Notes under the pieces: generated by a model
Seen by the model: only the letters and a program-made list of their open reading frames with translations
Database searches by the model: none
What the model was told of the DNA's origin: nothing
Virus record (IMG/VR): IMGVR_UViG_3300028829_002092
Span: 1 to 49,414 of that record
Reading direction: 5' to 3' (one strand)
Source of the DNA: a virus
DNA length: 49,414 nucleotides
Program-made: the position numbers and the translations under genes
In this document: positions 1-49,414 of the stretch, piece after piece
How positions within the stretch are numbered: position 1 is the first letter of the stretch
Layout of the letters: each line of letters begins with the position of its first letter

Positions 1-827
1 GTAATGTGTCTGCAGGCAATGTGTCTGGCGCAGGTGGTGTCTTTACATATGTATCTGGAGACGGCGCTAATTTAACAGCAGTAGATGGACAGCAAGTTAC
101 ATGTGAAGTAGATTTTGCACAAGTAGCAAATTCAGTAGCAGGCGCTAATGTTTCTGGCACAGTCGCATTGGCGACAAGTGCAACATCAGCAACTACATCA
201 GGAACAGTAACTACATCAGCACAGCCAAATATTACTTCAGTAGGTACAATGACAGTGTTAGGTGTCAATGGTATTGTAACAGCACAGTCATTTACAGCAA
301 ATACAGGATTATTTACTGGTGATGGTGGCGGATTATCTAACGTTGCGGCAGCCAATATTTCAGGCGTTGTAGCAAATGCAACATATGCAACATCAGCAGG
401 AAGTGCGGCATTAGCATTAGATATTACAGGGGCAACACAACCAAACATAACAGCAGTCGGTACATTAACAAGTTTAACAGTATCTGGTAATATAACTAAC
501 CAAACACACATTATTAAAGATGTAACAGTAGCAACAGCGGCCGGCACTAACCAATCAGGAGCAACTGCATTAGCAGGAGCAGATATATTTACTGTCACTA
601 CTAATACCAATGATAACGGCGTTAGACTAATGGCAGCAACACCGGGCTTATGTATATTCATTAAAAATACATCAGGATCAAATACGTTAAAAGTATATCC
701 GGCATCTAATGATGCGATTGATGGTAATGGAACTAATGGAGCAATGTCAATCGGTCCATTAGGACAAATTCAATTTGTAGCACATAGTTCAGCACAATGG
801 TATACTGTTGGCGCAACATATGCATAA
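1..827 (+). CDS. Tail-fibre-like structural protein, 5' end cut off
   Basis: The reading frame is already open at the window edge, so the gene starts upstream; the first possible internal start is a GTG at 6. The visible part is rich in Gly, Ala, Ser, Thr and Asn and built from short beta-type repeats. A unit of the form QPNIT-(S/A)-VGT-(M/L)-T occurs twice, about 65 residues apart, followed each time by a Leu/Val strand. The last ~90 residues (from about IIKDVTVAT) look like a globular fibre tip, ending shortly after QWYTVGATYA. No catalytic motif is seen. The downstream neighbours are a peptidase and other structural genes, which fits a virion fibre or baseplate appendage. The fibre assignment is inference from composition and context. 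Confidence 0.6.
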   Translation, partial: NVSAGNVSGAGGVFTYVSGDGANLTAVDGQQVTCEVDFAQVANSVAGANVSGTVALATSATSATTSGTVTTSAQPNITSVGTMTVLGVNGIVTAQSFTANTGLFTGDGGGLSNVAAANISGVVANATYATSAGSAALALDITGATQPNITAVGTLTSLTVSGNITNQTHIIKDVTVATAAGTNQSGATALAGADIFTVTTNTNDNGVRLMAATPGLCIFIKNTSGSNTLKVYPASNDAIDGNGTNGAMSIGPLGQIQFVAHSSAQWYTVGATYA

Positions 828-856
828 TGTTTTGCATCTTTAAGGATAAAAAACAA

Positions 857-1318
857 ATGAAATTATCAAAAAATTTTACACTCACAGAGTTTGAAAAAAG
901 TCAAACAGCAATACGTCAGGGTTTAGATAACACTATGCCCGAAGAACATTTAGAAAATGCAAAAGCATTGTGTGAAAACGTATTACAAAAAGTCAGAGAT
1001 CATTTTGGACCTGTCAATATTAGTAGTGGATATCGTGGATCCGCTCTCAATAAAGCAGTAGGTGGAAGTGCAAAATCGCAACATTGTAAAGGGCAAGCCG
1101 CAGATATAGAGATACACGGAGTATCTAATTATGATCTTGCTAAGTGGATTGAAAAGAATACAGATTTCGATCAAGTAATCTTAGAATTCTATACGCCGGG
1201 TGTACCTGATTCAGGTTGGGTACATGTTACTTATAATATTGCAGGAAATAGGGGCAAATCCTTAACTGCATCTAAAGTCGATGGTAGAACTCATTACTCT
1301 CTAGGTCTTAACAAATGA
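857..1318 (+). CDS. M15-family D-Ala-D-Ala peptidase, probable endolysin
   Basis: This 153-residue protein carries the zinc peptidase M15 signature: SxHxxGxAxD at about residues 74-83 (H76, D83) and the late WVH (H123). These are the three usual metal ligands of VanY/M15A enzymes, which cut peptidoglycan cross-links. The length fits a single-domain enzyme. No signal peptide or wall-binding domain is seen, so it is either a holin-dependent endolysin or a virion-associated lysozyme. I chose the ATG at 857 because AAGGAT lies just upstream (842-847) and the family match begins there; an upstream in-frame ATG at 797 would overlap the fibre gene. The stop overlaps the next start as ATGA (1315-1318). 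Confidence 0.8.
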   Translation: MKLSKNFTLTEFEKSQTAIRQGLDNTMPEEHLENAKALCENVLQKVRDHFGPVNISSGYRGSALNKAVGGSAKSQHCKGQAADIEIHGVSNYDLAKWIEKNTDFDQVILEFYTPGVPDSGWVHVTYNIAGNRGKSLTASKVDGRTHYSLGLNK

Positions 1319-3936
1319 GTAATCATCCTGATTGGGTAACACCAGCCGGAAGTATAGGTGCATTCCCGTCTCAAGTTCCTATGACATTTACATTTGTAGC
1401 AACTCCAGAACTTCCTGCAACAGCAATCACTTATACAGTGCTAAGTGGAAGCATACCTTTAGGGTTGTCATTAAATAGTGAAACCGGTGTCTTATCAGGA
1501 ACACCTGCGACAGTTGGTAAAGACACTACATACAATTTTGCTGTAAGAGCAACAGATGATTTCATCGATAAACAACGTATTTTAGATAGAACATTTAGTA
1601 TGGTTATCAGTGGAGTTGCGATTCCTGAATTTACTACTCCAACAGGTACTATTTTAAATTCAAACGATAGTGTATGGCGAGAATTGCAAATAACATACAC
1701 AAATCCCGTATCTACAAATCCTGTATCTATTAGAAAAGTCCAAGGTGCACTACCCCCTGGATTAGAAATTAACGAAGCAGGATTAATTAGAGGTTATCCC
1801 GCACCTCCGATTATTAGTATTAATTATGCTAAAGTAGATACTTCAGTTTTAGCAATATCATCAAATGTTTTAACAGTATTAAGTACAACAGGGTTTGTTA
1901 AAGAAAGACCTATTGTATTTACTGGCGCAGTTTACGGAGACATTGTAGCAAACAGAACATACTATGTCAAGGATATTCTAAGTGCAACTACATTTACTAT
2001 ATCATCAGCACGTGGTGGAACAGAAGAAATTTTAATAGACGGGGCAGGAACATTTGGGGCATCATTACCACAGATACAGACAGGTGAACCCACAATACAA
2101 ACTTATTCATTTACATTAGAATTATCATCACCATTAGGAAATGCATTAGAATCATATAATATTGTTATTGCAAATCAAAATGCACCTATTAGTGCAGGAG
2201 GTCCTGGCTTCCCGCCTAATAGTAGAATACCTAGTATTTTAAACACTAGACCTGCAACATTTGATGTTGCGGCGAACGACCCTACTAATTATGGTTATTA
2301 TGTATTTCCTAATGATGACGTAAACACAACTTATATACCGAATGAAGAAGCAAATATAGGAACATTTCAAAGTGGAGAATATTTTTCATGGAGAATGCTA
2401 GGAAAAGATTTTGACGGTAATGCTTTAGAATATCAATATACTGATTTACCCTTAGGATTAGTTGGGGATTCAGTTACAGGATGGATCACAGGAACTCCAA
2501 CAATTGCAAGTGATAGTATTTCAGACTATGCATTCAGTGTCAATGTAAGAAAAGCAAGTTTTACATCTATACAAAGTTCTGTATTTAAATTTAAAATGAC
2601 AGTAACAAATAATATATTAGGGTTAGTAACTTGGAAAACGTCCAGTGATCTTGGTAAGATGAATAATAGTGAAACATCTATTTTAGCAGTCAATGCAACA
2701 AGTGATGTAGCACTTGAGTACAGAGTAACAAGTGGAACATTACCGCCTAACTTACAATTATTAGATAACGGTGAAATATCAGGTAAAGTAGCATACCAAC
2801 CTAATAATGTATTTACAGAACCTAATGCAGAGACATCGTTTACATTTACAATCCAAGCATATTCCCCTCTTTATCCTGTAATTAATTCTACTAGAGAATT
2901 TACACTAACTATTGTACAAGAGTTTATTGAACCTACAGATACATTATATATTAAATGTGTACCAAATGTAGCAGATAGAAATATTATTAAAGGGTTACTT
3001 GAGAACACTACTCTTATTCCTACAACAGATTTATATAGACCTGAAGATGTCAACTTTGGTAAAGCAGATAATATTACATATGAACATGCATATGGTATAT
3101 ATGCAAGTGACTTTGCAGAATACGTAGCCTCTATTAACAAAAATCATTATTGGAGATATATTACTCTAGGTGAATTAAAAACAGCAGTCGCAAAAAATTC
3201 AGCAGGAGAAATAGTTTACGAAGTAGTCTATTCAGAGATACAAGATGATTTAATCAATCCGAAAGGTAAAAGTGTTAGTGAAGAAATCTTATGGCCAAGA
3301 AATATACCTCTTAATAAAGGTCCATGGTACACAAGTGTAGATAATATATACACAAGTTATATAGATACAACCCCGGACGGACAACAAATTCAAACAGAAG
3401 AAACGTTTGAAGAACAGTTGATTGTTTCAGAGACTGAATTATTTTTATTAACAGAAACAAGTCAACCAAAATATTATACAAGTTTGACTCCAGGTTATGC
3501 AAGAGCATTGTTCCCTAACTCACTTCCTAACATGAGAGATAGAACAGGAGAAAATTTAGGACAAGAGTTTGACTTTAGATTATTACCTGAATGGATGACA
3601 AGTCAACAAGCAAATGGTTCGACATTAGGATATACTCCTGCTTGGGTCATTGCATACTGTAAACCAGGAACTGCCGACGCAATTAAGAATAACATCGAAA
3701 CATTATGGGTAGATCCTACAGGAAAACCATATACGTTAAACACAATTAACTTCCAGTTAGATAGAATAACTGTAGATAAATCAACCACGTTTGATTATGA
3801 TAATAATGTTAGTCCGCCCGCATGGACAGGACTACCTAGTGCTTCTCCAGAACCCAATCCGATTGACTCTGAAGATTTTCATGTCTTATTTCCTAGACGT
3901 ACTATCTTACCAGACGAAGGAAATGTATCTGGATAA
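1315..3936 (+). CDS. Large structural protein with repeated putative-Ig (He_PIG) domains
   Basis: An 873-residue protein. Four stretches show the He_PIG/cadherin-like pattern LPxGLxLNxxTGxxSGTP: about residues 45-65, 143-160, 377-395 and 471-485. Between the second and third lies a beta module (about 175-240) with the pattern PIVFTG...ANRTYYV...TTFTISS, which recurs in the gene at 3977. The C-terminal third (from about 540) is different: Tyr/Trp-rich, with no recognised domain. Such Ig-like repeats are common in phage tail, baseplate and fibre proteins that touch the host surface. ATGA overlap with the peptidase gene suggests translational coupling. Exact virion location is unknown. Confidence 0.65.
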   Translation: MSNHPDWVTPAGSIGAFPSQVPMTFTFVATPELPATAITYTVLSGSIPLGLSLNSETGVLSGTPATVGKDTTYNFAVRATDDFIDKQRILDRTFSMVISGVAIPEFTTPTGTILNSNDSVWRELQITYTNPVSTNPVSIRKVQGALPPGLEINEAGLIRGYPAPPIISINYAKVDTSVLAISSNVLTVLSTTGFVKERPIVFTGAVYGDIVANRTYYVKDILSATTFTISSARGGTEEILIDGAGTFGASLPQIQTGEPTIQTYSFTLELSSPLGNALESYNIVIANQNAPISAGGPGFPPNSRIPSILNTRPATFDVAANDPTNYGYYVFPNDDVNTTYIPNEEANIGTFQSGEYFSWRMLGKDFDGNALEYQYTDLPLGLVGDSVTGWITGTPTIASDSISDYAFSVNVRKASFTSIQSSVFKFKMTVTNNILGLVTWKTSSDLGKMNNSETSILAVNATSDVALEYRVTSGTLPPNLQLLDNGEISGKVAYQPNNVFTEPNAETSFTFTIQAYSPLYPVINSTREFTLTIVQEFIEPTDTLYIKCVPNVADRNIIKGLLENTTLIPTTDLYRPEDVNFGKADNITYEHAYGIYASDFAEYVASINKNHYWRYITLGELKTAVAKNSAGEIVYEVVYSEIQDDLINPKGKSVSEEILWPRNIPLNKGPWYTSVDNIYTSYIDTTPDGQQIQTEETFEEQLIVSETELFLLTETSQPKYYTSLTPGYARALFPNSLPNMRDRTGENLGQEFDFRLLPEWMTSQQANGSTLGYTPAWVIAYCKPGTADAIKNNIETLWVDPTGKPYTLNTINFQLDRITVDKSTTFDYDNNVSPPAWTGLPSASPEPNPIDSEDFHVLFPRRTILPDEGNVSG

Positions 3937-3944
3937 TTTGTGTT

Positions 3945-3952
3945 GATAAATA
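3945..3952 (+). promoter_or_regulatory. T4-type late promoter (GATAAATA)
   Basis: GATAAATA differs from the T4 late -10 element TATAAATA only at the first base. It lies in the short gap between two structural genes, about 24 nt before the ATG at 3977, leaving room for a short leader. The same octamer recurs before other gene starts in this window. Confidence 0.55.
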
Positions 3953-3976
3953 GTATATTGAGAGATTAAATAAATT

Positions 3977-5299
3977 ATGAGTACAATTAATACAAACGGA
4001 ATAGACGGAAATTATCCTACCCCAGGACAGAATAATAGTTCTCAAGGGTTTAGAGATAATTTTACATCTATCAAAAACAATTTAAATACTGCTGGTACTG
4101 AAATAACAGAACTGCAGGATAAGGCTGTACTTAAACAGGCATTGTCTGGTATCACACTAGATAATAATATGGCTAATACTTTAATCAGTAATGCCGCTAT
4201 TAGAACATTCCGTAATACAATGTATAATTTAGGTAATAATGTATCTGGCACTGTTATTGTTGATTGTACGTTAGGTGATGTACAAACTGCTACTATCACA
4301 GCAAACACTACGTTTCAATTTGCAGGCTGGTCGCCGACTAATACAAAACATACAATTACTTTAGACTTAACAGTTGCAAACACAGATGCATTTTTAATTT
4401 TCCCATCAGAAGTTGTCAACAGCGGAGACATCTTAGAAAATAATACAACCGTTGGTGGCAATTTAGCAATTGCTAAAGCACCGTATGATCAAACTAAACT
4501 GATATATGATTTTTCTACTGTTGATTGCGGTAATACAATCTTAGTAGAACCAGTCAATAGAAGTTATCAAATCTCACAAATCGAACAAAGAGAAGCAATT
4601 ATTCCTACAGGTTACGTAGGAGATAGAAATGGTGATGTTGTAGTTTCTACAGTCATTGAACCACAAACTGTGACAGAAACTCAAGCAACAGGAAACTTAT
4701 TCATTACTGATAATACTACAGGTTTTTATGTAGGCATGCCAGTAGAGTTTACAGGTCAAAACGGCAACACAGTATTTGGTGGAGTATCTGCGGGTACAGA
4801 TTATTATGTAACATCTGTCACAACTAATACTGACTTTACAGTCAGCACAACATTAGGTGGAGGTAACGTTACATTAACAGACGTTACCAGTACTATGCAA
4901 GTATCACCTATCCAATACATCTATCATGCTACTGGAACATTTGACAGTACAGTAAACACTGCTAATTTATTTTCTGCTACAGCAACAGCAGATCAATTAG
5001 AATTTTCTGCAACAATACCAAATATTGCATCGTATGGATTGAATCAACCTATCGTATTTTCAGGCAACGAAGTAGAATTAAATGCTAGTGGCCTTGAAGC
5101 AAATACAACATACTATATTGGTACTATTGATACCGGTGGAGCAAACACAAAAATATCAGTAAGCAGATCACGCACCAACGGTGTAGCAGATGGAAATGTA
5201 ACATTAGTAACTACTGCTTATAGTGCTAACTCATCTTTAGGCACAACATATACACAAGGTCATGATGTTTGGAAAAGAATTAAATTAGATTCATTCTAA
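3977..5299 (+). CDS. Fibre-like virion structural protein
   Basis: A 440-residue protein whose N-terminus (NTNGIDGNYPTPGQNNSSQG, then FRDNF) matches a start often seen in structural proteins of T4-like marine phages (from memory). Residues ~1-60 look helical and may trimerise; the rest is beta-rich. Two copies of a module with pattern MPVEFTG/QPIVFSG...TTYY...T.(F)(T/S)VS occur at about 240-305 and 330-400, and match a module in the preceding gene. No enzyme motif is seen. It lies behind a late-type promoter and before two small genes of the same direction. Confidence 0.6.
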   Translation: MSTINTNGIDGNYPTPGQNNSSQGFRDNFTSIKNNLNTAGTEITELQDKAVLKQALSGITLDNNMANTLISNAAIRTFRNTMYNLGNNVSGTVIVDCTLGDVQTATITANTTFQFAGWSPTNTKHTITLDLTVANTDAFLIFPSEVVNSGDILENNTTVGGNLAIAKAPYDQTKLIYDFSTVDCGNTILVEPVNRSYQISQIEQREAIIPTGYVGDRNGDVVVSTVIEPQTVTETQATGNLFITDNTTGFYVGMPVEFTGQNGNTVFGGVSAGTDYYVTSVTTNTDFTVSTTLGGGNVTLTDVTSTMQVSPIQYIYHATGTFDSTVNTANLFSATATADQLEFSATIPNIASYGLNQPIVFSGNEVELNASGLEANTTYYIGTIDTGGANTKISVSRSRTNGVADGNVTLVTTAYSANSSLGTTYTQGHDVWKRIKLDSF

Positions 5300-5309
5300 G
5301 AGGTAGGCT

Positions 5310-5549
5310 ATGTCAGGCATGCATCATCCATTTATAAGTGATCTTTCAGACAAAAGTATTGAAGATTTGCAAGAAGCAATATCTGATCTCACTCAAAAAA
5401 TTACATTTGCACATCGCATACAAAATCAACCTATGATTAATCAACTTGATATGATTATGAACAGTTACAAAGATGAACAAAAGAAAAAATTAGATAAATT
5501 GTTTGCTGAAAAAGATATCGGCGACAATATTCATGTAGATAGGAAATAG
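5310..5549 (+). CDS. Small conserved-type protein, function unknown
   Basis: A 79-residue, mainly helical, charged protein with a predicted amphipathic helix from about residue 15 to 68 and a Lys-rich run (KKKLDK) in the second half. AGAGGT lies about 8 nt upstream of the ATG. It follows a fibre gene by 10 nt and precedes the next gene by 1 nt, so all three are probably cotranscribed. I recognise no domain. A small chaperone or assembly factor for the fibre is possible, but this is only a guess from position. Confidence 0.6.
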   Translation: MSGMHHPFISDLSDKSIEDLQEAISDLTQKITFAHRIQNQPMINQLDMIMNSYKDEQKKKLDKLFAEKDIGDNIHVDRK

Positions 5550-5550
5550 C

Positions 5551-6123
5551 ATGAGTACCAGAATCGAAAGAGATTTAGGCTTTGCAACTGCAATACACTT
5601 TGCAGATACTTTCGTACTTAATGAATATCTTATGACTCTTTCTATGCTAGTAGAAACAGAGGACATTACAGAACAAAATATTGCTTTAGACAGATTACTA
5701 CATTTTGTTGGGTATATATTGAACAATTGTATTTTTATTAATTCAGAAAACATATCAGCAATTAAAAAATATAAAAATGCAGGTATTAGAGTATGTGTTT
5801 TACCTGATGAACCATTCGATCAAATTATTTCTATGGCACTATTACAAAAATTTAATTCTATTTGCGAAGGAAGAATCAAAGTTACAGATTGTACACTAAG
5901 TTCTAACTTAAGTGAAGGAGTTCGTTTTTGTACAATTTCAGAAATAGTAGAAACCAATATAGACCAAGATCATCATAAGTGGTGGAACTGTAATACATTA
6001 TGCATTGAACACTCTGAACCAATAACAGATGATAATAACATTGTCAAATTATTTTCCAATGATGAGTGGGAAAAACTATCACTCAACTTTGGTAAAAAGG
6101 GTAAAAAATCTACCAACAATTGA
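5551..6123 (+). CDS. Hypothetical protein
   Basis: A 190-residue soluble protein with mixed helix and strand and six Cys residues not arranged as an obvious metal site. It ends in a Lys-rich tail (GKKGKKSTNN). The ATG at 5551 follows AGGAAATAGC. I recognise no family. It is the last gene of the structural run, because a separate promoter-like sequence follows before 6169. Confidence 0.6.
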   Translation: MSTRIERDLGFATAIHFADTFVLNEYLMTLSMLVETEDITEQNIALDRLLHFVGYILNNCIFINSENISAIKKYKNAGIRVCVLPDEPFDQIISMALLQKFNSICEGRIKVTDCTLSSNLSEGVRFCTISEIVETNIDQDHHKWWNCNTLCIEHSEPITDDNNIVKLFSNDEWEKLSLNFGKKGKKSTNN

Positions 6124-6133
6124 ACCTTTTTAC

Positions 6134-6161
6134 TTGTATATCACATATATTAATGTATAAT
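6134..6161 (+). promoter_or_regulatory. Possible sigma70-type promoter, leaderless
   Basis: A perfect TATAAT (6156-6161) lies 7 nt before the ATG at 6169. The best -35 candidate, TTGTAT (6134-6139, 16-bp spacer), is weak. There is no Shine-Dalgarno between the -10 and the ATG, so transcription would start at or next to the start codon. Confidence 0.5.
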
Positions 6162-6168
6162 AAACTTT

Positions 6169-6675
6169 ATGATTAACGATTACTATGGCTGTCCTATCTA
6201 TACTGAACGAGATTTAGTAGATATCTATATGAAGAATCCCAGTCAAGGTCTACAAAATACATTTACTGACACAAAGATAGAAATAAGTCCTGAGTTAGAA
6301 ATTAAGAATGTTCCTAATCTAATAGAACATACACTAGCACAAATGTCAGTTGCAGATTTTGATGAAGAAATGAGAAGTAAATGGCACATGCCTCAAAAAT
6401 ATAGAGAGTTGGATATTGCTAAATGGTTATTAGAACAATGTAAACATGAAGAAGAATTTCAACGTGTAGGTAAAGAATTATTATTGTATCAAAAACGAGG
6501 ACAGTTCTTGCTATTACAGTATATGAAGTATCTTGTAGATTTAATGAGAGAACATAATATTGTATGGGGTGTCGGAAGAGGATCTAGTGTATCAAGTTTT
6601 GTTTTGTTTTTGATCGGCATTCACCGTATAAATAGTTTATATTACGACTTAGATGTCGAAGAATTTTTAAAATAG
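6169..6675 (+). CDS. DnaE (Pol III alpha)-like fragment lacking the catalytic aspartates
   Basis: Residues ~97-168 follow the palm-entry segment of bacterial DNA polymerase III alpha (family C): a helix with the pattern RVGKEL...G-F-LL-YM-YLVD-MREHNI, then GVGRGSS (134-140, DnaE GPGRGSA), then L-GI-IN-L-YDL-EEFL, where DnaE has ITDIDPLEF-L-FERFL. The protein stops at residue 168, just before the region in which DnaE has its PDxDxD catalytic aspartates, so polymerase activity is not expected. The N-terminal ~95 residues are unrecognised. The motif match is visible; the role is unknown. It might bind the host clamp or polymerase subunits, or act as a decoy. Start chosen as the ATG directly after a TATAAT. 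Confidence 0.6.
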   Translation: MINDYYGCPIYTERDLVDIYMKNPSQGLQNTFTDTKIEISPELEIKNVPNLIEHTLAQMSVADFDEEMRSKWHMPQKYRELDIAKWLLEQCKHEEEFQRVGKELLLYQKRGQFLLLQYMKYLVDLMREHNIVWGVGRGSSVSSFVLFLIGIHRINSLYYDLDVEEFLK

Positions 6676-6684
6676 GAAAACATT

Positions 6685-7356
6685 ATGGGAAGAATATATA
6701 AAACAGCAAGAGGAAAATCATTAGACATGGCGTCTTTGATTGCAAGACAAGAAAAGACCCGTGCTGTTAGTAATATCAATGCAATTAATTCTCGTGGAGA
6801 TGAAATTGATCAAGCAGGGAATGTGGTAAGACCTAATACTCAAAGAGTTGCAGATTCTTATGCATCACAAGTAGGAACACAGGGTGCAGTAACTTTACAA
6901 GATCGTCCTGAAAATCCTAATCTTAGTAAAAGTGCTAATCCAAATGCGCCATTGTCTCCTAAGCAAAAGAGAGAACTTGAAGCATTAGAATCAGGCAAAA
7001 TAGAAAAAGAAGAAGCAGTTGAAACTCCTATGCTAGATAAATTAGTAGAAGAATCAAAACCTCAACCGCAAGAAAGTGTTGAACCAGTAGCAGAAGTGGC
7101 GCAAGAAAGTGTAGAAGAATATGTAGCACCTATTGAAGCAGAGATTGCTCCTATTCCCCCGGTAGAGCCTGAAGAATTCACAATGAAATCAGCAGACGAG
7201 GCACCAGATAGTTTTCCAGCAGAAGGTGAACTTCATCCTGAAGAGGCTGAACTAGCAGACCTTGAAGAAGACTTTGACATTGAAGCAATTAAGAAAGCGG
7301 CACTAGAAAATTACAAAGCAGAAAAACCAAAATCCAAAAAGAAGGGTAAAAAATAA
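6685..7356 (+). CDS. Acidic, mostly disordered protein of unknown function
   Basis: A 223-residue protein. Residues 1-60 (MGRIYKTARGKSLDMASLIA) look like the conserved part; the middle and C-terminus are Glu/Pro/Val-rich and probably disordered, ending in a basic tail (KPKSKKKGKK). Similar N-termini occur in T4-like marine phages as unnamed conserved proteins (from memory). AGGAAA precedes the ATG and the gene abuts the GroES gene with no gap, so the two are likely cotranslated. A scaffold or virion role is possible but unproven. Confidence 0.6.
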   Translation: MGRIYKTARGKSLDMASLIARQEKTRAVSNINAINSRGDEIDQAGNVVRPNTQRVADSYASQVGTQGAVTLQDRPENPNLSKSANPNAPLSPKQKRELEALESGKIEKEEAVETPMLDKLVEESKPQPQESVEPVAEVAQESVEEYVAPIEAEIAPIPPVEPEEFTMKSADEAPDSFPAEGELHPEEAELADLEEDFDIEAIKKAALENYKAEKPKSKKKGKK

Positions 7357-7734
7357 ATGGCAATAGGACTTAAATCTAATATTAATCGTATACATTGTAA
7401 ATCATTGAGAGCAATCAGTGATAAGATTATTGTACATGGCATGGAGTTCGGTGGACAAACACTAGACTCTGGTATTATTTTAGTAGATGATGATAAAAAG
7501 TCTACAGGCATCAAACCTAGATGGGCACAAGTATACTCTATCGGTCCACAAGCAAATACTGAACTTAAAGAAGGACAATATGTAATGGTAGCACATGGTC
7601 GTTGGACACGTGGTATTAACATTACAGACGAAGAAGGGGATAAAACAATTCGTTGTGTTGACCCAAAAGATTGCTTGTTAGTAAGTGATGAACCACAGTC
7701 TAACATGGCATACGGAGATAAAGAAGGAGCATAG
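7357..7734 (+). CDS. GroES/gp31-like co-chaperonin
   Basis: A 125-residue protein with the Cpn10 fold pattern: ISDKIIVHGMEFGG near residues 20-34, then SGIILVDDD (the family GGIILP region), a mobile loop stretch, VYSIGPQA (family VVAVGPG), LKEGQYVMVAHGRWTRG (family V.GD.Vlf..y.G). T4 gp31 replaces host GroES so that GroEL can fold the capsid protein; this protein may do the same with the host GroEL. It has N- and C-terminal extensions beyond a ~95-residue Cpn10, as phage versions often have. The start abuts the stop of the previous gene. Confidence 0.75.
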   Translation: MAIGLKSNINRIHCKSLRAISDKIIVHGMEFGGQTLDSGIILVDDDKKSTGIKPRWAQVYSIGPQANTELKEGQYVMVAHGRWTRGINITDEEGDKTIRCVDPKDCLLVSDEPQSNMAYGDKEGA

Positions 7735-7745
7735 TTTTCAGGTTC

Positions 7746-7775
7746 TTGAGGTGTATGTTCACGTGAATATACAAT
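7746..7775 (+). promoter_or_regulatory. Promoter-like sequence with a palindrome in the spacer
   Basis: TTGAGG (7746-7751) and TACAAT (7770-7775) are 18 bp apart. Between and over them lies the dyad GTATGTTCACGTGAATATAC (7753-7772), with a perfect 10-bp core TTCACGTGAA (7758-7767). A dyad lying between -35 and -10 is a classic operator position. The next gene starts at 7797 with AAAGGAG as its ribosome site. Both the promoter and the operator are inferred. Confidence 0.4.
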
Positions 7776-7796
7776 TGAAAAATCAAAGGAGACTAT

Positions 7797-8177
7797 ATGA
7801 AATTTTTTATTTTCACTCTAGCACTAGTTTCATTCGGTGCTACTGCTCAAACTGTTATTAACTATGAAGACGGTTCTACATTGACCCTTGAAGAAGGAGA
7901 AATGATTCATGTTACTAAAGATTTGTTGTATCGTCAACAATCTTATAATAACGGTAGAACTATTCAGTTTAAAGTGTTTCCAGAAACTAGTCGGCGAGAC
8001 TATGTTGAAGTAGACAACGGAACTGATGACGATATGACAGTTGGATCACATGCTTGGTGTAATGCATATGTTCCATGGTCAGAAGGTTTAACTTTCACTA
8101 TGATAGCATGGCAACGTGCATGTGATACAAACAACGACGGTGTTTATGACGAAGATGACACAGGTTGGGAAGGCTAA
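7797..8177 (+). CDS. Small exported protein with an EF-hand-like calcium loop
   Basis: A 126-residue protein with a clear signal peptide: MKFF, then a hydrophobic stretch, then an ATAQ cleavage region around residue 18. The mature part has two Cys (in AWCNAY and RACDTN) that could form a disulfide in the periplasm. The C-terminus, DTNNDGVYDEDD, matches the calcium-binding loop DxNxDGxxxxxD. AAAGGAG lies before the ATG and a rho-independent terminator follows at once, so it is probably a single-gene or last-gene unit. Function is unknown; an envelope-acting protein made during infection is one option. Confidence 0.65.
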   Translation: MKFFIFTLALVSFGATAQTVINYEDGSTLTLEEGEMIHVTKDLLYRQQSYNNGRTIQFKVFPETSRRDYVEVDNGTDDDMTVGSHAWCNAYVPWSEGLTFTMIAWQRACDTNNDGVYDEDDTGWEG

Positions 8178-8180
8178 AAT

Positions 8181-8204
8181 AAAGGGCACATTGTTGCCCT
8201 TTTT
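8181..8204 (+). terminator. Rho-independent terminator
   Basis: An 8-bp perfect stem AAAGGGCA/TGCCCTTT (8181-8188 with 8195-8202) with a 6-nt loop, running into T residues to 8204. It lies 4 nt after the stop of the exported protein and just before the gp44 promoter. Confidence 0.8.
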
Positions 8205-8217
8205 CATCAATTAATGA

Positions 8218-8246
8218 TTGACATCTATTCATTAATCCTATATAAT
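8218..8246 (+). promoter_or_regulatory. Consensus sigma70 promoter for the clamp-loader gene
   Basis: TTGACA (8218-8223), a 17-bp spacer, TATAAT (8241-8246): all 12 bases match the bacterial consensus. The transcript would start near 8253 and carry a ~26-nt leader with a GAGGT ribosome site before the ATG at 8279. It should be read by unmodified host RNA polymerase early in infection. Confidence 0.85.
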
Positions 8247-8278
8247 ATCAGTATTAAATCAAACTCAATGAGGTATCA

Positions 8279-9202
8279 ATGAAGAATCAGTTGTGGGTAG
8301 AAAAGTATCGTCCTAAAACAGTAGACGGTTATGTTTTTACTGATGAAAATCAAAAGAATCAAGTAGAAAACTGGATTAGTGAAGGAAGTTTCCCTCATCT
8401 ATTAATGTCAGGTGACCCGGGTACTGGTAAAACAACACTAGCAAAATTGCTTATACATGAGTTGGGTGTTGAAGAATATGATGTGCTAACGATCAATGCT
8501 TCACGTGAGAATGGTATAGACATGCTACGTGAAAAGATCAATGGCTTTGTGCAGACTATGCCGTTTGGCAAGTTCAAGGTGGTGTTGTTAGACGAGGCTG
8601 ACTATTTAACTCAGCCCTCGCAGGCAGCCTTAAGAAATGATATGGAGTCATACCATGAGACTGTAAGATACATTCTCACATGTAATTATGCCCATAAGAT
8701 CATTCCTGCACTTAAGTCTCGTTGTCATCAATATCATATTGCTAAGCCTGATATGACAGAGTTTACTGCAAGAGCGGCAACTGTCTTAGTCACAGAAACT
8801 GTCGAGTTTGAATTAGATGTTTTAGATACATATGTTCGTGCAACTTATCCTGACTTACGTAAGTGTCTCAATCAATTGCAAGTAAACAGCGGCTCTGGCG
8901 CTCTCAGGGCCCCTCAGAGTGAAGGCCAGAGTGAAGATGAACTCTTAGTCGAAGCAACAAACTTGTTTAAAAGCGGTAAATTAATCGAAGCAAGACAACA
9001 ATTGATGCAATATATCGCATTGTATCCTACTAGAATCGAAGATACATATCGTTGGATGTATGATAACTTAGACTTGTTCGGTGCAAGTAATGAAGAACGT
9101 GATGCAAACATCATTGTTATTAGAAATGGTCTTGCTAATCTGCCTTTAGTAGGTATCCCTGAGATATCATTGGCCGCAACTTTAGTTGAGTTGACTTCTT
9201 AA
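8279..9202 (+). CDS. 44: Clamp-loader large subunit, gp44-like AAA+ ATPase
   Basis: A 307-residue AAA+ protein with the start typical of clamp loaders (LWVEKYRPKTVDGYV), Walker A GDPGTGKT (45-52), Walker B VVLLDEAD (101-108) and the SRC arginine-finger motif (147-149). The length is close to T4 gp44 (319). With gp62 it loads gp45 onto primed DNA for gp43. gp45 and gp43 are near the other end of this window; gp62 is not seen here. It has its own consensus promoter after a terminator. One oddity: codons at about 8886-8936, in the linker between the ATPase and the C-terminal collar, are GC-rich and form an inverted repeat. Confidence 0.92.
   Translation: MKNQLWVEKYRPKTVDGYVFTDENQKNQVENWISEGSFPHLLMSGDPGTGKTTLAKLLIHELGVEEYDVLTINASRENGIDMLREKINGFVQTMPFGKFKVVLLDEADYLTQPSQAALRNDMESYHETVRYILTCNYAHKIIPALKSRCHQYHIAKPDMTEFTARAATVLVTETVEFELDVLDTYVRATYPDLRKCLNQLQVNSGSGALRAPQSEGQSEDELLVEATNLFKSGKLIEARQQLMQYIALYPTRIEDTYRWMYDNLDLFGASNEERDANIIVIRNGLANLPLVGIPEISLAATLVELTS
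8893..8931 (+). repeat. GC-rich nested inverted repeat inside gene 44
   Basis: CTCTGGC (8893-8899) pairs perfectly with GCCAGAG (8925-8931). Inside it, CTCTCAGGG (8901-8909) pairs with CCCTCAGAG (8911-8919) with one mismatch. The segment is much more GC-rich than its surroundings and encodes a low-complexity linker (SGSGALRAPQSEGQSED). Confidence 0.55.
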
Positions 9203-9205
9203 CAG

Positions 9206-9213
9206 TATAAATA
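9206..9213 (+). promoter_or_regulatory. T4-type late promoter (perfect TATAAATA), leaderless
   Basis: The exact T4 late -10 sequence lies in the 17-nt gap after gene 44 and ends 6 nt before the ATG at 9220. T4 late transcripts begin about 6 nt after this octamer, so the mRNA would begin at or beside the start codon. Confidence 0.6.
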
Positions 9214-9219
9214 TTCGAT

Positions 9220-9498
9220 ATGAGATACTTATTAATACAATACATTCGCAAACCAAACGGTCAGATAGACGAATTGGTGCAAACTTCACGTAAACTTAAG
9301 AAGTCAGACATGAACACAAAAAATGTGATTATGGACTATTCTGATAATTCTATTCAAAAATGTGTTATTGAAGGTAACAACCATGATACTACATTTGAGC
9401 AGATGTCTACTTACTACAAAAGAATCTATCCTAAACTAATTGAGCAACTTGAAAAAGAAGCACCAATTGAAAAGAAAGTTAAAAAGAAAAAGACTTAA
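9220..9498 (+). CDS. Small basic protein of unknown function
   Basis: A 92-residue protein that begins MRYLLIQYIRKPNGQIDE and looks like a small alpha/beta domain, ending in a Lys-rich tail (KKVKKKKT). It is separated from gene 44 by 17 nt but has its own late-type -10 directly before the ATG, so it can be expressed apart from gene 44. It is followed by a strong terminator. No family is recognised; it does not resemble gp62. Confidence 0.6.
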   Translation: MRYLLIQYIRKPNGQIDELVQTSRKLKKSDMNTKNVIMDYSDNSIQKCVIEGNNHDTTFEQMSTYYKRIYPKLIEQLEKEAPIEKKVKKKKT

Positions 9499-9541
9499 TT
9501 AAACTAGAAAGACCTTTTAGGGGCAAAATCTTAAGTCAGGC

Positions 9542-9569
9542 GAAAGGGTCTTATCGACCCTTTCTTTTT
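9542..9569 (+). terminator. Rho-independent terminator
   Basis: A perfect 9-bp stem GAAAGGGTC/GACCCTTTC (9542-9550 with 9556-9564), loop TTATC, then TTTTT. It ends the plus-strand unit and lies 22 nt beyond the stop of the convergent phoH gene. Confidence 0.85.
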
Positions 9570-9590
9570 GGTTTATATGGACCTATGAAA

Positions 9591-10376
9591 TTATTGATAC
9601 ATCTTTAGTACGTGTTCAATAATCTTGTGTCTCCGTATGTCTTTTCGATCAAAAGTACATGCTGTCATACCTGGTACTTTGTGTAGATCGATTCGTTCTT
9701 GCAAGTCGAGGAGCCCATTATCATGTGTTCTTCGGTCAGTCTGTTCAACGTCACCATTGATTATGATTTTGCTCCCTTCTGCAATCCTAGTCATTAACAT
9801 TTTTATTTGTGACGGTGTTGCGTTCTGAGCCTCATCTAATATAATCCATGAATGCTTGAAGTTTCTGCCTCGGCAAAATGCTAAAGGTGTTATTTCTATG
9901 ATTTGTTCCTTTAACATGTATTCGATTTCATTCTGTGAATAATATTCACGTACCACATCGAATAAAGGTCTTACCCACGGTTCCATTTTTGAGTTTAAGT
10001 CGCCAGGAAGAAAACCATGTTTTTCATCATCTACAGCCACAGCAGGGCGTGTTAATAATATCTTATCACATTGACCCGATCTTAATGCTCTCATTGCCGC
10101 CAACATTGCTAAGTAGGTTTTACCTGTTCCAGCAGGGCCACTAGCCATAACGATATCTATTTCAGGGTCATTTAATGCTATAATATATTTTTCCTGATTT
10201 ATGCTCTGGGGCACTAATTCGATTGGTCTACGTGACTGTTGCTTTTTTCTATACTTGCTAAAGTCGATGGATTTTGAGGAGTTCATGTAGAACGTGTCCT
10301 CGGCTGAGTGTTGTGTTTCCCTGTGTCTGTATGGTTCATGTTTTTTCCTTAATGCGCCTGTTTTGCGTTTACTCAT
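9591..10376 (-). CDS. phoH: PhoH-like P-loop ATPase
   Basis: A 261-residue protein with the PhoH family layout: Walker A GPAGTGKT (80-87), the conserved LLTRPAV segment (~107-113), GFLPGDL (~121-127) and Walker B WIILDEAQNA (~177-186), plus a late GDVEQTD. PhoH2-type proteins have RNA helicase/RNase-like activity; in marine phages phoH is frequent and its role is unsettled. The N-terminal ~60 residues are basic (TGALRKKHEPYRHR) and probably flexible. It is the only minus-strand gene in the first 35 kb. AGGA lies upstream of the ATG. Confidence 0.9.
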   Translation of the reverse strand: MSKRKTGALRKKHEPYRHRETQHSAEDTFYMNSSKSIDFSKYRKKQQSRRPIELVPQSINQEKYIIALNDPEIDIVMASGPAGTGKTYLAMLAAMRALRSGQCDKILLTRPAVAVDDEKHGFLPGDLNSKMEPWVRPLFDVVREYYSQNEIEYMLKEQIIEITPLAFCRGRNFKHSWIILDEAQNATPSQIKMLMTRIAEGSKIIINGDVEQTDRRTHDNGLLDLQERIDLHKVPGMTACTFDRKDIRRHKIIEHVLKMYQ

Positions 10377-10403
10377 ATATAATTCCTATATTTTAAAATG
10401 AAT

Positions 10404-10421
10404 TGAGAAATTGTTTTCTCA
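10404..10421. repeat. Inverted repeat upstream of phoH
   Basis: TGAGAAA (10404-10410) and TTTCTCA (10415-10421) form a perfect 7-bp dyad with a TTGT loop. It lies about 28 nt before the phoH start codon on the minus strand, within its promoter or 5' leader. It may be an operator or an RNA hairpin; no other evidence. Confidence 0.35.
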
Positions 10422-10481
10422 TTAAATACTTACCGGATTTAGGTGAGTAAAGACTCAGTGGATGAGGAATTGCTGTTTTAT

Positions 10482-10489
10482 GATAAATA
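10482..10489 (+). promoter_or_regulatory. Second GATAAATA late-type element
   Basis: TGATAAATACTAGCA here is nearly the same as AGATAAATACTAGTA 55 nt downstream, so the region before 10550 holds two tandem late-type promoters. This one would give a leader of about 60 nt. Confidence 0.4.
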
Positions 10490-10536
10490 CTAGCACCAGA
10501 AGAACAGATCGTAAAATTCTTTTGCACTTCCATTAA

Positions 10537-10544
10537 GATAAATA
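10537..10544 (+). promoter_or_regulatory. Late-type promoter (GATAAATA), leaderless
   Basis: GATAAATA followed by exactly 5 nt (CTAGT) and the ATG at 10550. No Shine-Dalgarno is present. This is the same arrangement as at 34286 and, on the minus strand, at 41298. Confidence 0.6.
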
Positions 10545-10549
10545 CTAGT

Positions 10550-11185
10550 ATGACTAAAGCAATTACAGGTGACGCACTTGCTTCCAAACAAGCAAACACA
10601 TTCTTTAAGGACATTGATTTCGTCAGTATAGTAGATACTATTAAAAATATCTATATGTCTGATGGTTCAATGAATACTCTGCTGGATTTTGAAAGAGTTT
10701 TAGATGAAGCAGATATCTATGCTTATAGAAATTGGATCAACGGCGAATTAGTTCAAGGACCCGATGTAGGACGTTACTCATGTAAATGTACCTTTATGTG
10801 GCCTTATAAATTAATGCCTGATCCAAGAGCAACTCTAAGACTTGCAACGATTGGTTGCAATGTTAAAATGATGAAATCTAAGATCGAAGTTCCTGTTGCA
10901 GTCACATCATACGAAGACTTTCAATCAGGAAGTCGTTATCCTAAAATGCAAGAGAATCAAGTTTGGTTTATGCAAATCGAAATACCTTTTGAATTAATGG
11001 ATGACATCAAAGAAGGTAGTGTTGACATTGCAGAAGACACAATCGATCTATCAGAAATTGAAGATGCATATGATAATGATTTAGAGCAAACAAAATCAGA
11101 AGACGATGCAGGCGCAGACGATATGATGGCAGCCGATGATGTTACAATGGATACATCTGCTGATTCAGGGGCATTTCAAATCTAA
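10550..11185 (+). CDS. Conserved-type phage protein, function unknown
   Basis: A 211-residue protein. Residues ~1-150 look globular, with LMPDPRATLRLATIGC around the middle; the last ~60 are acidic and disordered (many Asp, Glu, Met). The stop overlaps the next ATG (TAATG at 11183-11187), so it is coupled to the gene at 11185. Similar paired genes occur in T4-like marine phages without an assigned role (from memory). The late-type promoter suggests a virion or assembly protein. It follows no known gp62 pattern. Confidence 0.6.
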   Translation: MTKAITGDALASKQANTFFKDIDFVSIVDTIKNIYMSDGSMNTLLDFERVLDEADIYAYRNWINGELVQGPDVGRYSCKCTFMWPYKLMPDPRATLRLATIGCNVKMMKSKIEVPVAVTSYEDFQSGSRYPKMQENQVWFMQIEIPFELMDDIKEGSVDIAEDTIDLSEIEDAYDNDLEQTKSEDDAGADDMMAADDVTMDTSADSGAFQI

Positions 11186-11733
11186 TGACTATTCTATCTG
11201 AAAGTTTAAACTACTTAGACATGGAAAATCAAGTTATTCCTGTTGTATCTGTAGATGAGTATGCCGCTAAAATGGGTACTGATAAAGATATCGTTACAGT
11301 AACTTTTATGGTTAAATCAAAACTAGTCGCAGAAGATTTAGTAACATGGTTTGAAAGAGGTTATGACTATATTTTAGATGCAAGTATTTCAGATGGGGAA
11401 CTGTCGCCTAACAAATGGTTAGTATTTGTTGAAATGGAAAGACGTTCATGGGTAGCACGTAGACTAATGGGCTTGTTAAAAGATTTACAAACGTTAACAG
11501 GTATGGCTCCTGAAGAATACACTTTAAACATTGATACTGAAGAATACCCAATGGAACTAGAGATTATGAAACAAAAAATTATCTTAAACCCGGCCAAATA
11601 CGAAATCGAAAAAGAAGATACAGTTGACGAAGAACTCAATGAAATGAGACTCAAAGCAGGTTTAGATCATAAAGAATCTGACACACCTAAAGACGAATAC
11701 ATTAAATCACTTCAAGCAACTGCCGGCATTTAA
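11185..11733 (+). CDS. Conserved-type phage protein, function unknown
   Basis: A 182-residue acidic protein, probably alpha/beta in the first ~130 residues, with a charged helical C-terminus (VDEELNEMRLKAGLDHKE). Translationally coupled to the gene before it by a one-base overlap. No enzyme motif or membrane segment is seen. Its 3' end overlaps the box upstream of the dnaJ promoter: the stop codon lies inside AACGGGCAAAT. Confidence 0.6.
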   Translation: MTILSESLNYLDMENQVIPVVSVDEYAAKMGTDKDIVTVTFMVKSKLVAEDLVTWFERGYDYILDASISDGELSPNKWLVFVEMERRSWVARRLMGLLKDLQTLTGMAPEEYTLNIDTEEYPMELEIMKQKIILNPAKYEIEKEDTVDEELNEMRLKAGLDHKESDTPKDEYIKSLQATAGI

Positions 11734-11776
11734 CGGGCAAATTACTGTTGACTTTCATACGTATGGCTGTTATAAT
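11732..11776 (+). promoter_or_regulatory. Strong sigma70-type promoter of dnaJ with upstream box, leaderless
   Basis: TTGACT (11748-11753), 17-bp spacer, TATAAT (11771-11776). The ATG of dnaJ is 5 nt after the -10, with no Shine-Dalgarno. AACGGGCAAAT (11732-11742) lies 5 nt upstream of the -35; nearly the same box occurs before the promoters at 42388 and 49074. Confidence 0.75.
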
Positions 11777-11781
11777 ATAGC

Positions 11782-12600
11782 ATGGACCATTATCAAACAT
11801 TAGGTGTGTCACCTCAGGCCGATCAAAAAGAAATCAAACTAGCATATCGTAAACTAGCGGGCAAACATCATCCAGACAAAGGCGGTAATGAAGAAGAATT
11901 TAAAAAAGTTCAAAAAGCATATGAGACTTTAAGTGATCCGCAACAACGCAATCAGTATGATAATCCTAATCCGTTTGGTAGAGGACAAAGTCCGTTCGGT
12001 GATGGAAGTCCATTCAATGATATATTCGGAGATATATTTGGTCAACGTAGACAACGGCCGCAACCGCAACCGATTTATAGAACACAGTTAAATGTTACTT
12101 TACGTCAAGCATACACGGGCGACACTCAAACATTAGAATTAAATACACCCCAAGGTAAAAAAGTAGTACAAGTTAATATACCGCAAGGTGTGCAAACTGG
12201 ACAACAAACAAGATATGATAATCTTGTCCAACAAGGCACCTCTTTAATTATTGATTTTCATGTAATGAATGATTCATGGTTTGAAAGAGTAGGACACAAT
12301 TTAGTATGTCAACACAATATTTCTGTATTGGATTTAATCGTAGGAACTACATTTAATTTTACTACTATTTCTAGTAAAATATTAAAAGTGACAGTAAAGC
12401 CCGGGACAAATCCAGGCACACAAATTAAATTATCAGGACAAGGTATGCCAATTGCTGATCGAAGAGGTCCTAATTATAGTTCTAGTAAGTGCGGTGACCA
12501 AATAATCTTGCTTAATGGTATAGTACCAGATACAATAGAGCAAGGTATCATTGACTCAATTAAGAAATATAAAGATATTCAAGACCTGAAGCAAAACTAA
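11782..12600 (+). CDS. dnaJ: DnaJ-like co-chaperone without zinc finger (type II/CbpA-like)
   Basis: A 272-residue Hsp40. Residues 1-62 are a J domain with the essential HPD at 30-32 (KHHPDKGG), which stimulates DnaK ATPase. A Gly/Phe-rich linker follows (~70-95: FGRGQSPFGDGSPF), then two C-terminal beta-barrel substrate domains (TLRQAYTGDTQTLEL; VKPGTNPGTQIKLSGQGMP). The CxxCxGxG zinc repeats of type I DnaJ are absent, so it is of the CbpA type. Next gene is ClpA, and GroES lies 4 kb upstream, which suggests a phage protein-quality set working with host DnaK. The ATG directly follows the -10, predicting a leaderless mRNA. Confidence 0.9.
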   Translation: MDHYQTLGVSPQADQKEIKLAYRKLAGKHHPDKGGNEEEFKKVQKAYETLSDPQQRNQYDNPNPFGRGQSPFGDGSPFNDIFGDIFGQRRQRPQPQPIYRTQLNVTLRQAYTGDTQTLELNTPQGKKVVQVNIPQGVQTGQQTRYDNLVQQGTSLIIDFHVMNDSWFERVGHNLVCQHNISVLDLIVGTTFNFTTISSKILKVTVKPGTNPGTQIKLSGQGMPIADRRGPNYSSSKCGDQIILLNGIVPDTIEQGIIDSIKKYKDIQDLKQN

Positions 12601-12626
12601 ATAATATTATATAGAGGAAAAAACAT

Positions 12627-14909
12627 TTGAACACATCACCAGAAATTGAAAATATAATCTCTAGGGCAATTGAAACTGCAAAGTCCTATAATCACCAGTA
12701 TGTTACTATTGAGCATTTACTTCATGCATTAATAACACATCAACCATTTAAAAAAGTATTAAATCAATTCAATGTTGATACTGATTTAATGATTGGTGAA
12801 GTAGAATCATATCTAAATGGACTACATGCTATTGAGTCTAAAGATCCTGAGTGTGTACCTAAGAAAACTAATTCATTAGAACGTGTAATGAATAGAGGTG
12901 TTACACAAGTATTGTTTACTGGACGTAGACAAGTTACTACTATGGATCTATATCTATCGATTGCTACTGAGGGTAATACCCATGCACATTATTTCTTATT
13001 AAAGTATGGCGTGAATAAAACTCAGTTTATTGAATTTTGGCAAAAAAATTATAAACATCAGGATAGTCAAAACATTAGTTCTGATCAAGCAGACGATATT
13101 TTAGCAGAGTATACAACGAATTTAACTCAGATGGCTAGAGACGATAAACTAGAACCTGTCATAGGACGTGTAAGTGAGATTGATGATATTATTAATGTTC
13201 TAGCAAAACGTTTTAAAGCAAATGTATTGATGGTAGGCGATCCGGGTGTTGGTAAAACTGCAATCGCAGAAGGCATTGCATCAGCAGTTGTTAACAAAGA
13301 AGTACCTGAATTCTTAGACGGACATGAAGTCTATTCATTAGAGATTGGTAACTTACTTGCTGGATCAAAGTATCGTGGTGAGTTTGAAGAAAAAGTTAAA
13401 GAAGTCATTATGGCTTTAGAAGTTAAAAAGAATTGTATTTTGTTCATTGATGAAGCACATACAATGGGCGGAGCTGGATCAACATCTAATGGATCAGTTG
13501 ATTTTGCAAATATGATTAAGCCTGCTATTACTAAAGGTACACTTAAAGTTATTGCATCAACAACATGGGAAGAATACTACGAATCATTTGAGAAAGACAG
13601 AGCCCTCATGCGTAGATTCTATCGTGTAACAGTTGATGAACCTTCACATGATACTACAGTTAGAATTTTACGTGGCTTATCAGAAAGATTAAATGACTTC
13701 CATGAAGTTAATATTACAGAAGATGCAATCGAAGCCGCAGTAGAAATGGCTGACAGATACATACATGAAAGAAAAAATCCAGACAAGTCTATTGATTTAC
13801 TTGATGCCGCATGTGCAAAGCAACGTGTAGCAGAAAACAAAGGTGTTGATATTACTAAGACATTGATTTTTGATCAAGTAGAGAAGTTCACAGGCGTCCC
13901 TGCTGATAAATTAAAAGGGGACAACGTAGATCGTATCACTAACTTAGACGTTAATGTTAAGAGTAAGTTGTATGGTCAAGATGATGTAGTTGATAACGTA
14001 ATCGAAAGAGTTTATGTATCGTTTGCAGGAATCGGCAACGAAACTAAACCTATTGCGAGTTTCTTATTTTTAGGACCGACAGGCACGGGAAAAACAGAAT
14101 TGGCTAAACTGCTGTCTAGTAATTTAGATATGCCACTACTCAAATACGATATGTCCGAGTATTCTGAGAAGCATAGTGTAAGCAGTTTGATAGGACCTCC
14201 CCCGGGTTATGTAGGATTCAGTGATTCACAAGTACAAGGCGGACGTTTAATATCAGACTTAAGTAAGCAACCTCATTCAATCATGTTGTTTGATGAAGTT
14301 GAGAAAGCACATCCTGATATCTTTAATATCTTCTTACAAATGTTAGACGAAGGTACGATTACTGGGTCTAATGGTAAGCAAGTATCATGTAAGAACTGTT
14401 TAATCATTCTAACATCTAACTTAGGTAGTGCAGACGGCGAACGTTCAAACATTGGATTCGGTGATACAGACAAAGTAGGCGAAGATGAAAAAGCAATGAA
14501 GAACTTCTTCAAGCCAGAGTTTAGAAATAGACTTGACATGGTTTGTAAGTTTGGTAAACTTGATCAACTATCTGTTAAAAAGATTGTTGTTAAATTTGTT
14601 GCTGACCTACAAAAAGCACTTATTGAAAAACACAACATCACTCTTAACTTTAGTGAAGATGCTATCGATCATTTAGCAGATGTAGGATATGATTCTAAGT
14701 TGGGTGCAAGACCACTAGCAAGAAAGATCGATGAACTTATTAGAGTACCTCTAAGTAAGAAGATTCTATTTGAGCAAATTAAAGATGCAAATGTTATGTG
14801 TCTGATTGATGAATCTACAGGCAATATTGATTTTGCCTCAACTCAGAAGCAGACTGCTCAAGTAGGTGATGATGGTATTATTGAAGTAGAGAATACAGAC
14901 TCGCCATAA
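12627..14909 (+). CDS. clpA: ClpA-like AAA+ unfoldase (TTG start)
   Basis: A 760-residue protein, near the length of E. coli ClpA (758). It has an N domain (1-~150, double Clp_N repeat: IETAKSYNHQYVTIEHLLHAL), AAA-1 with Walker A GDPGVGKT (204-211) and ILFIDEAHT, and AAA-2 with Walker A GPTGTGKT (483-490) and IMLFDEVEKAH. There is no ClpB-type middle domain. In D2 the tripeptide I609-G610-F611 sits where ClpA has IGL and ClpX has IGF, the loop that docks on ClpP. So it may hand proteins to host ClpP. TTG is the only sensible start: GAGGAAAA lies upstream and the next Met is inside the N domain. The gene is 26 nt after dnaJ. Confidence 0.92.
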   Translation: MNTSPEIENIISRAIETAKSYNHQYVTIEHLLHALITHQPFKKVLNQFNVDTDLMIGEVESYLNGLHAIESKDPECVPKKTNSLERVMNRGVTQVLFTGRRQVTTMDLYLSIATEGNTHAHYFLLKYGVNKTQFIEFWQKNYKHQDSQNISSDQADDILAEYTTNLTQMARDDKLEPVIGRVSEIDDIINVLAKRFKANVLMVGDPGVGKTAIAEGIASAVVNKEVPEFLDGHEVYSLEIGNLLAGSKYRGEFEEKVKEVIMALEVKKNCILFIDEAHTMGGAGSTSNGSVDFANMIKPAITKGTLKVIASTTWEEYYESFEKDRALMRRFYRVTVDEPSHDTTVRILRGLSERLNDFHEVNITEDAIEAAVEMADRYIHERKNPDKSIDLLDAACAKQRVAENKGVDITKTLIFDQVEKFTGVPADKLKGDNVDRITNLDVNVKSKLYGQDDVVDNVIERVYVSFAGIGNETKPIASFLFLGPTGTGKTELAKLLSSNLDMPLLKYDMSEYSEKHSVSSLIGPPPGYVGFSDSQVQGGRLISDLSKQPHSIMLFDEVEKAHPDIFNIFLQMLDEGTITGSNGKQVSCKNCLIILTSNLGSADGERSNIGFGDTDKVGEDEKAMKNFFKPEFRNRLDMVCKFGKLDQLSVKKIVVKFVADLQKALIEKHNITLNFSEDAIDHLADVGYDSKLGARPLARKIDELIRVPLSKKILFEQIKDANVMCLIDESTGNIDFASTQKQTAQVGDDGIIEVENTDSP

Positions 14910-14931
14910 TCTTAACTACAGACTATATAAG

Positions 14932-14939
14932 CATAAATA
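14932..14939 (+). promoter_or_regulatory. Late-type promoter (CATAAATA)
   Basis: CATAAATACTCTAA differs from the T4 late octamer at the first base. It lies 22 nt before the ATG at 14962, leaving a short leader with a CGGAG ribosome site. Confidence 0.5.
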
Positions 14940-14961
14940 CTCTAATAACACGGAGATAATT

Positions 14962-15126
14962 ATGGCTAAGATAGTCGAAGACATGGTCGCAATCAAGTTA
15001 AGCAAAATCGCAAAAGATGATGCTCCTGATTCACCAATCATAACTGATGAAATCGCATCACAATTAGAAGCAGTTGCACAAGAGTTAGTTGGCGAAGCAG
15101 TTATTGTAGAATTAGTAAGGGGATAA
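14962..15126 (+). CDS. Small conserved-type protein (54 residues)
   Basis: A 54-residue acidic protein (begins MAKIVEDMVAIKLSKIAKDD). Support for it being real: a late-type promoter and CGGAG ribosome site upstream, a stop 2 nt before the next ATG, and codon use like its neighbours. Very similar small proteins, with the pattern MAKIVED-V-IKLSK and a C-terminal AQELVG, occur in T4-like marine phages (from memory). Function unknown. Confidence 0.65.
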   Translation: MAKIVEDMVAIKLSKIAKDDAPDSPIITDEIASQLEAVAQELVGEAVIVELVRG

Positions 15127-15128
15127 TA

Positions 15129-15497
15129 ATGTCACAATCAACAATTTTAACATTATTGCCACAGACACCATATAACAATGATGGTACTGGTAATGCATAT
15201 AGTGTAACTGGTAATTCAGTTCAGGCAGCCGGATACATTTTAGGTGGTCAAGACCTACAAACATTAACATATAACTTCTCAGAAGTTACAGGTAATCTTA
15301 TAATAGAAGGAACATTAGCATCAACTCCTGCTGACGGAGATTGGTTTGAAGTTTTTCATACAACAGCAAACAATGCATCTAATGTAAATTCAAATACAAA
15401 TACCTATACGAATATTACAGGCAACTTTACATATATGAGAGCAAAACTTGAAGCCTTCAATAACGGTGTAGTCCAATACGTAAAGATTAGTTACTAA
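15129..15497 (+). CDS. Small beta-rich protein, possibly virion structural
   Basis: A 122-residue protein rich in Thr, Asn, Gly and Tyr, with alternating hydrophobic strands and no Cys, Trp-poor. Composition resembles the fibre proteins at the start of the window. It lies 2 nt after the 54-residue gene and 1 nt before the nucleotidyltransferase gene, so it belongs to a late operon starting at 14932. No recognised domain; a small capsid-decoration or head-tail protein is possible. Confidence 0.6.
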   Translation: MSQSTILTLLPQTPYNNDGTGNAYSVTGNSVQAAGYILGGQDLQTLTYNFSEVTGNLIIEGTLASTPADGDWFEVFHTTANNASNVNSNTNTYTNITGNFTYMRAKLEAFNNGVVQYVKISY

Positions 15498-15498
15498 C

Positions 15499-17007
15499 AT
15501 GGCAAATATTGTTATTATGCCCGGGGGTTTTCACCCATTTCATGCAGGGCACGCCGCACTCTATAACTCTATAAAAGAGAAGTATGGTGATAGTGATGTC
15601 TATGTAGCCGCTAGTGACAATCAAAAAGAAAGACCTTTCCCATTTAAAATTAAAGAAAAATTAGCACAGATATCAGGTGTACAGCCTGGTGAATTTGTAC
15701 AAGTGAAGTCTCCGTTTGTACCAAAAGAAATCACAGACAAATATGACCCTGAAAAAGATTCAATCGTTTTTGTTCGTAGTGAAAAAGATCGCAATGAATA
15801 TCCAAAAACAGGTATGATAAAGAAAGACGGATCACCAGGATATTTTCATTCAGTAGATAAAGGCATAACTGAGCCTTTCGGTAAAGTAGGTTATATAGAT
15901 TACTTACCAGTTAAAAAATTTGCAGGCATTACTAGTGCTACACAAATTAGAGATGCATGGCCCAACTTAAATGATGATCAACGTGAAGATTTTGTTACTC
16001 AAATTTACCCTAATATTGCTAACAATAAAAAGTTAATTAAAAACGTAGTAAAGTTATTAAGTCAAGGTATGAGTCTAAATGAAGGTTTAGCATACATCGA
16101 TGATAAAGGCAACAGAGTAGATTATACAAGACCTGATCTTCCTACTGATATACGTAGATTAGTAATCGATTGGTTCAATGATAGAGATAGATATACAAAA
16201 GCAACTTTAAAACAAAAAGGTTATACAGTAGATATTGATGACAAATTTGATAACATCGATATAGTAGATAAAAAAGGTAGAAAGTTTACAGTAAAAGTAG
16301 ACGATGCAATGAATGATTTAATACAACAAGCATATGCAGAGCCAATGAATGAAGATAAGCCAGTAGCAAGGTATAATACAAAACAAGCAATGAAAATGAT
16401 AAGAAGATACTGCCAAGAAAAAGGAATTCCTATACGGAAAATTCTTAAGCAAGGTAAAAGGTATGGTGGACATTTAGATGAAAGAAAAAGACTTATTGTT
16501 ATGATAGATCCTGCGTTTGATCAAGGGGAGTTTAACCAAGAAACTCAACACTACGAGTACCCAGCATTTACACAAAACGATGCAAACGAAATTCAGGTGA
16601 TGTTAGATGCACCTAGAGTAACTATTACTGGTGGTGGCAGTTATCTAAATGTTCATGGATTAATGCAAGGAGAATTAAATGATCCTCCCTTGCGAGAAGC
16701 ATTTGTAGATCCAGATCAATCAAAGCAATATTGGAACCACGATGCACAAAAGATAGGCGTAGGCGGAGAAATTGAAATGCCACTAACAGATACACCAAAC
16801 TTGAACGGTAGAAGACAAGGCTTTAATGAAAGTGACGAAATTCCTGTAATTTATGAAAAGACAGTTGAGGCTTTAGTAAATGCATTTGAAGGACATGCAG
16901 ATGAATTTGAAAGTAGAGAAGCAATAGAAGCCAATATCTATAATGTGTTATCTGATTTAAATGTCGAAGATATCGTAGACCCAGAAATGGATCATCATAA
17001 TAGATGA
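15499..17007 (+). CDS. Nucleotidyltransferase (HxGH, cytidylyltransferase-like) fused to unknown C-terminal domains
   Basis: A 502-residue protein. Residues 1-~190 are an HxGH-superfamily nucleotidyltransferase: PGGFHPFHAGH (HAGH at 15-18) and TSATQIRD (~146-153, the ISSTxxR motif). This superfamily includes NMN and phosphopantetheine adenylyltransferases; the exact substrate cannot be told. Residues ~200-500 are unrecognised: one part is Asp/Lys-rich (DIDDKFDNIDIVDKKGRKF), another has NTKQAMKMIRRYCQEKGIPI, and the C-terminal ~90 residues are acidic. The internal phrase LSQGMSLNEG resembles an L.E cleavage site. It belongs to the late operon. Possible roles are NAD metabolism or a packaged enzyme. 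Confidence 0.75.
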   Translation: MANIVIMPGGFHPFHAGHAALYNSIKEKYGDSDVYVAASDNQKERPFPFKIKEKLAQISGVQPGEFVQVKSPFVPKEITDKYDPEKDSIVFVRSEKDRNEYPKTGMIKKDGSPGYFHSVDKGITEPFGKVGYIDYLPVKKFAGITSATQIRDAWPNLNDDQREDFVTQIYPNIANNKKLIKNVVKLLSQGMSLNEGLAYIDDKGNRVDYTRPDLPTDIRRLVIDWFNDRDRYTKATLKQKGYTVDIDDKFDNIDIVDKKGRKFTVKVDDAMNDLIQQAYAEPMNEDKPVARYNTKQAMKMIRRYCQEKGIPIRKILKQGKRYGGHLDERKRLIVMIDPAFDQGEFNQETQHYEYPAFTQNDANEIQVMLDAPRVTITGGGSYLNVHGLMQGELNDPPLREAFVDPDQSKQYWNHDAQKIGVGGEIEMPLTDTPNLNGRRQGFNESDEIPVIYEKTVEALVNAFEGHADEFESREAIEANIYNVLSDLNVEDIVDPEMDHHNR

Positions 17008-17011
17008 AGTC

Positions 17012-18067
17012 TTGCAACAAATAAATTATGTCAGTGAGGGCTTAGGCAAGATGGTTAAGAAAGCCGGAAGCAAATTTTTAGACTATTTGGCAGGCTCTAT
17101 ATTTAATAAAGACTTCGGTGGGGAAAAGCCTAGAATAGATGTCTTTAAGCATAATCCTCTGGTTAACGGAAGTAGACAGGTTGTTCTTACATTTAAAAAT
17201 GGATATGGTATAAGCATAGTTCCTGAGTATGAATTAGTCCCCGGCCGTGGCATACAGCAAAGAATAATACATGGAAGTTATGAAGTTTTACAACTACAGA
17301 AGGCTGGACCTAAAGCAACAGAAGGAATCCAATTAAAGAACGGAGACCTTTATATTAGTAGTGGCGAGAACATGAGAAGACTTGACGATGCTCAACTATA
17401 TATGGCAATAATGAATACGGTGATGCTTTTACCAATACAAAACGATCCAGTCGTAATTAATGCAACAGAGTCAATGAACAAGATTCGTGGCATGATCAAA
17501 GAAACTACAGACGAACAAAAGTCTAAGTCAGTTCACTTACATCGTAAACTGTTTGAACTTATGGAAGAAGAAAGAAACAACGTTGTTAAACTCCGAGGCT
17601 TTGGTAGAGAAGCAGACAAACCTATTCCAGACATCAACAAAGTTAGAGCAGAAAAAGAAAAAGAACAAGAACGTGAAAACAATCGTTATAGTGAACGTAG
17701 AGCCGAGCAAGAAGAACTGTTAGCAAGACTACAGGCTGAATTGCTTAATGCAAAACAAGAATTTTCTGAACTAGCAGATGCACAACTTTTACCTGTAGAA
17801 ATGTTAGATGCAATGGAAAATGTAGATAAACTTATTGATTTTATAGAAAACTGGGAAGGTTCAGAAGAACAAAATAATTTCCCATTCACTGAATCTATAC
17901 TAGAAAAGTTACAACTCAAAACAGTTCAACTCAAAGAATACTTTGGTGGTACTAGAGACAGATCAGCACCTAGAGTATTGAGACAACAGACTCCTAAACT
18001 TGATATTAACTCGTTTTGGAACACAACTGATTTGACCGAAACTGCTGATTATATCGAAGAAAAATAA
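17012..18067 (+). CDS. Hypothetical protein with coiled-coil region
   Basis: A 351-residue protein. Residues ~1-170 look globular, mixed strand and helix; ~185-275 are highly charged helix (EKEKEQERENNRYSERRAEQ), probably a coiled coil. The start is uncertain. The TTG at 17012 gives MQQINYVSEG, which resembles the capsid-targeting N-termini further downstream; the in-frame ATG at 17051 has GAGGG 10 nt upstream. I kept the longer form because the shorter one drops that N-terminus. It follows the previous gene by 4 nt. Function unknown; a head-internal protein is one option. Confidence 0.55.
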   Translation: MQQINYVSEGLGKMVKKAGSKFLDYLAGSIFNKDFGGEKPRIDVFKHNPLVNGSRQVVLTFKNGYGISIVPEYELVPGRGIQQRIIHGSYEVLQLQKAGPKATEGIQLKNGDLYISSGENMRRLDDAQLYMAIMNTVMLLPIQNDPVVINATESMNKIRGMIKETTDEQKSKSVHLHRKLFELMEEERNNVVKLRGFGREADKPIPDINKVRAEKEKEQERENNRYSERRAEQEELLARLQAELLNAKQEFSELADAQLLPVEMLDAMENVDKLIDFIENWEGSEEQNNFPFTESILEKLQLKTVQLKEYFGGTRDRSAPRVLRQQTPKLDINSFWNTTDLTETADYIEEK

Positions 18068-18143
18068 TTCGACCCGGCATTCCTACAGTAAATAATAGTA
18101 GTTATATACAAGCAACTACATTTATTATTAGGAGTTATTAACA

Positions 18144-19097
18144 ATGCCAAGTCGCAAAAAACCCGCCCCTAAGAAGGCAACAAAAGCAACAACCAAGAAA
18201 AAAGAAGAGGCTAATATTCCATTAGATCAACTGAAAGAAGCAGTTGAAGAAATTAATGATAATCCCCCTCAAGCGCCGCAAGACGGTCAAGTACAAGTTA
18301 ACGTAGATTTTCTACGTACTACTAAAGTACATATCGCAATGCCATGTTACGGTGGTATGCTTACTGAATCGACATTTATGTCATTTATCAAATGGGCAAA
18401 TACTGCTCGTCAGTTAAACATTGACTGGACACTTGAAACAATGGTTAATGAATCATTGATTAGTAGAGCAAGAAATACATTGACTGCTAAATTCTTACAT
18501 ATGCCAGATGCTACTCATTTAATGTTTATTGATGCAGACATTGGTTGGGAGCCATGGCACTTACTAGTATTACTCAACAAAGACGTTGATGTCATCGGTG
18601 GATTATATCCAATGAAGACTATGCCGATCAAGTGGGTAGTAAATGGATTTGAGGGTGCTGAAGAAGGACCAGACGGATTCCAAGAAGTATCTAAAGCAGG
18701 TACAGGTTTCTTATTGATTAAGAAAGGTGTGTTTGAGCAAATGAACGGTCATCCTGCTGTGAAGCAATACAAAAATGATATTGGCTTAGACCCTGTTTAT
18801 GATCAATATCTTAAAACTTATTTTGACACTGCTGTCAGACAAAATCGTTACTATTCAGAAGATTGGACTTTCTGTGAGAACTGGCGTGACATTGGTGGAA
18901 AAATATATGTCGATAAAAGAGTGTTGTTAAGACATTCAGGATCATATGTGTTCTGTATGGAAAATCAACAGTTCTTGCTCGACAACATCGGACCTATGTA
19001 TGTTCAACAAGAAGAAAACAAGAAAGCCGCAGGTCTGAATTCAGATTTAACTCCTAATGAAGACGGTAACGTCACATTAGATGTTAATGCTCCGTAA
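18144..19097 (+). CDS. GT-A-type glycosyltransferase-like protein
   Basis: A 317-residue protein. Residues 1-55 are a Lys/Ala/Pro-rich flexible tail. From ~60 there is a family 2-like fold: VHIAMPCYGGML at the nucleotide-binding start, SLISRARN, and LMFIDADIGW (the DxD metal and sugar-nucleotide site), then ALYP-like GGLYPMK and GTGFLLIKKGVF, matching the central part of phage and bacterial glycosyltransferases. No membrane segment. It may glycosylate a virion protein, DNA or a host glycan. GGAG lies before the ATG and a terminator follows, closing the 15-19 kb unit. Confidence 0.75.
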   Translation: MPSRKKPAPKKATKATTKKKEEANIPLDQLKEAVEEINDNPPQAPQDGQVQVNVDFLRTTKVHIAMPCYGGMLTESTFMSFIKWANTARQLNIDWTLETMVNESLISRARNTLTAKFLHMPDATHLMFIDADIGWEPWHLLVLLNKDVDVIGGLYPMKTMPIKWVVNGFEGAEEGPDGFQEVSKAGTGFLLIKKGVFEQMNGHPAVKQYKNDIGLDPVYDQYLKTYFDTAVRQNRYYSEDWTFCENWRDIGGKIYVDKRVLLRHSGSYVFCMENQQFLLDNIGPMYVQQEENKKAAGLNSDLTPNEDGNVTLDVNAP

Positions 19098-19130
19098 ATA
19101 TAGATCCTAACTATATAACTAAGAACAAAG

Positions 19131-19156
19131 ATGCCCCTCTCCCAAGGGGCATTTTT
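19131..19156 (+). terminator. Rho-independent terminator
   Basis: A perfect 8-bp stem ATGCCCCT/AGGGGCAT (19131-19138 with 19145-19152), 6-nt loop, then TTTT. It separates the glycosyltransferase gene from the downstream cassette. Confidence 0.85.
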
Positions 19157-19177
19157 CCTTGTCTATTCCTCTTTATT

Positions 19178-19185
19178 GATAAATA
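19178..19185 (+). promoter_or_regulatory. Late-type promoter (GATAAATA) of the 19-34 kb cassette
   Basis: TTGATAAATACTTATA directly follows a terminator and lies 26 nt before the ATG at 19212. No other terminator is seen until well beyond 34 kb, so it may drive a very long late transcript. Confidence 0.6.
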
Positions 19186-19211
19186 CTTATATTAACAAAG
19201 GATTGACATCA

Positions 19212-19853
19212 ATGAAGTTTAACGAAATAACAGAAAACGCATCTGCTGGTGCAACAGGATCAGGATCAGTTGCATCTGTAGATTCTCCCATGAGTACACA
19301 ATCACGTAATGCTAGTATATATGGTGGGAAGAAGGCTGGAAACTTACTGACAGGTAAACAATCAAAGGGCAAATATGCTAATTCTGTCGAAGCACGTAAG
19401 CAAATGAAACTTAAAGAAGCCAACGTTACTGAAGAAGATGTGATGGAAAAAGAAGTTCTTGTTATTCCGGGTGCAGGTCGTAAAGATCGTAAGTCAGGCT
19501 TTGTGCCACACGGTGAAAGTAGAGTAGACCACGAAGTTAAAATGGCTAAGGCTGATCTCTTTGCAACAGCAAAAAATGCAAGAGAGATTATGGAATGCTT
19601 GAAAGACAGAAGTGAAGAAGAAGGTATCAAAGGATGGATGCAGTCTTACATTACTCTAGCAAATGACTATCTCAATTCAGTTAATGAATCATTACAGTAT
19701 GAAATGCAAATGCATGAAGATCAAGTTGCCGCATATGGTAACGGTGCAGATGATCGTATCAATACTAGAAACAAATTAGACAAAGAACCATATGGCGGAC
19801 CTAGTTCAAGTTACCCGGGCGGTCAGTTACAGTCAACATCTGGAGTAGGATAA
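19212..19853 (+). CDS. Possible head-internal protein with capsid-targeting-like N-terminus
   Basis: A 213-residue protein starting MKFNEITENASAG, like the T4 internal-protein leader MKTYQEFIAE, with a possible gp21-type cut after ITE. Residues ~85-165 form a helical domain (HEVKMAKADLFATAKNAREI, then LANDYLNS) that I recall in unnamed marine phage proteins; the ends are Gly/Ser-rich and flexible. I chose the ATG at 19212: AAAGGA lies upstream and a longer in-frame version starting at 19131 would begin inside the terminator and run through the promoter. Function unknown. Confidence 0.65.
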   Translation: MKFNEITENASAGATGSGSVASVDSPMSTQSRNASIYGGKKAGNLLTGKQSKGKYANSVEARKQMKLKEANVTEEDVMEKEVLVIPGAGRKDRKSGFVPHGESRVDHEVKMAKADLFATAKNAREIMECLKDRSEEEGIKGWMQSYITLANDYLNSVNESLQYEMQMHEDQVAAYGNGADDRINTRNKLDKEPYGGPSSSYPGGQLQSTSGVG

Positions 19854-21614
19854 ATGAGTTCGATATTAGAAGGCGCCGATAAAGCATATTTAAAAGAGTA
19901 TAATGAATCTGAAGACGAAAGGCGTTTAGGTGCTTTAGAAGACTCCTTAGGTAGTGTTAGACAAGCAACAAAAGGTGGAAAATATCTTGGTCAAGATGTC
20001 ATAGATATTATGATACAAGTACAAACCTTTGCAGAAAAATTAGGTATTGATCCTAAAGAACTAGACTATGCAGAAGACAAAGTTAGAGAAGCACAAAACA
20101 ATTTAGAGTCTGCTATTTACGGACTAGAAGAACCTTTTACTGATATGATTAGTGCATTACAAAGCAGAATAGACGATGCAAGAATGGATGCTGAAGATGA
20201 CTTAGAAGAAGGTCAACGTTGTTGGAAAGGCTATAAAAAGAAAGGCACTAAAAAGATGTTTGGCAAAACTGTCAACAACTGTGTCAAAGCAACAGAATCA
20301 GAAGATGCGACTCGACAGGGTAAACTATTCACTGGGAGTGAAAGACCACCAGAATATACAACAATGGTACCTAAAAAGATAAGAACTCCCGGCATTTATG
20401 GCAGATCGTATGATGGACAGTTTAAAGGACATGCTCTGCTAAAAAGTTTTATCGAAAACGGTTATACTGATGAGCAAATTATAGAACTTATAAGTGATAT
20501 CAAACCTGGCGAAAATAAATCGAGGCTTACATTTAGGCGCCCGATGCGTTATCATGGGGTACCGGGGGAAAATACAGAAACCAACGCCCTTTCCGGTAAT
20601 GAACTAGCAGATCAAGTAAGAGAAATACTACCATTAATGAGGAAAAGAATAGATCCACTCCAAGCCTGGCCAATGGGACCCATTACCAAAGAATCAGAAG
20701 AAGTAGACGAAGGAATGTATGACCAAGATGCATTTAATGCAATCTTTAAAGACAGAAAACAACCAAAAAAATCAAAAACTACTCCTCAAGATACAGGAAT
20801 GTATAATCAACCTGCTAAAAGGTCACCTAAGTATTACGACAATCATCCTACTAAAAGATCACCTCAGCATTATGACAAAGGCCCAGAGACAGATCAAAAA
20901 CTAAAAGAAACTCCAAAATACATTGATGGATTTATTGGCGCAGACGGTAAACCAACCTCTCAACCTACTGCGGCAGATTATGCAGCCAATAAAGAATTTC
21001 AACACATGAAAAAGACATTAGGTGACAGACTACCTCAACCAACTAAAAGAGATAAAGACGGCAAACTATCACCATTTAAAAAAGATGACGTAGACGAATC
21101 CGGAATTACAAAATCAAGCATTGGTAAAGTTATGGAAATGTATGATGACTATCTGTTTTTAATTTATATCAACGGTAAGTTAGCGGCAGATACACCAATT
21201 GCAAAGAATCAAAAGAATCAATATGAAAGAGTTATAAAAAATGCAATACCAGATGCAGAAGTTATATTTAAACCAACACCAAGACATTATTATTCTGCTG
21301 AAGAATTAAAAGAAGGATCAGGCAAGATTCGTGCAGGCATTGCAGGTATATTATTATTAGGCGGCTTACTGGGATTAAACAACCATGAAGCACAAAAAGT
21401 ATATGATAAAAGTCATCAATTACAACAATTAACACAAGTTTATATGGTTGCAAAAGATAGAGGTGACGAAGCAAAAATGAAAGACGTTAAAAGACGCATC
21501 GGTAATCACAAAATGAGACTTGACTTAGGTAAAGGTGATGTTGATTTTGATGGACTGCCTGGCGATGACGATATTAAAGATATCGACTATATCAACACAC
21601 CCGGAGAAAAATAA
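19854..21614 (+). CDS. Multi-domain hypothetical protein with Cys/Lys module and one membrane-type helix
   Basis: A 586-residue protein that begins MSSILEGADKAY, which may be another short leader (ILE). Residues ~20-115 are helical. At ~119-145 there is a compact module GQRCWKGYKKKGTKKMFGK followed by NNCVK, which I know as a recurring unnamed module in marine phage proteins. A Pro/Lys/Tyr-rich linker has a short duplication (KRSPKYYDNHP, KRSPQHYDKGP). Residues ~497-515 (AGIAGILLLGGLLGL) are a hydrophobic helix, followed by charged helices. Abuts the previous gene. It could be a head-internal or injected protein; no enzymatic motif is seen. Confidence 0.6.
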   Translation: MSSILEGADKAYLKEYNESEDERRLGALEDSLGSVRQATKGGKYLGQDVIDIMIQVQTFAEKLGIDPKELDYAEDKVREAQNNLESAIYGLEEPFTDMISALQSRIDDARMDAEDDLEEGQRCWKGYKKKGTKKMFGKTVNNCVKATESEDATRQGKLFTGSERPPEYTTMVPKKIRTPGIYGRSYDGQFKGHALLKSFIENGYTDEQIIELISDIKPGENKSRLTFRRPMRYHGVPGENTETNALSGNELADQVREILPLMRKRIDPLQAWPMGPITKESEEVDEGMYDQDAFNAIFKDRKQPKKSKTTPQDTGMYNQPAKRSPKYYDNHPTKRSPQHYDKGPETDQKLKETPKYIDGFIGADGKPTSQPTAADYAANKEFQHMKKTLGDRLPQPTKRDKDGKLSPFKKDDVDESGITKSSIGKVMEMYDDYLFLIYINGKLAADTPIAKNQKNQYERVIKNAIPDAEVIFKPTPRHYYSAEELKEGSGKIRAGIAGILLLGGLLGLNNHEAQKVYDKSHQLQQLTQVYMVAKDRGDEAKMKDVKRRIGNHKMRLDLGKGDVDFDGLPGDDDIKDIDYINTPGEK

Positions 21615-22057
21615 TGGTAGATAATATTTACACCGACGGCATACAAGAATCGACATTCGACGGTTTTTTAAAGAACGCAATAGAATCAGACACGCCAACT
21701 GAACATACAGTGCCCCTAAATGATAATGGAGAATTTATTAATGGACATTATTTTGAAGATTTTATAAAAAAAGCAAATATCAATGTAACCGTACAAGAAC
21801 ATTTTTATAATACAGATGATGTGGCAGATTTAGAAGCATGTAATGACTGGTTGATCGAATTCACATGTGGTGATGAGATAATGTCAAAAGACGTTAGTAT
21901 CAATGAGACTGCATCGTTTTCGTTTTTACAAGAAGATATCATAGGAGAAGACGGCGTAGATGATATTTTAGCAACCGGTGTTAACTTTTTTGAACTTTCT
22001 ATTATTGCAAAAGACCCAAGACATCCGTTTACAACTATTAAAATAGAAGTTTCATAA
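21614..22057 (+). CDS. Hypothetical acidic protein
   Basis: A 147-residue acidic protein, probably mixed alpha/beta, with two Cys (EACNDW and FTCGDE) and no recognised motif. It overlaps the stop of the gene before it by one base and its own stop overlaps the next ATG (TAATG at 22055-22059), so it is translated as part of the cassette. Function unknown. Confidence 0.6.
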   Translation: MVDNIYTDGIQESTFDGFLKNAIESDTPTEHTVPLNDNGEFINGHYFEDFIKKANINVTVQEHFYNTDDVADLEACNDWLIEFTCGDEIMSKDVSINETASFSFLQEDIIGEDGVDDILATGVNFFELSIIAKDPRHPFTTIKIEVS

Positions 22058-22944
22058 TGAAAAAAGCAGTATTAACATTTGTAGCGGCTTTTGTAGTTGG
22101 CTTTATAGGCTATGGTTATTTTTATTCAGACTCACAAACATTCAAACCTACATTTGATGTTGATTACACAGATTGCGGAACTGTTACTCACAGTGAAGGG
22201 TCAATACAATTTGGAGATGCATCCACATCATGTGGTGGAAGAGTTGTATCTGAGCAAGGCTACACAAACATTTCACAAATTCGTTTTACAGCAGACTTAA
22301 GTAATGTCTCTGGTAACTTTGTTACTAGTACTTTTTATATGGTAAACAATCCAAACAAGCCTAGTCTACAACCTAAAGGGGACAATTACTGTGATGCTGG
22401 TGGAAATAACGCAGACTGGAACTGCCAAGAAACTGACTTCTTTGAAGTAAACAACAACGTAGTCTTTCAACATACAATGCATATTGGTGACGGTAGTGCA
22501 TCTGCTCCACAGAACTTTCAGTTAAGTTATTCAACAACAGACAATCAATGTTTCATTAACTTAGAAGAATCACAAGGTCTAGTATCATGGAACGGTATTG
22601 ACGTTAAACAACCTGTAGACTTTGTAGTTGACTTAGATGATTTAGGCATGACTGTAACTATCAAGCAAGGATCACTATCAACAGTCGTATATACAATGGG
22701 ACCCGGATATCCAGGTTCAACAACATTTGACGATGATCAACTCAAACGTTGGGCAGAAAGTAGAGCCCAAGGATATTGGTTAAACTTAAGTCGTTGGCAA
22801 AGTACTAGTTGGTCACCAGGATCAGCACAAAACTTATATAATTGGAACGGTCCCAATTGTCAATTCGGCAATGTTTGTGGAGCAACAGAAGCAGACTACT
22901 TTAAAGTATATGATATTGAAGTAGACGCAGACAGCACCCTTTAA
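22057..22944 (+). CDS. Exported protein resembling clan GH-B glycoside hydrolases (GH16/GH7-like)
   Basis: A 295-residue protein with an N-terminal membrane anchor or signal (MKKAVLTFVAAFVVGFIGYG). In the mature part, YCDAGG...NC is followed by E125-T-D127-F-F-E130, which fits the ExDxxE catalytic motif of GH16 and GH7 (nucleophile, assisting Asp, acid/base), then HTMHIGDG, like the strand after the motif in GH16. The rest is beta-rich with several Cys pairs, as in a secreted jelly-roll. Members cut beta-glucans, agar or cellulose-like chains; lectin-only relatives also exist. Family choice is inference from one motif and overall pattern. An enzyme acting on host surface polysaccharide or a virion glycan-binding protein are both possible. 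Confidence 0.5.
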   Translation: MKKAVLTFVAAFVVGFIGYGYFYSDSQTFKPTFDVDYTDCGTVTHSEGSIQFGDASTSCGGRVVSEQGYTNISQIRFTADLSNVSGNFVTSTFYMVNNPNKPSLQPKGDNYCDAGGNNADWNCQETDFFEVNNNVVFQHTMHIGDGSASAPQNFQLSYSTTDNQCFINLEESQGLVSWNGIDVKQPVDFVVDLDDLGMTVTIKQGSLSTVVYTMGPGYPGSTTFDDDQLKRWAESRAQGYWLNLSRWQSTSWSPGSAQNLYNWNGPNCQFGNVCGATEADYFKVYDIEVDADSTL

Positions 22945-22952
22945 GGTATCTT

Positions 22953-23957
22953 ATGCGATTACATGAATTGCAAGAAGGTATGGGAGCATCAGCAGGAGGA
23001 GGAACTCCCGGATCTGCTGGAGCAGGTGGTTCATCACTAGGTTTACCCTACCCCTCAACATACGAAGAAGAAAACGACAAGTTTAAATATAATAGTCCAG
23101 TCCAAAGACAAATGTCTTTAACTACTGAAGAACAACAAGAAATGTTTAATGATCATGCTAGAATGTCTGACATGATGAATGATAAAGATTGGCCTGAAGA
23201 TTTACAACAAGAAGTATTAAAAAAATATATTAATAATATTGATCAAGGAGAAAACTTTATCCGTGATATGGAGTACAAAGGACTCAGACGTTTAGATAAC
23301 TATGGTCTACTTCAAAACACAGATAACTTACAATTGATCACAAGATTGCCACAAAACATAATTGATCAAATTAATGAGACATGGCAAATGTCTATTCCTA
23401 AAACACAAGCAACTTCAGTATCAGATTTAGGCTATGAAAAATATATTAAACAATATGGATTTCTTACTAAGCCGGCGGTAGCAATTGATGCAGATATAGT
23501 AATGGGAACAGAAAAATGGGTTGCTAGTATCATCAATGGCGAAAAAGCAAAACACTGTCATATACTATCACCAATTGGCCCGGGTGTCAAGTCTAATCAA
23601 CCAAACAATAGTTTGGCGCCAGCAAAACAAAAAGAACTAGCATTTGTAGAAGATAAACATTGGGCTAGAGATGAACTTCCACAACTCAATATTGATGACC
23701 TTAAAGACGAAGACATCGAAGAAACATATATGGCATTTTCTCAACTAAAACCTGTACAAACTGAACGTGTTAAGGGTCTTGTAAAGAAAACTCTTAAGAT
23801 GTTAAAGCAAGGTAAACACAAACCTATAGTTGTTGATGAAAAAGGTTATATTGTCAATGGACATCATAGATATGATGCATACAAAAAACTGGGTGCAACA
23901 TACGTTCCTGTGATTAAGGTAAAAACAACCATCGAAGAACTAATCGATAAATACTAG
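22953..23957 (+). CDS. ParB-like domain protein with capsid-targeting-like N-terminus
   Basis: A 334-residue protein. It begins MRLHELQEGMG, fitting the leader pattern with a cut after LQE, then a Gly-rich linker. Residues ~70-240 are unrecognised. The C-terminal ~90 residues (ELPQLN..., KPVQTERV, KPIVVDEKGYIVNGHHRYDA) match the ParB/Srx-type domain, in which GHHRYDA is the nucleotide-binding motif; some members cut DNA and others act as CTP-dependent switches. If packaged, it would enter the host with the genome, where it might act on host DNA. It starts 8 nt after the previous stop. Confidence 0.65.
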   Translation: MRLHELQEGMGASAGGGTPGSAGAGGSSLGLPYPSTYEEENDKFKYNSPVQRQMSLTTEEQQEMFNDHARMSDMMNDKDWPEDLQQEVLKKYINNIDQGENFIRDMEYKGLRRLDNYGLLQNTDNLQLITRLPQNIIDQINETWQMSIPKTQATSVSDLGYEKYIKQYGFLTKPAVAIDADIVMGTEKWVASIINGEKAKHCHILSPIGPGVKSNQPNNSLAPAKQKELAFVEDKHWARDELPQLNIDDLKDEDIEETYMAFSQLKPVQTERVKGLVKKTLKMLKQGKHKPIVVDEKGYIVNGHHRYDAYKKLGATYVPVIKVKTTIEELIDKY

Positions 23958-23974
23958 TAACAGGAACGATTATA

Positions 23975-24418
23975 ATGCTCTCAGAGAACCTTAAAATACT
24001 ATTAGCAACATCATATGCTTTTGTCATAAAAGCACAAAACTTTCATTGGAATATCGAAGGTTCTAATTTTCCACAATATCACAAATTCTTTGATGATTTA
24101 AATAACGAAGTCTATGAAAACGCAATCGATAGAACTGCGGAATACATTCGTACACTAGAAGCATATACTCCAGGCTCAATCGGACGTTATTCAGAACTGT
24201 CATTAATACCAGATCAATACAAAATACCTAGAGCAGAATTAATGTTTGCAGAATTGTATAGAGACAATGAAATTATTATTGAGCATTTAAATGCAACCTA
24301 TGATGTATCAGAAGCCGAAAAGCAATATGGTATTTCTAATTTTATCGCAGAACGTTTGGATGCACATAATAAACATCAATGGATGATACGAAGCACACTT
24401 AAGACCAATAGGGAGTAA
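23975..24418 (+). CDS. Dps/ferritin-like protein
   Basis: A 147-residue, all-helical protein. Residues 15-60 follow the Dps pattern: KAQNFHWNIEGSNFPQYHKF, then FFDDLN.E.Y..AIDR.AE.IR, which holds the His, Asp and Glu positions of the Dps ferroxidase site; LDAHNKHQWMIR is the last helix. Dps proteins bind DNA, store iron and protect against peroxide. The length fits a minimal Dps. Versions of this protein are found in marine phages. It lies in the candidate internal-protein cassette, so it may be made to protect or condense phage DNA; the metal function is inferred. Confidence 0.75.
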   Translation: MLSENLKILLATSYAFVIKAQNFHWNIEGSNFPQYHKFFDDLNNEVYENAIDRTAEYIRTLEAYTPGSIGRYSELSLIPDQYKIPRAELMFAELYRDNEIIIEHLNATYDVSEAEKQYGISNFIAERLDAHNKHQWMIRSTLKTNRE

Positions 24419-24420
24419 AC

Positions 24421-27400
24421 ATGCTCTCTAGTCAATTTGAAAACCTCATACTAGAATATAAGCAAGACATCACAGTCAAAAAGATGGGTGAACCTTTGGT
24501 TGCACGATATTTAAAAGATGTGATGCAAAACCCAGGGCAATTAGCATTAGACCCAGCAATTAAAAAGATTGTAGATGCTCTCCGTCAAACAGAAGAAGCA
24601 ATTATTCATGCTCCTAAACCAGAAAATGCACCTCCTGAAGACTTACCCAAGGCCACCCGGGACGCCCTTGAATTGCGGATAGAAGCACAAAAAGAAAAGT
24701 TAAAAGAAAAGGCTTTCATCTTAAAGAATCAACTTGCTGTTAAAGTCTTAAATAAACTTGAAGCGGCAGATCCTACTCCAAACAAAAATTATGTACAGTG
24801 GTTAGCACGAACATATATTAACAATGATGATTCTTTGGAAGATGTAGAATCAACTATTGCCACCTTCTTAGATAAATTTCATAGATTAAAAATCAAACAT
24901 CATTTAGATAATAATGATATTGGTCATTACAAAGATTTTGATACGTTTTCAAATGATATGGAGCAGTATCCTGACGATTTAATCGATGCTGATCAAGGTA
25001 AGAAGAAAAAATATAACGCAGATATAATCTATGATGAAAAAGGTATATTAATTGTTCGACCAAACGATAAAGAAGCATCTTGTCGTTATGGTAGAGGAAC
25101 TCGTTGGTGTACAGCCGCAACACGCGGTCATAATTACTTTGCTTCATATACTAGTAGAGGTCCACTCTATATGTTTATGCCACGTAAGCCTAAGCATCCA
25201 GGAGAAAAATATCAATTTCACTTTGAAGATGGTGTGGTAGCAGATGAAAAAGATTCTTATCTAAGTCAAAATCAATTAATTAAACTAGCAACTGACTATC
25301 CGGCTCTTAAAGATGCATTCCAAGAACAAGCAGAAAAATTCGGACTTGTATGGTTACAAAAACCTAAGAGAGTTTATAAAGGCTCAAACTTTAATGTAGA
25401 AGAATACAGAAAAAATGACAAGCCCTATTACTTGATGAAGCCTACTGATCAGACTGATCAATTTTACAGTATGGAAAATACTGATGACGGTATGAAAGTT
25501 TATAATTTATCTGATACTTCTTCATATAGTAGTGGCGAGTTGAATACTATACAAGAACACGATTTGTTTAATAATTACCCAGAACTTGTAACTAAGTTTG
25601 GAGTTAAAGGTGCTAATATTCAATCTGATCCTATTGTAACTGATACAAAAAATAAAGCAAAAATAGAACAGCATGGTAATATAATTGTTATGACTGATCA
25701 ACATGGTCACAAAACTTCTATAAGAATTAATAACGATACCAGATGGAATCGCGGCGGCGGCCCACTAGAAATAGAAGCATCTCGTACTAGTCCTTTTACA
25801 GATGAGAGTGATGGAGGAAAACTTAGCAAAAGATATCACACTTTAAATCCATATGAACTTACACTAGAGCATCCTGAGTTAGTTGAACTATATGGTCCTA
25901 CTGTACAAAAATATGTTAAAGAGGCTAAGAAAAAACTAAAAGACTCTGGTGCAGACCCAAAAGAACAAAAAGAATATTATCAAGAGGCTTTAAGAAACGT
26001 TGCCGGATATCTACCATATAAACTATACAATCAAGGCAACGTTCAAATTAAAAGTCATATGACATCTGACGGTAAACCTGTTAGAGATTATATTACAAAC
26101 AATGAAAAAGGCACTGCTACAATAATCAACCGAAACATAACGACAGGCGAAGTAGATTCTATTCAGCCGATGGATATAGATAGAGTAGGCAGAATTAGTA
26201 AAAATGATAATCATACATTGCATAACACACAGGGTGAATTGTATGGTGATGCTGAAATGCAACCTGAATTACAACGATTATATTCAACACCAGATGACCG
26301 GGGAGAATTAGCATTAGATTTTTTACCATCTATATCATTTTTAGAACAAAACCCAGAACTAAAAGATTTTTACAAAGATACTAATTTAGTAAAACCAAAA
26401 GTAAAAGAATATCCGACAAATATCATAAGAGATTATGGTAAAGTAAAAGTTCCTGGTGGGAAAAAAAATCGTGGCTATTACAACTCAATCGCCAATGAAG
26501 TTAAATCTATGCGTAATTATATAGTTACCCCTAAAGATGCAAAAGATGGCGAAAGTTATGCAATTGGTTGGTCACCAGAACAACCTATGTACATAGAAAT
26601 GTATCATTCAGACGCAAATGGAAACCAAACACAAATTGCTAGTAATGAAGAAGCACACCATGTATTAAAGAAGTTTCCTGAATTAAGAAAGTTACATATG
26701 GATGACTATATTAGTTTTATTGATGCTACAGATAGAGAGCCAACAGCATATACACCGTATGAAAGCAGAGAAATTACACGAAACGGCATGCCTGAATACT
26801 TGTTTAATCCTACTGAGGAAACGATAAATGACAGAGTTGAAGTACTTCAGTATGGTCCAGTTCCAGGAAGAACACATGAGTTACCTAAGTTTGAAGTTAG
26901 ACCAAAAGAAAAAAATCCTTTTGGTGAATTAGGAGATACCTTCTTTGTTGGTTTGAGTTTAAAAGATCAAAGAGGCAACTACGGAAAGATTGATAAGATT
27001 ACTATACGAAGATTGAGAAACAACTTATATAAATCTGAACCCGTAGATCGATATGGTAATTATAAAGATGATAATAATCCGAACAGAGACTTTGAACCGG
27101 TTGATACAAAAATCAGAAAACAAAGAAGTGAATTAACTGGTAAAGAAGTTGTTGACTTTTTTAAATATTATCCTGAACTAAGACGAATGATTAGAGATGA
27201 AAATATTCATCCTAAAGTACCCCCTCCTGCACTTGCTGTTAAGCCGGATGAAGAAGGTAATGTAGAAACAAATTCTGTACAGATGGACAACTTTACATTA
27301 GAAGATACTCCTTCTACATCTCCTGAAGTTGAAAAACAATATATTATTCCTAATCAACCGGAGTATGAAGGAGAATTTTATACTTTATTTACTTACGACC

Positions 27401-29829
27401 CGCAGAAAGAAACCGCATTAAAGAATGGCAAACCTCCATTTAATGATTGGGGTAATATGGCGGCTTTTAATGATAGAGGTATAACTCAGTTGGTTCAAGG
27501 AGAATTAGAGAAGGATCGTTTTATAAATACAACTCGGGAAGAACTGCACCAGGCTCATTTAGGCAGAGCATCAGGCACAATAACACCCAATACTCCGGCA
27601 TATAATAAACTAATGCAACGTTTACCTGACTTAAAAGAATTAATCAGTGAAAAAAGTGCAGAGATAGGAGATTATAGAACACAAAATATATCTGAAGATG
27701 ATGTAATTGAACTAGGTACAGAAAGAGTATATACATTTAAAAACAGAGACGGTAGTGATTTATATATTATTACACCAGTAGGCAATCCCCTAAGAGGTGA
27801 ACACGGAGAGATTAAACAAGCCCATAGAGATAGTGATCATTCCCGAGACCGAATGGGAAATGATGTAGGAAACTCTATTCGACAATTAGCAAGTGATGAA
27901 ACAGACTGGGAAGCCGATGAAGAAGTTTGGAACAAAGATGCATTTGCGGTAAACTTTGAAAGCACAGAAAATAATCCATTATTAGCAGTTAAACTGTTAA
28001 TAGATCCATTTGCAAGTATAATAGATTTGCAACTAATGGATAAAAAGTTAGACGATAAACATTTAGTATCTACTAAACGAGACTTTAGTGTAATAGGTGT
28101 AAACAGTATGCCCCAGGGTGGTATAGAGACATACATGGAAGGAACTTATTTAGGAAAGGCAAAGAAGAATCCAGAGTTATATCGATGGTTACAAGAAAAA
28201 GCAGAACAAAGAAATGCTGAGACTAAGGGCATAGGAGATTTTATAAACTTTTTAGATGTCACTTCAGAACAAATGACAGATGAACAACGTAGTGTGCCGA
28301 AAGTATATGGAATTGATATTGTCGGTATTGCAAAAATTGGCATTAGTAATCCTCTATACATGTGGCAAGGTAGAAGAGCGGCATTTGAAAGAGCAGAAAG
28401 TAAATTCGCATCGCCTGATGAAGCGGAAACCAAAAAATATAGTCGATATAATGAAAAATATAAAGAAGGTCTTAAAGATATAAACATTGATGTATCTAAT
28501 GATAATAATTGGACTACAATAACTGATATGACTTTAATAGTAAAACCAGAATCAGATACAAAATTTGGGAATATAGGATCAAGTAACAGTCAAGTTGGTA
28601 CTTTTGTTCAAGTACCTTTTTCTAAATTTTTAAATATGGGACCTAAGTTGGCTAATGCAGATAAAATTATACCCAAGAAAAATTTGAAAGCAATGGGTGC
28701 TATACCCACAAAAACATGGGGACCAAGACAAGTAGCCGCACTAGCACCGAGTTCTAAATTAACTAATAAAGGCAAGCCTTGGATTAAAACTATACAAGAA
28801 TTTAAAATGCCAGATGGAATAGGTATTGACTCTTCTGGTATGCCTAATAAAATTTTACCTCCGGGAACTGGATACATGATAACATTAAATCCTATATCTA
28901 ATGACAACGGTCCAAAGAAAAGAGTAGATGGTAAATTAGTGAGACAACGAAGCCCATACTCATCAATGATGAGTGCCTTTAGAGAGAAAGGATTAAATTT
29001 ACCCTGGGACCTTGAACGTAATATATTAGACTATGGTAAAAAAGAAAATAAGATGCTAATTTACTTTGCTAATAATCGTGTTGCATATATAATTGATCCA
29101 ACCTATAGTAATTTTAAAAAAATCAATTTAAAACAAGACGAAAAGAAATCACTGTTTTTTGATGAAGAATATGGATTGTTCCCTCAATTAAAACCTATCT
29201 TTAACGAATATACTAAATCAAATAAATGGTTGCGTGAAAATCAAATTCATGCTATAATGTCTAAGATAATATTTGAAGGTCTAGGTGATAAAGCATACTA
29301 TGAACTACAGAAAAAGAAATCAAAACCTAACTATGGTCAACTTGTATTCTTAAATAATATAAGATTAACAGGAAGTTATAGTAACGAACAATTAAAGGCA
29401 ATGGGCTTCTTTATGAAGAACGGCTCTTGGGCAATACAAAAGCCCAAATATGATAGACTTGTTAGTGACGGTAAGTTAAAAGAAATGATTAACAGACCAT
29501 TAAAGACTGGTAAAAACAAAATACCAAACGTCGGTAAAAAGAAAGTAACTGAAGGTAAAAAGTTACCTAGAACAAGTGAATTCTTATATCAAAAAGTCGA
29601 TGAAGTAGAAGACATTAAACGATTGTCTGGTGTGTATGATAACTATCAAATACCAGTACATGTTGAAGGTGCAACAAGTGCATCGATGGGTTCAAATATA
29701 TCAAAGACTGCAAGTGAAATATCAAAAATAATGAAAGAGAAAAACATTCAACCGGGCACTCCTGAATGGTTTCAACTATGGTTCTCAAAGCCGTACTTAA
29801 CAGGCGAAAAGCCAACAGGGAAAGACTAA
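24421..29829 (+). CDS. Giant (1802-residue) protein with a YGxGTxWCTA motif, function unknown
   Basis: The longest gene in the window. It begins MLSSQFENLILEYKQD, loosely like the leader sequences of its neighbours. At residues 221-232 it has CRYGRGTRWCTA, followed by a short NYFASY...GPLYMFMP...KYQFHF stretch; this unit recurs in large unnamed phage proteins (from memory). Later segments contain repeated beta units with the phrase (Y)PEL(V/R)..(F/Y), seen at least seven times, which suggests repeated domains. Near the C-terminus, EVEDIKRLSGVYD is shared with the gene at 34299. It is flanked by 2-nt and one-base overlaps. A head-internal or ejected protein, or a very large effector, is plausible; no enzyme class is recognised. 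Confidence 0.7.
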   Translation: MLSSQFENLILEYKQDITVKKMGEPLVARYLKDVMQNPGQLALDPAIKKIVDALRQTEEAIIHAPKPENAPPEDLPKATRDALELRIEAQKEKLKEKAFILKNQLAVKVLNKLEAADPTPNKNYVQWLARTYINNDDSLEDVESTIATFLDKFHRLKIKHHLDNNDIGHYKDFDTFSNDMEQYPDDLIDADQGKKKKYNADIIYDEKGILIVRPNDKEASCRYGRGTRWCTAATRGHNYFASYTSRGPLYMFMPRKPKHPGEKYQFHFEDGVVADEKDSYLSQNQLIKLATDYPALKDAFQEQAEKFGLVWLQKPKRVYKGSNFNVEEYRKNDKPYYLMKPTDQTDQFYSMENTDDGMKVYNLSDTSSYSSGELNTIQEHDLFNNYPELVTKFGVKGANIQSDPIVTDTKNKAKIEQHGNIIVMTDQHGHKTSIRINNDTRWNRGGGPLEIEASRTSPFTDESDGGKLSKRYHTLNPYELTLEHPELVELYGPTVQKYVKEAKKKLKDSGADPKEQKEYYQEALRNVAGYLPYKLYNQGNVQIKSHMTSDGKPVRDYITNNEKGTATIINRNITTGEVDSIQPMDIDRVGRISKNDNHTLHNTQGELYGDAEMQPELQRLYSTPDDRGELALDFLPSISFLEQNPELKDFYKDTNLVKPKVKEYPTNIIRDYGKVKVPGGKKNRGYYNSIANEVKSMRNYIVTPKDAKDGESYAIGWSPEQPMYIEMYHSDANGNQTQIASNEEAHHVLKKFPELRKLHMDDYISFIDATDREPTAYTPYESREITRNGMPEYLFNPTEETINDRVEVLQYGPVPGRTHELPKFEVRPKEKNPFGELGDTFFVGLSLKDQRGNYGKIDKITIRRLRNNLYKSEPVDRYGNYKDDNNPNRDFEPVDTKIRKQRSELTGKEVVDFFKYYPELRRMIRDENIHPKVPPPALAVKPDEEGNVETNSVQMDNFTLEDTPSTSPEVEKQYIIPNQPEYEGEFYTLFTYDPQKETALKNGKPPFNDWGNMAAFNDRGITQLVQGELEKDRFINTTREELHQAHLGRASGTITPNTPAYNKLMQRLPDLKELISEKSAEIGDYRTQNISEDDVIELGTERVYTFKNRDGSDLYIITPVGNPLRGEHGEIKQAHRDSDHSRDRMGNDVGNSIRQLASDETDWEADEEVWNKDAFAVNFESTENNPLLAVKLLIDPFASIIDLQLMDKKLDDKHLVSTKRDFSVIGVNSMPQGGIETYMEGTYLGKAKKNPELYRWLQEKAEQRNAETKGIGDFINFLDVTSEQMTDEQRSVPKVYGIDIVGIAKIGISNPLYMWQGRRAAFERAESKFASPDEAETKKYSRYNEKYKEGLKDINIDVSNDNNWTTITDMTLIVKPESDTKFGNIGSSNSQVGTFVQVPFSKFLNMGPKLANADKIIPKKNLKAMGAIPTKTWGPRQVAALAPSSKLTNKGKPWIKTIQEFKMPDGIGIDSSGMPNKILPPGTGYMITLNPISNDNGPKKRVDGKLVRQRSPYSSMMSAFREKGLNLPWDLERNILDYGKKENKMLIYFANNRVAYIIDPTYSNFKKINLKQDEKKSLFFDEEYGLFPQLKPIFNEYTKSNKWLRENQIHAIMSKIIFEGLGDKAYYELQKKKSKPNYGQLVFLNNIRLTGSYSNEQLKAMGFFMKNGSWAIQKPKYDRLVSDGKLKEMINRPLKTGKNKIPNVGKKKVTEGKKLPRTSEFLYQKVDEVEDIKRLSGVYDNYQIPVHVEGATSASMGSNISKTASEISKIMKEKNIQPGTPEWFQLWFSKPYLTGEKPTGKD

Positions 29830-29999
29830 TGAGAGCAACAGAATTTATAGCAGAGGCTGATGTAGAATATAGTTCAACCAAGCAGGGGAAACGTTTACAT
29901 AAGATTGGTGATGTATACGGTAAAAAGAACACTGACTTACCCATTGCTAAATATAAAGACAACAGAAACAATAAGCAAAAAGGTATATTTAAAAAATGA
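29829..29999 (+). CDS. 56-residue basic protein with the best capsid-targeting-like leader
   Basis: The protein starts MRATEFIAEADVEYSS. Compared with the T4 internal-protein leader MKTYQEFIAE the match EFIAE is exact, with the predicted cut after FIAE. The remaining ~47 residues are Lys-rich (KQGKRLHKIG, GKKNTD, KQKGIFKK) and probably disordered, as in T4 internal proteins that coat packaged DNA. I chose the ATG at 29829, which overlaps the stop of the giant gene (TAATG), over a longer frame starting at 29766 inside that gene. Its own end overlaps the next start (ATGA). Confidence 0.65.
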   Translation: MRATEFIAEADVEYSSTKQGKRLHKIGDVYGKKNTDLPIAKYKDNRNNKQKGIFKK

Positions 30000-30571
30000 A
30001 ATCTAGGGACTTTAGAAAACTGGCTGAGTCTATTACTTTTGCAGTATCAAAAGAAATCCCGGATGAAGAACACGGAACTGTGAATAACTTAAGTCACTTC
30101 GGTGAACGTAAAGATGTAGAGTGTTGGTATTGCGAGGGCACAGGAAAAGAAAAAAACTATGATCAGATACCTTGTGAGTTATGTGATGGTACAGGAACAG
30201 AACTTAATAAATGGATCCCTTCTTCCCCTGAACTACGCACTAGTAATTCTAATGCATATTTAATTATGGACATGCTAGGTATCGAATCAACATCTTCGGG
30301 CACAATAAAAAATGCAAACTTACCTGCTATTATGCGTAGACTTATAGAATTAAAAAATTCAAATACAAGTCAATATACCCGGCTTGGATCACAGACTGGA
30401 GGAAAGATAGGTAGATACAAAGATAAAGATGGCATGGATAGAATAGGTCAGAAAGGTATAGCAATGTATAATTTTGGTACATCACAAAGTCAGGTAACTA
30501 AATATATAGAAACCTTAGGAGAAATAGTTAAGTTTGCACAGGACAATGATGCTGATCTTGGTTGGGGATAA
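29996..30571 (+). CDS. DnaJ-type zinc-motif protein with leader-like N-terminus
   Basis: A 191-residue protein starting MKSRDFRKLAESITF (possible cut after LAE). It has two CxxCxGxG motifs, C43-x-x-C46-EGTG and C60-x-x-C63-DGTG, the paired zinc-binding repeats of type I DnaJ; a single pair gives one zinc site. There is no J domain. The C-terminal ~120 residues are alpha/beta and unrecognised (NLPAIMRRLIELKNS, QKGIAMYNFGTSQSQ). The phage DnaJ at 11782 lacks such a finger, so this may be an accessory protein or an unrelated zinc protein. Overlaps both neighbours by a few bases. Confidence 0.6.
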   Translation: MKSRDFRKLAESITFAVSKEIPDEEHGTVNNLSHFGERKDVECWYCEGTGKEKNYDQIPCELCDGTGTELNKWIPSSPELRTSNSNAYLIMDMLGIESTSSGTIKNANLPAIMRRLIELKNSNTSQYTRLGSQTGGKIGRYKDKDGMDRIGQKGIAMYNFGTSQSQVTKYIETLGEIVKFAQDNDADLGWG

Positions 30572-32007
30572 TGAGATTTTTTCTTTGTAAGGACAAGTCT
30601 AAATTTACAAAATCGCAAAACATAAAACAATATGGCGATTGGTACTTTATACATGAAGATGATGTTAAAGTATATGAAGATAATGATCATCTTGTTTTAT
30701 ATTGTGGTTACTTAATCGAAGGTGACATCATAGAAGCATGTAAGAACTTTAGTTTTGACAATGAGAATGGTAATTTCTTTGCAATCAAACTCACTAAAGA
30801 TACTCATAAGATATCATTGGACTATTTTCAAAATCATAAGATATTTGTAGCCAACAAGTATGGAATAGAAATATCAAACTACATTCCATATATGACAATT
30901 AAACAAGAAGATGTAGTCAGAAATAAAGAATTTGATGCTACAGAATTAGAATTTGAAAGAGAATTTGAAGATTCTAAAACATTTTACAGTCATATTGATT
31001 CATTTATACCGTCATACAATTATCTACAAGATGCTACCGATGCTTTTAAACAAGAAATTTGGGATAATGAAGAACTAACAGAATATGTATATAATTGCAT
31101 GGAGTCGCATTCAACAACTATAAAAGAAAATTATCCTTTAAGATATTGTTCTTTAAGTGAGGGTATTGACTCAGCAGTACAATCAGCATTTTTTTATGAT
31201 GACTTACAATTGTTATATGACGTTTCACCTTGCGAAGCCGGCGATATACATTTAAGATGTATTAAAGAAACACAAGAAAAATTTCCTAACACACATCATT
31301 ACACATGGTATACAAAAGATAACAAACAACATTGTTTAGATTATCTTACAGATTCTTCATGTCGTTGGCAATCAATATTACCAACATGCAAACAAGTATC
31401 ATCACAAGATAAACAACCTGACATTGTTATGTATGGAGTAAACGGGAACGAAATGTTTGTCAGAGACTTTATACCTCATATGTTGTTATTGTGTTTAACA
31501 TACTACGAGCATGACACGATAAAAATGAAAGAAAAACTTCATGCTGAAATTGATAGTAAAAGAAGTCACTATGGAGTAACATACTCTTTACCCTCAGATG
31601 GTAATTGGATAACAACTGACACGTATGTTACAGCATTTATGCGAAAATATTTTAAAAACCACATACAAGAAAAACCTTACTTGTGGAAAGAAAAACAAAA
31701 GACATTTGAAGAAGGTTTTTTGATGTTAACTACTCCTAAATTGTATACACGTGTGATTAGTAACAATAACAATGTTATGTGTTCATCATTATATAATGAT
31801 AGAAGAATATTCCATGAAGTTTTAAAAATGAAGAATCACTACTTAGTAAGTGATACAATGAATAGTCCGATTCAGAGATCGATCATAAATAAGTTTGAAC
31901 ATGTATTTACTACACCAAGCAATGATGTATTAGCGGCTGACTATGATGAGTTATATGAAGCAACATATAAAGCAACACATCAAAGAGATTTAGGACAACA
32001 CATATGA
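30571..32007 (+). CDS. Asparagine-synthetase-like protein with altered PP-loop
   Basis: A 478-residue protein with the two-part layout of class II amidotransferases (AsnB, beta-lactam synthetase). The N-terminal ~190 residues follow the barrel pattern (GNFFAIKL..., VANKYGIEISNYIPY), but residue 2 is Arg rather than the nucleophile Cys, so it is not glutamine-dependent. The synthetase domain has S-E-G-I-D-S (196-201) where the ATP PP-loop is SGGxDS, so the first Gly is Glu. The enzyme may make an amide or ring in a small molecule, or may be a non-catalytic relative. The ATG at 30571 overlaps the previous stop (TAATG). The next enzyme gene is a radical-SAM protein at 32631. Confidence 0.65.
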   Translation: MRFFLCKDKSKFTKSQNIKQYGDWYFIHEDDVKVYEDNDHLVLYCGYLIEGDIIEACKNFSFDNENGNFFAIKLTKDTHKISLDYFQNHKIFVANKYGIEISNYIPYMTIKQEDVVRNKEFDATELEFEREFEDSKTFYSHIDSFIPSYNYLQDATDAFKQEIWDNEELTEYVYNCMESHSTTIKENYPLRYCSLSEGIDSAVQSAFFYDDLQLLYDVSPCEAGDIHLRCIKETQEKFPNTHHYTWYTKDNKQHCLDYLTDSSCRWQSILPTCKQVSSQDKQPDIVMYGVNGNEMFVRDFIPHMLLLCLTYYEHDTIKMKEKLHAEIDSKRSHYGVTYSLPSDGNWITTDTYVTAFMRKYFKNHIQEKPYLWKEKQKTFEEGFLMLTTPKLYTRVISNNNNVMCSSLYNDRRIFHEVLKMKNHYLVSDTMNSPIQRSIINKFEHVFTTPSNDVLAADYDELYEATYKATHQRDLGQHI

Positions 32008-32627
32008 GAGCAAGAGAATTTTTAAGTGAAGGTTTTGCAGGGATACCTGACTACAAAACTATGCCTGCATACAAACTTAAAAAAGCATCTAAGGGTAAAC
32101 ACAAATTCTTTTTGCCTACAGATTCACCTGTACCCGCAGGTGTATCAGCATTAGATGAATACAACTTAGACAATGAACGAGGCTTAGGTAGAGTCCCAGA
32201 CAACGGCAATATAGATTATAAGGGTTTCAGAACAATGATGAAGCCTACTGTATTTTTAAAATTAGCAAAGCCTTTGCCCGAAAGTCATAGATCAAGCGGA
32301 TATCCAGAACTTGTTCAAAAGATAAAGTCAGGAGAAGCAATAGGTAGTCCATTCTTAAGTATAGAAATACCAGATGGCTGGGAAGATGAACCACCAGACT
32401 TTACTCGTCCAACAAGAGTTACTGGACATGAAGGAAGACATCGTATGAATGCTATACTAGAACTTGAAGGTGATGTTCCTGTAGAAGTTCATCTATGGGG
32501 TAGATTTGAAAAATCTGAATTGCGTAGAAGATACTTGACAGATGACATGTTTGATGAGTTAGAAAAAGGTCTCATCAGTGAAACAGGTCAATATATAGCC
32601 AGTCCTTTCTTATCAATACAGAGATAA
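32004..32627 (+). CDS. GHEGRHR-motif protein with capsid-targeting-like leader
   Basis: A 207-residue protein starting MRAREFLSEGFAG, with a predicted cut after FLSE. The middle has IDYKGFRTMMKPTVFLKLA and later VTGHEGRHRM, which I recall in unnamed marine phage proteins; GHEGRHR has some likeness to the GHHR motif of ParB-like domains, and the segment DVPVEVHLWG follows it as in that fold. So a ParB-like nucleotide-binding or nuclease function is possible, at low certainty. It overlaps the previous gene by 4 nt (ATGA) and is 3 nt before the radical-SAM gene. Confidence 0.6.
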   Translation: MRAREFLSEGFAGIPDYKTMPAYKLKKASKGKHKFFLPTDSPVPAGVSALDEYNLDNERGLGRVPDNGNIDYKGFRTMMKPTVFLKLAKPLPESHRSSGYPELVQKIKSGEAIGSPFLSIEIPDGWEDEPPDFTRPTRVTGHEGRHRMNAILELEGDVPVEVHLWGRFEKSELRRRYLTDDMFDELEKGLISETGQYIASPFLSIQR

Positions 32628-32630
32628 CTA

Positions 32631-34283
32631 ATGTCTAAAGGTCATATGATTATATTGGGTGGCTTATTAGACAGACATGATGATTCAGATGCCATTCAAC
32701 CTGTAGACGATGATCTAGCCGCAATAACATGGCCTAGTGTTAAACGTTCACATGGCGCACATAGAATTGCTACATATCTAAGAGAAGAAGGTTATGATGT
32801 AGAAGTTTTGGACTTTTGGCCTTCTTGGACACCCATGCAAATACTAAAATTCTTTCATCAACGAGTAAGAGAAGATACTTTATGTGTCGGAATTTCTGCT
32901 ATGTTTCCGTTAACAGGTAAATTTATTGCTAATCGCAATGACGGTTATGGGTCTATGGGTAAATATAAACAAAGCAAAGCCCGTGAGATGTTACAAACTG
33001 TAAAAAGACTTAAAGAATTATATCCACAACTTAGATTTGTAGGTGGAGCCCATAACCTTTCAGCACTGGTAGACTATGACTTAGATTTTTATGTTGCTGG
33101 ATACGGTGAGTATGCAATGGCTGAATTAATGAAATACTTTAAAGGAGAATTTAATACTTTACAAATACAGAATACATTATTGCAAGGTCGAAAAATTCAA
33201 ACAATAAATTGTAAAGAATCTTATCCTGCGTTTCCGATGCCTAATGCCGCAGTCAAATATGAAGATAGAGACTATATACAACCACAAGAAGTATTAACAT
33301 TAGAATTAGCACGTGGTTGTAAATTTAAATGCAAGTTTTGTTCATTTACAATACTAGGTGTAAGAGGAGATTATTCTCGTTGTGGTGATAGTCTTAGAGA
33401 AGAACTAGAAGATAATTATAATCGATGGGGAGTCAACAATTATTCAATTGCAGATGAAACGATTAATGATAGCCCTGAAAAGTTAAAAAAACATGCAGAC
33501 GTTGTTAGAAACTTGCCGTTTGACATACGTATGTCAGGCTTTATGAGAGCAGATTTATTAGTTGCAAAACCAGATACATGGCAAGACATATGGGATTTAG
33601 GTTTACGATCACATTATTACGGACTTGAAACTTTTAATCATGCGGCAGGCAAGTATGTAGGTAAAGGAATGAATCCTGATAAACTTAAAGAAGGCTTAGT
33701 CAAAATGCAGAAATGGTTCAAAGATAAGGGAGAGTATGCTTGTCAGGTAGCACTGATTATAGGCTTACCCGGAGAAACAAAAGAATCTTTCTTTGACGGA
33801 TTGCAATGGACAATAGATAATTTACATGTTAATACTTACAGTCTATCTCCTTTGTATATAGCAAACGGAGAAACTCTTAACATGATGACAAACCCTTCTG
33901 AATTTGAAAAAACATGGCGAGAAGAGGGTGTTATTAAAGAAGCAACCAATGAAGAAATGGGTGTAGACTATAATAAGTTAAAACAATCCGGGCATTATGC
34001 TACTAAACTAGACGGTGACTATTATTTAAAATGGTCACATGATACAATGAATCTTTGGGAAGCAATGCAAATATTTGACGAGTGTAAATCAGATCCAGAA
34101 TTAAAGAAAGGCAGAGGACCCGGTATCTTTTATTATCATAGATATCTTACTACTAATAAATATTCTATGGAAGACATGTTTACAAAGAATTATGACACCG
34201 GTATTGATCCATTAAGTATGGATGATATACAAATTCATCTAAAATTTATTGATGAGTACATAGAAAAGAAACTAAGCAATTAA
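32631..34283 (+). CDS. B12-binding-type radical-SAM protein
   Basis: A 550-residue protein. Residues ~1-185 follow a Rossmann-like cobalamin-binding domain (IATYLREEGYDVEVLDFWPS, VGGAHNLSA, VAGYGEYA). A radical-SAM barrel follows with C230-x3-C234-x2-C237 (LELARGCKFKCKFC), the ligands of the 4Fe-4S cluster, then ADETI and a GLETF strand. This class does methylations, ring formations and C-C bond changes through the 5'-deoxyadenosyl radical; the substrate is not readable. It lies close to the asparagine-synthetase-like gene, so the two may act on one product. Marine phages carry related genes. Confidence 0.8.
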   Translation: MSKGHMIILGGLLDRHDDSDAIQPVDDDLAAITWPSVKRSHGAHRIATYLREEGYDVEVLDFWPSWTPMQILKFFHQRVREDTLCVGISAMFPLTGKFIANRNDGYGSMGKYKQSKAREMLQTVKRLKELYPQLRFVGGAHNLSALVDYDLDFYVAGYGEYAMAELMKYFKGEFNTLQIQNTLLQGRKIQTINCKESYPAFPMPNAAVKYEDRDYIQPQEVLTLELARGCKFKCKFCSFTILGVRGDYSRCGDSLREELEDNYNRWGVNNYSIADETINDSPEKLKKHADVVRNLPFDIRMSGFMRADLLVAKPDTWQDIWDLGLRSHYYGLETFNHAAGKYVGKGMNPDKLKEGLVKMQKWFKDKGEYACQVALIIGLPGETKESFFDGLQWTIDNLHVNTYSLSPLYIANGETLNMMTNPSEFEKTWREEGVIKEATNEEMGVDYNKLKQSGHYATKLDGDYYLKWSHDTMNLWEAMQIFDECKSDPELKKGRGPGIFYYHRYLTTNKYSMEDMFTKNYDTGIDPLSMDDIQIHLKFIDEYIEKKLSN

Positions 34284-34285
34284 GA

Positions 34286-34293
34286 GATAAATA
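34286..34293 (+). promoter_or_regulatory. Late-type promoter (GATAAATA), leaderless
   Basis: GATAAATA then exactly 5 nt (CTATT) and the ATG at 34299. No Shine-Dalgarno lies between. It marks a new transcript inside the long cassette. Confidence 0.6.
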
Positions 34294-34298
34294 CTATT

Positions 34299-35204
34299 AT
34301 GGACAAGTATAAAAAGACAGAAGGATTAAACTATTTGAGTGAAAACTCATACAAAGGAGACGGTTCTCCTGGTATGGTGATGGGTATTGCTAGTGATGCA
34401 CGTGGTGACACTAACACTTACGAAGCAAAGAAGCCAACTACTAGCAGTAAACATAGCACTGAAAGAGAATTAAAAAAGTACGATCCAGCACACGGTCATA
34501 CAAAACCAGAAGGGGGCAATCCTCAAGTATGTCATTTGTGTAAAGGAGAGGGTTGTGAACCATGTGGTCATACAGGTGAAGAAATTACTAAAAAACGTAA
34601 TGACCCTAAAGTCGATGAAGCATTAGAAGACATCAAAAGACTATCTGGTTTGTCAGAAGCATTTGCTTGGGACGAGATTGATGAAGCAAAACGAAAAGCA
34701 AGACATGATGACGATGACGAAGAAGATGAAAAACCAGAAGATCCAGAGAAAGATAAGGTACCTCACATCTTAATGCAATTAAGAAAAGCACAAGACGTAG
34801 ACGGTGATCACCCAATTAAATTCTTAGACGGGTCAGAAGTTATACTACCATTGAAAGATATCAATGAGTTTATGCAAATGTACATGAACGTCAAGCCACA
34901 AGATAGAGAAAGATTACAACAAGTGGCTATTATGAGTAAAGATAAGTTTGATAAACTGTTAACATTCTTCACACCTAAACATGGTAAAATGGAAAAAAGC
35001 ATTTACGAAGATGAAGAAATGGGCGAGATGCTTACTGAAGCACAATTCGATGAAGCCGCAGGTGAGAAAGATGCTTGTTATCACAAAGTCAAAAGCAGAT
35101 ATAAAGTATGGCCTAGTGCATACGCATCTGGTGCTTTAGTTAAATGTCGTAAAGTAGGTGCATCCAACTGGGGCACTGGCGGCAAGAAAAAGAAAAAGAA
35201 ATAA
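34299..35204 (+). CDS. Modular Cys/Lys-rich protein, possible head-internal protein
   Basis: A 301-residue protein made of distinct pieces. N-terminus MDKYKKTEGLNYLSENS, with a possible L-S-E cut. At ~78-92 VCHLCKGEGCEPCGHTGE resembles a DnaJ-type zinc knuckle. At ~104-115 EALEDIKRLSGLSEAF shares EDIKRLSG with the giant protein. Then an acidic run (DDDDEEDEK), a helical domain ~150-230, and a C-terminal module DACYHKVKSRYKVWPSAYAS followed by LVKCRKVGASNWG, which is recurrent in marine phage and large-virus proteins (from memory), ending in Lys6. Probably DNA-binding. The mix of modules fits a packaged protein, though that is inference. Confidence 0.65.
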   Translation: MDKYKKTEGLNYLSENSYKGDGSPGMVMGIASDARGDTNTYEAKKPTTSSKHSTERELKKYDPAHGHTKPEGGNPQVCHLCKGEGCEPCGHTGEEITKKRNDPKVDEALEDIKRLSGLSEAFAWDEIDEAKRKARHDDDDEEDEKPEDPEKDKVPHILMQLRKAQDVDGDHPIKFLDGSEVILPLKDINEFMQMYMNVKPQDRERLQQVAIMSKDKFDKLLTFFTPKHGKMEKSIYEDEEMGEMLTEAQFDEAAGEKDACYHKVKSRYKVWPSAYASGALVKCRKVGASNWGTGGKKKKKK

Positions 35205-35518
35205 TGCGTATCAATGAAATCTTAACAGAGTCAATCATTGAAGAAGATTTAAGAGCCTGGTTCGGCAAAGGCAAGAAAGGCGGAGCCGGTGGCGGTGGTT
35301 GGGATAGATACAATACCAAAGGCGAACGTGTAGGTAAATGTGGAGATGGTAAAGGCAAGGGCAAACCTAAGTGTTTATCAAAAAGCAAAGCCGCAAGTCT
35401 ACGTAACTCTGGTGGAAAGAAAGCAATTGGTAATGCTGTAAAGAGAAAGAAAAAGCAAGACCCTAATAAGAATCGTAAGGGTAAAGCAAAAAACGTCAGT
35501 AACAAGCCGAAGAAATAA
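35204..35518 (+). CDS. Small very basic Gly/Lys-rich protein with leader-like N-terminus
   Basis: A 104-residue protein starting MRINEILTESIIEEDL, with a predicted cut after ILTE. The rest is a Lys/Gly-rich Cys-pair module: WFGKGKKGGAGGGGW, then VGKCGDGKGKGKPKCLSKSK, then SLRNSGGKKAIGNAVKRKKK. Similar modules occur in large DNA viruses and marine phages (from memory) and are probably nucleic-acid binding. The net charge is very high, as in T4 internal proteins that neutralise packaged DNA. The start overlaps the previous stop (TAATG). Confidence 0.65.
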   Translation: MRINEILTESIIEEDLRAWFGKGKKGGAGGGGWDRYNTKGERVGKCGDGKGKGKPKCLSKSKAASLRNSGGKKAIGNAVKRKKKQDPNKNRKGKAKNVSNKPKK

Positions 35519-35519
35519 T

Positions 35520-35714
35520 ATGAGAGCATCTGAAGTTGTAAAGCCTTATCACTTATATGCCGCTACTGTGTTTGTACAGCAACCGGGATACACAGGCAAT
35601 ATGGACTTCACTGTCTCTGCTCAAACTCATTTTGAAGCAAGACAATTAATGAAGAAAATGTATAATATCCCTGATTACAGAATAGGAAGTCTACGTTTAG
35701 TCAAACGAGGTTAA
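35520..35714 (+). CDS. Small alpha/beta protein of unknown function
   Basis: A 64-residue protein starting MRASEVVKPYHLYAATVFVQ. The first five residues resemble the leaders of its neighbours but no cut site follows. The remainder has the pattern of a small strand-helix-strand domain, with AQTHFEARQLMKKMYN as the helix. It ends the long plus-strand cassette; its last 4 bases overlap the end of the convergent methyltransferase gene. Function unknown. Confidence 0.6.
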   Translation: MRASEVVKPYHLYAATVFVQQPGYTGNMDFTVSAQTHFEARQLMKKMYNIPDYRIGSLRLVKRG

Positions 35715-36454
35715 GCAGGTTTACTGTAAACAAAATACTTTCTATCGTTAGCATCTTGTTTAAATGTCTCTAGTTCTAAACCGAACTCTTTAGCAAAGTT
35801 GTGAGCAACTTCAAAACTCCATTCAAACACTTCTACCCAAAGACCGTTCTTATGTTGAATACCAGGGTTGACTCTAAAGAACATCTTACCACCTTTAGCA
35901 AGTAGTTTATTACAGTTTGCTAATCTAACTCTGATATCTTCAAGTGAGTTAAAGTTAATTGAACCTAATGCTATGATTGCATCAAAGTGTTCGTCAACGT
36001 TTGCATACTCTAAGATATCTACTTGATAGTCTGCCATATTATTATAAGGATCAATGCCGATCAAGTTTGGTATACGTTCTTTAAACTGATTGTATCCGCA
36101 ACCTACATCTAATACTGCTTTAGGATTTAATTTCTTAACTTCATCAACTAACTGCCAACCTGTATAACTATATATTTCAGTCTGTGGTTTCCAAATCTCA
36201 CCAAAGAACATATTAGAGTATTTGATATCTAGTTGATCGACAACAGATTCAATAGTACCTTCCCATCTAATGTTGGCATCTAAGTCTATTGTTTCTAAGA
36301 TGTCTTCTTTGAACTTATCAAACTTGACTGGAGTAATAGCCATTTCTTCAAACGTAGACTTTTCATTAAGATTAGTTCTGATATGATCATATTTAGGTAA
36401 GTTAAGTGCCTCTTCTAAATTTTCCATAACCAAGTTAAAAATTTTACTATTCAT
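35711..36454 (-). CDS. Class I SAM-dependent methyltransferase-like protein
   Basis: A 247-residue protein with motif I at 114-121 (VLDVGCGY, the SAM-binding GxGxx loop), an acidic position after the second strand (GIDPYN), and a motif IV-like FDAIIALGSINF, then LLAKGGKMFFRV. The N-terminal ~95 residues are an extra helical part. The substrate cannot be told. It is alone on the minus strand; TAAGGA lies upstream of the ATG and a minus-strand TATAAATA lies ~37 nt upstream. The opposite-strand neighbours are the internal-protein cassette and a six-gene enzyme set. Confidence 0.75.
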   Translation of the reverse strand: MNSKIFNLVMENLEEALNLPKYDHIRTNLNEKSTFEEMAITPVKFDKFKEDILETIDLDANIRWEGTIESVVDQLDIKYSNMFFGEIWKPQTEIYSYTGWQLVDEVKKLNPKAVLDVGCGYNQFKERIPNLIGIDPYNNMADYQVDILEYANVDEHFDAIIALGSINFNSLEDIRVRLANCNKLLAKGGKMFFRVNPGIQHKNGLWVEVFEWSFEVAHNFAKEFGLELETFKQDANDRKYFVYSKPA

Positions 36455-36482
36455 TGAATTTTTTTGTCCTTACTGTAAATTG

Positions 36483-36498
36483 TATAAATATATTTATA
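36483..36498. promoter_or_regulatory. Palindromic back-to-back late promoters (TATAAATATATTTATA)
   Basis: A perfect 16-bp palindrome made of TATAAATA on the plus strand (36483-36490) and the same octamer on the minus strand (36491-36498). It sits between the divergent methyltransferase gene (start 36454) and the gene at 36588, so it may fire both ways. Confidence 0.55.
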
Positions 36499-36535
36499 AT
36501 TTTTACGAAGTACGTATATTTTTCTCAATCTCAGA

Positions 36536-36543
36536 GATAAATA
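36536..36543 (+). promoter_or_regulatory. Late-type promoter (GATAAATA) of the six-gene enzyme set
   Basis: AGAGATAAATACTAGTAG lies 44 nt before the ATG at 36588, giving a ~38-nt leader with AAGGAG as ribosome site. Confidence 0.55.
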
Positions 36544-36587
36544 CTAGTAGTGATTATTTAATTGCTACAACCCTTAAGGAGAATAAT

Positions 36588-37286
36588 ATGAAATCAAACA
36601 AAGAATTTGTTGCTAGTATTGTTGAAGGCAATCAAGCATTATTCAAAGCAAGTCAACTTAACGTTGCAGAGTATTTCAACAACATGCCTGACGAGGATGC
36701 GTTGGTAGAACACTTTGTTGGACGTATGGTTAACGAAAGAATGAACATGGTAGAGATTAGCAATAACATTGCATCTATGCCTGCTGATTCAGACCCTATC
36801 GAACTTCAAAACTTAACTAAACAAGCAAACGATGAAGCAATTCATTTTCGTTTAGTAAAAGAAGTTATTGAACATATCAAAGGCGAAGAAGTCGATGTTG
36901 CAAAAGCAATTGCAGACGAAGAAGCAAAACCTACTGCTAAAGGCGCAAGTCTTTTAGAAAAGTATGATGCTGATTCAGACCCAGCCGCTCTTGCCGCTTA
37001 TCAGTTAGTCGCAGAAGGACGTGCAGAAGCAGTTTGGAACACAATGGCAGACGTAATCGAAGATGAGTTTATCTCAACTCGTTATGCTAAAATTGCTAAA
37101 GACGAAGGCTTTCACAGCACAATCGGTGCAATGAAACTAGAAACTCTAGTTGGTGATGCTGAAACTCAAGCACGTGTTGAAGAACTTGTTTCTAACATGC
37201 GTAAAGACTTGTATGAAATCTCATGCAAAAACACTAGCCACAATGCAGAAGGACAAAAATTAGTATCAGAAGCATACGGTTGGTAA
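36588..37286 (+). CDS. Ferritin-like diiron protein
   Basis: A 232-residue, all-helical protein. Likely iron ligands: an E/H pair in NDEAIHFRLV, a Glu in VAEGRAEAVW and an E/H pair in KDEGFHSTIG; a first-helix Glu may be in VNERMNMVE. This ExxH repeat pattern in a four-helix bundle is that of ferritin-like oxygenases and oxidases. The N-terminus MKSNKEFVASIVEG is loosely leader-like. I chose the ATG at 36588, which has AAGGAG upstream; an upstream in-frame ATG at 36480 has none and would span both promoter elements. It opens a tight set of six genes; the reaction and substrate are unknown. Confidence 0.65.
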   Translation: MKSNKEFVASIVEGNQALFKASQLNVAEYFNNMPDEDALVEHFVGRMVNERMNMVEISNNIASMPADSDPIELQNLTKQANDEAIHFRLVKEVIEHIKGEEVDVAKAIADEEAKPTAKGASLLEKYDADSDPAALAAYQLVAEGRAEAVWNTMADVIEDEFISTRYAKIAKDEGFHSTIGAMKLETLVGDAETQARVEELVSNMRKDLYEISCKNTSHNAEGQKLVSEAYGW

Positions 37287-37299
37287 GAAGACTTATGTA

Positions 37300-37851
37300 A
37301 TGAAGATCGGTCTTACACAGAGGATTTTACATTACAACAACACGGCGTATGATTGTTTAGAACATGGTTGGTACAACCTACTAAACAATCATACGTTTTT
37401 TTATATCCCTAATATCATTGAACAAGACTATAAAAAGTTAGTCAGTGATTTAGATATGATTATCTTTACTGGTGGAGACGCCAGTCCTCATAGAGTGCTA
37501 GTAGAAACAAAAGTATTAACGCAATGTTATATACAAGACAAGCCTGTATTAGGTGTTTGTCATGGAGCATTCTTTATAAACGAATTAGAGCAAGGTGTTA
37601 ACAGTACAATAGAGAATCATTACGACACTACTCACAAAGTAATTTTAGAAGACCAAGAATACGAAGTAAATAGTTATCACACAAATCAGATAAAAGAAGT
37701 TGGTGCAGACTTAAATGCGATTGCTCATGCAGACGATGGTAGTATCGAAGCATTTAAACATAAAAACAGACAAGTTTGGGGTATCGTTTGGCATCCTGAA
37801 AGAATGGAAGAAGCAGTGTTACCCTCAGACCTAAGGAGTTTAATACAATGA
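37300..37851 (+). CDS. Class I glutamine amidotransferase-like hydrolase (peptidase C26-like)
   Basis: A 183-residue protein with a Cys-His-Glu triad: C87 in VLGVCHGAFF, and H165 and E167 in GIVWHPERM. The FTGGD (56-60) and NSYHTNQI (124-131) patterns match the PuuD/gamma-glutamyl hydrolase branch (C26), which cuts gamma-glutamyl bonds, rather than a synthase-bound GATase. The stop overlaps the next ATG (ATGA). Such genes often occur in loci making modified amino acids or sugars, which fits its neighbours. Confidence 0.75.
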   Translation: MKIGLTQRILHYNNTAYDCLEHGWYNLLNNHTFFYIPNIIEQDYKKLVSDLDMIIFTGGDASPHRVLVETKVLTQCYIQDKPVLGVCHGAFFINELEQGVNSTIENHYDTTHKVILEDQEYEVNSYHTNQIKEVGADLNAIAHADDGSIEAFKHKNRQVWGIVWHPERMEEAVLPSDLRSLIQ

Positions 37852-38516
37852 AAGGTATGACAAACGTCACCGGAGAGTTAGACATAAGAGATCGTTGGAA
37901 TCTAAAGATTATTAAAGTAGAAGCCCACGAAGTTAAAAGTTATACACCAATTGGTATGGCATATGTTATGATGAGAAATGCTAATTTTGATAGCAAAGAC
38001 ATAACATTAACACAGAAATATGCATGTGTCAATATAGGAGATACTTTTACTGTGTCTTGCGGAGATAATAGTTCTGCATGTATTATTGATTTTCCAGGTC
38101 TTAGTCTATTAGAAACTCGTCTGTTTATACAAGAATGTTTAGATATGGGTAACTTAAGTTACATGGACGGTGGTACAAACACTACTGCAATCAATCCAGG
38201 AAGACTAGGTGATCCTGTTATCAACTATGTTCATTTCCCTGCTCACATGTATCAAACATTACACACGCATCCTTCTCACAGAGTTGGACTAGTCATTAGA
38301 GGCAACGGTAAAATAGAATTAGACAACAAAGAATTCTATGATATTAATGAAGGAGAGATATTCTTCATGCGTAGAAACTGTTTACATAACTTTATCTGTG
38401 AAGATGAAGATGTAATTGTCTTTGTATGGTCTCCGGACAGTGGTACAGGTCCTACAGACGAAGTTAATCCATTAAAGATCAGGACTTATGTTGGACAGCA
38501 ACGATATCACAAGTAA
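37848..38516 (+). CDS. Cupin-domain protein
   Basis: A 222-residue protein. The C-terminal ~90 residues are a classic cupin: motif 1 around QTLHTHPSHRVGLVIRGNG (metal His residues) and motif 2 in EGEIFFMRRNCLHNF. The N-terminal ~120 residues are unrecognised. Cupins include metal-dependent isomerases, epimerases and dioxygenases as well as sugar-binding proteins, so the reaction is open. It overlaps the previous gene by 4 nt and the next by 29 nt, so it is in the same operon. Confidence 0.75.
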   Translation: MKGMTNVTGELDIRDRWNLKIIKVEAHEVKSYTPIGMAYVMMRNANFDSKDITLTQKYACVNIGDTFTVSCGDNSSACIIDFPGLSLLETRLFIQECLDMGNLSYMDGGTNTTAINPGRLGDPVINYVHFPAHMYQTLHTHPSHRVGLVIRGNGKIELDNKEFYDINEGEIFFMRRNCLHNFICEDEDVIVFVWSPDSGTGPTDEVNPLKIRTYVGQQRYHK

Positions 38517-39153
38517 GAAACTCTTAATCATCACGGGACCTCAAGGGTCTGGCAATCATCTGTTTAGTAGACTGTTTAGTTTACATGATGACGTGGGTGG
38601 TTGGAAAGAATTAAATGACAAATACTGGGTACCTAGTGATGAAGAAACATTTGCTGAGTATTGGGTTTATCCAGAACATTTAAAAGACTTTGACTTCAGT
38701 GAACATGACTATTGGGTAGCAAATGTCAGTTGTCCGTTCATGTATGATGGTGTACGTTATATTCCAAAGATCAAAGAGTTTGCAGATGAATGTATTCAAC
38801 TAGGTATTAATGTTACTATCGGTATTATTGTTAGAGACAAGAACATCAACGAAGCACAACAACTCAGAGTCAGAAAAGAAGTCACTATGCCTATAGCACT
38901 TGACTATTACTATGACAATCTGTTAGACTATGATACGCATTTCTTAGACCATGAAGCATTCTTTTTACACAAGTCTCACTATCTAAAGTATATCAGCAAA
39001 GTCTTAGACTTTCCAATTGCACATGACAATCCAGATATAATGAAGTTCATTGATGAAGATGCAAATCACAAGTATGTCAAGTATGTAGATGAGTATTGGC
39101 TTGACAAAGAAGTATTACACGGTATTAAAACTAAAAAAGAGAGAAACATATGA
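38488..39153 (+). CDS. P-loop protein, sulfotransferase/kinase-like
   Basis: A 221-residue protein with a P-loop near the start (LLIITGPQGSGNHLFSRLF), like the 5'-phosphosulfate loop of PAPS-dependent sulfotransferases or the Walker A of small kinases. A second strand, GINVTIGIIVRDKNIN, is similar to the VR(D/N) binding motif of sulfotransferases. No further family marks are seen. Its neighbour at 39150 has a related layout; the pair may be paralogues. Start overlaps the cupin gene by 29 nt, which is long; a later start cannot be excluded. Confidence 0.55.
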   Translation: MLDSNDITSKKLLIITGPQGSGNHLFSRLFSLHDDVGGWKELNDKYWVPSDEETFAEYWVYPEHLKDFDFSEHDYWVANVSCPFMYDGVRYIPKIKEFADECIQLGINVTIGIIVRDKNINEAQQLRVRKEVTMPIALDYYYDNLLDYDTHFLDHEAFFLHKSHYLKYISKVLDFPIAHDNPDIMKFIDEDANHKYVKYVDEYWLDKEVLHGIKTKKERNI

Positions 39154-39770
39154 AGTATATATTTGTAGCAGGTGCTCCAGGATCTAAATGGAGTAGTGTA
39201 TGTAAAAACATTTACTACAGTGATTCTATAGATCAAAGTGATGCTAGTGAAGACAGAGAATACTGGCATGATGCTAGTGGACAATTAGACTTAATGCATA
39301 TCGGTGCATATTTTGATCCAGGCATGGAGTTTGGAGATTTCTTTTTATTTCTTAACAAGTATACAAAAGAAGAATGCGAAGCAGAGTTTGATAGACCTTT
39401 TTCAGGCGAAGGCGTGCGTATTATTAAGAGTCATGTGTTCGCACATCATATAGACTTTCTAAAAGATAACTGGCCAGACTGTCCTATCGTTTTAGTTCAC
39501 AGAGATAATGATGCATGTTTGGGTTGGTGGGTAAGATGTGGACACTTTGATATTACATACCCTTTGTATCATAAATATTATGTGAACTTAAAAGAAATGA
39601 GTAAGATTATAGACGATCAAAACAAAGATATCGTCAATGCATGGAAAAGATATGGTGGTATTAGTCCTAGAGACAACAGAGATTTAGCAGATATATTAAA
39701 AATCAATCAACCATCAGAAGAATATGAACAAGACTACAATCTGAAAGATATCGGAGTAAAGGTAATATGA
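39150..39770 (+). CDS. Sulfotransferase-like protein
   Basis: A 206-residue protein. IFVAGAPGSKWSSVC (4-18) fits the PAPS 5'-phosphosulfate loop, VRIIKSHVFAHH a core strand, and CPIVLVHRDNDACLGWW (~121-137) the 3'-phosphate motif (VxRDP-like). The family moves sulfate from PAPS to hydroxyls on sugars or proteins. With the genes at 38488 and 46881 there are three such proteins in the window. It overlaps the previous gene by 4 nt (ATGA) and the next by 4 nt. Confidence 0.55.
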   Translation: MKYIFVAGAPGSKWSSVCKNIYYSDSIDQSDASEDREYWHDASGQLDLMHIGAYFDPGMEFGDFFLFLNKYTKEECEAEFDRPFSGEGVRIIKSHVFAHHIDFLKDNWPDCPIVLVHRDNDACLGWWVRCGHFDITYPLYHKYYVNLKEMSKIIDDQNKDIVNAWKRYGGISPRDNRDLADILKINQPSEEYEQDYNLKDIGVKVI

Positions 39771-40435
39771 CACAAAGCAGTTGGGAACAATTAAAACTAA
39801 GAAGCAACTATCACTTTGATCCTGATTTGATGCATCCTCTATATGATACCGTAGATAGAGTAGGACAATTACATCTAGCATTAGAACAATCACAGTTAGA
39901 CCAACTGGTAGCAGAATCCAAAGAAGCAACTTGGCGTACAAGAGGTAATCCTAAGAAAGAATCTAAAGTCAGGGGCGAAGATGAATTCATACAAGAAGAC
40001 TATGACTTAGAAAAGACTGGCTACGGTGTTGACTATGTAGTTAGTAATCTCAATTGGGAAGTCCCTGCTAATTTACAAGCAATAGCAGATTCATTTGGCT
40101 TAGATGATATGATGACTAGAATTCATGTACAGAATCCAGGTCAAGTATGGAACTTGCATATGGACAAGTTAGAGAAATGGAACTTTGAAGATCCAGATAC
40201 TGTAGAACGTTATATGATTCAACTATCTGATTGGCGACCTGGACAATGGTTCAGTTATGGTAACTACACATTTGAACATTGGAAAGCAGGCGATGTTACT
40301 ACATTTAAATGGCAAGACGTTCCTCACTCTACTGCAAATGCAGGTCATCATCCTCGTATAACACTACAAGTTACAGGTGTTCGTACTGAAAAGTCTAAAG
40401 AGTTTATAAAATTGCTAAGAAAAGGAGAGTCATAA
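39767..40435 (+). CDS. 2OG-Fe(II) oxygenase-like protein
   Basis: A 222-residue protein with the facial triad pattern: H131-x-D133 (NLHMDK), distal H187 (VPHSTANAG) and R197 (PRITLQVTG) for 2-oxoglutarate. Strand order around it (RIHVQNPGQVWNLH, YMIQLSDWRPGQWF) fits the double-stranded beta-helix. This family hydroxylates proteins, nucleobases or small molecules and is frequent in marine T4-like phages. It closes the six-gene set; its 3' end overlaps a convergent small gene by 32 nt. Confidence 0.75.
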   Translation: MTQSSWEQLKLRSNYHFDPDLMHPLYDTVDRVGQLHLALEQSQLDQLVAESKEATWRTRGNPKKESKVRGEDEFIQEDYDLEKTGYGVDYVVSNLNWEVPANLQAIADSFGLDDMMTRIHVQNPGQVWNLHMDKLEKWNFEDPDTVERYMIQLSDWRPGQWFSYGNYTFEHWKAGDVTTFKWQDVPHSTANAGHHPRITLQVTGVRTEKSKEFIKLLRKGES

Positions 40436-40541
40436 ACACTCCCTTAGCAAATGATATCCATAGCATGGCATAGTCAGACAGATTAAATTTTCTTTGAACT
40501 GCCCAAGTCATTTCTTTATGAATGGTTAATAAATGTTTCAT
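40404..40541 (-). CDS. 45-residue membrane protein
   Basis: A 45-residue protein starting MKHLLTIHKEMTWAVQRKFN. The second half, SDYAMLWISFAKGVFMTLLF, is one membrane segment with the C-terminus at its end. It is supported by GAGG about 8 nt upstream and by the ATGA overlap with the stop of the gene before it (40538-40541), showing coupling. Its last 32 bases overlap the end of the plus-strand oxygenase gene. Function is unknown; a small envelope or lysis-associated protein is possible. Confidence 0.65.
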   Translation of the reverse strand: MKHLLTIHKEMTWAVQRKFNLSDYAMLWISFAKGVFMTLLFLAIL

Positions 40542-40807
40542 GTGTTTTTCCTCGTATCAACATCTTTGCATATTTCTTTTGCAAGGTCACTTCCCGTAGA
40601 TGTAAACATAAACGGAAAGAATGCATGTATAATGACTGCAACTCCCGTTAGTATCATACTTATTCCGTAATATAACGCATGGATTAAATGTTCCAGATAT
40701 GTTTCACCCAAAGAGTGCGGATGTTTTATAAATTTGTTTCGTAGTTTATTGAAAAATGTGATGATTTTGCTCACCGTATATTTTGATATACTTGCCAGCA
40801 ATTTCAT
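40538..40807 (-). CDS. DUF6356-like membrane protein
   Basis: An 89-residue protein. From residue ~29, HPHSLGETYLEHLIHALYYG, then a hydrophobic helix (ISMILTGVAVIIHAFFPFMF) and TSTGS match my memory of the DUF6356 pattern (HP.S.GETY..H...A, H..lPF.F..TGS). Function of the family is unknown. The ATG at 40807 overlaps the protease gene by 62 nt; a GTG at 40774 would shorten this to 29 nt and is possible. Middle gene of a three-gene minus-strand operon. Confidence 0.6.
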   Translation of the reverse strand: MKLLASISKYTVSKIITFFNKLRNKFIKHPHSLGETYLEHLIHALYYGISMILTGVAVIIHAFFPFMFTSTGSDLAKEICKDVDTRKNT

Positions 40808-41285
40808 CTGCTTCTGATTCTATAGGAGACCCTGGGTAACTTGAGTTAGGTGCAATCATGTCTTTCTCTCCTTGTCGAATGTGAACTAATTCATGGAATA
40901 CTGTTCTAAGAATATCAACTAAGTTTCTATTTCCATAGACCCAAATCTCATCAGAACCGAGTTCGTGTCTACCTGTATGATGTCCGTCTTGTGCCTCTTG
41001 TGTGTCATAACTTAATTTGACTTTGGGCATGTTTTGAACTTTTAAAACATCTCCCATCCAATGAGCCGCTTTTGTTACTTCATCTTCAATATTCAAATCA
41101 TCACTAAACATTTGATCAGATGCTGTTAATTCTTCTCTGGCTTTATGTGCTTGTTTGGCAGCCTGCTTGGCGTTACGATAGATTTTACCTTTTTCGTCTA
41201 CATTGTATTGATCACTCTTAATCTTTGGAAGTCTGTTTTCCAAGTCTTTAAGCGGATTTTCTGTGATAAATTGATAGGCTCTCAT
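40746..41285 (-). CDS. HExxH zinc metalloprotease-like protein with capsid-targeting-like leader
   Basis: A 179-residue protein starting MRAYQFITENPLKDLE, with a predicted gp21-type cut after FITE. The catalytic motif is H131-E132-L-V-H135, after VFHELVHIRQG, with a likely third ligand in the C-terminal PIESEADEIAGKY. Residues ~30-65 are a basic/helical linker. It is the first gene of a minus-strand operon. I chose the ATG at 41285 because GATAAATA lies exactly 5 nt upstream of it; the longer frame starting at 41300 would begin inside the promoter. If packaged, it would be a protease delivered into the cell at infection. Confidence 0.7.
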   Translation of the reverse strand: MRAYQFITENPLKDLENRLPKIKSDQYNVDEKGKIYRNAKQAAKQAHKAREELTASDQMFSDDLNIEDEVTKAAHWMGDVLKVQNMPKVKLSYDTQEAQDGHHTGRHELGSDEIWVYGNRNLVDILRTVFHELVHIRQGEKDMIAPNSSYPGSPIESEADEIAGKYIKIYGEQNHHIFQ

Positions 41286-41290
41286 ACTAT

Positions 41291-41298
41291 TATTTATC
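41291..41298 (-). promoter_or_regulatory. Late-type promoter (GATAAATA) on the minus strand, leaderless
   Basis: On the minus strand GATAAATA is followed by ATAGT and the ATG at 41285: 5 nt, the same spacing as at 10537 and 34286. Confidence 0.6.
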
Positions 41299-41325
41299 AT
41301 AAATTACTTTTGGGAAATGTTTTGC

Positions 41326-41354
41326 TTGACTTGTATCGCATTAAATATTACAAT
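41326..41354 (+). promoter_or_regulatory. Sigma70-type promoter, leaderless
   Basis: TTGACT (41326-41331), 17-bp spacer, TACAAT (41349-41354), then 6 nt and the ATG at 41361. GGGAAAT (41312-41318) lies 7 nt upstream of the -35 and resembles the GGGYAAAT box before three other promoters. It is back to back with the minus-strand late promoter. Confidence 0.65.
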
Positions 41355-41360
41355 AGAAAC

Positions 41361-41582
41361 ATGATATTACCTGAATCCGACAAAGCATTACACATCATCT
41401 GGGAACTAGAATATGAGATGCTTAATGAACGTAACTGCGGTTACACGGGTTCTGATATGAAGAAACGTCTATGGGAGATCAAAATGAGAGTCGATAGAGC
41501 AATTGCAAAGGCTCCTACATATCATGGTGATCCAAACTACGAACAAGAATATCTTGTAGCAAAAATTAAAGGCGAAGTATGA
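41361..41582 (+). CDS. Small helical protein of unknown function
   Basis: A 73-residue charged, mainly helical protein (starts MILPESDKALHIIWELEYEM). I chose this ATG because the sigma70-type -10 lies 6 nt upstream and the preceding in-frame stretch (from 41145) is on top of the opposite-strand protease gene. Its stop overlaps the next ATG (ATGA at 41579-41582). No family is recognised. Confidence 0.6.
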   Translation: MILPESDKALHIIWELEYEMLNERNCGYTGSDMKKRLWEIKMRVDRAIAKAPTYHGDPNYEQEYLVAKIKGEV

Positions 41583-42379
41583 AGTTAGGCATTATTGGTA
41601 AAGGATTTGTTGGCTCCGCAGTCAGCAATGGCTTTACTAACGAGACAGAACAATTTATTGTTGACCCTGCAATTAATTCGCACACAATCAAAGATTTAGT
41701 AGAATGGGATCCAGACATGATATTTGTTTGTGTACCTACCCCACAACAAGAATCACATTTAGATGTAGATACTCACATAGTACGTGAAGTATTACTTAAC
41801 ATCGGATTTACAGACTATGCAAACGTTGTCGTAGTTAAATCTACTATTACTCCTGATCATCTAACGCAGTTTAAGAAACTTTTTAATGGATTACGACTTG
41901 TATATAACCCTGAGTTCTTAACTGAAGCAAACAGTTTACAGGACTTTATCAATCCAAATATGCAAATACTAGGTGGAGAGTTACAAGACTGCATCGAAGT
42001 AGAACAAGCATATATCAATCATAGTAAAGTTAAAATCGTACCCACATTCAAAACAGATACAACATCAGCAAGTCTGATGAAATACACAATCAATAGTTGG
42101 TTAGCAACAAAAGTATCATTCTTTAATGAATTATTTCATTTGCACCAATCAAGCAATGCAGAGACTACATGGGAGCAATTTACTGATATGGTAAAACGTG
42201 ATCCAAGAATAGGAGACAGTCATATGCAAGTCCCTGGACCAGATGGTATGTTTGGTTTTGGTGGACATTGTTTTCCAAAAGACACAAAAGCATTGTTATA
42301 TTATTCTAAACTAGAGGGGGCACCACTCACTCTATTAGAAAAAGTCATCCAACAAAACGAAGATGACAGAAACGGGTAA
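41579..42379 (+). CDS. Short UDP-glucose/GDP-mannose dehydrogenase-like protein
   Basis: A 266-residue protein with the Rossmann start MKLGIIGKGFVGSAV (GxGxxG), FVCVPTP (49-55), VVKSTI, YNPEFLTEA (109-117) and GFGGHCFPKD (226-235) with the catalytic Cys at 231. These are the NAD, substrate and catalytic motifs of UDP-glucose 6-dehydrogenase. It ends soon after, so the C-terminal UDP-binding domain of the ~390-450-residue enzymes is missing. It may be a minimal enzyme, may pair with a host partner, or may be a non-catalytic relative. Gene product would be a uronic acid for capsule or glycan. Confidence 0.75.
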   Translation: MKLGIIGKGFVGSAVSNGFTNETEQFIVDPAINSHTIKDLVEWDPDMIFVCVPTPQQESHLDVDTHIVREVLLNIGFTDYANVVVVKSTITPDHLTQFKKLFNGLRLVYNPEFLTEANSLQDFINPNMQILGGELQDCIEVEQAYINHSKVKIVPTFKTDTTSASLMKYTINSWLATKVSFFNELFHLHQSSNAETTWEQFTDMVKRDPRIGDSHMQVPGPDGMFGFGGHCFPKDTKALLYYSKLEGAPLTLLEKVIQQNEDDRNG

Positions 42380-42416
42380 ATGCACCCTTGACAGTGTACA
42401 GAATACCCTGTATACT
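42371..42416 (+). promoter_or_regulatory. Sigma70-type promoter with upstream box
   Basis: TTGACA (42388-42393), 17-bp spacer, TATACT (42411-42416). AACGGGTAAAT (42371-42381), which includes the stop codon of the preceding gene, lies 6 nt upstream of the -35. The 5' leader to 42453 has GGAGAT as ribosome site. An imperfect dyad TACAG/CTGTA lies in the spacer. Confidence 0.8.
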
Positions 42417-42452
42417 ATACGCATAGATTTACATAATCATAGGAGATAATCG

Positions 42453-42713
42453 ATGGCAGCAAAATATTTTAATCCAGAGCAAGTCAACAAAATGAAGCAA
42501 CTTGTTAACGAAGGCATGGCAGTAATGCAAGAAGTAGAAACACTTAATGGTGGATTGACTGATACTGTAAAAGCAATAGCAGAAGAACTTGAGATCAAGC
42601 CTTCTATTCTTAAAAAAGCAATCAGAATTGCATACAAAAGCAAATTGACTGATACGAATGCTGACCATGAGCAACTAAACGATATATTGGAGACTGTTGG
42701 TAGAACACTTTAA
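42453..42713 (+). CDS. dsbA: DsbA-like double-stranded DNA-binding protein
   Basis: An 86-residue, mostly helical protein. From memory, the pattern (long helix with LVNEGMAVMQEVETLNGGL, then ELEIKPSILKKAIRIAYKSK, then EQLNDILETVG) parallels T4 DsbA (89 residues; ELGVDGKMFNRLLALYHKDN and a C-terminal EEVVELYDTV). T4 DsbA binds dsDNA and helps late transcription; this is the phage protein, not the disulfide oxidase. It has its own strong promoter and the stop overlaps the next ATG. Confidence 0.55.
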   Translation: MAAKYFNPEQVNKMKQLVNEGMAVMQEVETLNGGLTDTVKAIAEELEIKPSILKKAIRIAYKSKLTDTNADHEQLNDILETVGRTL

Positions 42714-43339
42714 TGCCAAGACTTGTCACGTTTGGATGTTCATTTACATACGGTCACAGTTTATCTGATTGTTATATAGGAAATGGACGTCCTGGTGATT
42801 CACCTAGTAAGTTTGCTTGGCCAAATCTATTAGCAGAAAAGTTAAATTATGAATGTTTAAATTTATCTGCTTGTGGTTCAGGTAATTATCAAATTTTACT
42901 AGATATTTTACGAACAGATTTTGAACAAGATGATTTAGTTGTAATAGGATATTCATATTTTGATAGATATGAAAATTACCTAATGACTGATAAAATTGAT
43001 GCAGGTTTTCTAATAACTTCAAAGTCTAAAGAACTTAAACATAGAATAGAAACCAATAAAGTTATGTTAGGTGAGACAAGTGAAGAACAAAAGTTCTGGA
43101 ACAATTGGTTATCCATACAACATGCAGAAATGATATTAAACTCTAAAAATATAAAAAATTATTCGTTTCTCAATGTGCCGGAAATAGCACTAGAAACGAA
43201 ACCTGACTTGATCGAAATGCAAAACTTTATCGATCATATCAATTTAAACTTTAAGGATTATGCTTTGGACAATGAACACCCTGGAATTAAGACTCATCAG
43301 TTGCAATCAGAACAACTTTATAGTATAATAGCACTATGA
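42713..43339 (+). CDS. SGNH/GDSL hydrolase-like protein
   Basis: A 208-residue protein. The start MPRLVTFGCSFTYGHS has the block I shape of SGNH hydrolases, with S in GCSFTYG at the nucleophile position; block III is suggested by ACGSGNYQ (GxxN) and block V by DNEHPGIKTH (DxxH, here D-N-E-H-P). Family members are esterases and acyltransferases acting on lipids and sugars. The gene overlaps both neighbours. Phage versions can deacetylate surface sugars or modify glycans; the substrate is not readable. Confidence 0.6.
   Translation: MPRLVTFGCSFTYGHSLSDCYIGNGRPGDSPSKFAWPNLLAEKLNYECLNLSACGSGNYQILLDILRTDFEQDDLVVIGYSYFDRYENYLMTDKIDAGFLITSKSKELKHRIETNKVMLGETSEEQKFWNNWLSIQHAEMILNSKNIKNYSFLNVPEIALETKPDLIEMQNFIDHINLNFKDYALDNEHPGIKTHQLQSEQLYSIIAL
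43301..43329 (+). promoter_or_regulatory. Sigma70-type promoter of the DNA polymerase gene, leaderless
   Basis: TTGCAA (43301-43306), 17-bp spacer, TATAAT (43324-43329). The ATG at 43336 is 6 nt after the -10 and there is no Shine-Dalgarno. The promoter lies inside the 3' end of the SGNH gene. Confidence 0.6.
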
Positions 43340-46050
43340 GTTATATCGATGCAATACATGATAAGTCTGCGGAACGAATACATGTCGTAGAACGCAGTCC
43401 TGCAGGTGAACGGATATTCAAAGAATATCCTACTAACTATGTTATGTACTATGAAGACAGCAAAGGTAAGCATCGTTCACTTTATGGAACTCCTGTAAAA
43501 AAGTTTTCGTCACGTAAACAAGCAGAATGGGAGAAAGAGAAACGCATCCACGGTAAGAAACGTCTGTTTGAAGCAGATATTCCGATCGTCTTTAGATGTC
43601 TCAGTGAGAACTATCTAAAGGTTGATGCTCCCAAACTGCATACGTGTTTCTTTGATATTGAGGTAGACTTTGATCCTAGTAGAGGATTTTCTCCCCCAAG
43701 TGATCCCTTTAATCCTGTAACTGCTGTAAGTTTATACTTAGACTGGCTTGATCAGTTAGTCTGTCTTGCAGTTCCCCCTAAGCATATGACGTATGAGACT
43801 GCACAAGAAGCAATTGCAGAGTTCCCTGACACTATGTTGTTTAGAACAGAGAAAGAATTGTTCGATGCATTCTTTTCACTAATCGAAGATGCAGATGTGT
43901 TGTCGGGTTGGAACTCAGAAGGATATGATATTCCTTACATGGTTAATCGTGTTACACGTGTGATGTCTAAAGATGATACACGTAGATTTTGTTTGCTTGG
44001 ACAGTATCCTAAGAAACGTAAGTATGAACGATTTGGTAAAGAAGAAGAAACGTTTGACTTAGTTGGTCGTATTCACTTAGACTATCTACAACTTTATAAG
44101 AAGTATAACTACGAATCTCGTCACAGTTATAAACTAGATGCGATTGGTGAAATGGAAGTTGGTGAAAAGAAGACTGAGTACGAAGGGTCACTTGATCAAT
44201 TATATAACAAAGATTTTAAAAAGTTCATTGAATATAACAGACAGGATACATTACTACTTAAGAAACTAGATGATAAGTTGCAGTTTTTAGAACTTGCTAA
44301 TCAACTGGCGCATGAGAATACTGTATTGCTTCCAACTGTTATGGGCTCAGTTGCTATGATTGAAATGGCTGTGATGAATGAAGCACATGAACGTGGTGTA
44401 GTTGTACCCAACAAGATAAGATCAAATCTTAATACAGTTAGTGAAGGTCAAGCGGCAGGTGCTTATGTAATGAATCCGAAGAAAGGACTGCATGAGTGGA
44501 TAGGCTCTATCGATATCAACTCACTATATCCTTCAACTATTCGTGCATTGAACATGGCCCCAGAGACTATTGTAGGACAAGTCAGACAGACTTTGACTAA
44601 TCAGTATATGGAAGAGAAAGGTCTTGAATTAGCAAAAGCAAAGCCTCGATATAAACCAGGCGATGCTCCAGTAGAAGGTCCCGTATTATGGGAGGGTCTG
44701 TTTAGTTCATTAGAGTATACTGCTATTCAGAATCAGGAACGTGGCACAATGCTAACAATCGATTATGAAGATGGCAGAGAAGAAGAAATGAGTGCCGCAC
44801 AAGCATGGAAGATGATTTATGATTCTAACAATCCTTACATTCTTAGTGCTAATGGTACAATCTTTAGATCCGATCAAGAGGGTGTGATTCCTGGATTGTT
44901 ATCTAAATGGTATTCTGATCGTAAAGTGATGCAGAAGAAACTTAGAGAGTCTACTACAAAGACAGATATAGACTACTGGGACAAGAGACAGTTAGTTCGT
45001 AAGATTCTACTTAACTCAGCATATGGTGCACTTTTGAATGAGCATTGTCGTTTCTATGATAAACGCATAGGACAAAGCACAACGTTGACAGGTCGTTCAA
45101 TCACTAAACATATGTCAGCATTTACTAATGAGATAATGACTGGCAAGTATGATCATACAGGTGAATCAATGATTTATGGTGATACTGATTCTTGTTACTT
45201 TAGTGCATGGCCCATGCTTAAAGATGATCTTCCAGCAGACATGTCATTAGAAGACAAGAAGCAAACGTTTATCGATTTGTATGAAAACATGTCTGATCAA
45301 TGCAATGTATCGTTCCCTGGCTTTATGGAGAAAGCATTTCATTGTCCACGTGAGAAAGGCGAGATAATCAAAGGTGGTAGAGAAGTCTGTGGTGACAGAG
45401 GATTGTTTATCACTAAGAAAAGATATGCAATTAATATCTATGATGCAGAAAACAAACGTACTGATAAAGATGGTGCAATGAAAGTTAAAGCAATGGGCTT
45501 AGACTTAAAGAGAGCAGATACTCCTGCATATGTACAAGACTTCTTAATGGAAGTCTTAGAAATGACACTATCAGGTAAACAACGTGATGAAATTATCGAA
45601 AAGATTAAAGAGTTTAAGATTACATTAGGTAAACAGGATTCATGGACAAAAGGTTCCCCTAAAGGCGTAAACAAACTGACTTCTTATACAATGCTTGAAA
45701 AGAATTCTAAGACTGGTAGAGCAAACATGCCCGGGCATGTTAGAGCGGCAATGAACTGGAACACACTCAAACGTGTACATGGAGATAACTACTCAATGGA
45801 GATCATGGACGGTTTTAAAGTTGTCGTATGCAAACTAAAGTCTAATGCAATGGGTTATACAAGTATTGCATATCCAACTGATCAACTTAGGCTTCCTGAA
45901 TGGTTCAGAGACTTGCCATTCGATGACAATCTGATGGAGTCTACACTTGTAGATGAAAAGATCAGTAACTTGCTAGGAGTTCTTAAATGGGACTTACGAG
46001 CAAACACAGACACTAATTCAACCTTTGATGAGTTGTTTAGTTTCGGGTAA
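43336..46050 (+). CDS. 43: Family B DNA polymerase, gp43
   Basis: A 904-residue protein, close to T4 gp43 (898). The exonuclease part has CFFDIEVDFD (D107, E109), WNSEGYDIPYMVNR and a late YNRQDTLLL (Exo I-III). The polymerase part has DINSLYPS (from D393, motif A), KILLNSAYGALLNE (motif B) and YGDTDS (D616, D618, motif C). All acidic residues needed for synthesis and proofreading are present and no intein is inserted. With gp44 and gp45 it forms the phage replisome core. The ATG lies directly behind a -10. Confidence 0.96.
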   Translation: MSYIDAIHDKSAERIHVVERSPAGERIFKEYPTNYVMYYEDSKGKHRSLYGTPVKKFSSRKQAEWEKEKRIHGKKRLFEADIPIVFRCLSENYLKVDAPKLHTCFFDIEVDFDPSRGFSPPSDPFNPVTAVSLYLDWLDQLVCLAVPPKHMTYETAQEAIAEFPDTMLFRTEKELFDAFFSLIEDADVLSGWNSEGYDIPYMVNRVTRVMSKDDTRRFCLLGQYPKKRKYERFGKEEETFDLVGRIHLDYLQLYKKYNYESRHSYKLDAIGEMEVGEKKTEYEGSLDQLYNKDFKKFIEYNRQDTLLLKKLDDKLQFLELANQLAHENTVLLPTVMGSVAMIEMAVMNEAHERGVVVPNKIRSNLNTVSEGQAAGAYVMNPKKGLHEWIGSIDINSLYPSTIRALNMAPETIVGQVRQTLTNQYMEEKGLELAKAKPRYKPGDAPVEGPVLWEGLFSSLEYTAIQNQERGTMLTIDYEDGREEEMSAAQAWKMIYDSNNPYILSANGTIFRSDQEGVIPGLLSKWYSDRKVMQKKLRESTTKTDIDYWDKRQLVRKILLNSAYGALLNEHCRFYDKRIGQSTTLTGRSITKHMSAFTNEIMTGKYDHTGESMIYGDTDSCYFSAWPMLKDDLPADMSLEDKKQTFIDLYENMSDQCNVSFPGFMEKAFHCPREKGEIIKGGREVCGDRGLFITKKRYAINIYDAENKRTDKDGAMKVKAMGLDLKRADTPAYVQDFLMEVLEMTLSGKQRDEIIEKIKEFKITLGKQDSWTKGSPKGVNKLTSYTMLEKNSKTGRANMPGHVRAAMNWNTLKRVHGDNYSMEIMDGFKVVVCKLKSNAMGYTSIAYPTDQLRLPEWFRDLPFDDNLMESTLVDEKISNLLGVLKWDLRANTDTNSTFDELFSFG

Positions 46051-46067
46051 ATCTTATGTCCAAAACG

Positions 46068-46097
46068 TTTGCTTTACACATTAAATCCAGATATAAT
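46068..46097 (+). promoter_or_regulatory. Possible middle/early promoter of gene 45
   Basis: TATAAT (46092-46097) with a weak -35 (TTGCTT at 46069-46074, 17-bp spacer). The same stretch, TTTGCTTTA (46068-46076), fits the T4 MotA box (wwTGCTTyA) but is about 2 bp further from the -10 than in T4. A 33-nt leader carries GAGGAG before the ATG at 46137. Confidence 0.45.
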
Positions 46098-46136
46098 ACA
46101 CAGTATATCTACCTAAATACATTACGAGGAGTATAA

Positions 46137-46871
46137 ATGAAAGATAACTTATTAGACATCATCGGTTACACGCATAGTCTAGGCATCATTGATCTAGTAA
46201 AGATCGTGGGAACTGATACAGAAACTGAGATTCATGCAATTGCAGAAGATAAATCTGTTATTGTAACAGGCAAAACTAAAACGCCAGTTGCAGATTTTAT
46301 CGGAACGTTTGGTATGCCGAATCTGACTAAACTAAAAACTATTTTAGGCTTTGATGTCTATAATGATGATAGTGCTGAAATCGATATGACGAAAGCAAAC
46401 AAAGATGGTAATGAAATACCTAGTGCAATTCACTTTGCAACTAAGCAAGGAGACTTTGTTAATGACTATCGTTTGATGTCACAAGCAATCATTGAAGAAA
46501 AAGTAAGAAATGTTACTTTCAAAGGTGCTAATTGGGACGTAGAATTTGAACCAACAGTTGCAGGTATCATGCGTTTGAAAATGCAGGCACAGGCAAACTC
46601 TGAAGAATTGAACTTTACTACTAAAACAGAAGACGGCGATCTTAAAATCTTCTTTGGTGATCCTTCAACTCACTCAGGTAACTTTGTGTTTCAACCTACT
46701 GTAACAGGAGAACTTACTAGAGCATGGATGTGGCCTGTTAAAGTATTCTTGTCTATTATGGATTTGCCAGGTGATAAAACTGTGCGTATCTCTGATCAAG
46801 GTGCGGCTCAAATTACAGTAGACAGTGGTTACACAGTTTACGAATATCTATTACCAGCACAAGCCAAGTAA
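46137..46871 (+). CDS. 45: Sliding clamp, gp45-like
   Basis: A 244-residue protein. Size and layout (two similar beta-alpha-beta halves; MKDNLLDIIGYTHSLGIIDL at the start and WPVKVFLSIMDLPGDKTVRI in the second half, ending in YTVYEYLLPAQAK) fit T4 gp45 (228 residues), the trimeric clamp that tethers gp43 and also activates T4 late transcription with gp33 and gp55. The neighbouring gp43 gene and its own ribosome site GAGGAG support the call. The late promoters in the window would be its targets if the T4 late system is kept. Confidence 0.8.
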   Translation: MKDNLLDIIGYTHSLGIIDLVKIVGTDTETEIHAIAEDKSVIVTGKTKTPVADFIGTFGMPNLTKLKTILGFDVYNDDSAEIDMTKANKDGNEIPSAIHFATKQGDFVNDYRLMSQAIIEEKVRNVTFKGANWDVEFEPTVAGIMRLKMQAQANSEELNFTTKTEDGDLKIFFGDPSTHSGNFVFQPTVTGELTRAWMWPVKVFLSIMDLPGDKTVRISDQGAAQITVDSGYTVYEYLLPAQAK

Positions 46872-46880
46872 GACAAGTAA

Positions 46881-47579
46881 GTGCTAATTCAACGTAGCAA
46901 AACCCATTGGGAGAAACCAGAGTTTTGGACAAGAGGAAATCATACTCGACAGGTCGTAAGAATTCAAGGTTTAACTGTTGAGATTGTAGGAACTAAGTAT
47001 TCATATATTAGTATAGGAAAAGTTGCATCAACTTTTATGGGGGAGTTTTTAGGAAATCTAAAATATCATCAAAGTGCATATGATTATAATATACCAGATG
47101 AACGTAGACTTCCCCAAACTTATATGGTTGTGTTGAGAGATCCTGTTGAACGTTGGTGTTCTGGAATAGTAGAATACTTAGTTAATAGCGGAATGTTTAT
47201 AGAAGGTAAAGAGTCATCTTTTACATTAAAAAACAGAGAAACATTAGATTTGATATTTGGTTATGCAATATTTGATAGACATACATGTCCTCAAGTTGAT
47301 TACTTGCATGGAATAGATACAGATCAATGTGTATTTTTTAAACTTGATAAGGATTTTGAAAATACAATGAGACGTTTCGCAGAAAAAGAATTAAAGGTAC
47401 CCACAAAAGATGTAACAATACGAAAAGTTATGTATAATACATCAGAGAGGAACTCACATAAAAAACTTAGGGATATAATTAATTTTGAAATTAAAAATAA
47501 TCCTAGATATATGAAACAGATAAAAGATCATTTTGCAGATGATATTATCTTGTTTAACTCAGTAAATTATTATGAATGA
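46881..47579 (+). CDS. Sulfotransferase-like protein (GTG start)
   Basis: A 232-residue protein. YISIGKVASTFM (42-53) is the PAPS 5'-phosphosulfate loop (family KVASTT/S), and MVVLRDPVERWCSGIVEYL (~82-100) is the 3'-phosphate motif (RDPxxRxxS). This is a clearer sulfotransferase match than the two at 38-40 kb and is closer to carbohydrate sulfotransferases. The GTG at 46881 follows AGTAA; the ribosome site is weak. Its stop overlaps the next gene by 8 nt. Likely target is a hydroxyl on a glycan; unproven. Confidence 0.65.
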   Translation: MLIQRSKTHWEKPEFWTRGNHTRQVVRIQGLTVEIVGTKYSYISIGKVASTFMGEFLGNLKYHQSAYDYNIPDERRLPQTYMVVLRDPVERWCSGIVEYLVNSGMFIEGKESSFTLKNRETLDLIFGYAIFDRHTCPQVDYLHGIDTDQCVFFKLDKDFENTMRRFAEKELKVPTKDVTIRKVMYNTSERNSHKKLRDIINFEIKNNPRYMKQIKDHFADDIILFNSVNYYE

Positions 47580-49065
47580 AAATATGGCAGAACAAATCGA
47601 TCTTTCAAAAGAGCATAAGCCGGATTGGGCACTGTTCTTACCCGCAGTCAGTAGTTTTTTTATTACTGGCTTAGGTAAGCAAAGAGATACAACTACTGAG
47701 GATTACTTTCCTCAAGAACGTATACCAGCAGGGTTCAACGGAGACGTAGAACGTCTGAATTTCTTAAACTCTAAAGAAGGTTTGTTCACTTATAAGTGGG
47801 GATTGTATTCTGCTGGCCATGCAGACTTAGATGTAACTAAGGACATTTCTGCTGAATCTATCATACGTGATAGAGAAGAGGGTACGTTTATGTTAGGCGA
47901 CTCGGGTGGTTTTCAGATTATGAAAGGTCAATGGCCTGCTGATTGGAAAGATCCGAATTGTCCTAAAGCACTTGAACAACGTATCAAAGTCCTAACGTGG
48001 ATGGACACGTATATGGATTACGGCATGTGTTTAGACATACCCTCGCAAACTGTGCAAAATCAACATCTGTTTGACAAGCATGGTATAAAAACCATAGAGG
48101 AAGCCGCACTGGCAACGCATATCAACAACGATTACTTTATACACAATCGTAATGGTAACTGTAAGTTCTTAAATGTCTTGCAGGGGTTGAATCATACTCA
48201 GTCAGATAACTGGTATGAGGAAATGAAGATGTATTGCGATCCGAATAAGTACCCAGATAATCATTTCAATGGTTGGGCATTCGGTGGTCAAAACAAAATC
48301 GACATACATCTTACCTTAAAAAGAATCGTTGGTATTATACATGATGGACTGTTAGAACCCGGAAAGCATGATCTTATTCATTGCTTAGGTACATCTATCT
48401 TAGAATATGCTGTCCTGTTTTCTGATATTCAGAAAGCAGTAAGAAAGTATCACAATCCAAACTTACAGATTACGTTTGATTGTGCAAGTCCTTTCTTTGG
48501 TGCGGCTAAAGGGTTAGCATACTTTAACTCTAATATGGAACACAATACTAAGTGGACATACTCTATGGAAAAGACTGCGGAAAGCAAAGACTTTGATACT
48601 GACATGCGTAAATTTAGTGACGCCGTAATAGCAGAGGGTATACATGATAAATTTAATGACTCTCCTGTCACTAACGCAATGGTTATGAAGGACCTTTGTT
48701 ATCGTGGTCATGGTTTCTTAAACAAGCATGGGAAAGAAACTAAAACGAGTTGGGACACACTCAGTTATACATTGCTACAGGCACACAATGTCTATCAGCA
48801 TATGTTTGCAGTACAAGAAGCAAACAGACAATATGACTCAGGGTGTGTCCCCGCAATGTTGATGAATGAAACGTTTGAAAGTGTAAGATTTGGAGACTTA
48901 GTTGACGAAATATTTTCACTCAACGACAGACAAAAATCATTAGACCTGATTGATAAACATAGTAGATTTTGGATGCAAATAATGTCAGGATCACAAGGCT
49001 TTTCAGGTAAGAGATCAGTTAATGCAGGTACAATGTTTGATCAACTGTTTACCGAAAACGGGTAA
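47572..49065 (+). CDS. TGT/DpdA-like transglycosylase
   Basis: A 497-residue protein. MLGDSGGFQ (107-115) is the substrate-binding motif of queuine tRNA-ribosyltransferases (SGGFQ). LDIPS follows (~155), then LQGLN (~202) for VQGG, GWAFGG for the TGT YAIGGL strand, HCLGTS for MGVGxP, and ITFDCASPF at the position of the MFDCVxP nucleophile Asp. The CxCxxC zinc site is not seen. TGT swaps guanine in tRNA; DpdA relatives in phages insert 7-deazaguanines into DNA. Length and divergence favour the DpdA-type side, but tRNA activity cannot be excluded. No queC/D/E or folE gene is in the window. A second ATG at 47584 is a possible start. Confidence 0.65.
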   Translation: MNENMAEQIDLSKEHKPDWALFLPAVSSFFITGLGKQRDTTTEDYFPQERIPAGFNGDVERLNFLNSKEGLFTYKWGLYSAGHADLDVTKDISAESIIRDREEGTFMLGDSGGFQIMKGQWPADWKDPNCPKALEQRIKVLTWMDTYMDYGMCLDIPSQTVQNQHLFDKHGIKTIEEAALATHINNDYFIHNRNGNCKFLNVLQGLNHTQSDNWYEEMKMYCDPNKYPDNHFNGWAFGGQNKIDIHLTLKRIVGIIHDGLLEPGKHDLIHCLGTSILEYAVLFSDIQKAVRKYHNPNLQITFDCASPFFGAAKGLAYFNSNMEHNTKWTYSMEKTAESKDFDTDMRKFSDAVIAEGIHDKFNDSPVTNAMVMKDLCYRGHGFLNKHGKETKTSWDTLSYTLLQAHNVYQHMFAVQEANRQYDSGCVPAMLMNETFESVRFGDLVDEIFSLNDRQKSLDLIDKHSRFWMQIMSGSQGFSGKRSVNAGTMFDQLFTENG

Positions 49066-49102
49066 ATTGATGCTTGACATAAACAACAATTTCCTGTATT
49101 AT
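49057..49102 (+). promoter_or_regulatory. Sigma70-type promoter with upstream box, leaderless
   Basis: TTGACA (49074-49079), 17-bp spacer, TATTAT (49097-49102), with TG directly upstream of the -10. The ATG at 49108 is 5 nt after the -10. AACGGGTAAAT (49057-49067), which contains the stop codon of the transglycosylase gene, lies 6 nt upstream of the -35. Confidence 0.7.
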
Positions 49103-49107
49103 TAGTA

Positions 49108-49203
49108 ATGATAGAAATGTTGATTTGGAGTATTATTGTAGTTACATGGTTATCATATGGTATGCATGTGATTAGAGAATACATAAGAAATCATATTGAA
49201 TAG
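49108..49203 (+). CDS. 31-residue membrane peptide
   Basis: A 31-residue protein starting MIEMLIWSIIVVTWLSYGMH: one membrane segment with a short basic/acidic tail. Support: a near-consensus promoter exactly 5 nt upstream and the next gene starting 9 nt after its stop with AGGAAC between. Too small for a family call. Could also be a short leader peptide for the next gene. Confidence 0.5.
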   Translation: MIEMLIWSIIVVTWLSYGMHVIREYIRNHIE

Positions 49204-49212
49204 GAACAACAA

Positions 49213-49414
49213 ATGAAGGTAGAACCAATGATTAAAAAGCCAAGTTTATTTAGAAGAACTGTAATGAGTCTTGTAAATGGCTGGAGACGTGTAATGGATG
49301 TGAGATATAATCCAATCGGTAAAATACCCGATCCTAGTTTACAAACATATTTTATGCTAGTATTATTCACTGTATGGAGTGTGTGGTTTGGATTTTTAGC
49401 AACTGACTATTTAG
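49213..49414 (+). CDS. Small membrane protein, cut by the window end
   Basis: At least 67 residues, open at the 3' edge. Starts MKVEPMIKKPSLFRRTVMSL, basic, then a membrane segment from about residue 47 (YFMLVLFTVWSVWFGFLA). AGGAAC lies 7 nt before the ATG. It is 9 nt after the membrane-peptide gene, so they are probably cotranscribed. No family recognised. Confidence 0.55.
   Translation, partial: MKVEPMIKKPSLFRRTVMSLVNGWRRVMDVRYNPIGKIPDPSLQTYFMLVLFTVWSVWFGFLATDYL

Follow-up and report, generated by a model that had tools for sequence, protein, structure and literature searches.

Why should a T4-type phage encode a piece of bacterial PolIIIα that stops just before the catalytic aspartates? 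The question is raised by an open reading frame (ORF) at positions 6169-6675 (plus strand) of the window, that is, the whole 49,414-nucleotide stretch of viral DNA analyzed here. The ORF starts with ATG and codes for 168 residues. The same phage has its own family B polymerase (PolB, gp43 type; 43336-46050, plus strand), as an earlier note on this DNA had supposed. That note read the ORF as a DnaE fragment with a clean end, an intact frame and its own promoter, selected to interact or interfere with host replication. The homology, the end, the frame, the selection and, as probable, the promoter are retained in our analysis; the idea of a partnerless fragment acting on the host replisome is not. 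Below, the protein and its relatives are referred to as the N-half of a split PolIIIα-like protein.

Family C homology and the end point of the N-half

The ORF product is a genuine DnaE relative, and its similarity to family C polymerases far exceeds what chance would give. Residues 89-167 (6433-6669, plus strand), the segment homologous to the DnaE palm, match positions 16-94 of the 260 in the Pfam DNA_pol3_alpha model with an E-value of 1.1e-9 and a score of 38.7 bits, above the curated cut-off of 23.9 bits. The NCBIfam PolIIIα models are also matched (best E 2.6e-8), with the coverage beginning at residue 18 or 48 and ending at 167. The match to PHROG 11127, labeled ‘DNA polymerase’, has an E-value of 5e-40 and extends to the last position of the profile (171/171). 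The profile of the N-half family detects PolIIIα in the PDB at E 5e-4; in profile-profile comparison it scores 47.3 against DnaE, while the maximum among 60 column-shuffled controls is 23.4. The assignment to DnaE that had been made by eye is thus borne out by Pfam, NCBIfam, PHROG and profile-profile scores. The AlphaFold model based on 28 sequences (pLDDT 84.3) points the same way: its top five Foldseek matches in the PDB are all PolIIIα (probability 0.54-0.93, E 0.13 or worse). Foldseek E-values against the PDB for both halves (0.06-0.13) are non-significant alone, and it is their agreement with the sequence evidence that counts.

Relatives of the N-half are encoded at 54 IMG/VR loci, and conservation within the protein is highest in the DnaE-like part. 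The GVGRGSSVSS loop (residues 134-143; 6568-6597, plus strand) is the counterpart of GPGRGSAAGS in DnaE, and its GxGRGS motif is invariant in 28/28 N-halves. The DVEEFLK terminus (6652-6672, plus strand) corresponds to LFERFL. Here Glu165 replaces the arginine of FERFL (R390 in E. coli), and a glutamate occupies this position in all 28 N-halves. That arginine, in turn, is kept in all 81 DnaE sequences retrieved, every one of them gammaproteobacterial.

Taking EFL/EFM of the N-half as the counterpart of FERFL, we find that the window protein and its relatives stop at nearly the same place, just before the PDxDxD block. In the alignment of the window protein with 26 IMG/VR relatives the end lies 1-6 residues past EFL/EFM (exactly one residue in 25 of the 27), and in five isolate phages it lies 1-3 residues past it. 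The PHROG 11127 profile terminates at the same point as the window protein. The clean end before the catalytic block is therefore not peculiar to this ORF. Moreover, dN/dS between the N-half and its closest relatives is about 0.07-0.10, a value from which we conclude that the N-half is under purifying selection. Because the end is shared by the relatives and dN/dS is low, the end point itself is a selected feature, in line with the earlier view that the intact frame reflects a selected function and not decay.

Gene neighborhood and probable promoter of the N-half

The N-half, found in 9/9 compared genomes or contigs, belongs to a conserved cassette whose order (N-half, small protein, GroES-like protein, gp44-like clamp loader) is also seen in isolates. 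In the window the next gene (6685-7356, plus strand; weak match to PHROG 14844) starts 9 nt past the N-half stop and has a Shine-Dalgarno sequence (AGGA) that overlaps the stop codon; its product is conserved and unrelated to DnaE. It is followed by a GroES-like co-chaperonin (gp31 type; 7357-7734, plus strand) and the clamp-loader ATPase (gp44 type; 8279-9202, plus strand), both conserved syntenic neighbors. Upstream of the N-half lies a 190-residue ORF (5551-6123) without a Pfam or PHROG match, and several giant phages also have, before the N-half, an unnamed gene of about this length. Farther away, the product of 46137-46871 (plus strand; PHROG 12062, unnamed) is probably the gp45 sliding clamp, judging by its position beside PolB.

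A probable σ70-type promoter, TTGTAT-16-TATAAT (6134-6161, plus strand), ends 7 nt before the ATG of the N-half. A generic σ70 scan of 5300-7400 returned sites no more numerous than in shuffles and missed this one, so that support for the promoter comes entirely from the comparison between relatives. Sites of this type, with at least 9 of 12 positions matched and ending 5-12 nt before the start codon, are present in 16/24 N-half relatives; window-wide, they stand in front of 36 of 1304 ATGs (2.8%). This comparison makes the promoter that had been proposed for the ORF probable. In the isolates 121Q, PAC2 and Atu_ph07 the N-half overlaps the upstream gene instead.

Similar σ70-type promoters (9-11 of 12 matches, 5-7 nt before the ATG) precede three genes of the window: the N-half (6134-6161), DnaJ (11748-11776) and PolB (43301-43329). 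Diverged relatives have the same arrangement in front of the N-half, as do contigs G004 and G001 in front of DnaJ. No Shine-Dalgarno sequence was found before any of these three genes in the window, or before the N-half in the window's lineage. These arrangements suggest that the three mRNAs are leaderless or nearly so, and that they would be translated in the leaderless mode.

Could the ORF nevertheless be the decaying remains of a DnaE gene once captured from a host? Its clearly homologous stretch amounts to only about 7% of the full DnaE length, and the CBB paper labeled the N-half protein truncated (PMC5259590). Set against this are the low dN/dS, the same end point in diverged phages, the conserved promoter and gene order, and the presence of the N-half in every compared genome or contig. 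We regard decay as refuted by these results, with hardly any probability left to it. Frameshifted remains of the catalytic block, which the earlier note had set against its own interpretation, were found neither in the downstream DNA nor anywhere else in the window.

The catalytic half and its distribution

If the N-half ends before the catalytic block, the block might be encoded elsewhere. We compared with DnaE the profiles of 96 conserved ORF families of phage 121Q, namely those with homologues in at least two other compared records. Besides the N-half itself, only one family gave a notable match, second to the N-half. This family, the C-half, corresponds to PHROG 11778, also labeled ‘DNA polymerase’ (matched by the nearest C-half at E 6e-55). 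Its members are typically about 190-210 residues long (185-232 across 80 C-half ORFs). They begin with M-(P)DIDIDF, and the motifs KHxxGV, KxDxLN, IRPxK and FKKxHAxxY follow in DnaE order. In 144/159 C-half ORFs the nearest upstream Met lies 1-5 residues before the first Asp. The invariant positions include the counterparts of E. coli D401, D403, D405, H511, K553, D555, R639, P640, K758, H760 and Y764. Thus, the three catalytic aspartates (D401, D403 and D555), absent from the window ORF, are invariant in the C-half of its relatives. Since the N-half ends and the C-half begins in the same palm loop, we take the break to be a fission point.

The family C origin of the C-half is supported by several comparisons. 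The PolIIIα model TIGR00594 is matched by 23/34 members (best E 8.7e-6), and the profile-profile score of 38.3 exceeds the maximum of 28.7 reached by 60 column-shuffled controls. The AlphaFold model based on 34 sequences (pLDDT 88.8, pTM 0.77) has PolIIIα as its top two Foldseek matches in the PDB (probability 0.95 and 0.85, TMq 0.50 and 0.46), and its best named viral matches are phage DNA polymerases of the family C type (probability about 1). The C-half is nonetheless strongly reduced: about 24 residues separate DxDxD from KHxxGV, where DnaE has about 103. The PHP domain, the thumb, the clamp-binding part and most of the fingers are missing from the pair. The fingers model PF17657 has no match in nine genomes, the sequences being too divergent, and a phmmer search with E. 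coli DnaE against the ORFs of 121Q and G004 gave no match; it took the profile comparison of conserved families to bring the C-half to light.

The two halves are encoded far apart; in the E. coli phage 121Q they are genes 56 and 16. All 80 C-half ORFs (185-232 residues) are too short to be natural N-half/C-half fusions, and no N-half was found in the flanking sequence, up to 10 kb, retrieved for the 80 C-half loci. Their genomic distributions, however, largely coincide. The C-half is present in all eight N-half records of at least 220 kb, which contradicts the notion of a fragment lacking its catalytic part: the catalytic block is a separate gene. Conversely, the N-half is present in 5/7 C-half records of at least 195 kb, and the genus counts for the two halves are near-identical among isolates. 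No N-half was detected, even at E 10, in the C-half contigs G042 (280 kb) and G048 (199 kb), the records of loci L299 and L313; these two contigs may be fragments, may have a very divergent N-half or may truly have lost it.

A search of the whole 49 kb window with the C-half profile found no C-half. The closest relative that extends far enough to show one is contig G009 (89.4 kb). It is colinear with the first 11.6 kb of the window at 85-89% DNA identity, and its N-half is 88% identical to the window's. The G009 C-half lies at 52138-52707 (minus strand), about 40 kb past the left end of the window, and the two halves are about 46 kb apart in this lineage. The absence of the C-half from the window is therefore explained by the window being a fragment that ends short of the expected position. 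Overlapping contigs G004 (128 kb) and G009, which share only about 17.6 kb, suggest a genome of about 200 kb or more for this lineage.

The surroundings of the C-half are also conserved. In the window's lineage its start codon overlaps the stop codon of a DEDD exonuclease gene (ATGA), and such an exonuclease is found in 79/80 closest C-half loci, nearly always immediately upstream. The exonuclease preceding the G009 C-half is Rv2179c-like (PHROG 255; L370:676-2609, G009 about 51-53 kb), and downstream of the C-half come two genes there, one short and one assigned by eye as peptide-deformylase-like (L370:676-2609). In 121Q and PAC2 the C-half gene is flanked by UvsY/UvsW genes on one side and primase/helicase genes on the other.

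These data also bear on the proposal that the N-half acts on the host, as a truncated imitation of DnaE that binds parts of the host replisome or poisons them. The protein is indeed short and lacks the catalytic aspartates, and the phage has a polymerase of its own. But the genomes concerned also encode a dedicated catalytic half, and the N-half gene shares a conserved core cassette with genes for a clamp loader and a co-chaperonin. Furthermore, its most conserved part is not a tail but the nucleotide-binding loop, near-invariant across phages of Escherichia, Pseudomonas, Agrobacterium, Sinorhizobium and Vibrio. Such conservation despite very different hosts argues for half of an enzyme over a decoy. 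Interaction or interference with the host replisome is accordingly left unsupported, and we consider it very unlikely.

A predicted two-protein polymerase core

Most probably, as judged from these comparisons, the product of the ORF is one half, N-terminal and NTP-binding, of a minimal two-protein family C nucleotidyltransferase of T4-related, mostly jumbo-sized phages. We consider the homology of both halves, their exactly complementary break, co-occurrence, purifying selection and conserved catalytic residues to be established, and from them we infer physical assembly, catalytic activity and role. The N-half would supply the helices that lead up to the GxGRGS loop and the loop itself, which would hold the phosphates of the incoming nucleotide, as judged by homology to family C and Polβ-type enzymes. 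The C-half would supply the strand that carries DxDxD, the third of the catalytic aspartates and short fingers. With the phosphate loop in one protein and the metal-binding aspartates in the other, only the pair would make an active site, the two halves presumably folding together into one palm that is both thumb-less and PHP-less. Such a small polymerase or gap-filling enzyme may work beside the family B polymerase, probably partnered in the window's lineage with the DEDD exonuclease encoded next to the C-half. The role we favor is that of a second polymerase for one strand, for gap filling or for repair, with the neighboring exonuclease as its proofreader.

Polymerase activity is plausible but not assured, because all 28 N-halves have Glu in place of the FERFL Arg that is invariant in the DnaE sequences. 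It may be argued that the halves assemble into something other than a normal DNA polymerase: either a nucleotidyltransferase that is inactive or specialized, or a subunit with a structural or regulatory task in the PolB replisome. In addition to the Arg-to-Glu change, the absence of the thumb, PHP and clamp-binding parts favors this alternative. On the other hand, the three metal-binding aspartates and the GxGRGS, KxD, RP and KxHxxxY residues are invariant, which suggests retained chemistry. In the window's lineage an exonuclease gene is also coupled to that of the C-half, which in isolates is located among UvsW/UvsY and primase/helicase genes. On balance we find this alternative unlikely, though it deserves serious consideration. 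Somewhat better placed, if still short of an even chance, is the full form of the polymerase reading: that the pair (about 170 + 190 residues) is the smallest known working family C polymerase, non-covalent, thumb-less and PHP-less, with an acidic residue at the FERFL Arg position, and serves in a PolB replisome as the second polymerase, with an exonuclease dedicated to it.

The pair shares with bacterial DnaE/PolC (e.g. E. coli DnaE) the GxGRGS loop, the preceding helices and the order of catalytic motifs. Besides the Arg-to-Glu change, the phage version differs in being split into two genes, in lacking PHP, thumb, clamp-binding and OB parts, and in size (about 360 residues in all versus 1160 for E. 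coli DnaE). Cyanobacteria likewise have a family C polymerase, DnaE, whose two genes lie far apart; its halves are joined by split inteins. The phage halves, by contrast, end at the break and leave no room for an intein; non-covalent assembly is therefore expected.

The split enzyme itself was already proposed in 2021, and the window ORF adds a member. Iyer et al. reported that T4-related ‘group 2.2’ jumbo phages carry, besides PolB, a minimal PolIIIα split into an N-terminal NTP-binding protein and a C-terminal Mg- and template-binding protein encoded by distant genes, and proposed that it cooperates with PolB (PMC7824862). The window protein is such an N-half and differs in nothing essential, and its phage likewise has a family B polymerase (43336-46050). 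The present analysis adds the exact fission point, both PHROG families, whose ‘DNA polymerase’ labels are silent on their being halves of one enzyme, the Arg-to-Glu change in FERFL, the exonuclease coupling, the spacing of about 46 kb in the window's lineage and the leaderless-type promoter. In the literature searched we found no report of an experiment on the split pair.

A puzzling ‘fragment’ thus becomes half of a predicted enzyme, and the second gene to look for is named exactly. The 2021 proposal of a second, minimal PolIII in giant phages becomes directly testable with two small proteins of laboratory E. coli phages. If active, the pair would show to what size the catalytic core of family C can shrink and how it can be divided, and a T4-type replisome would then include a polymerase of bacterial type.
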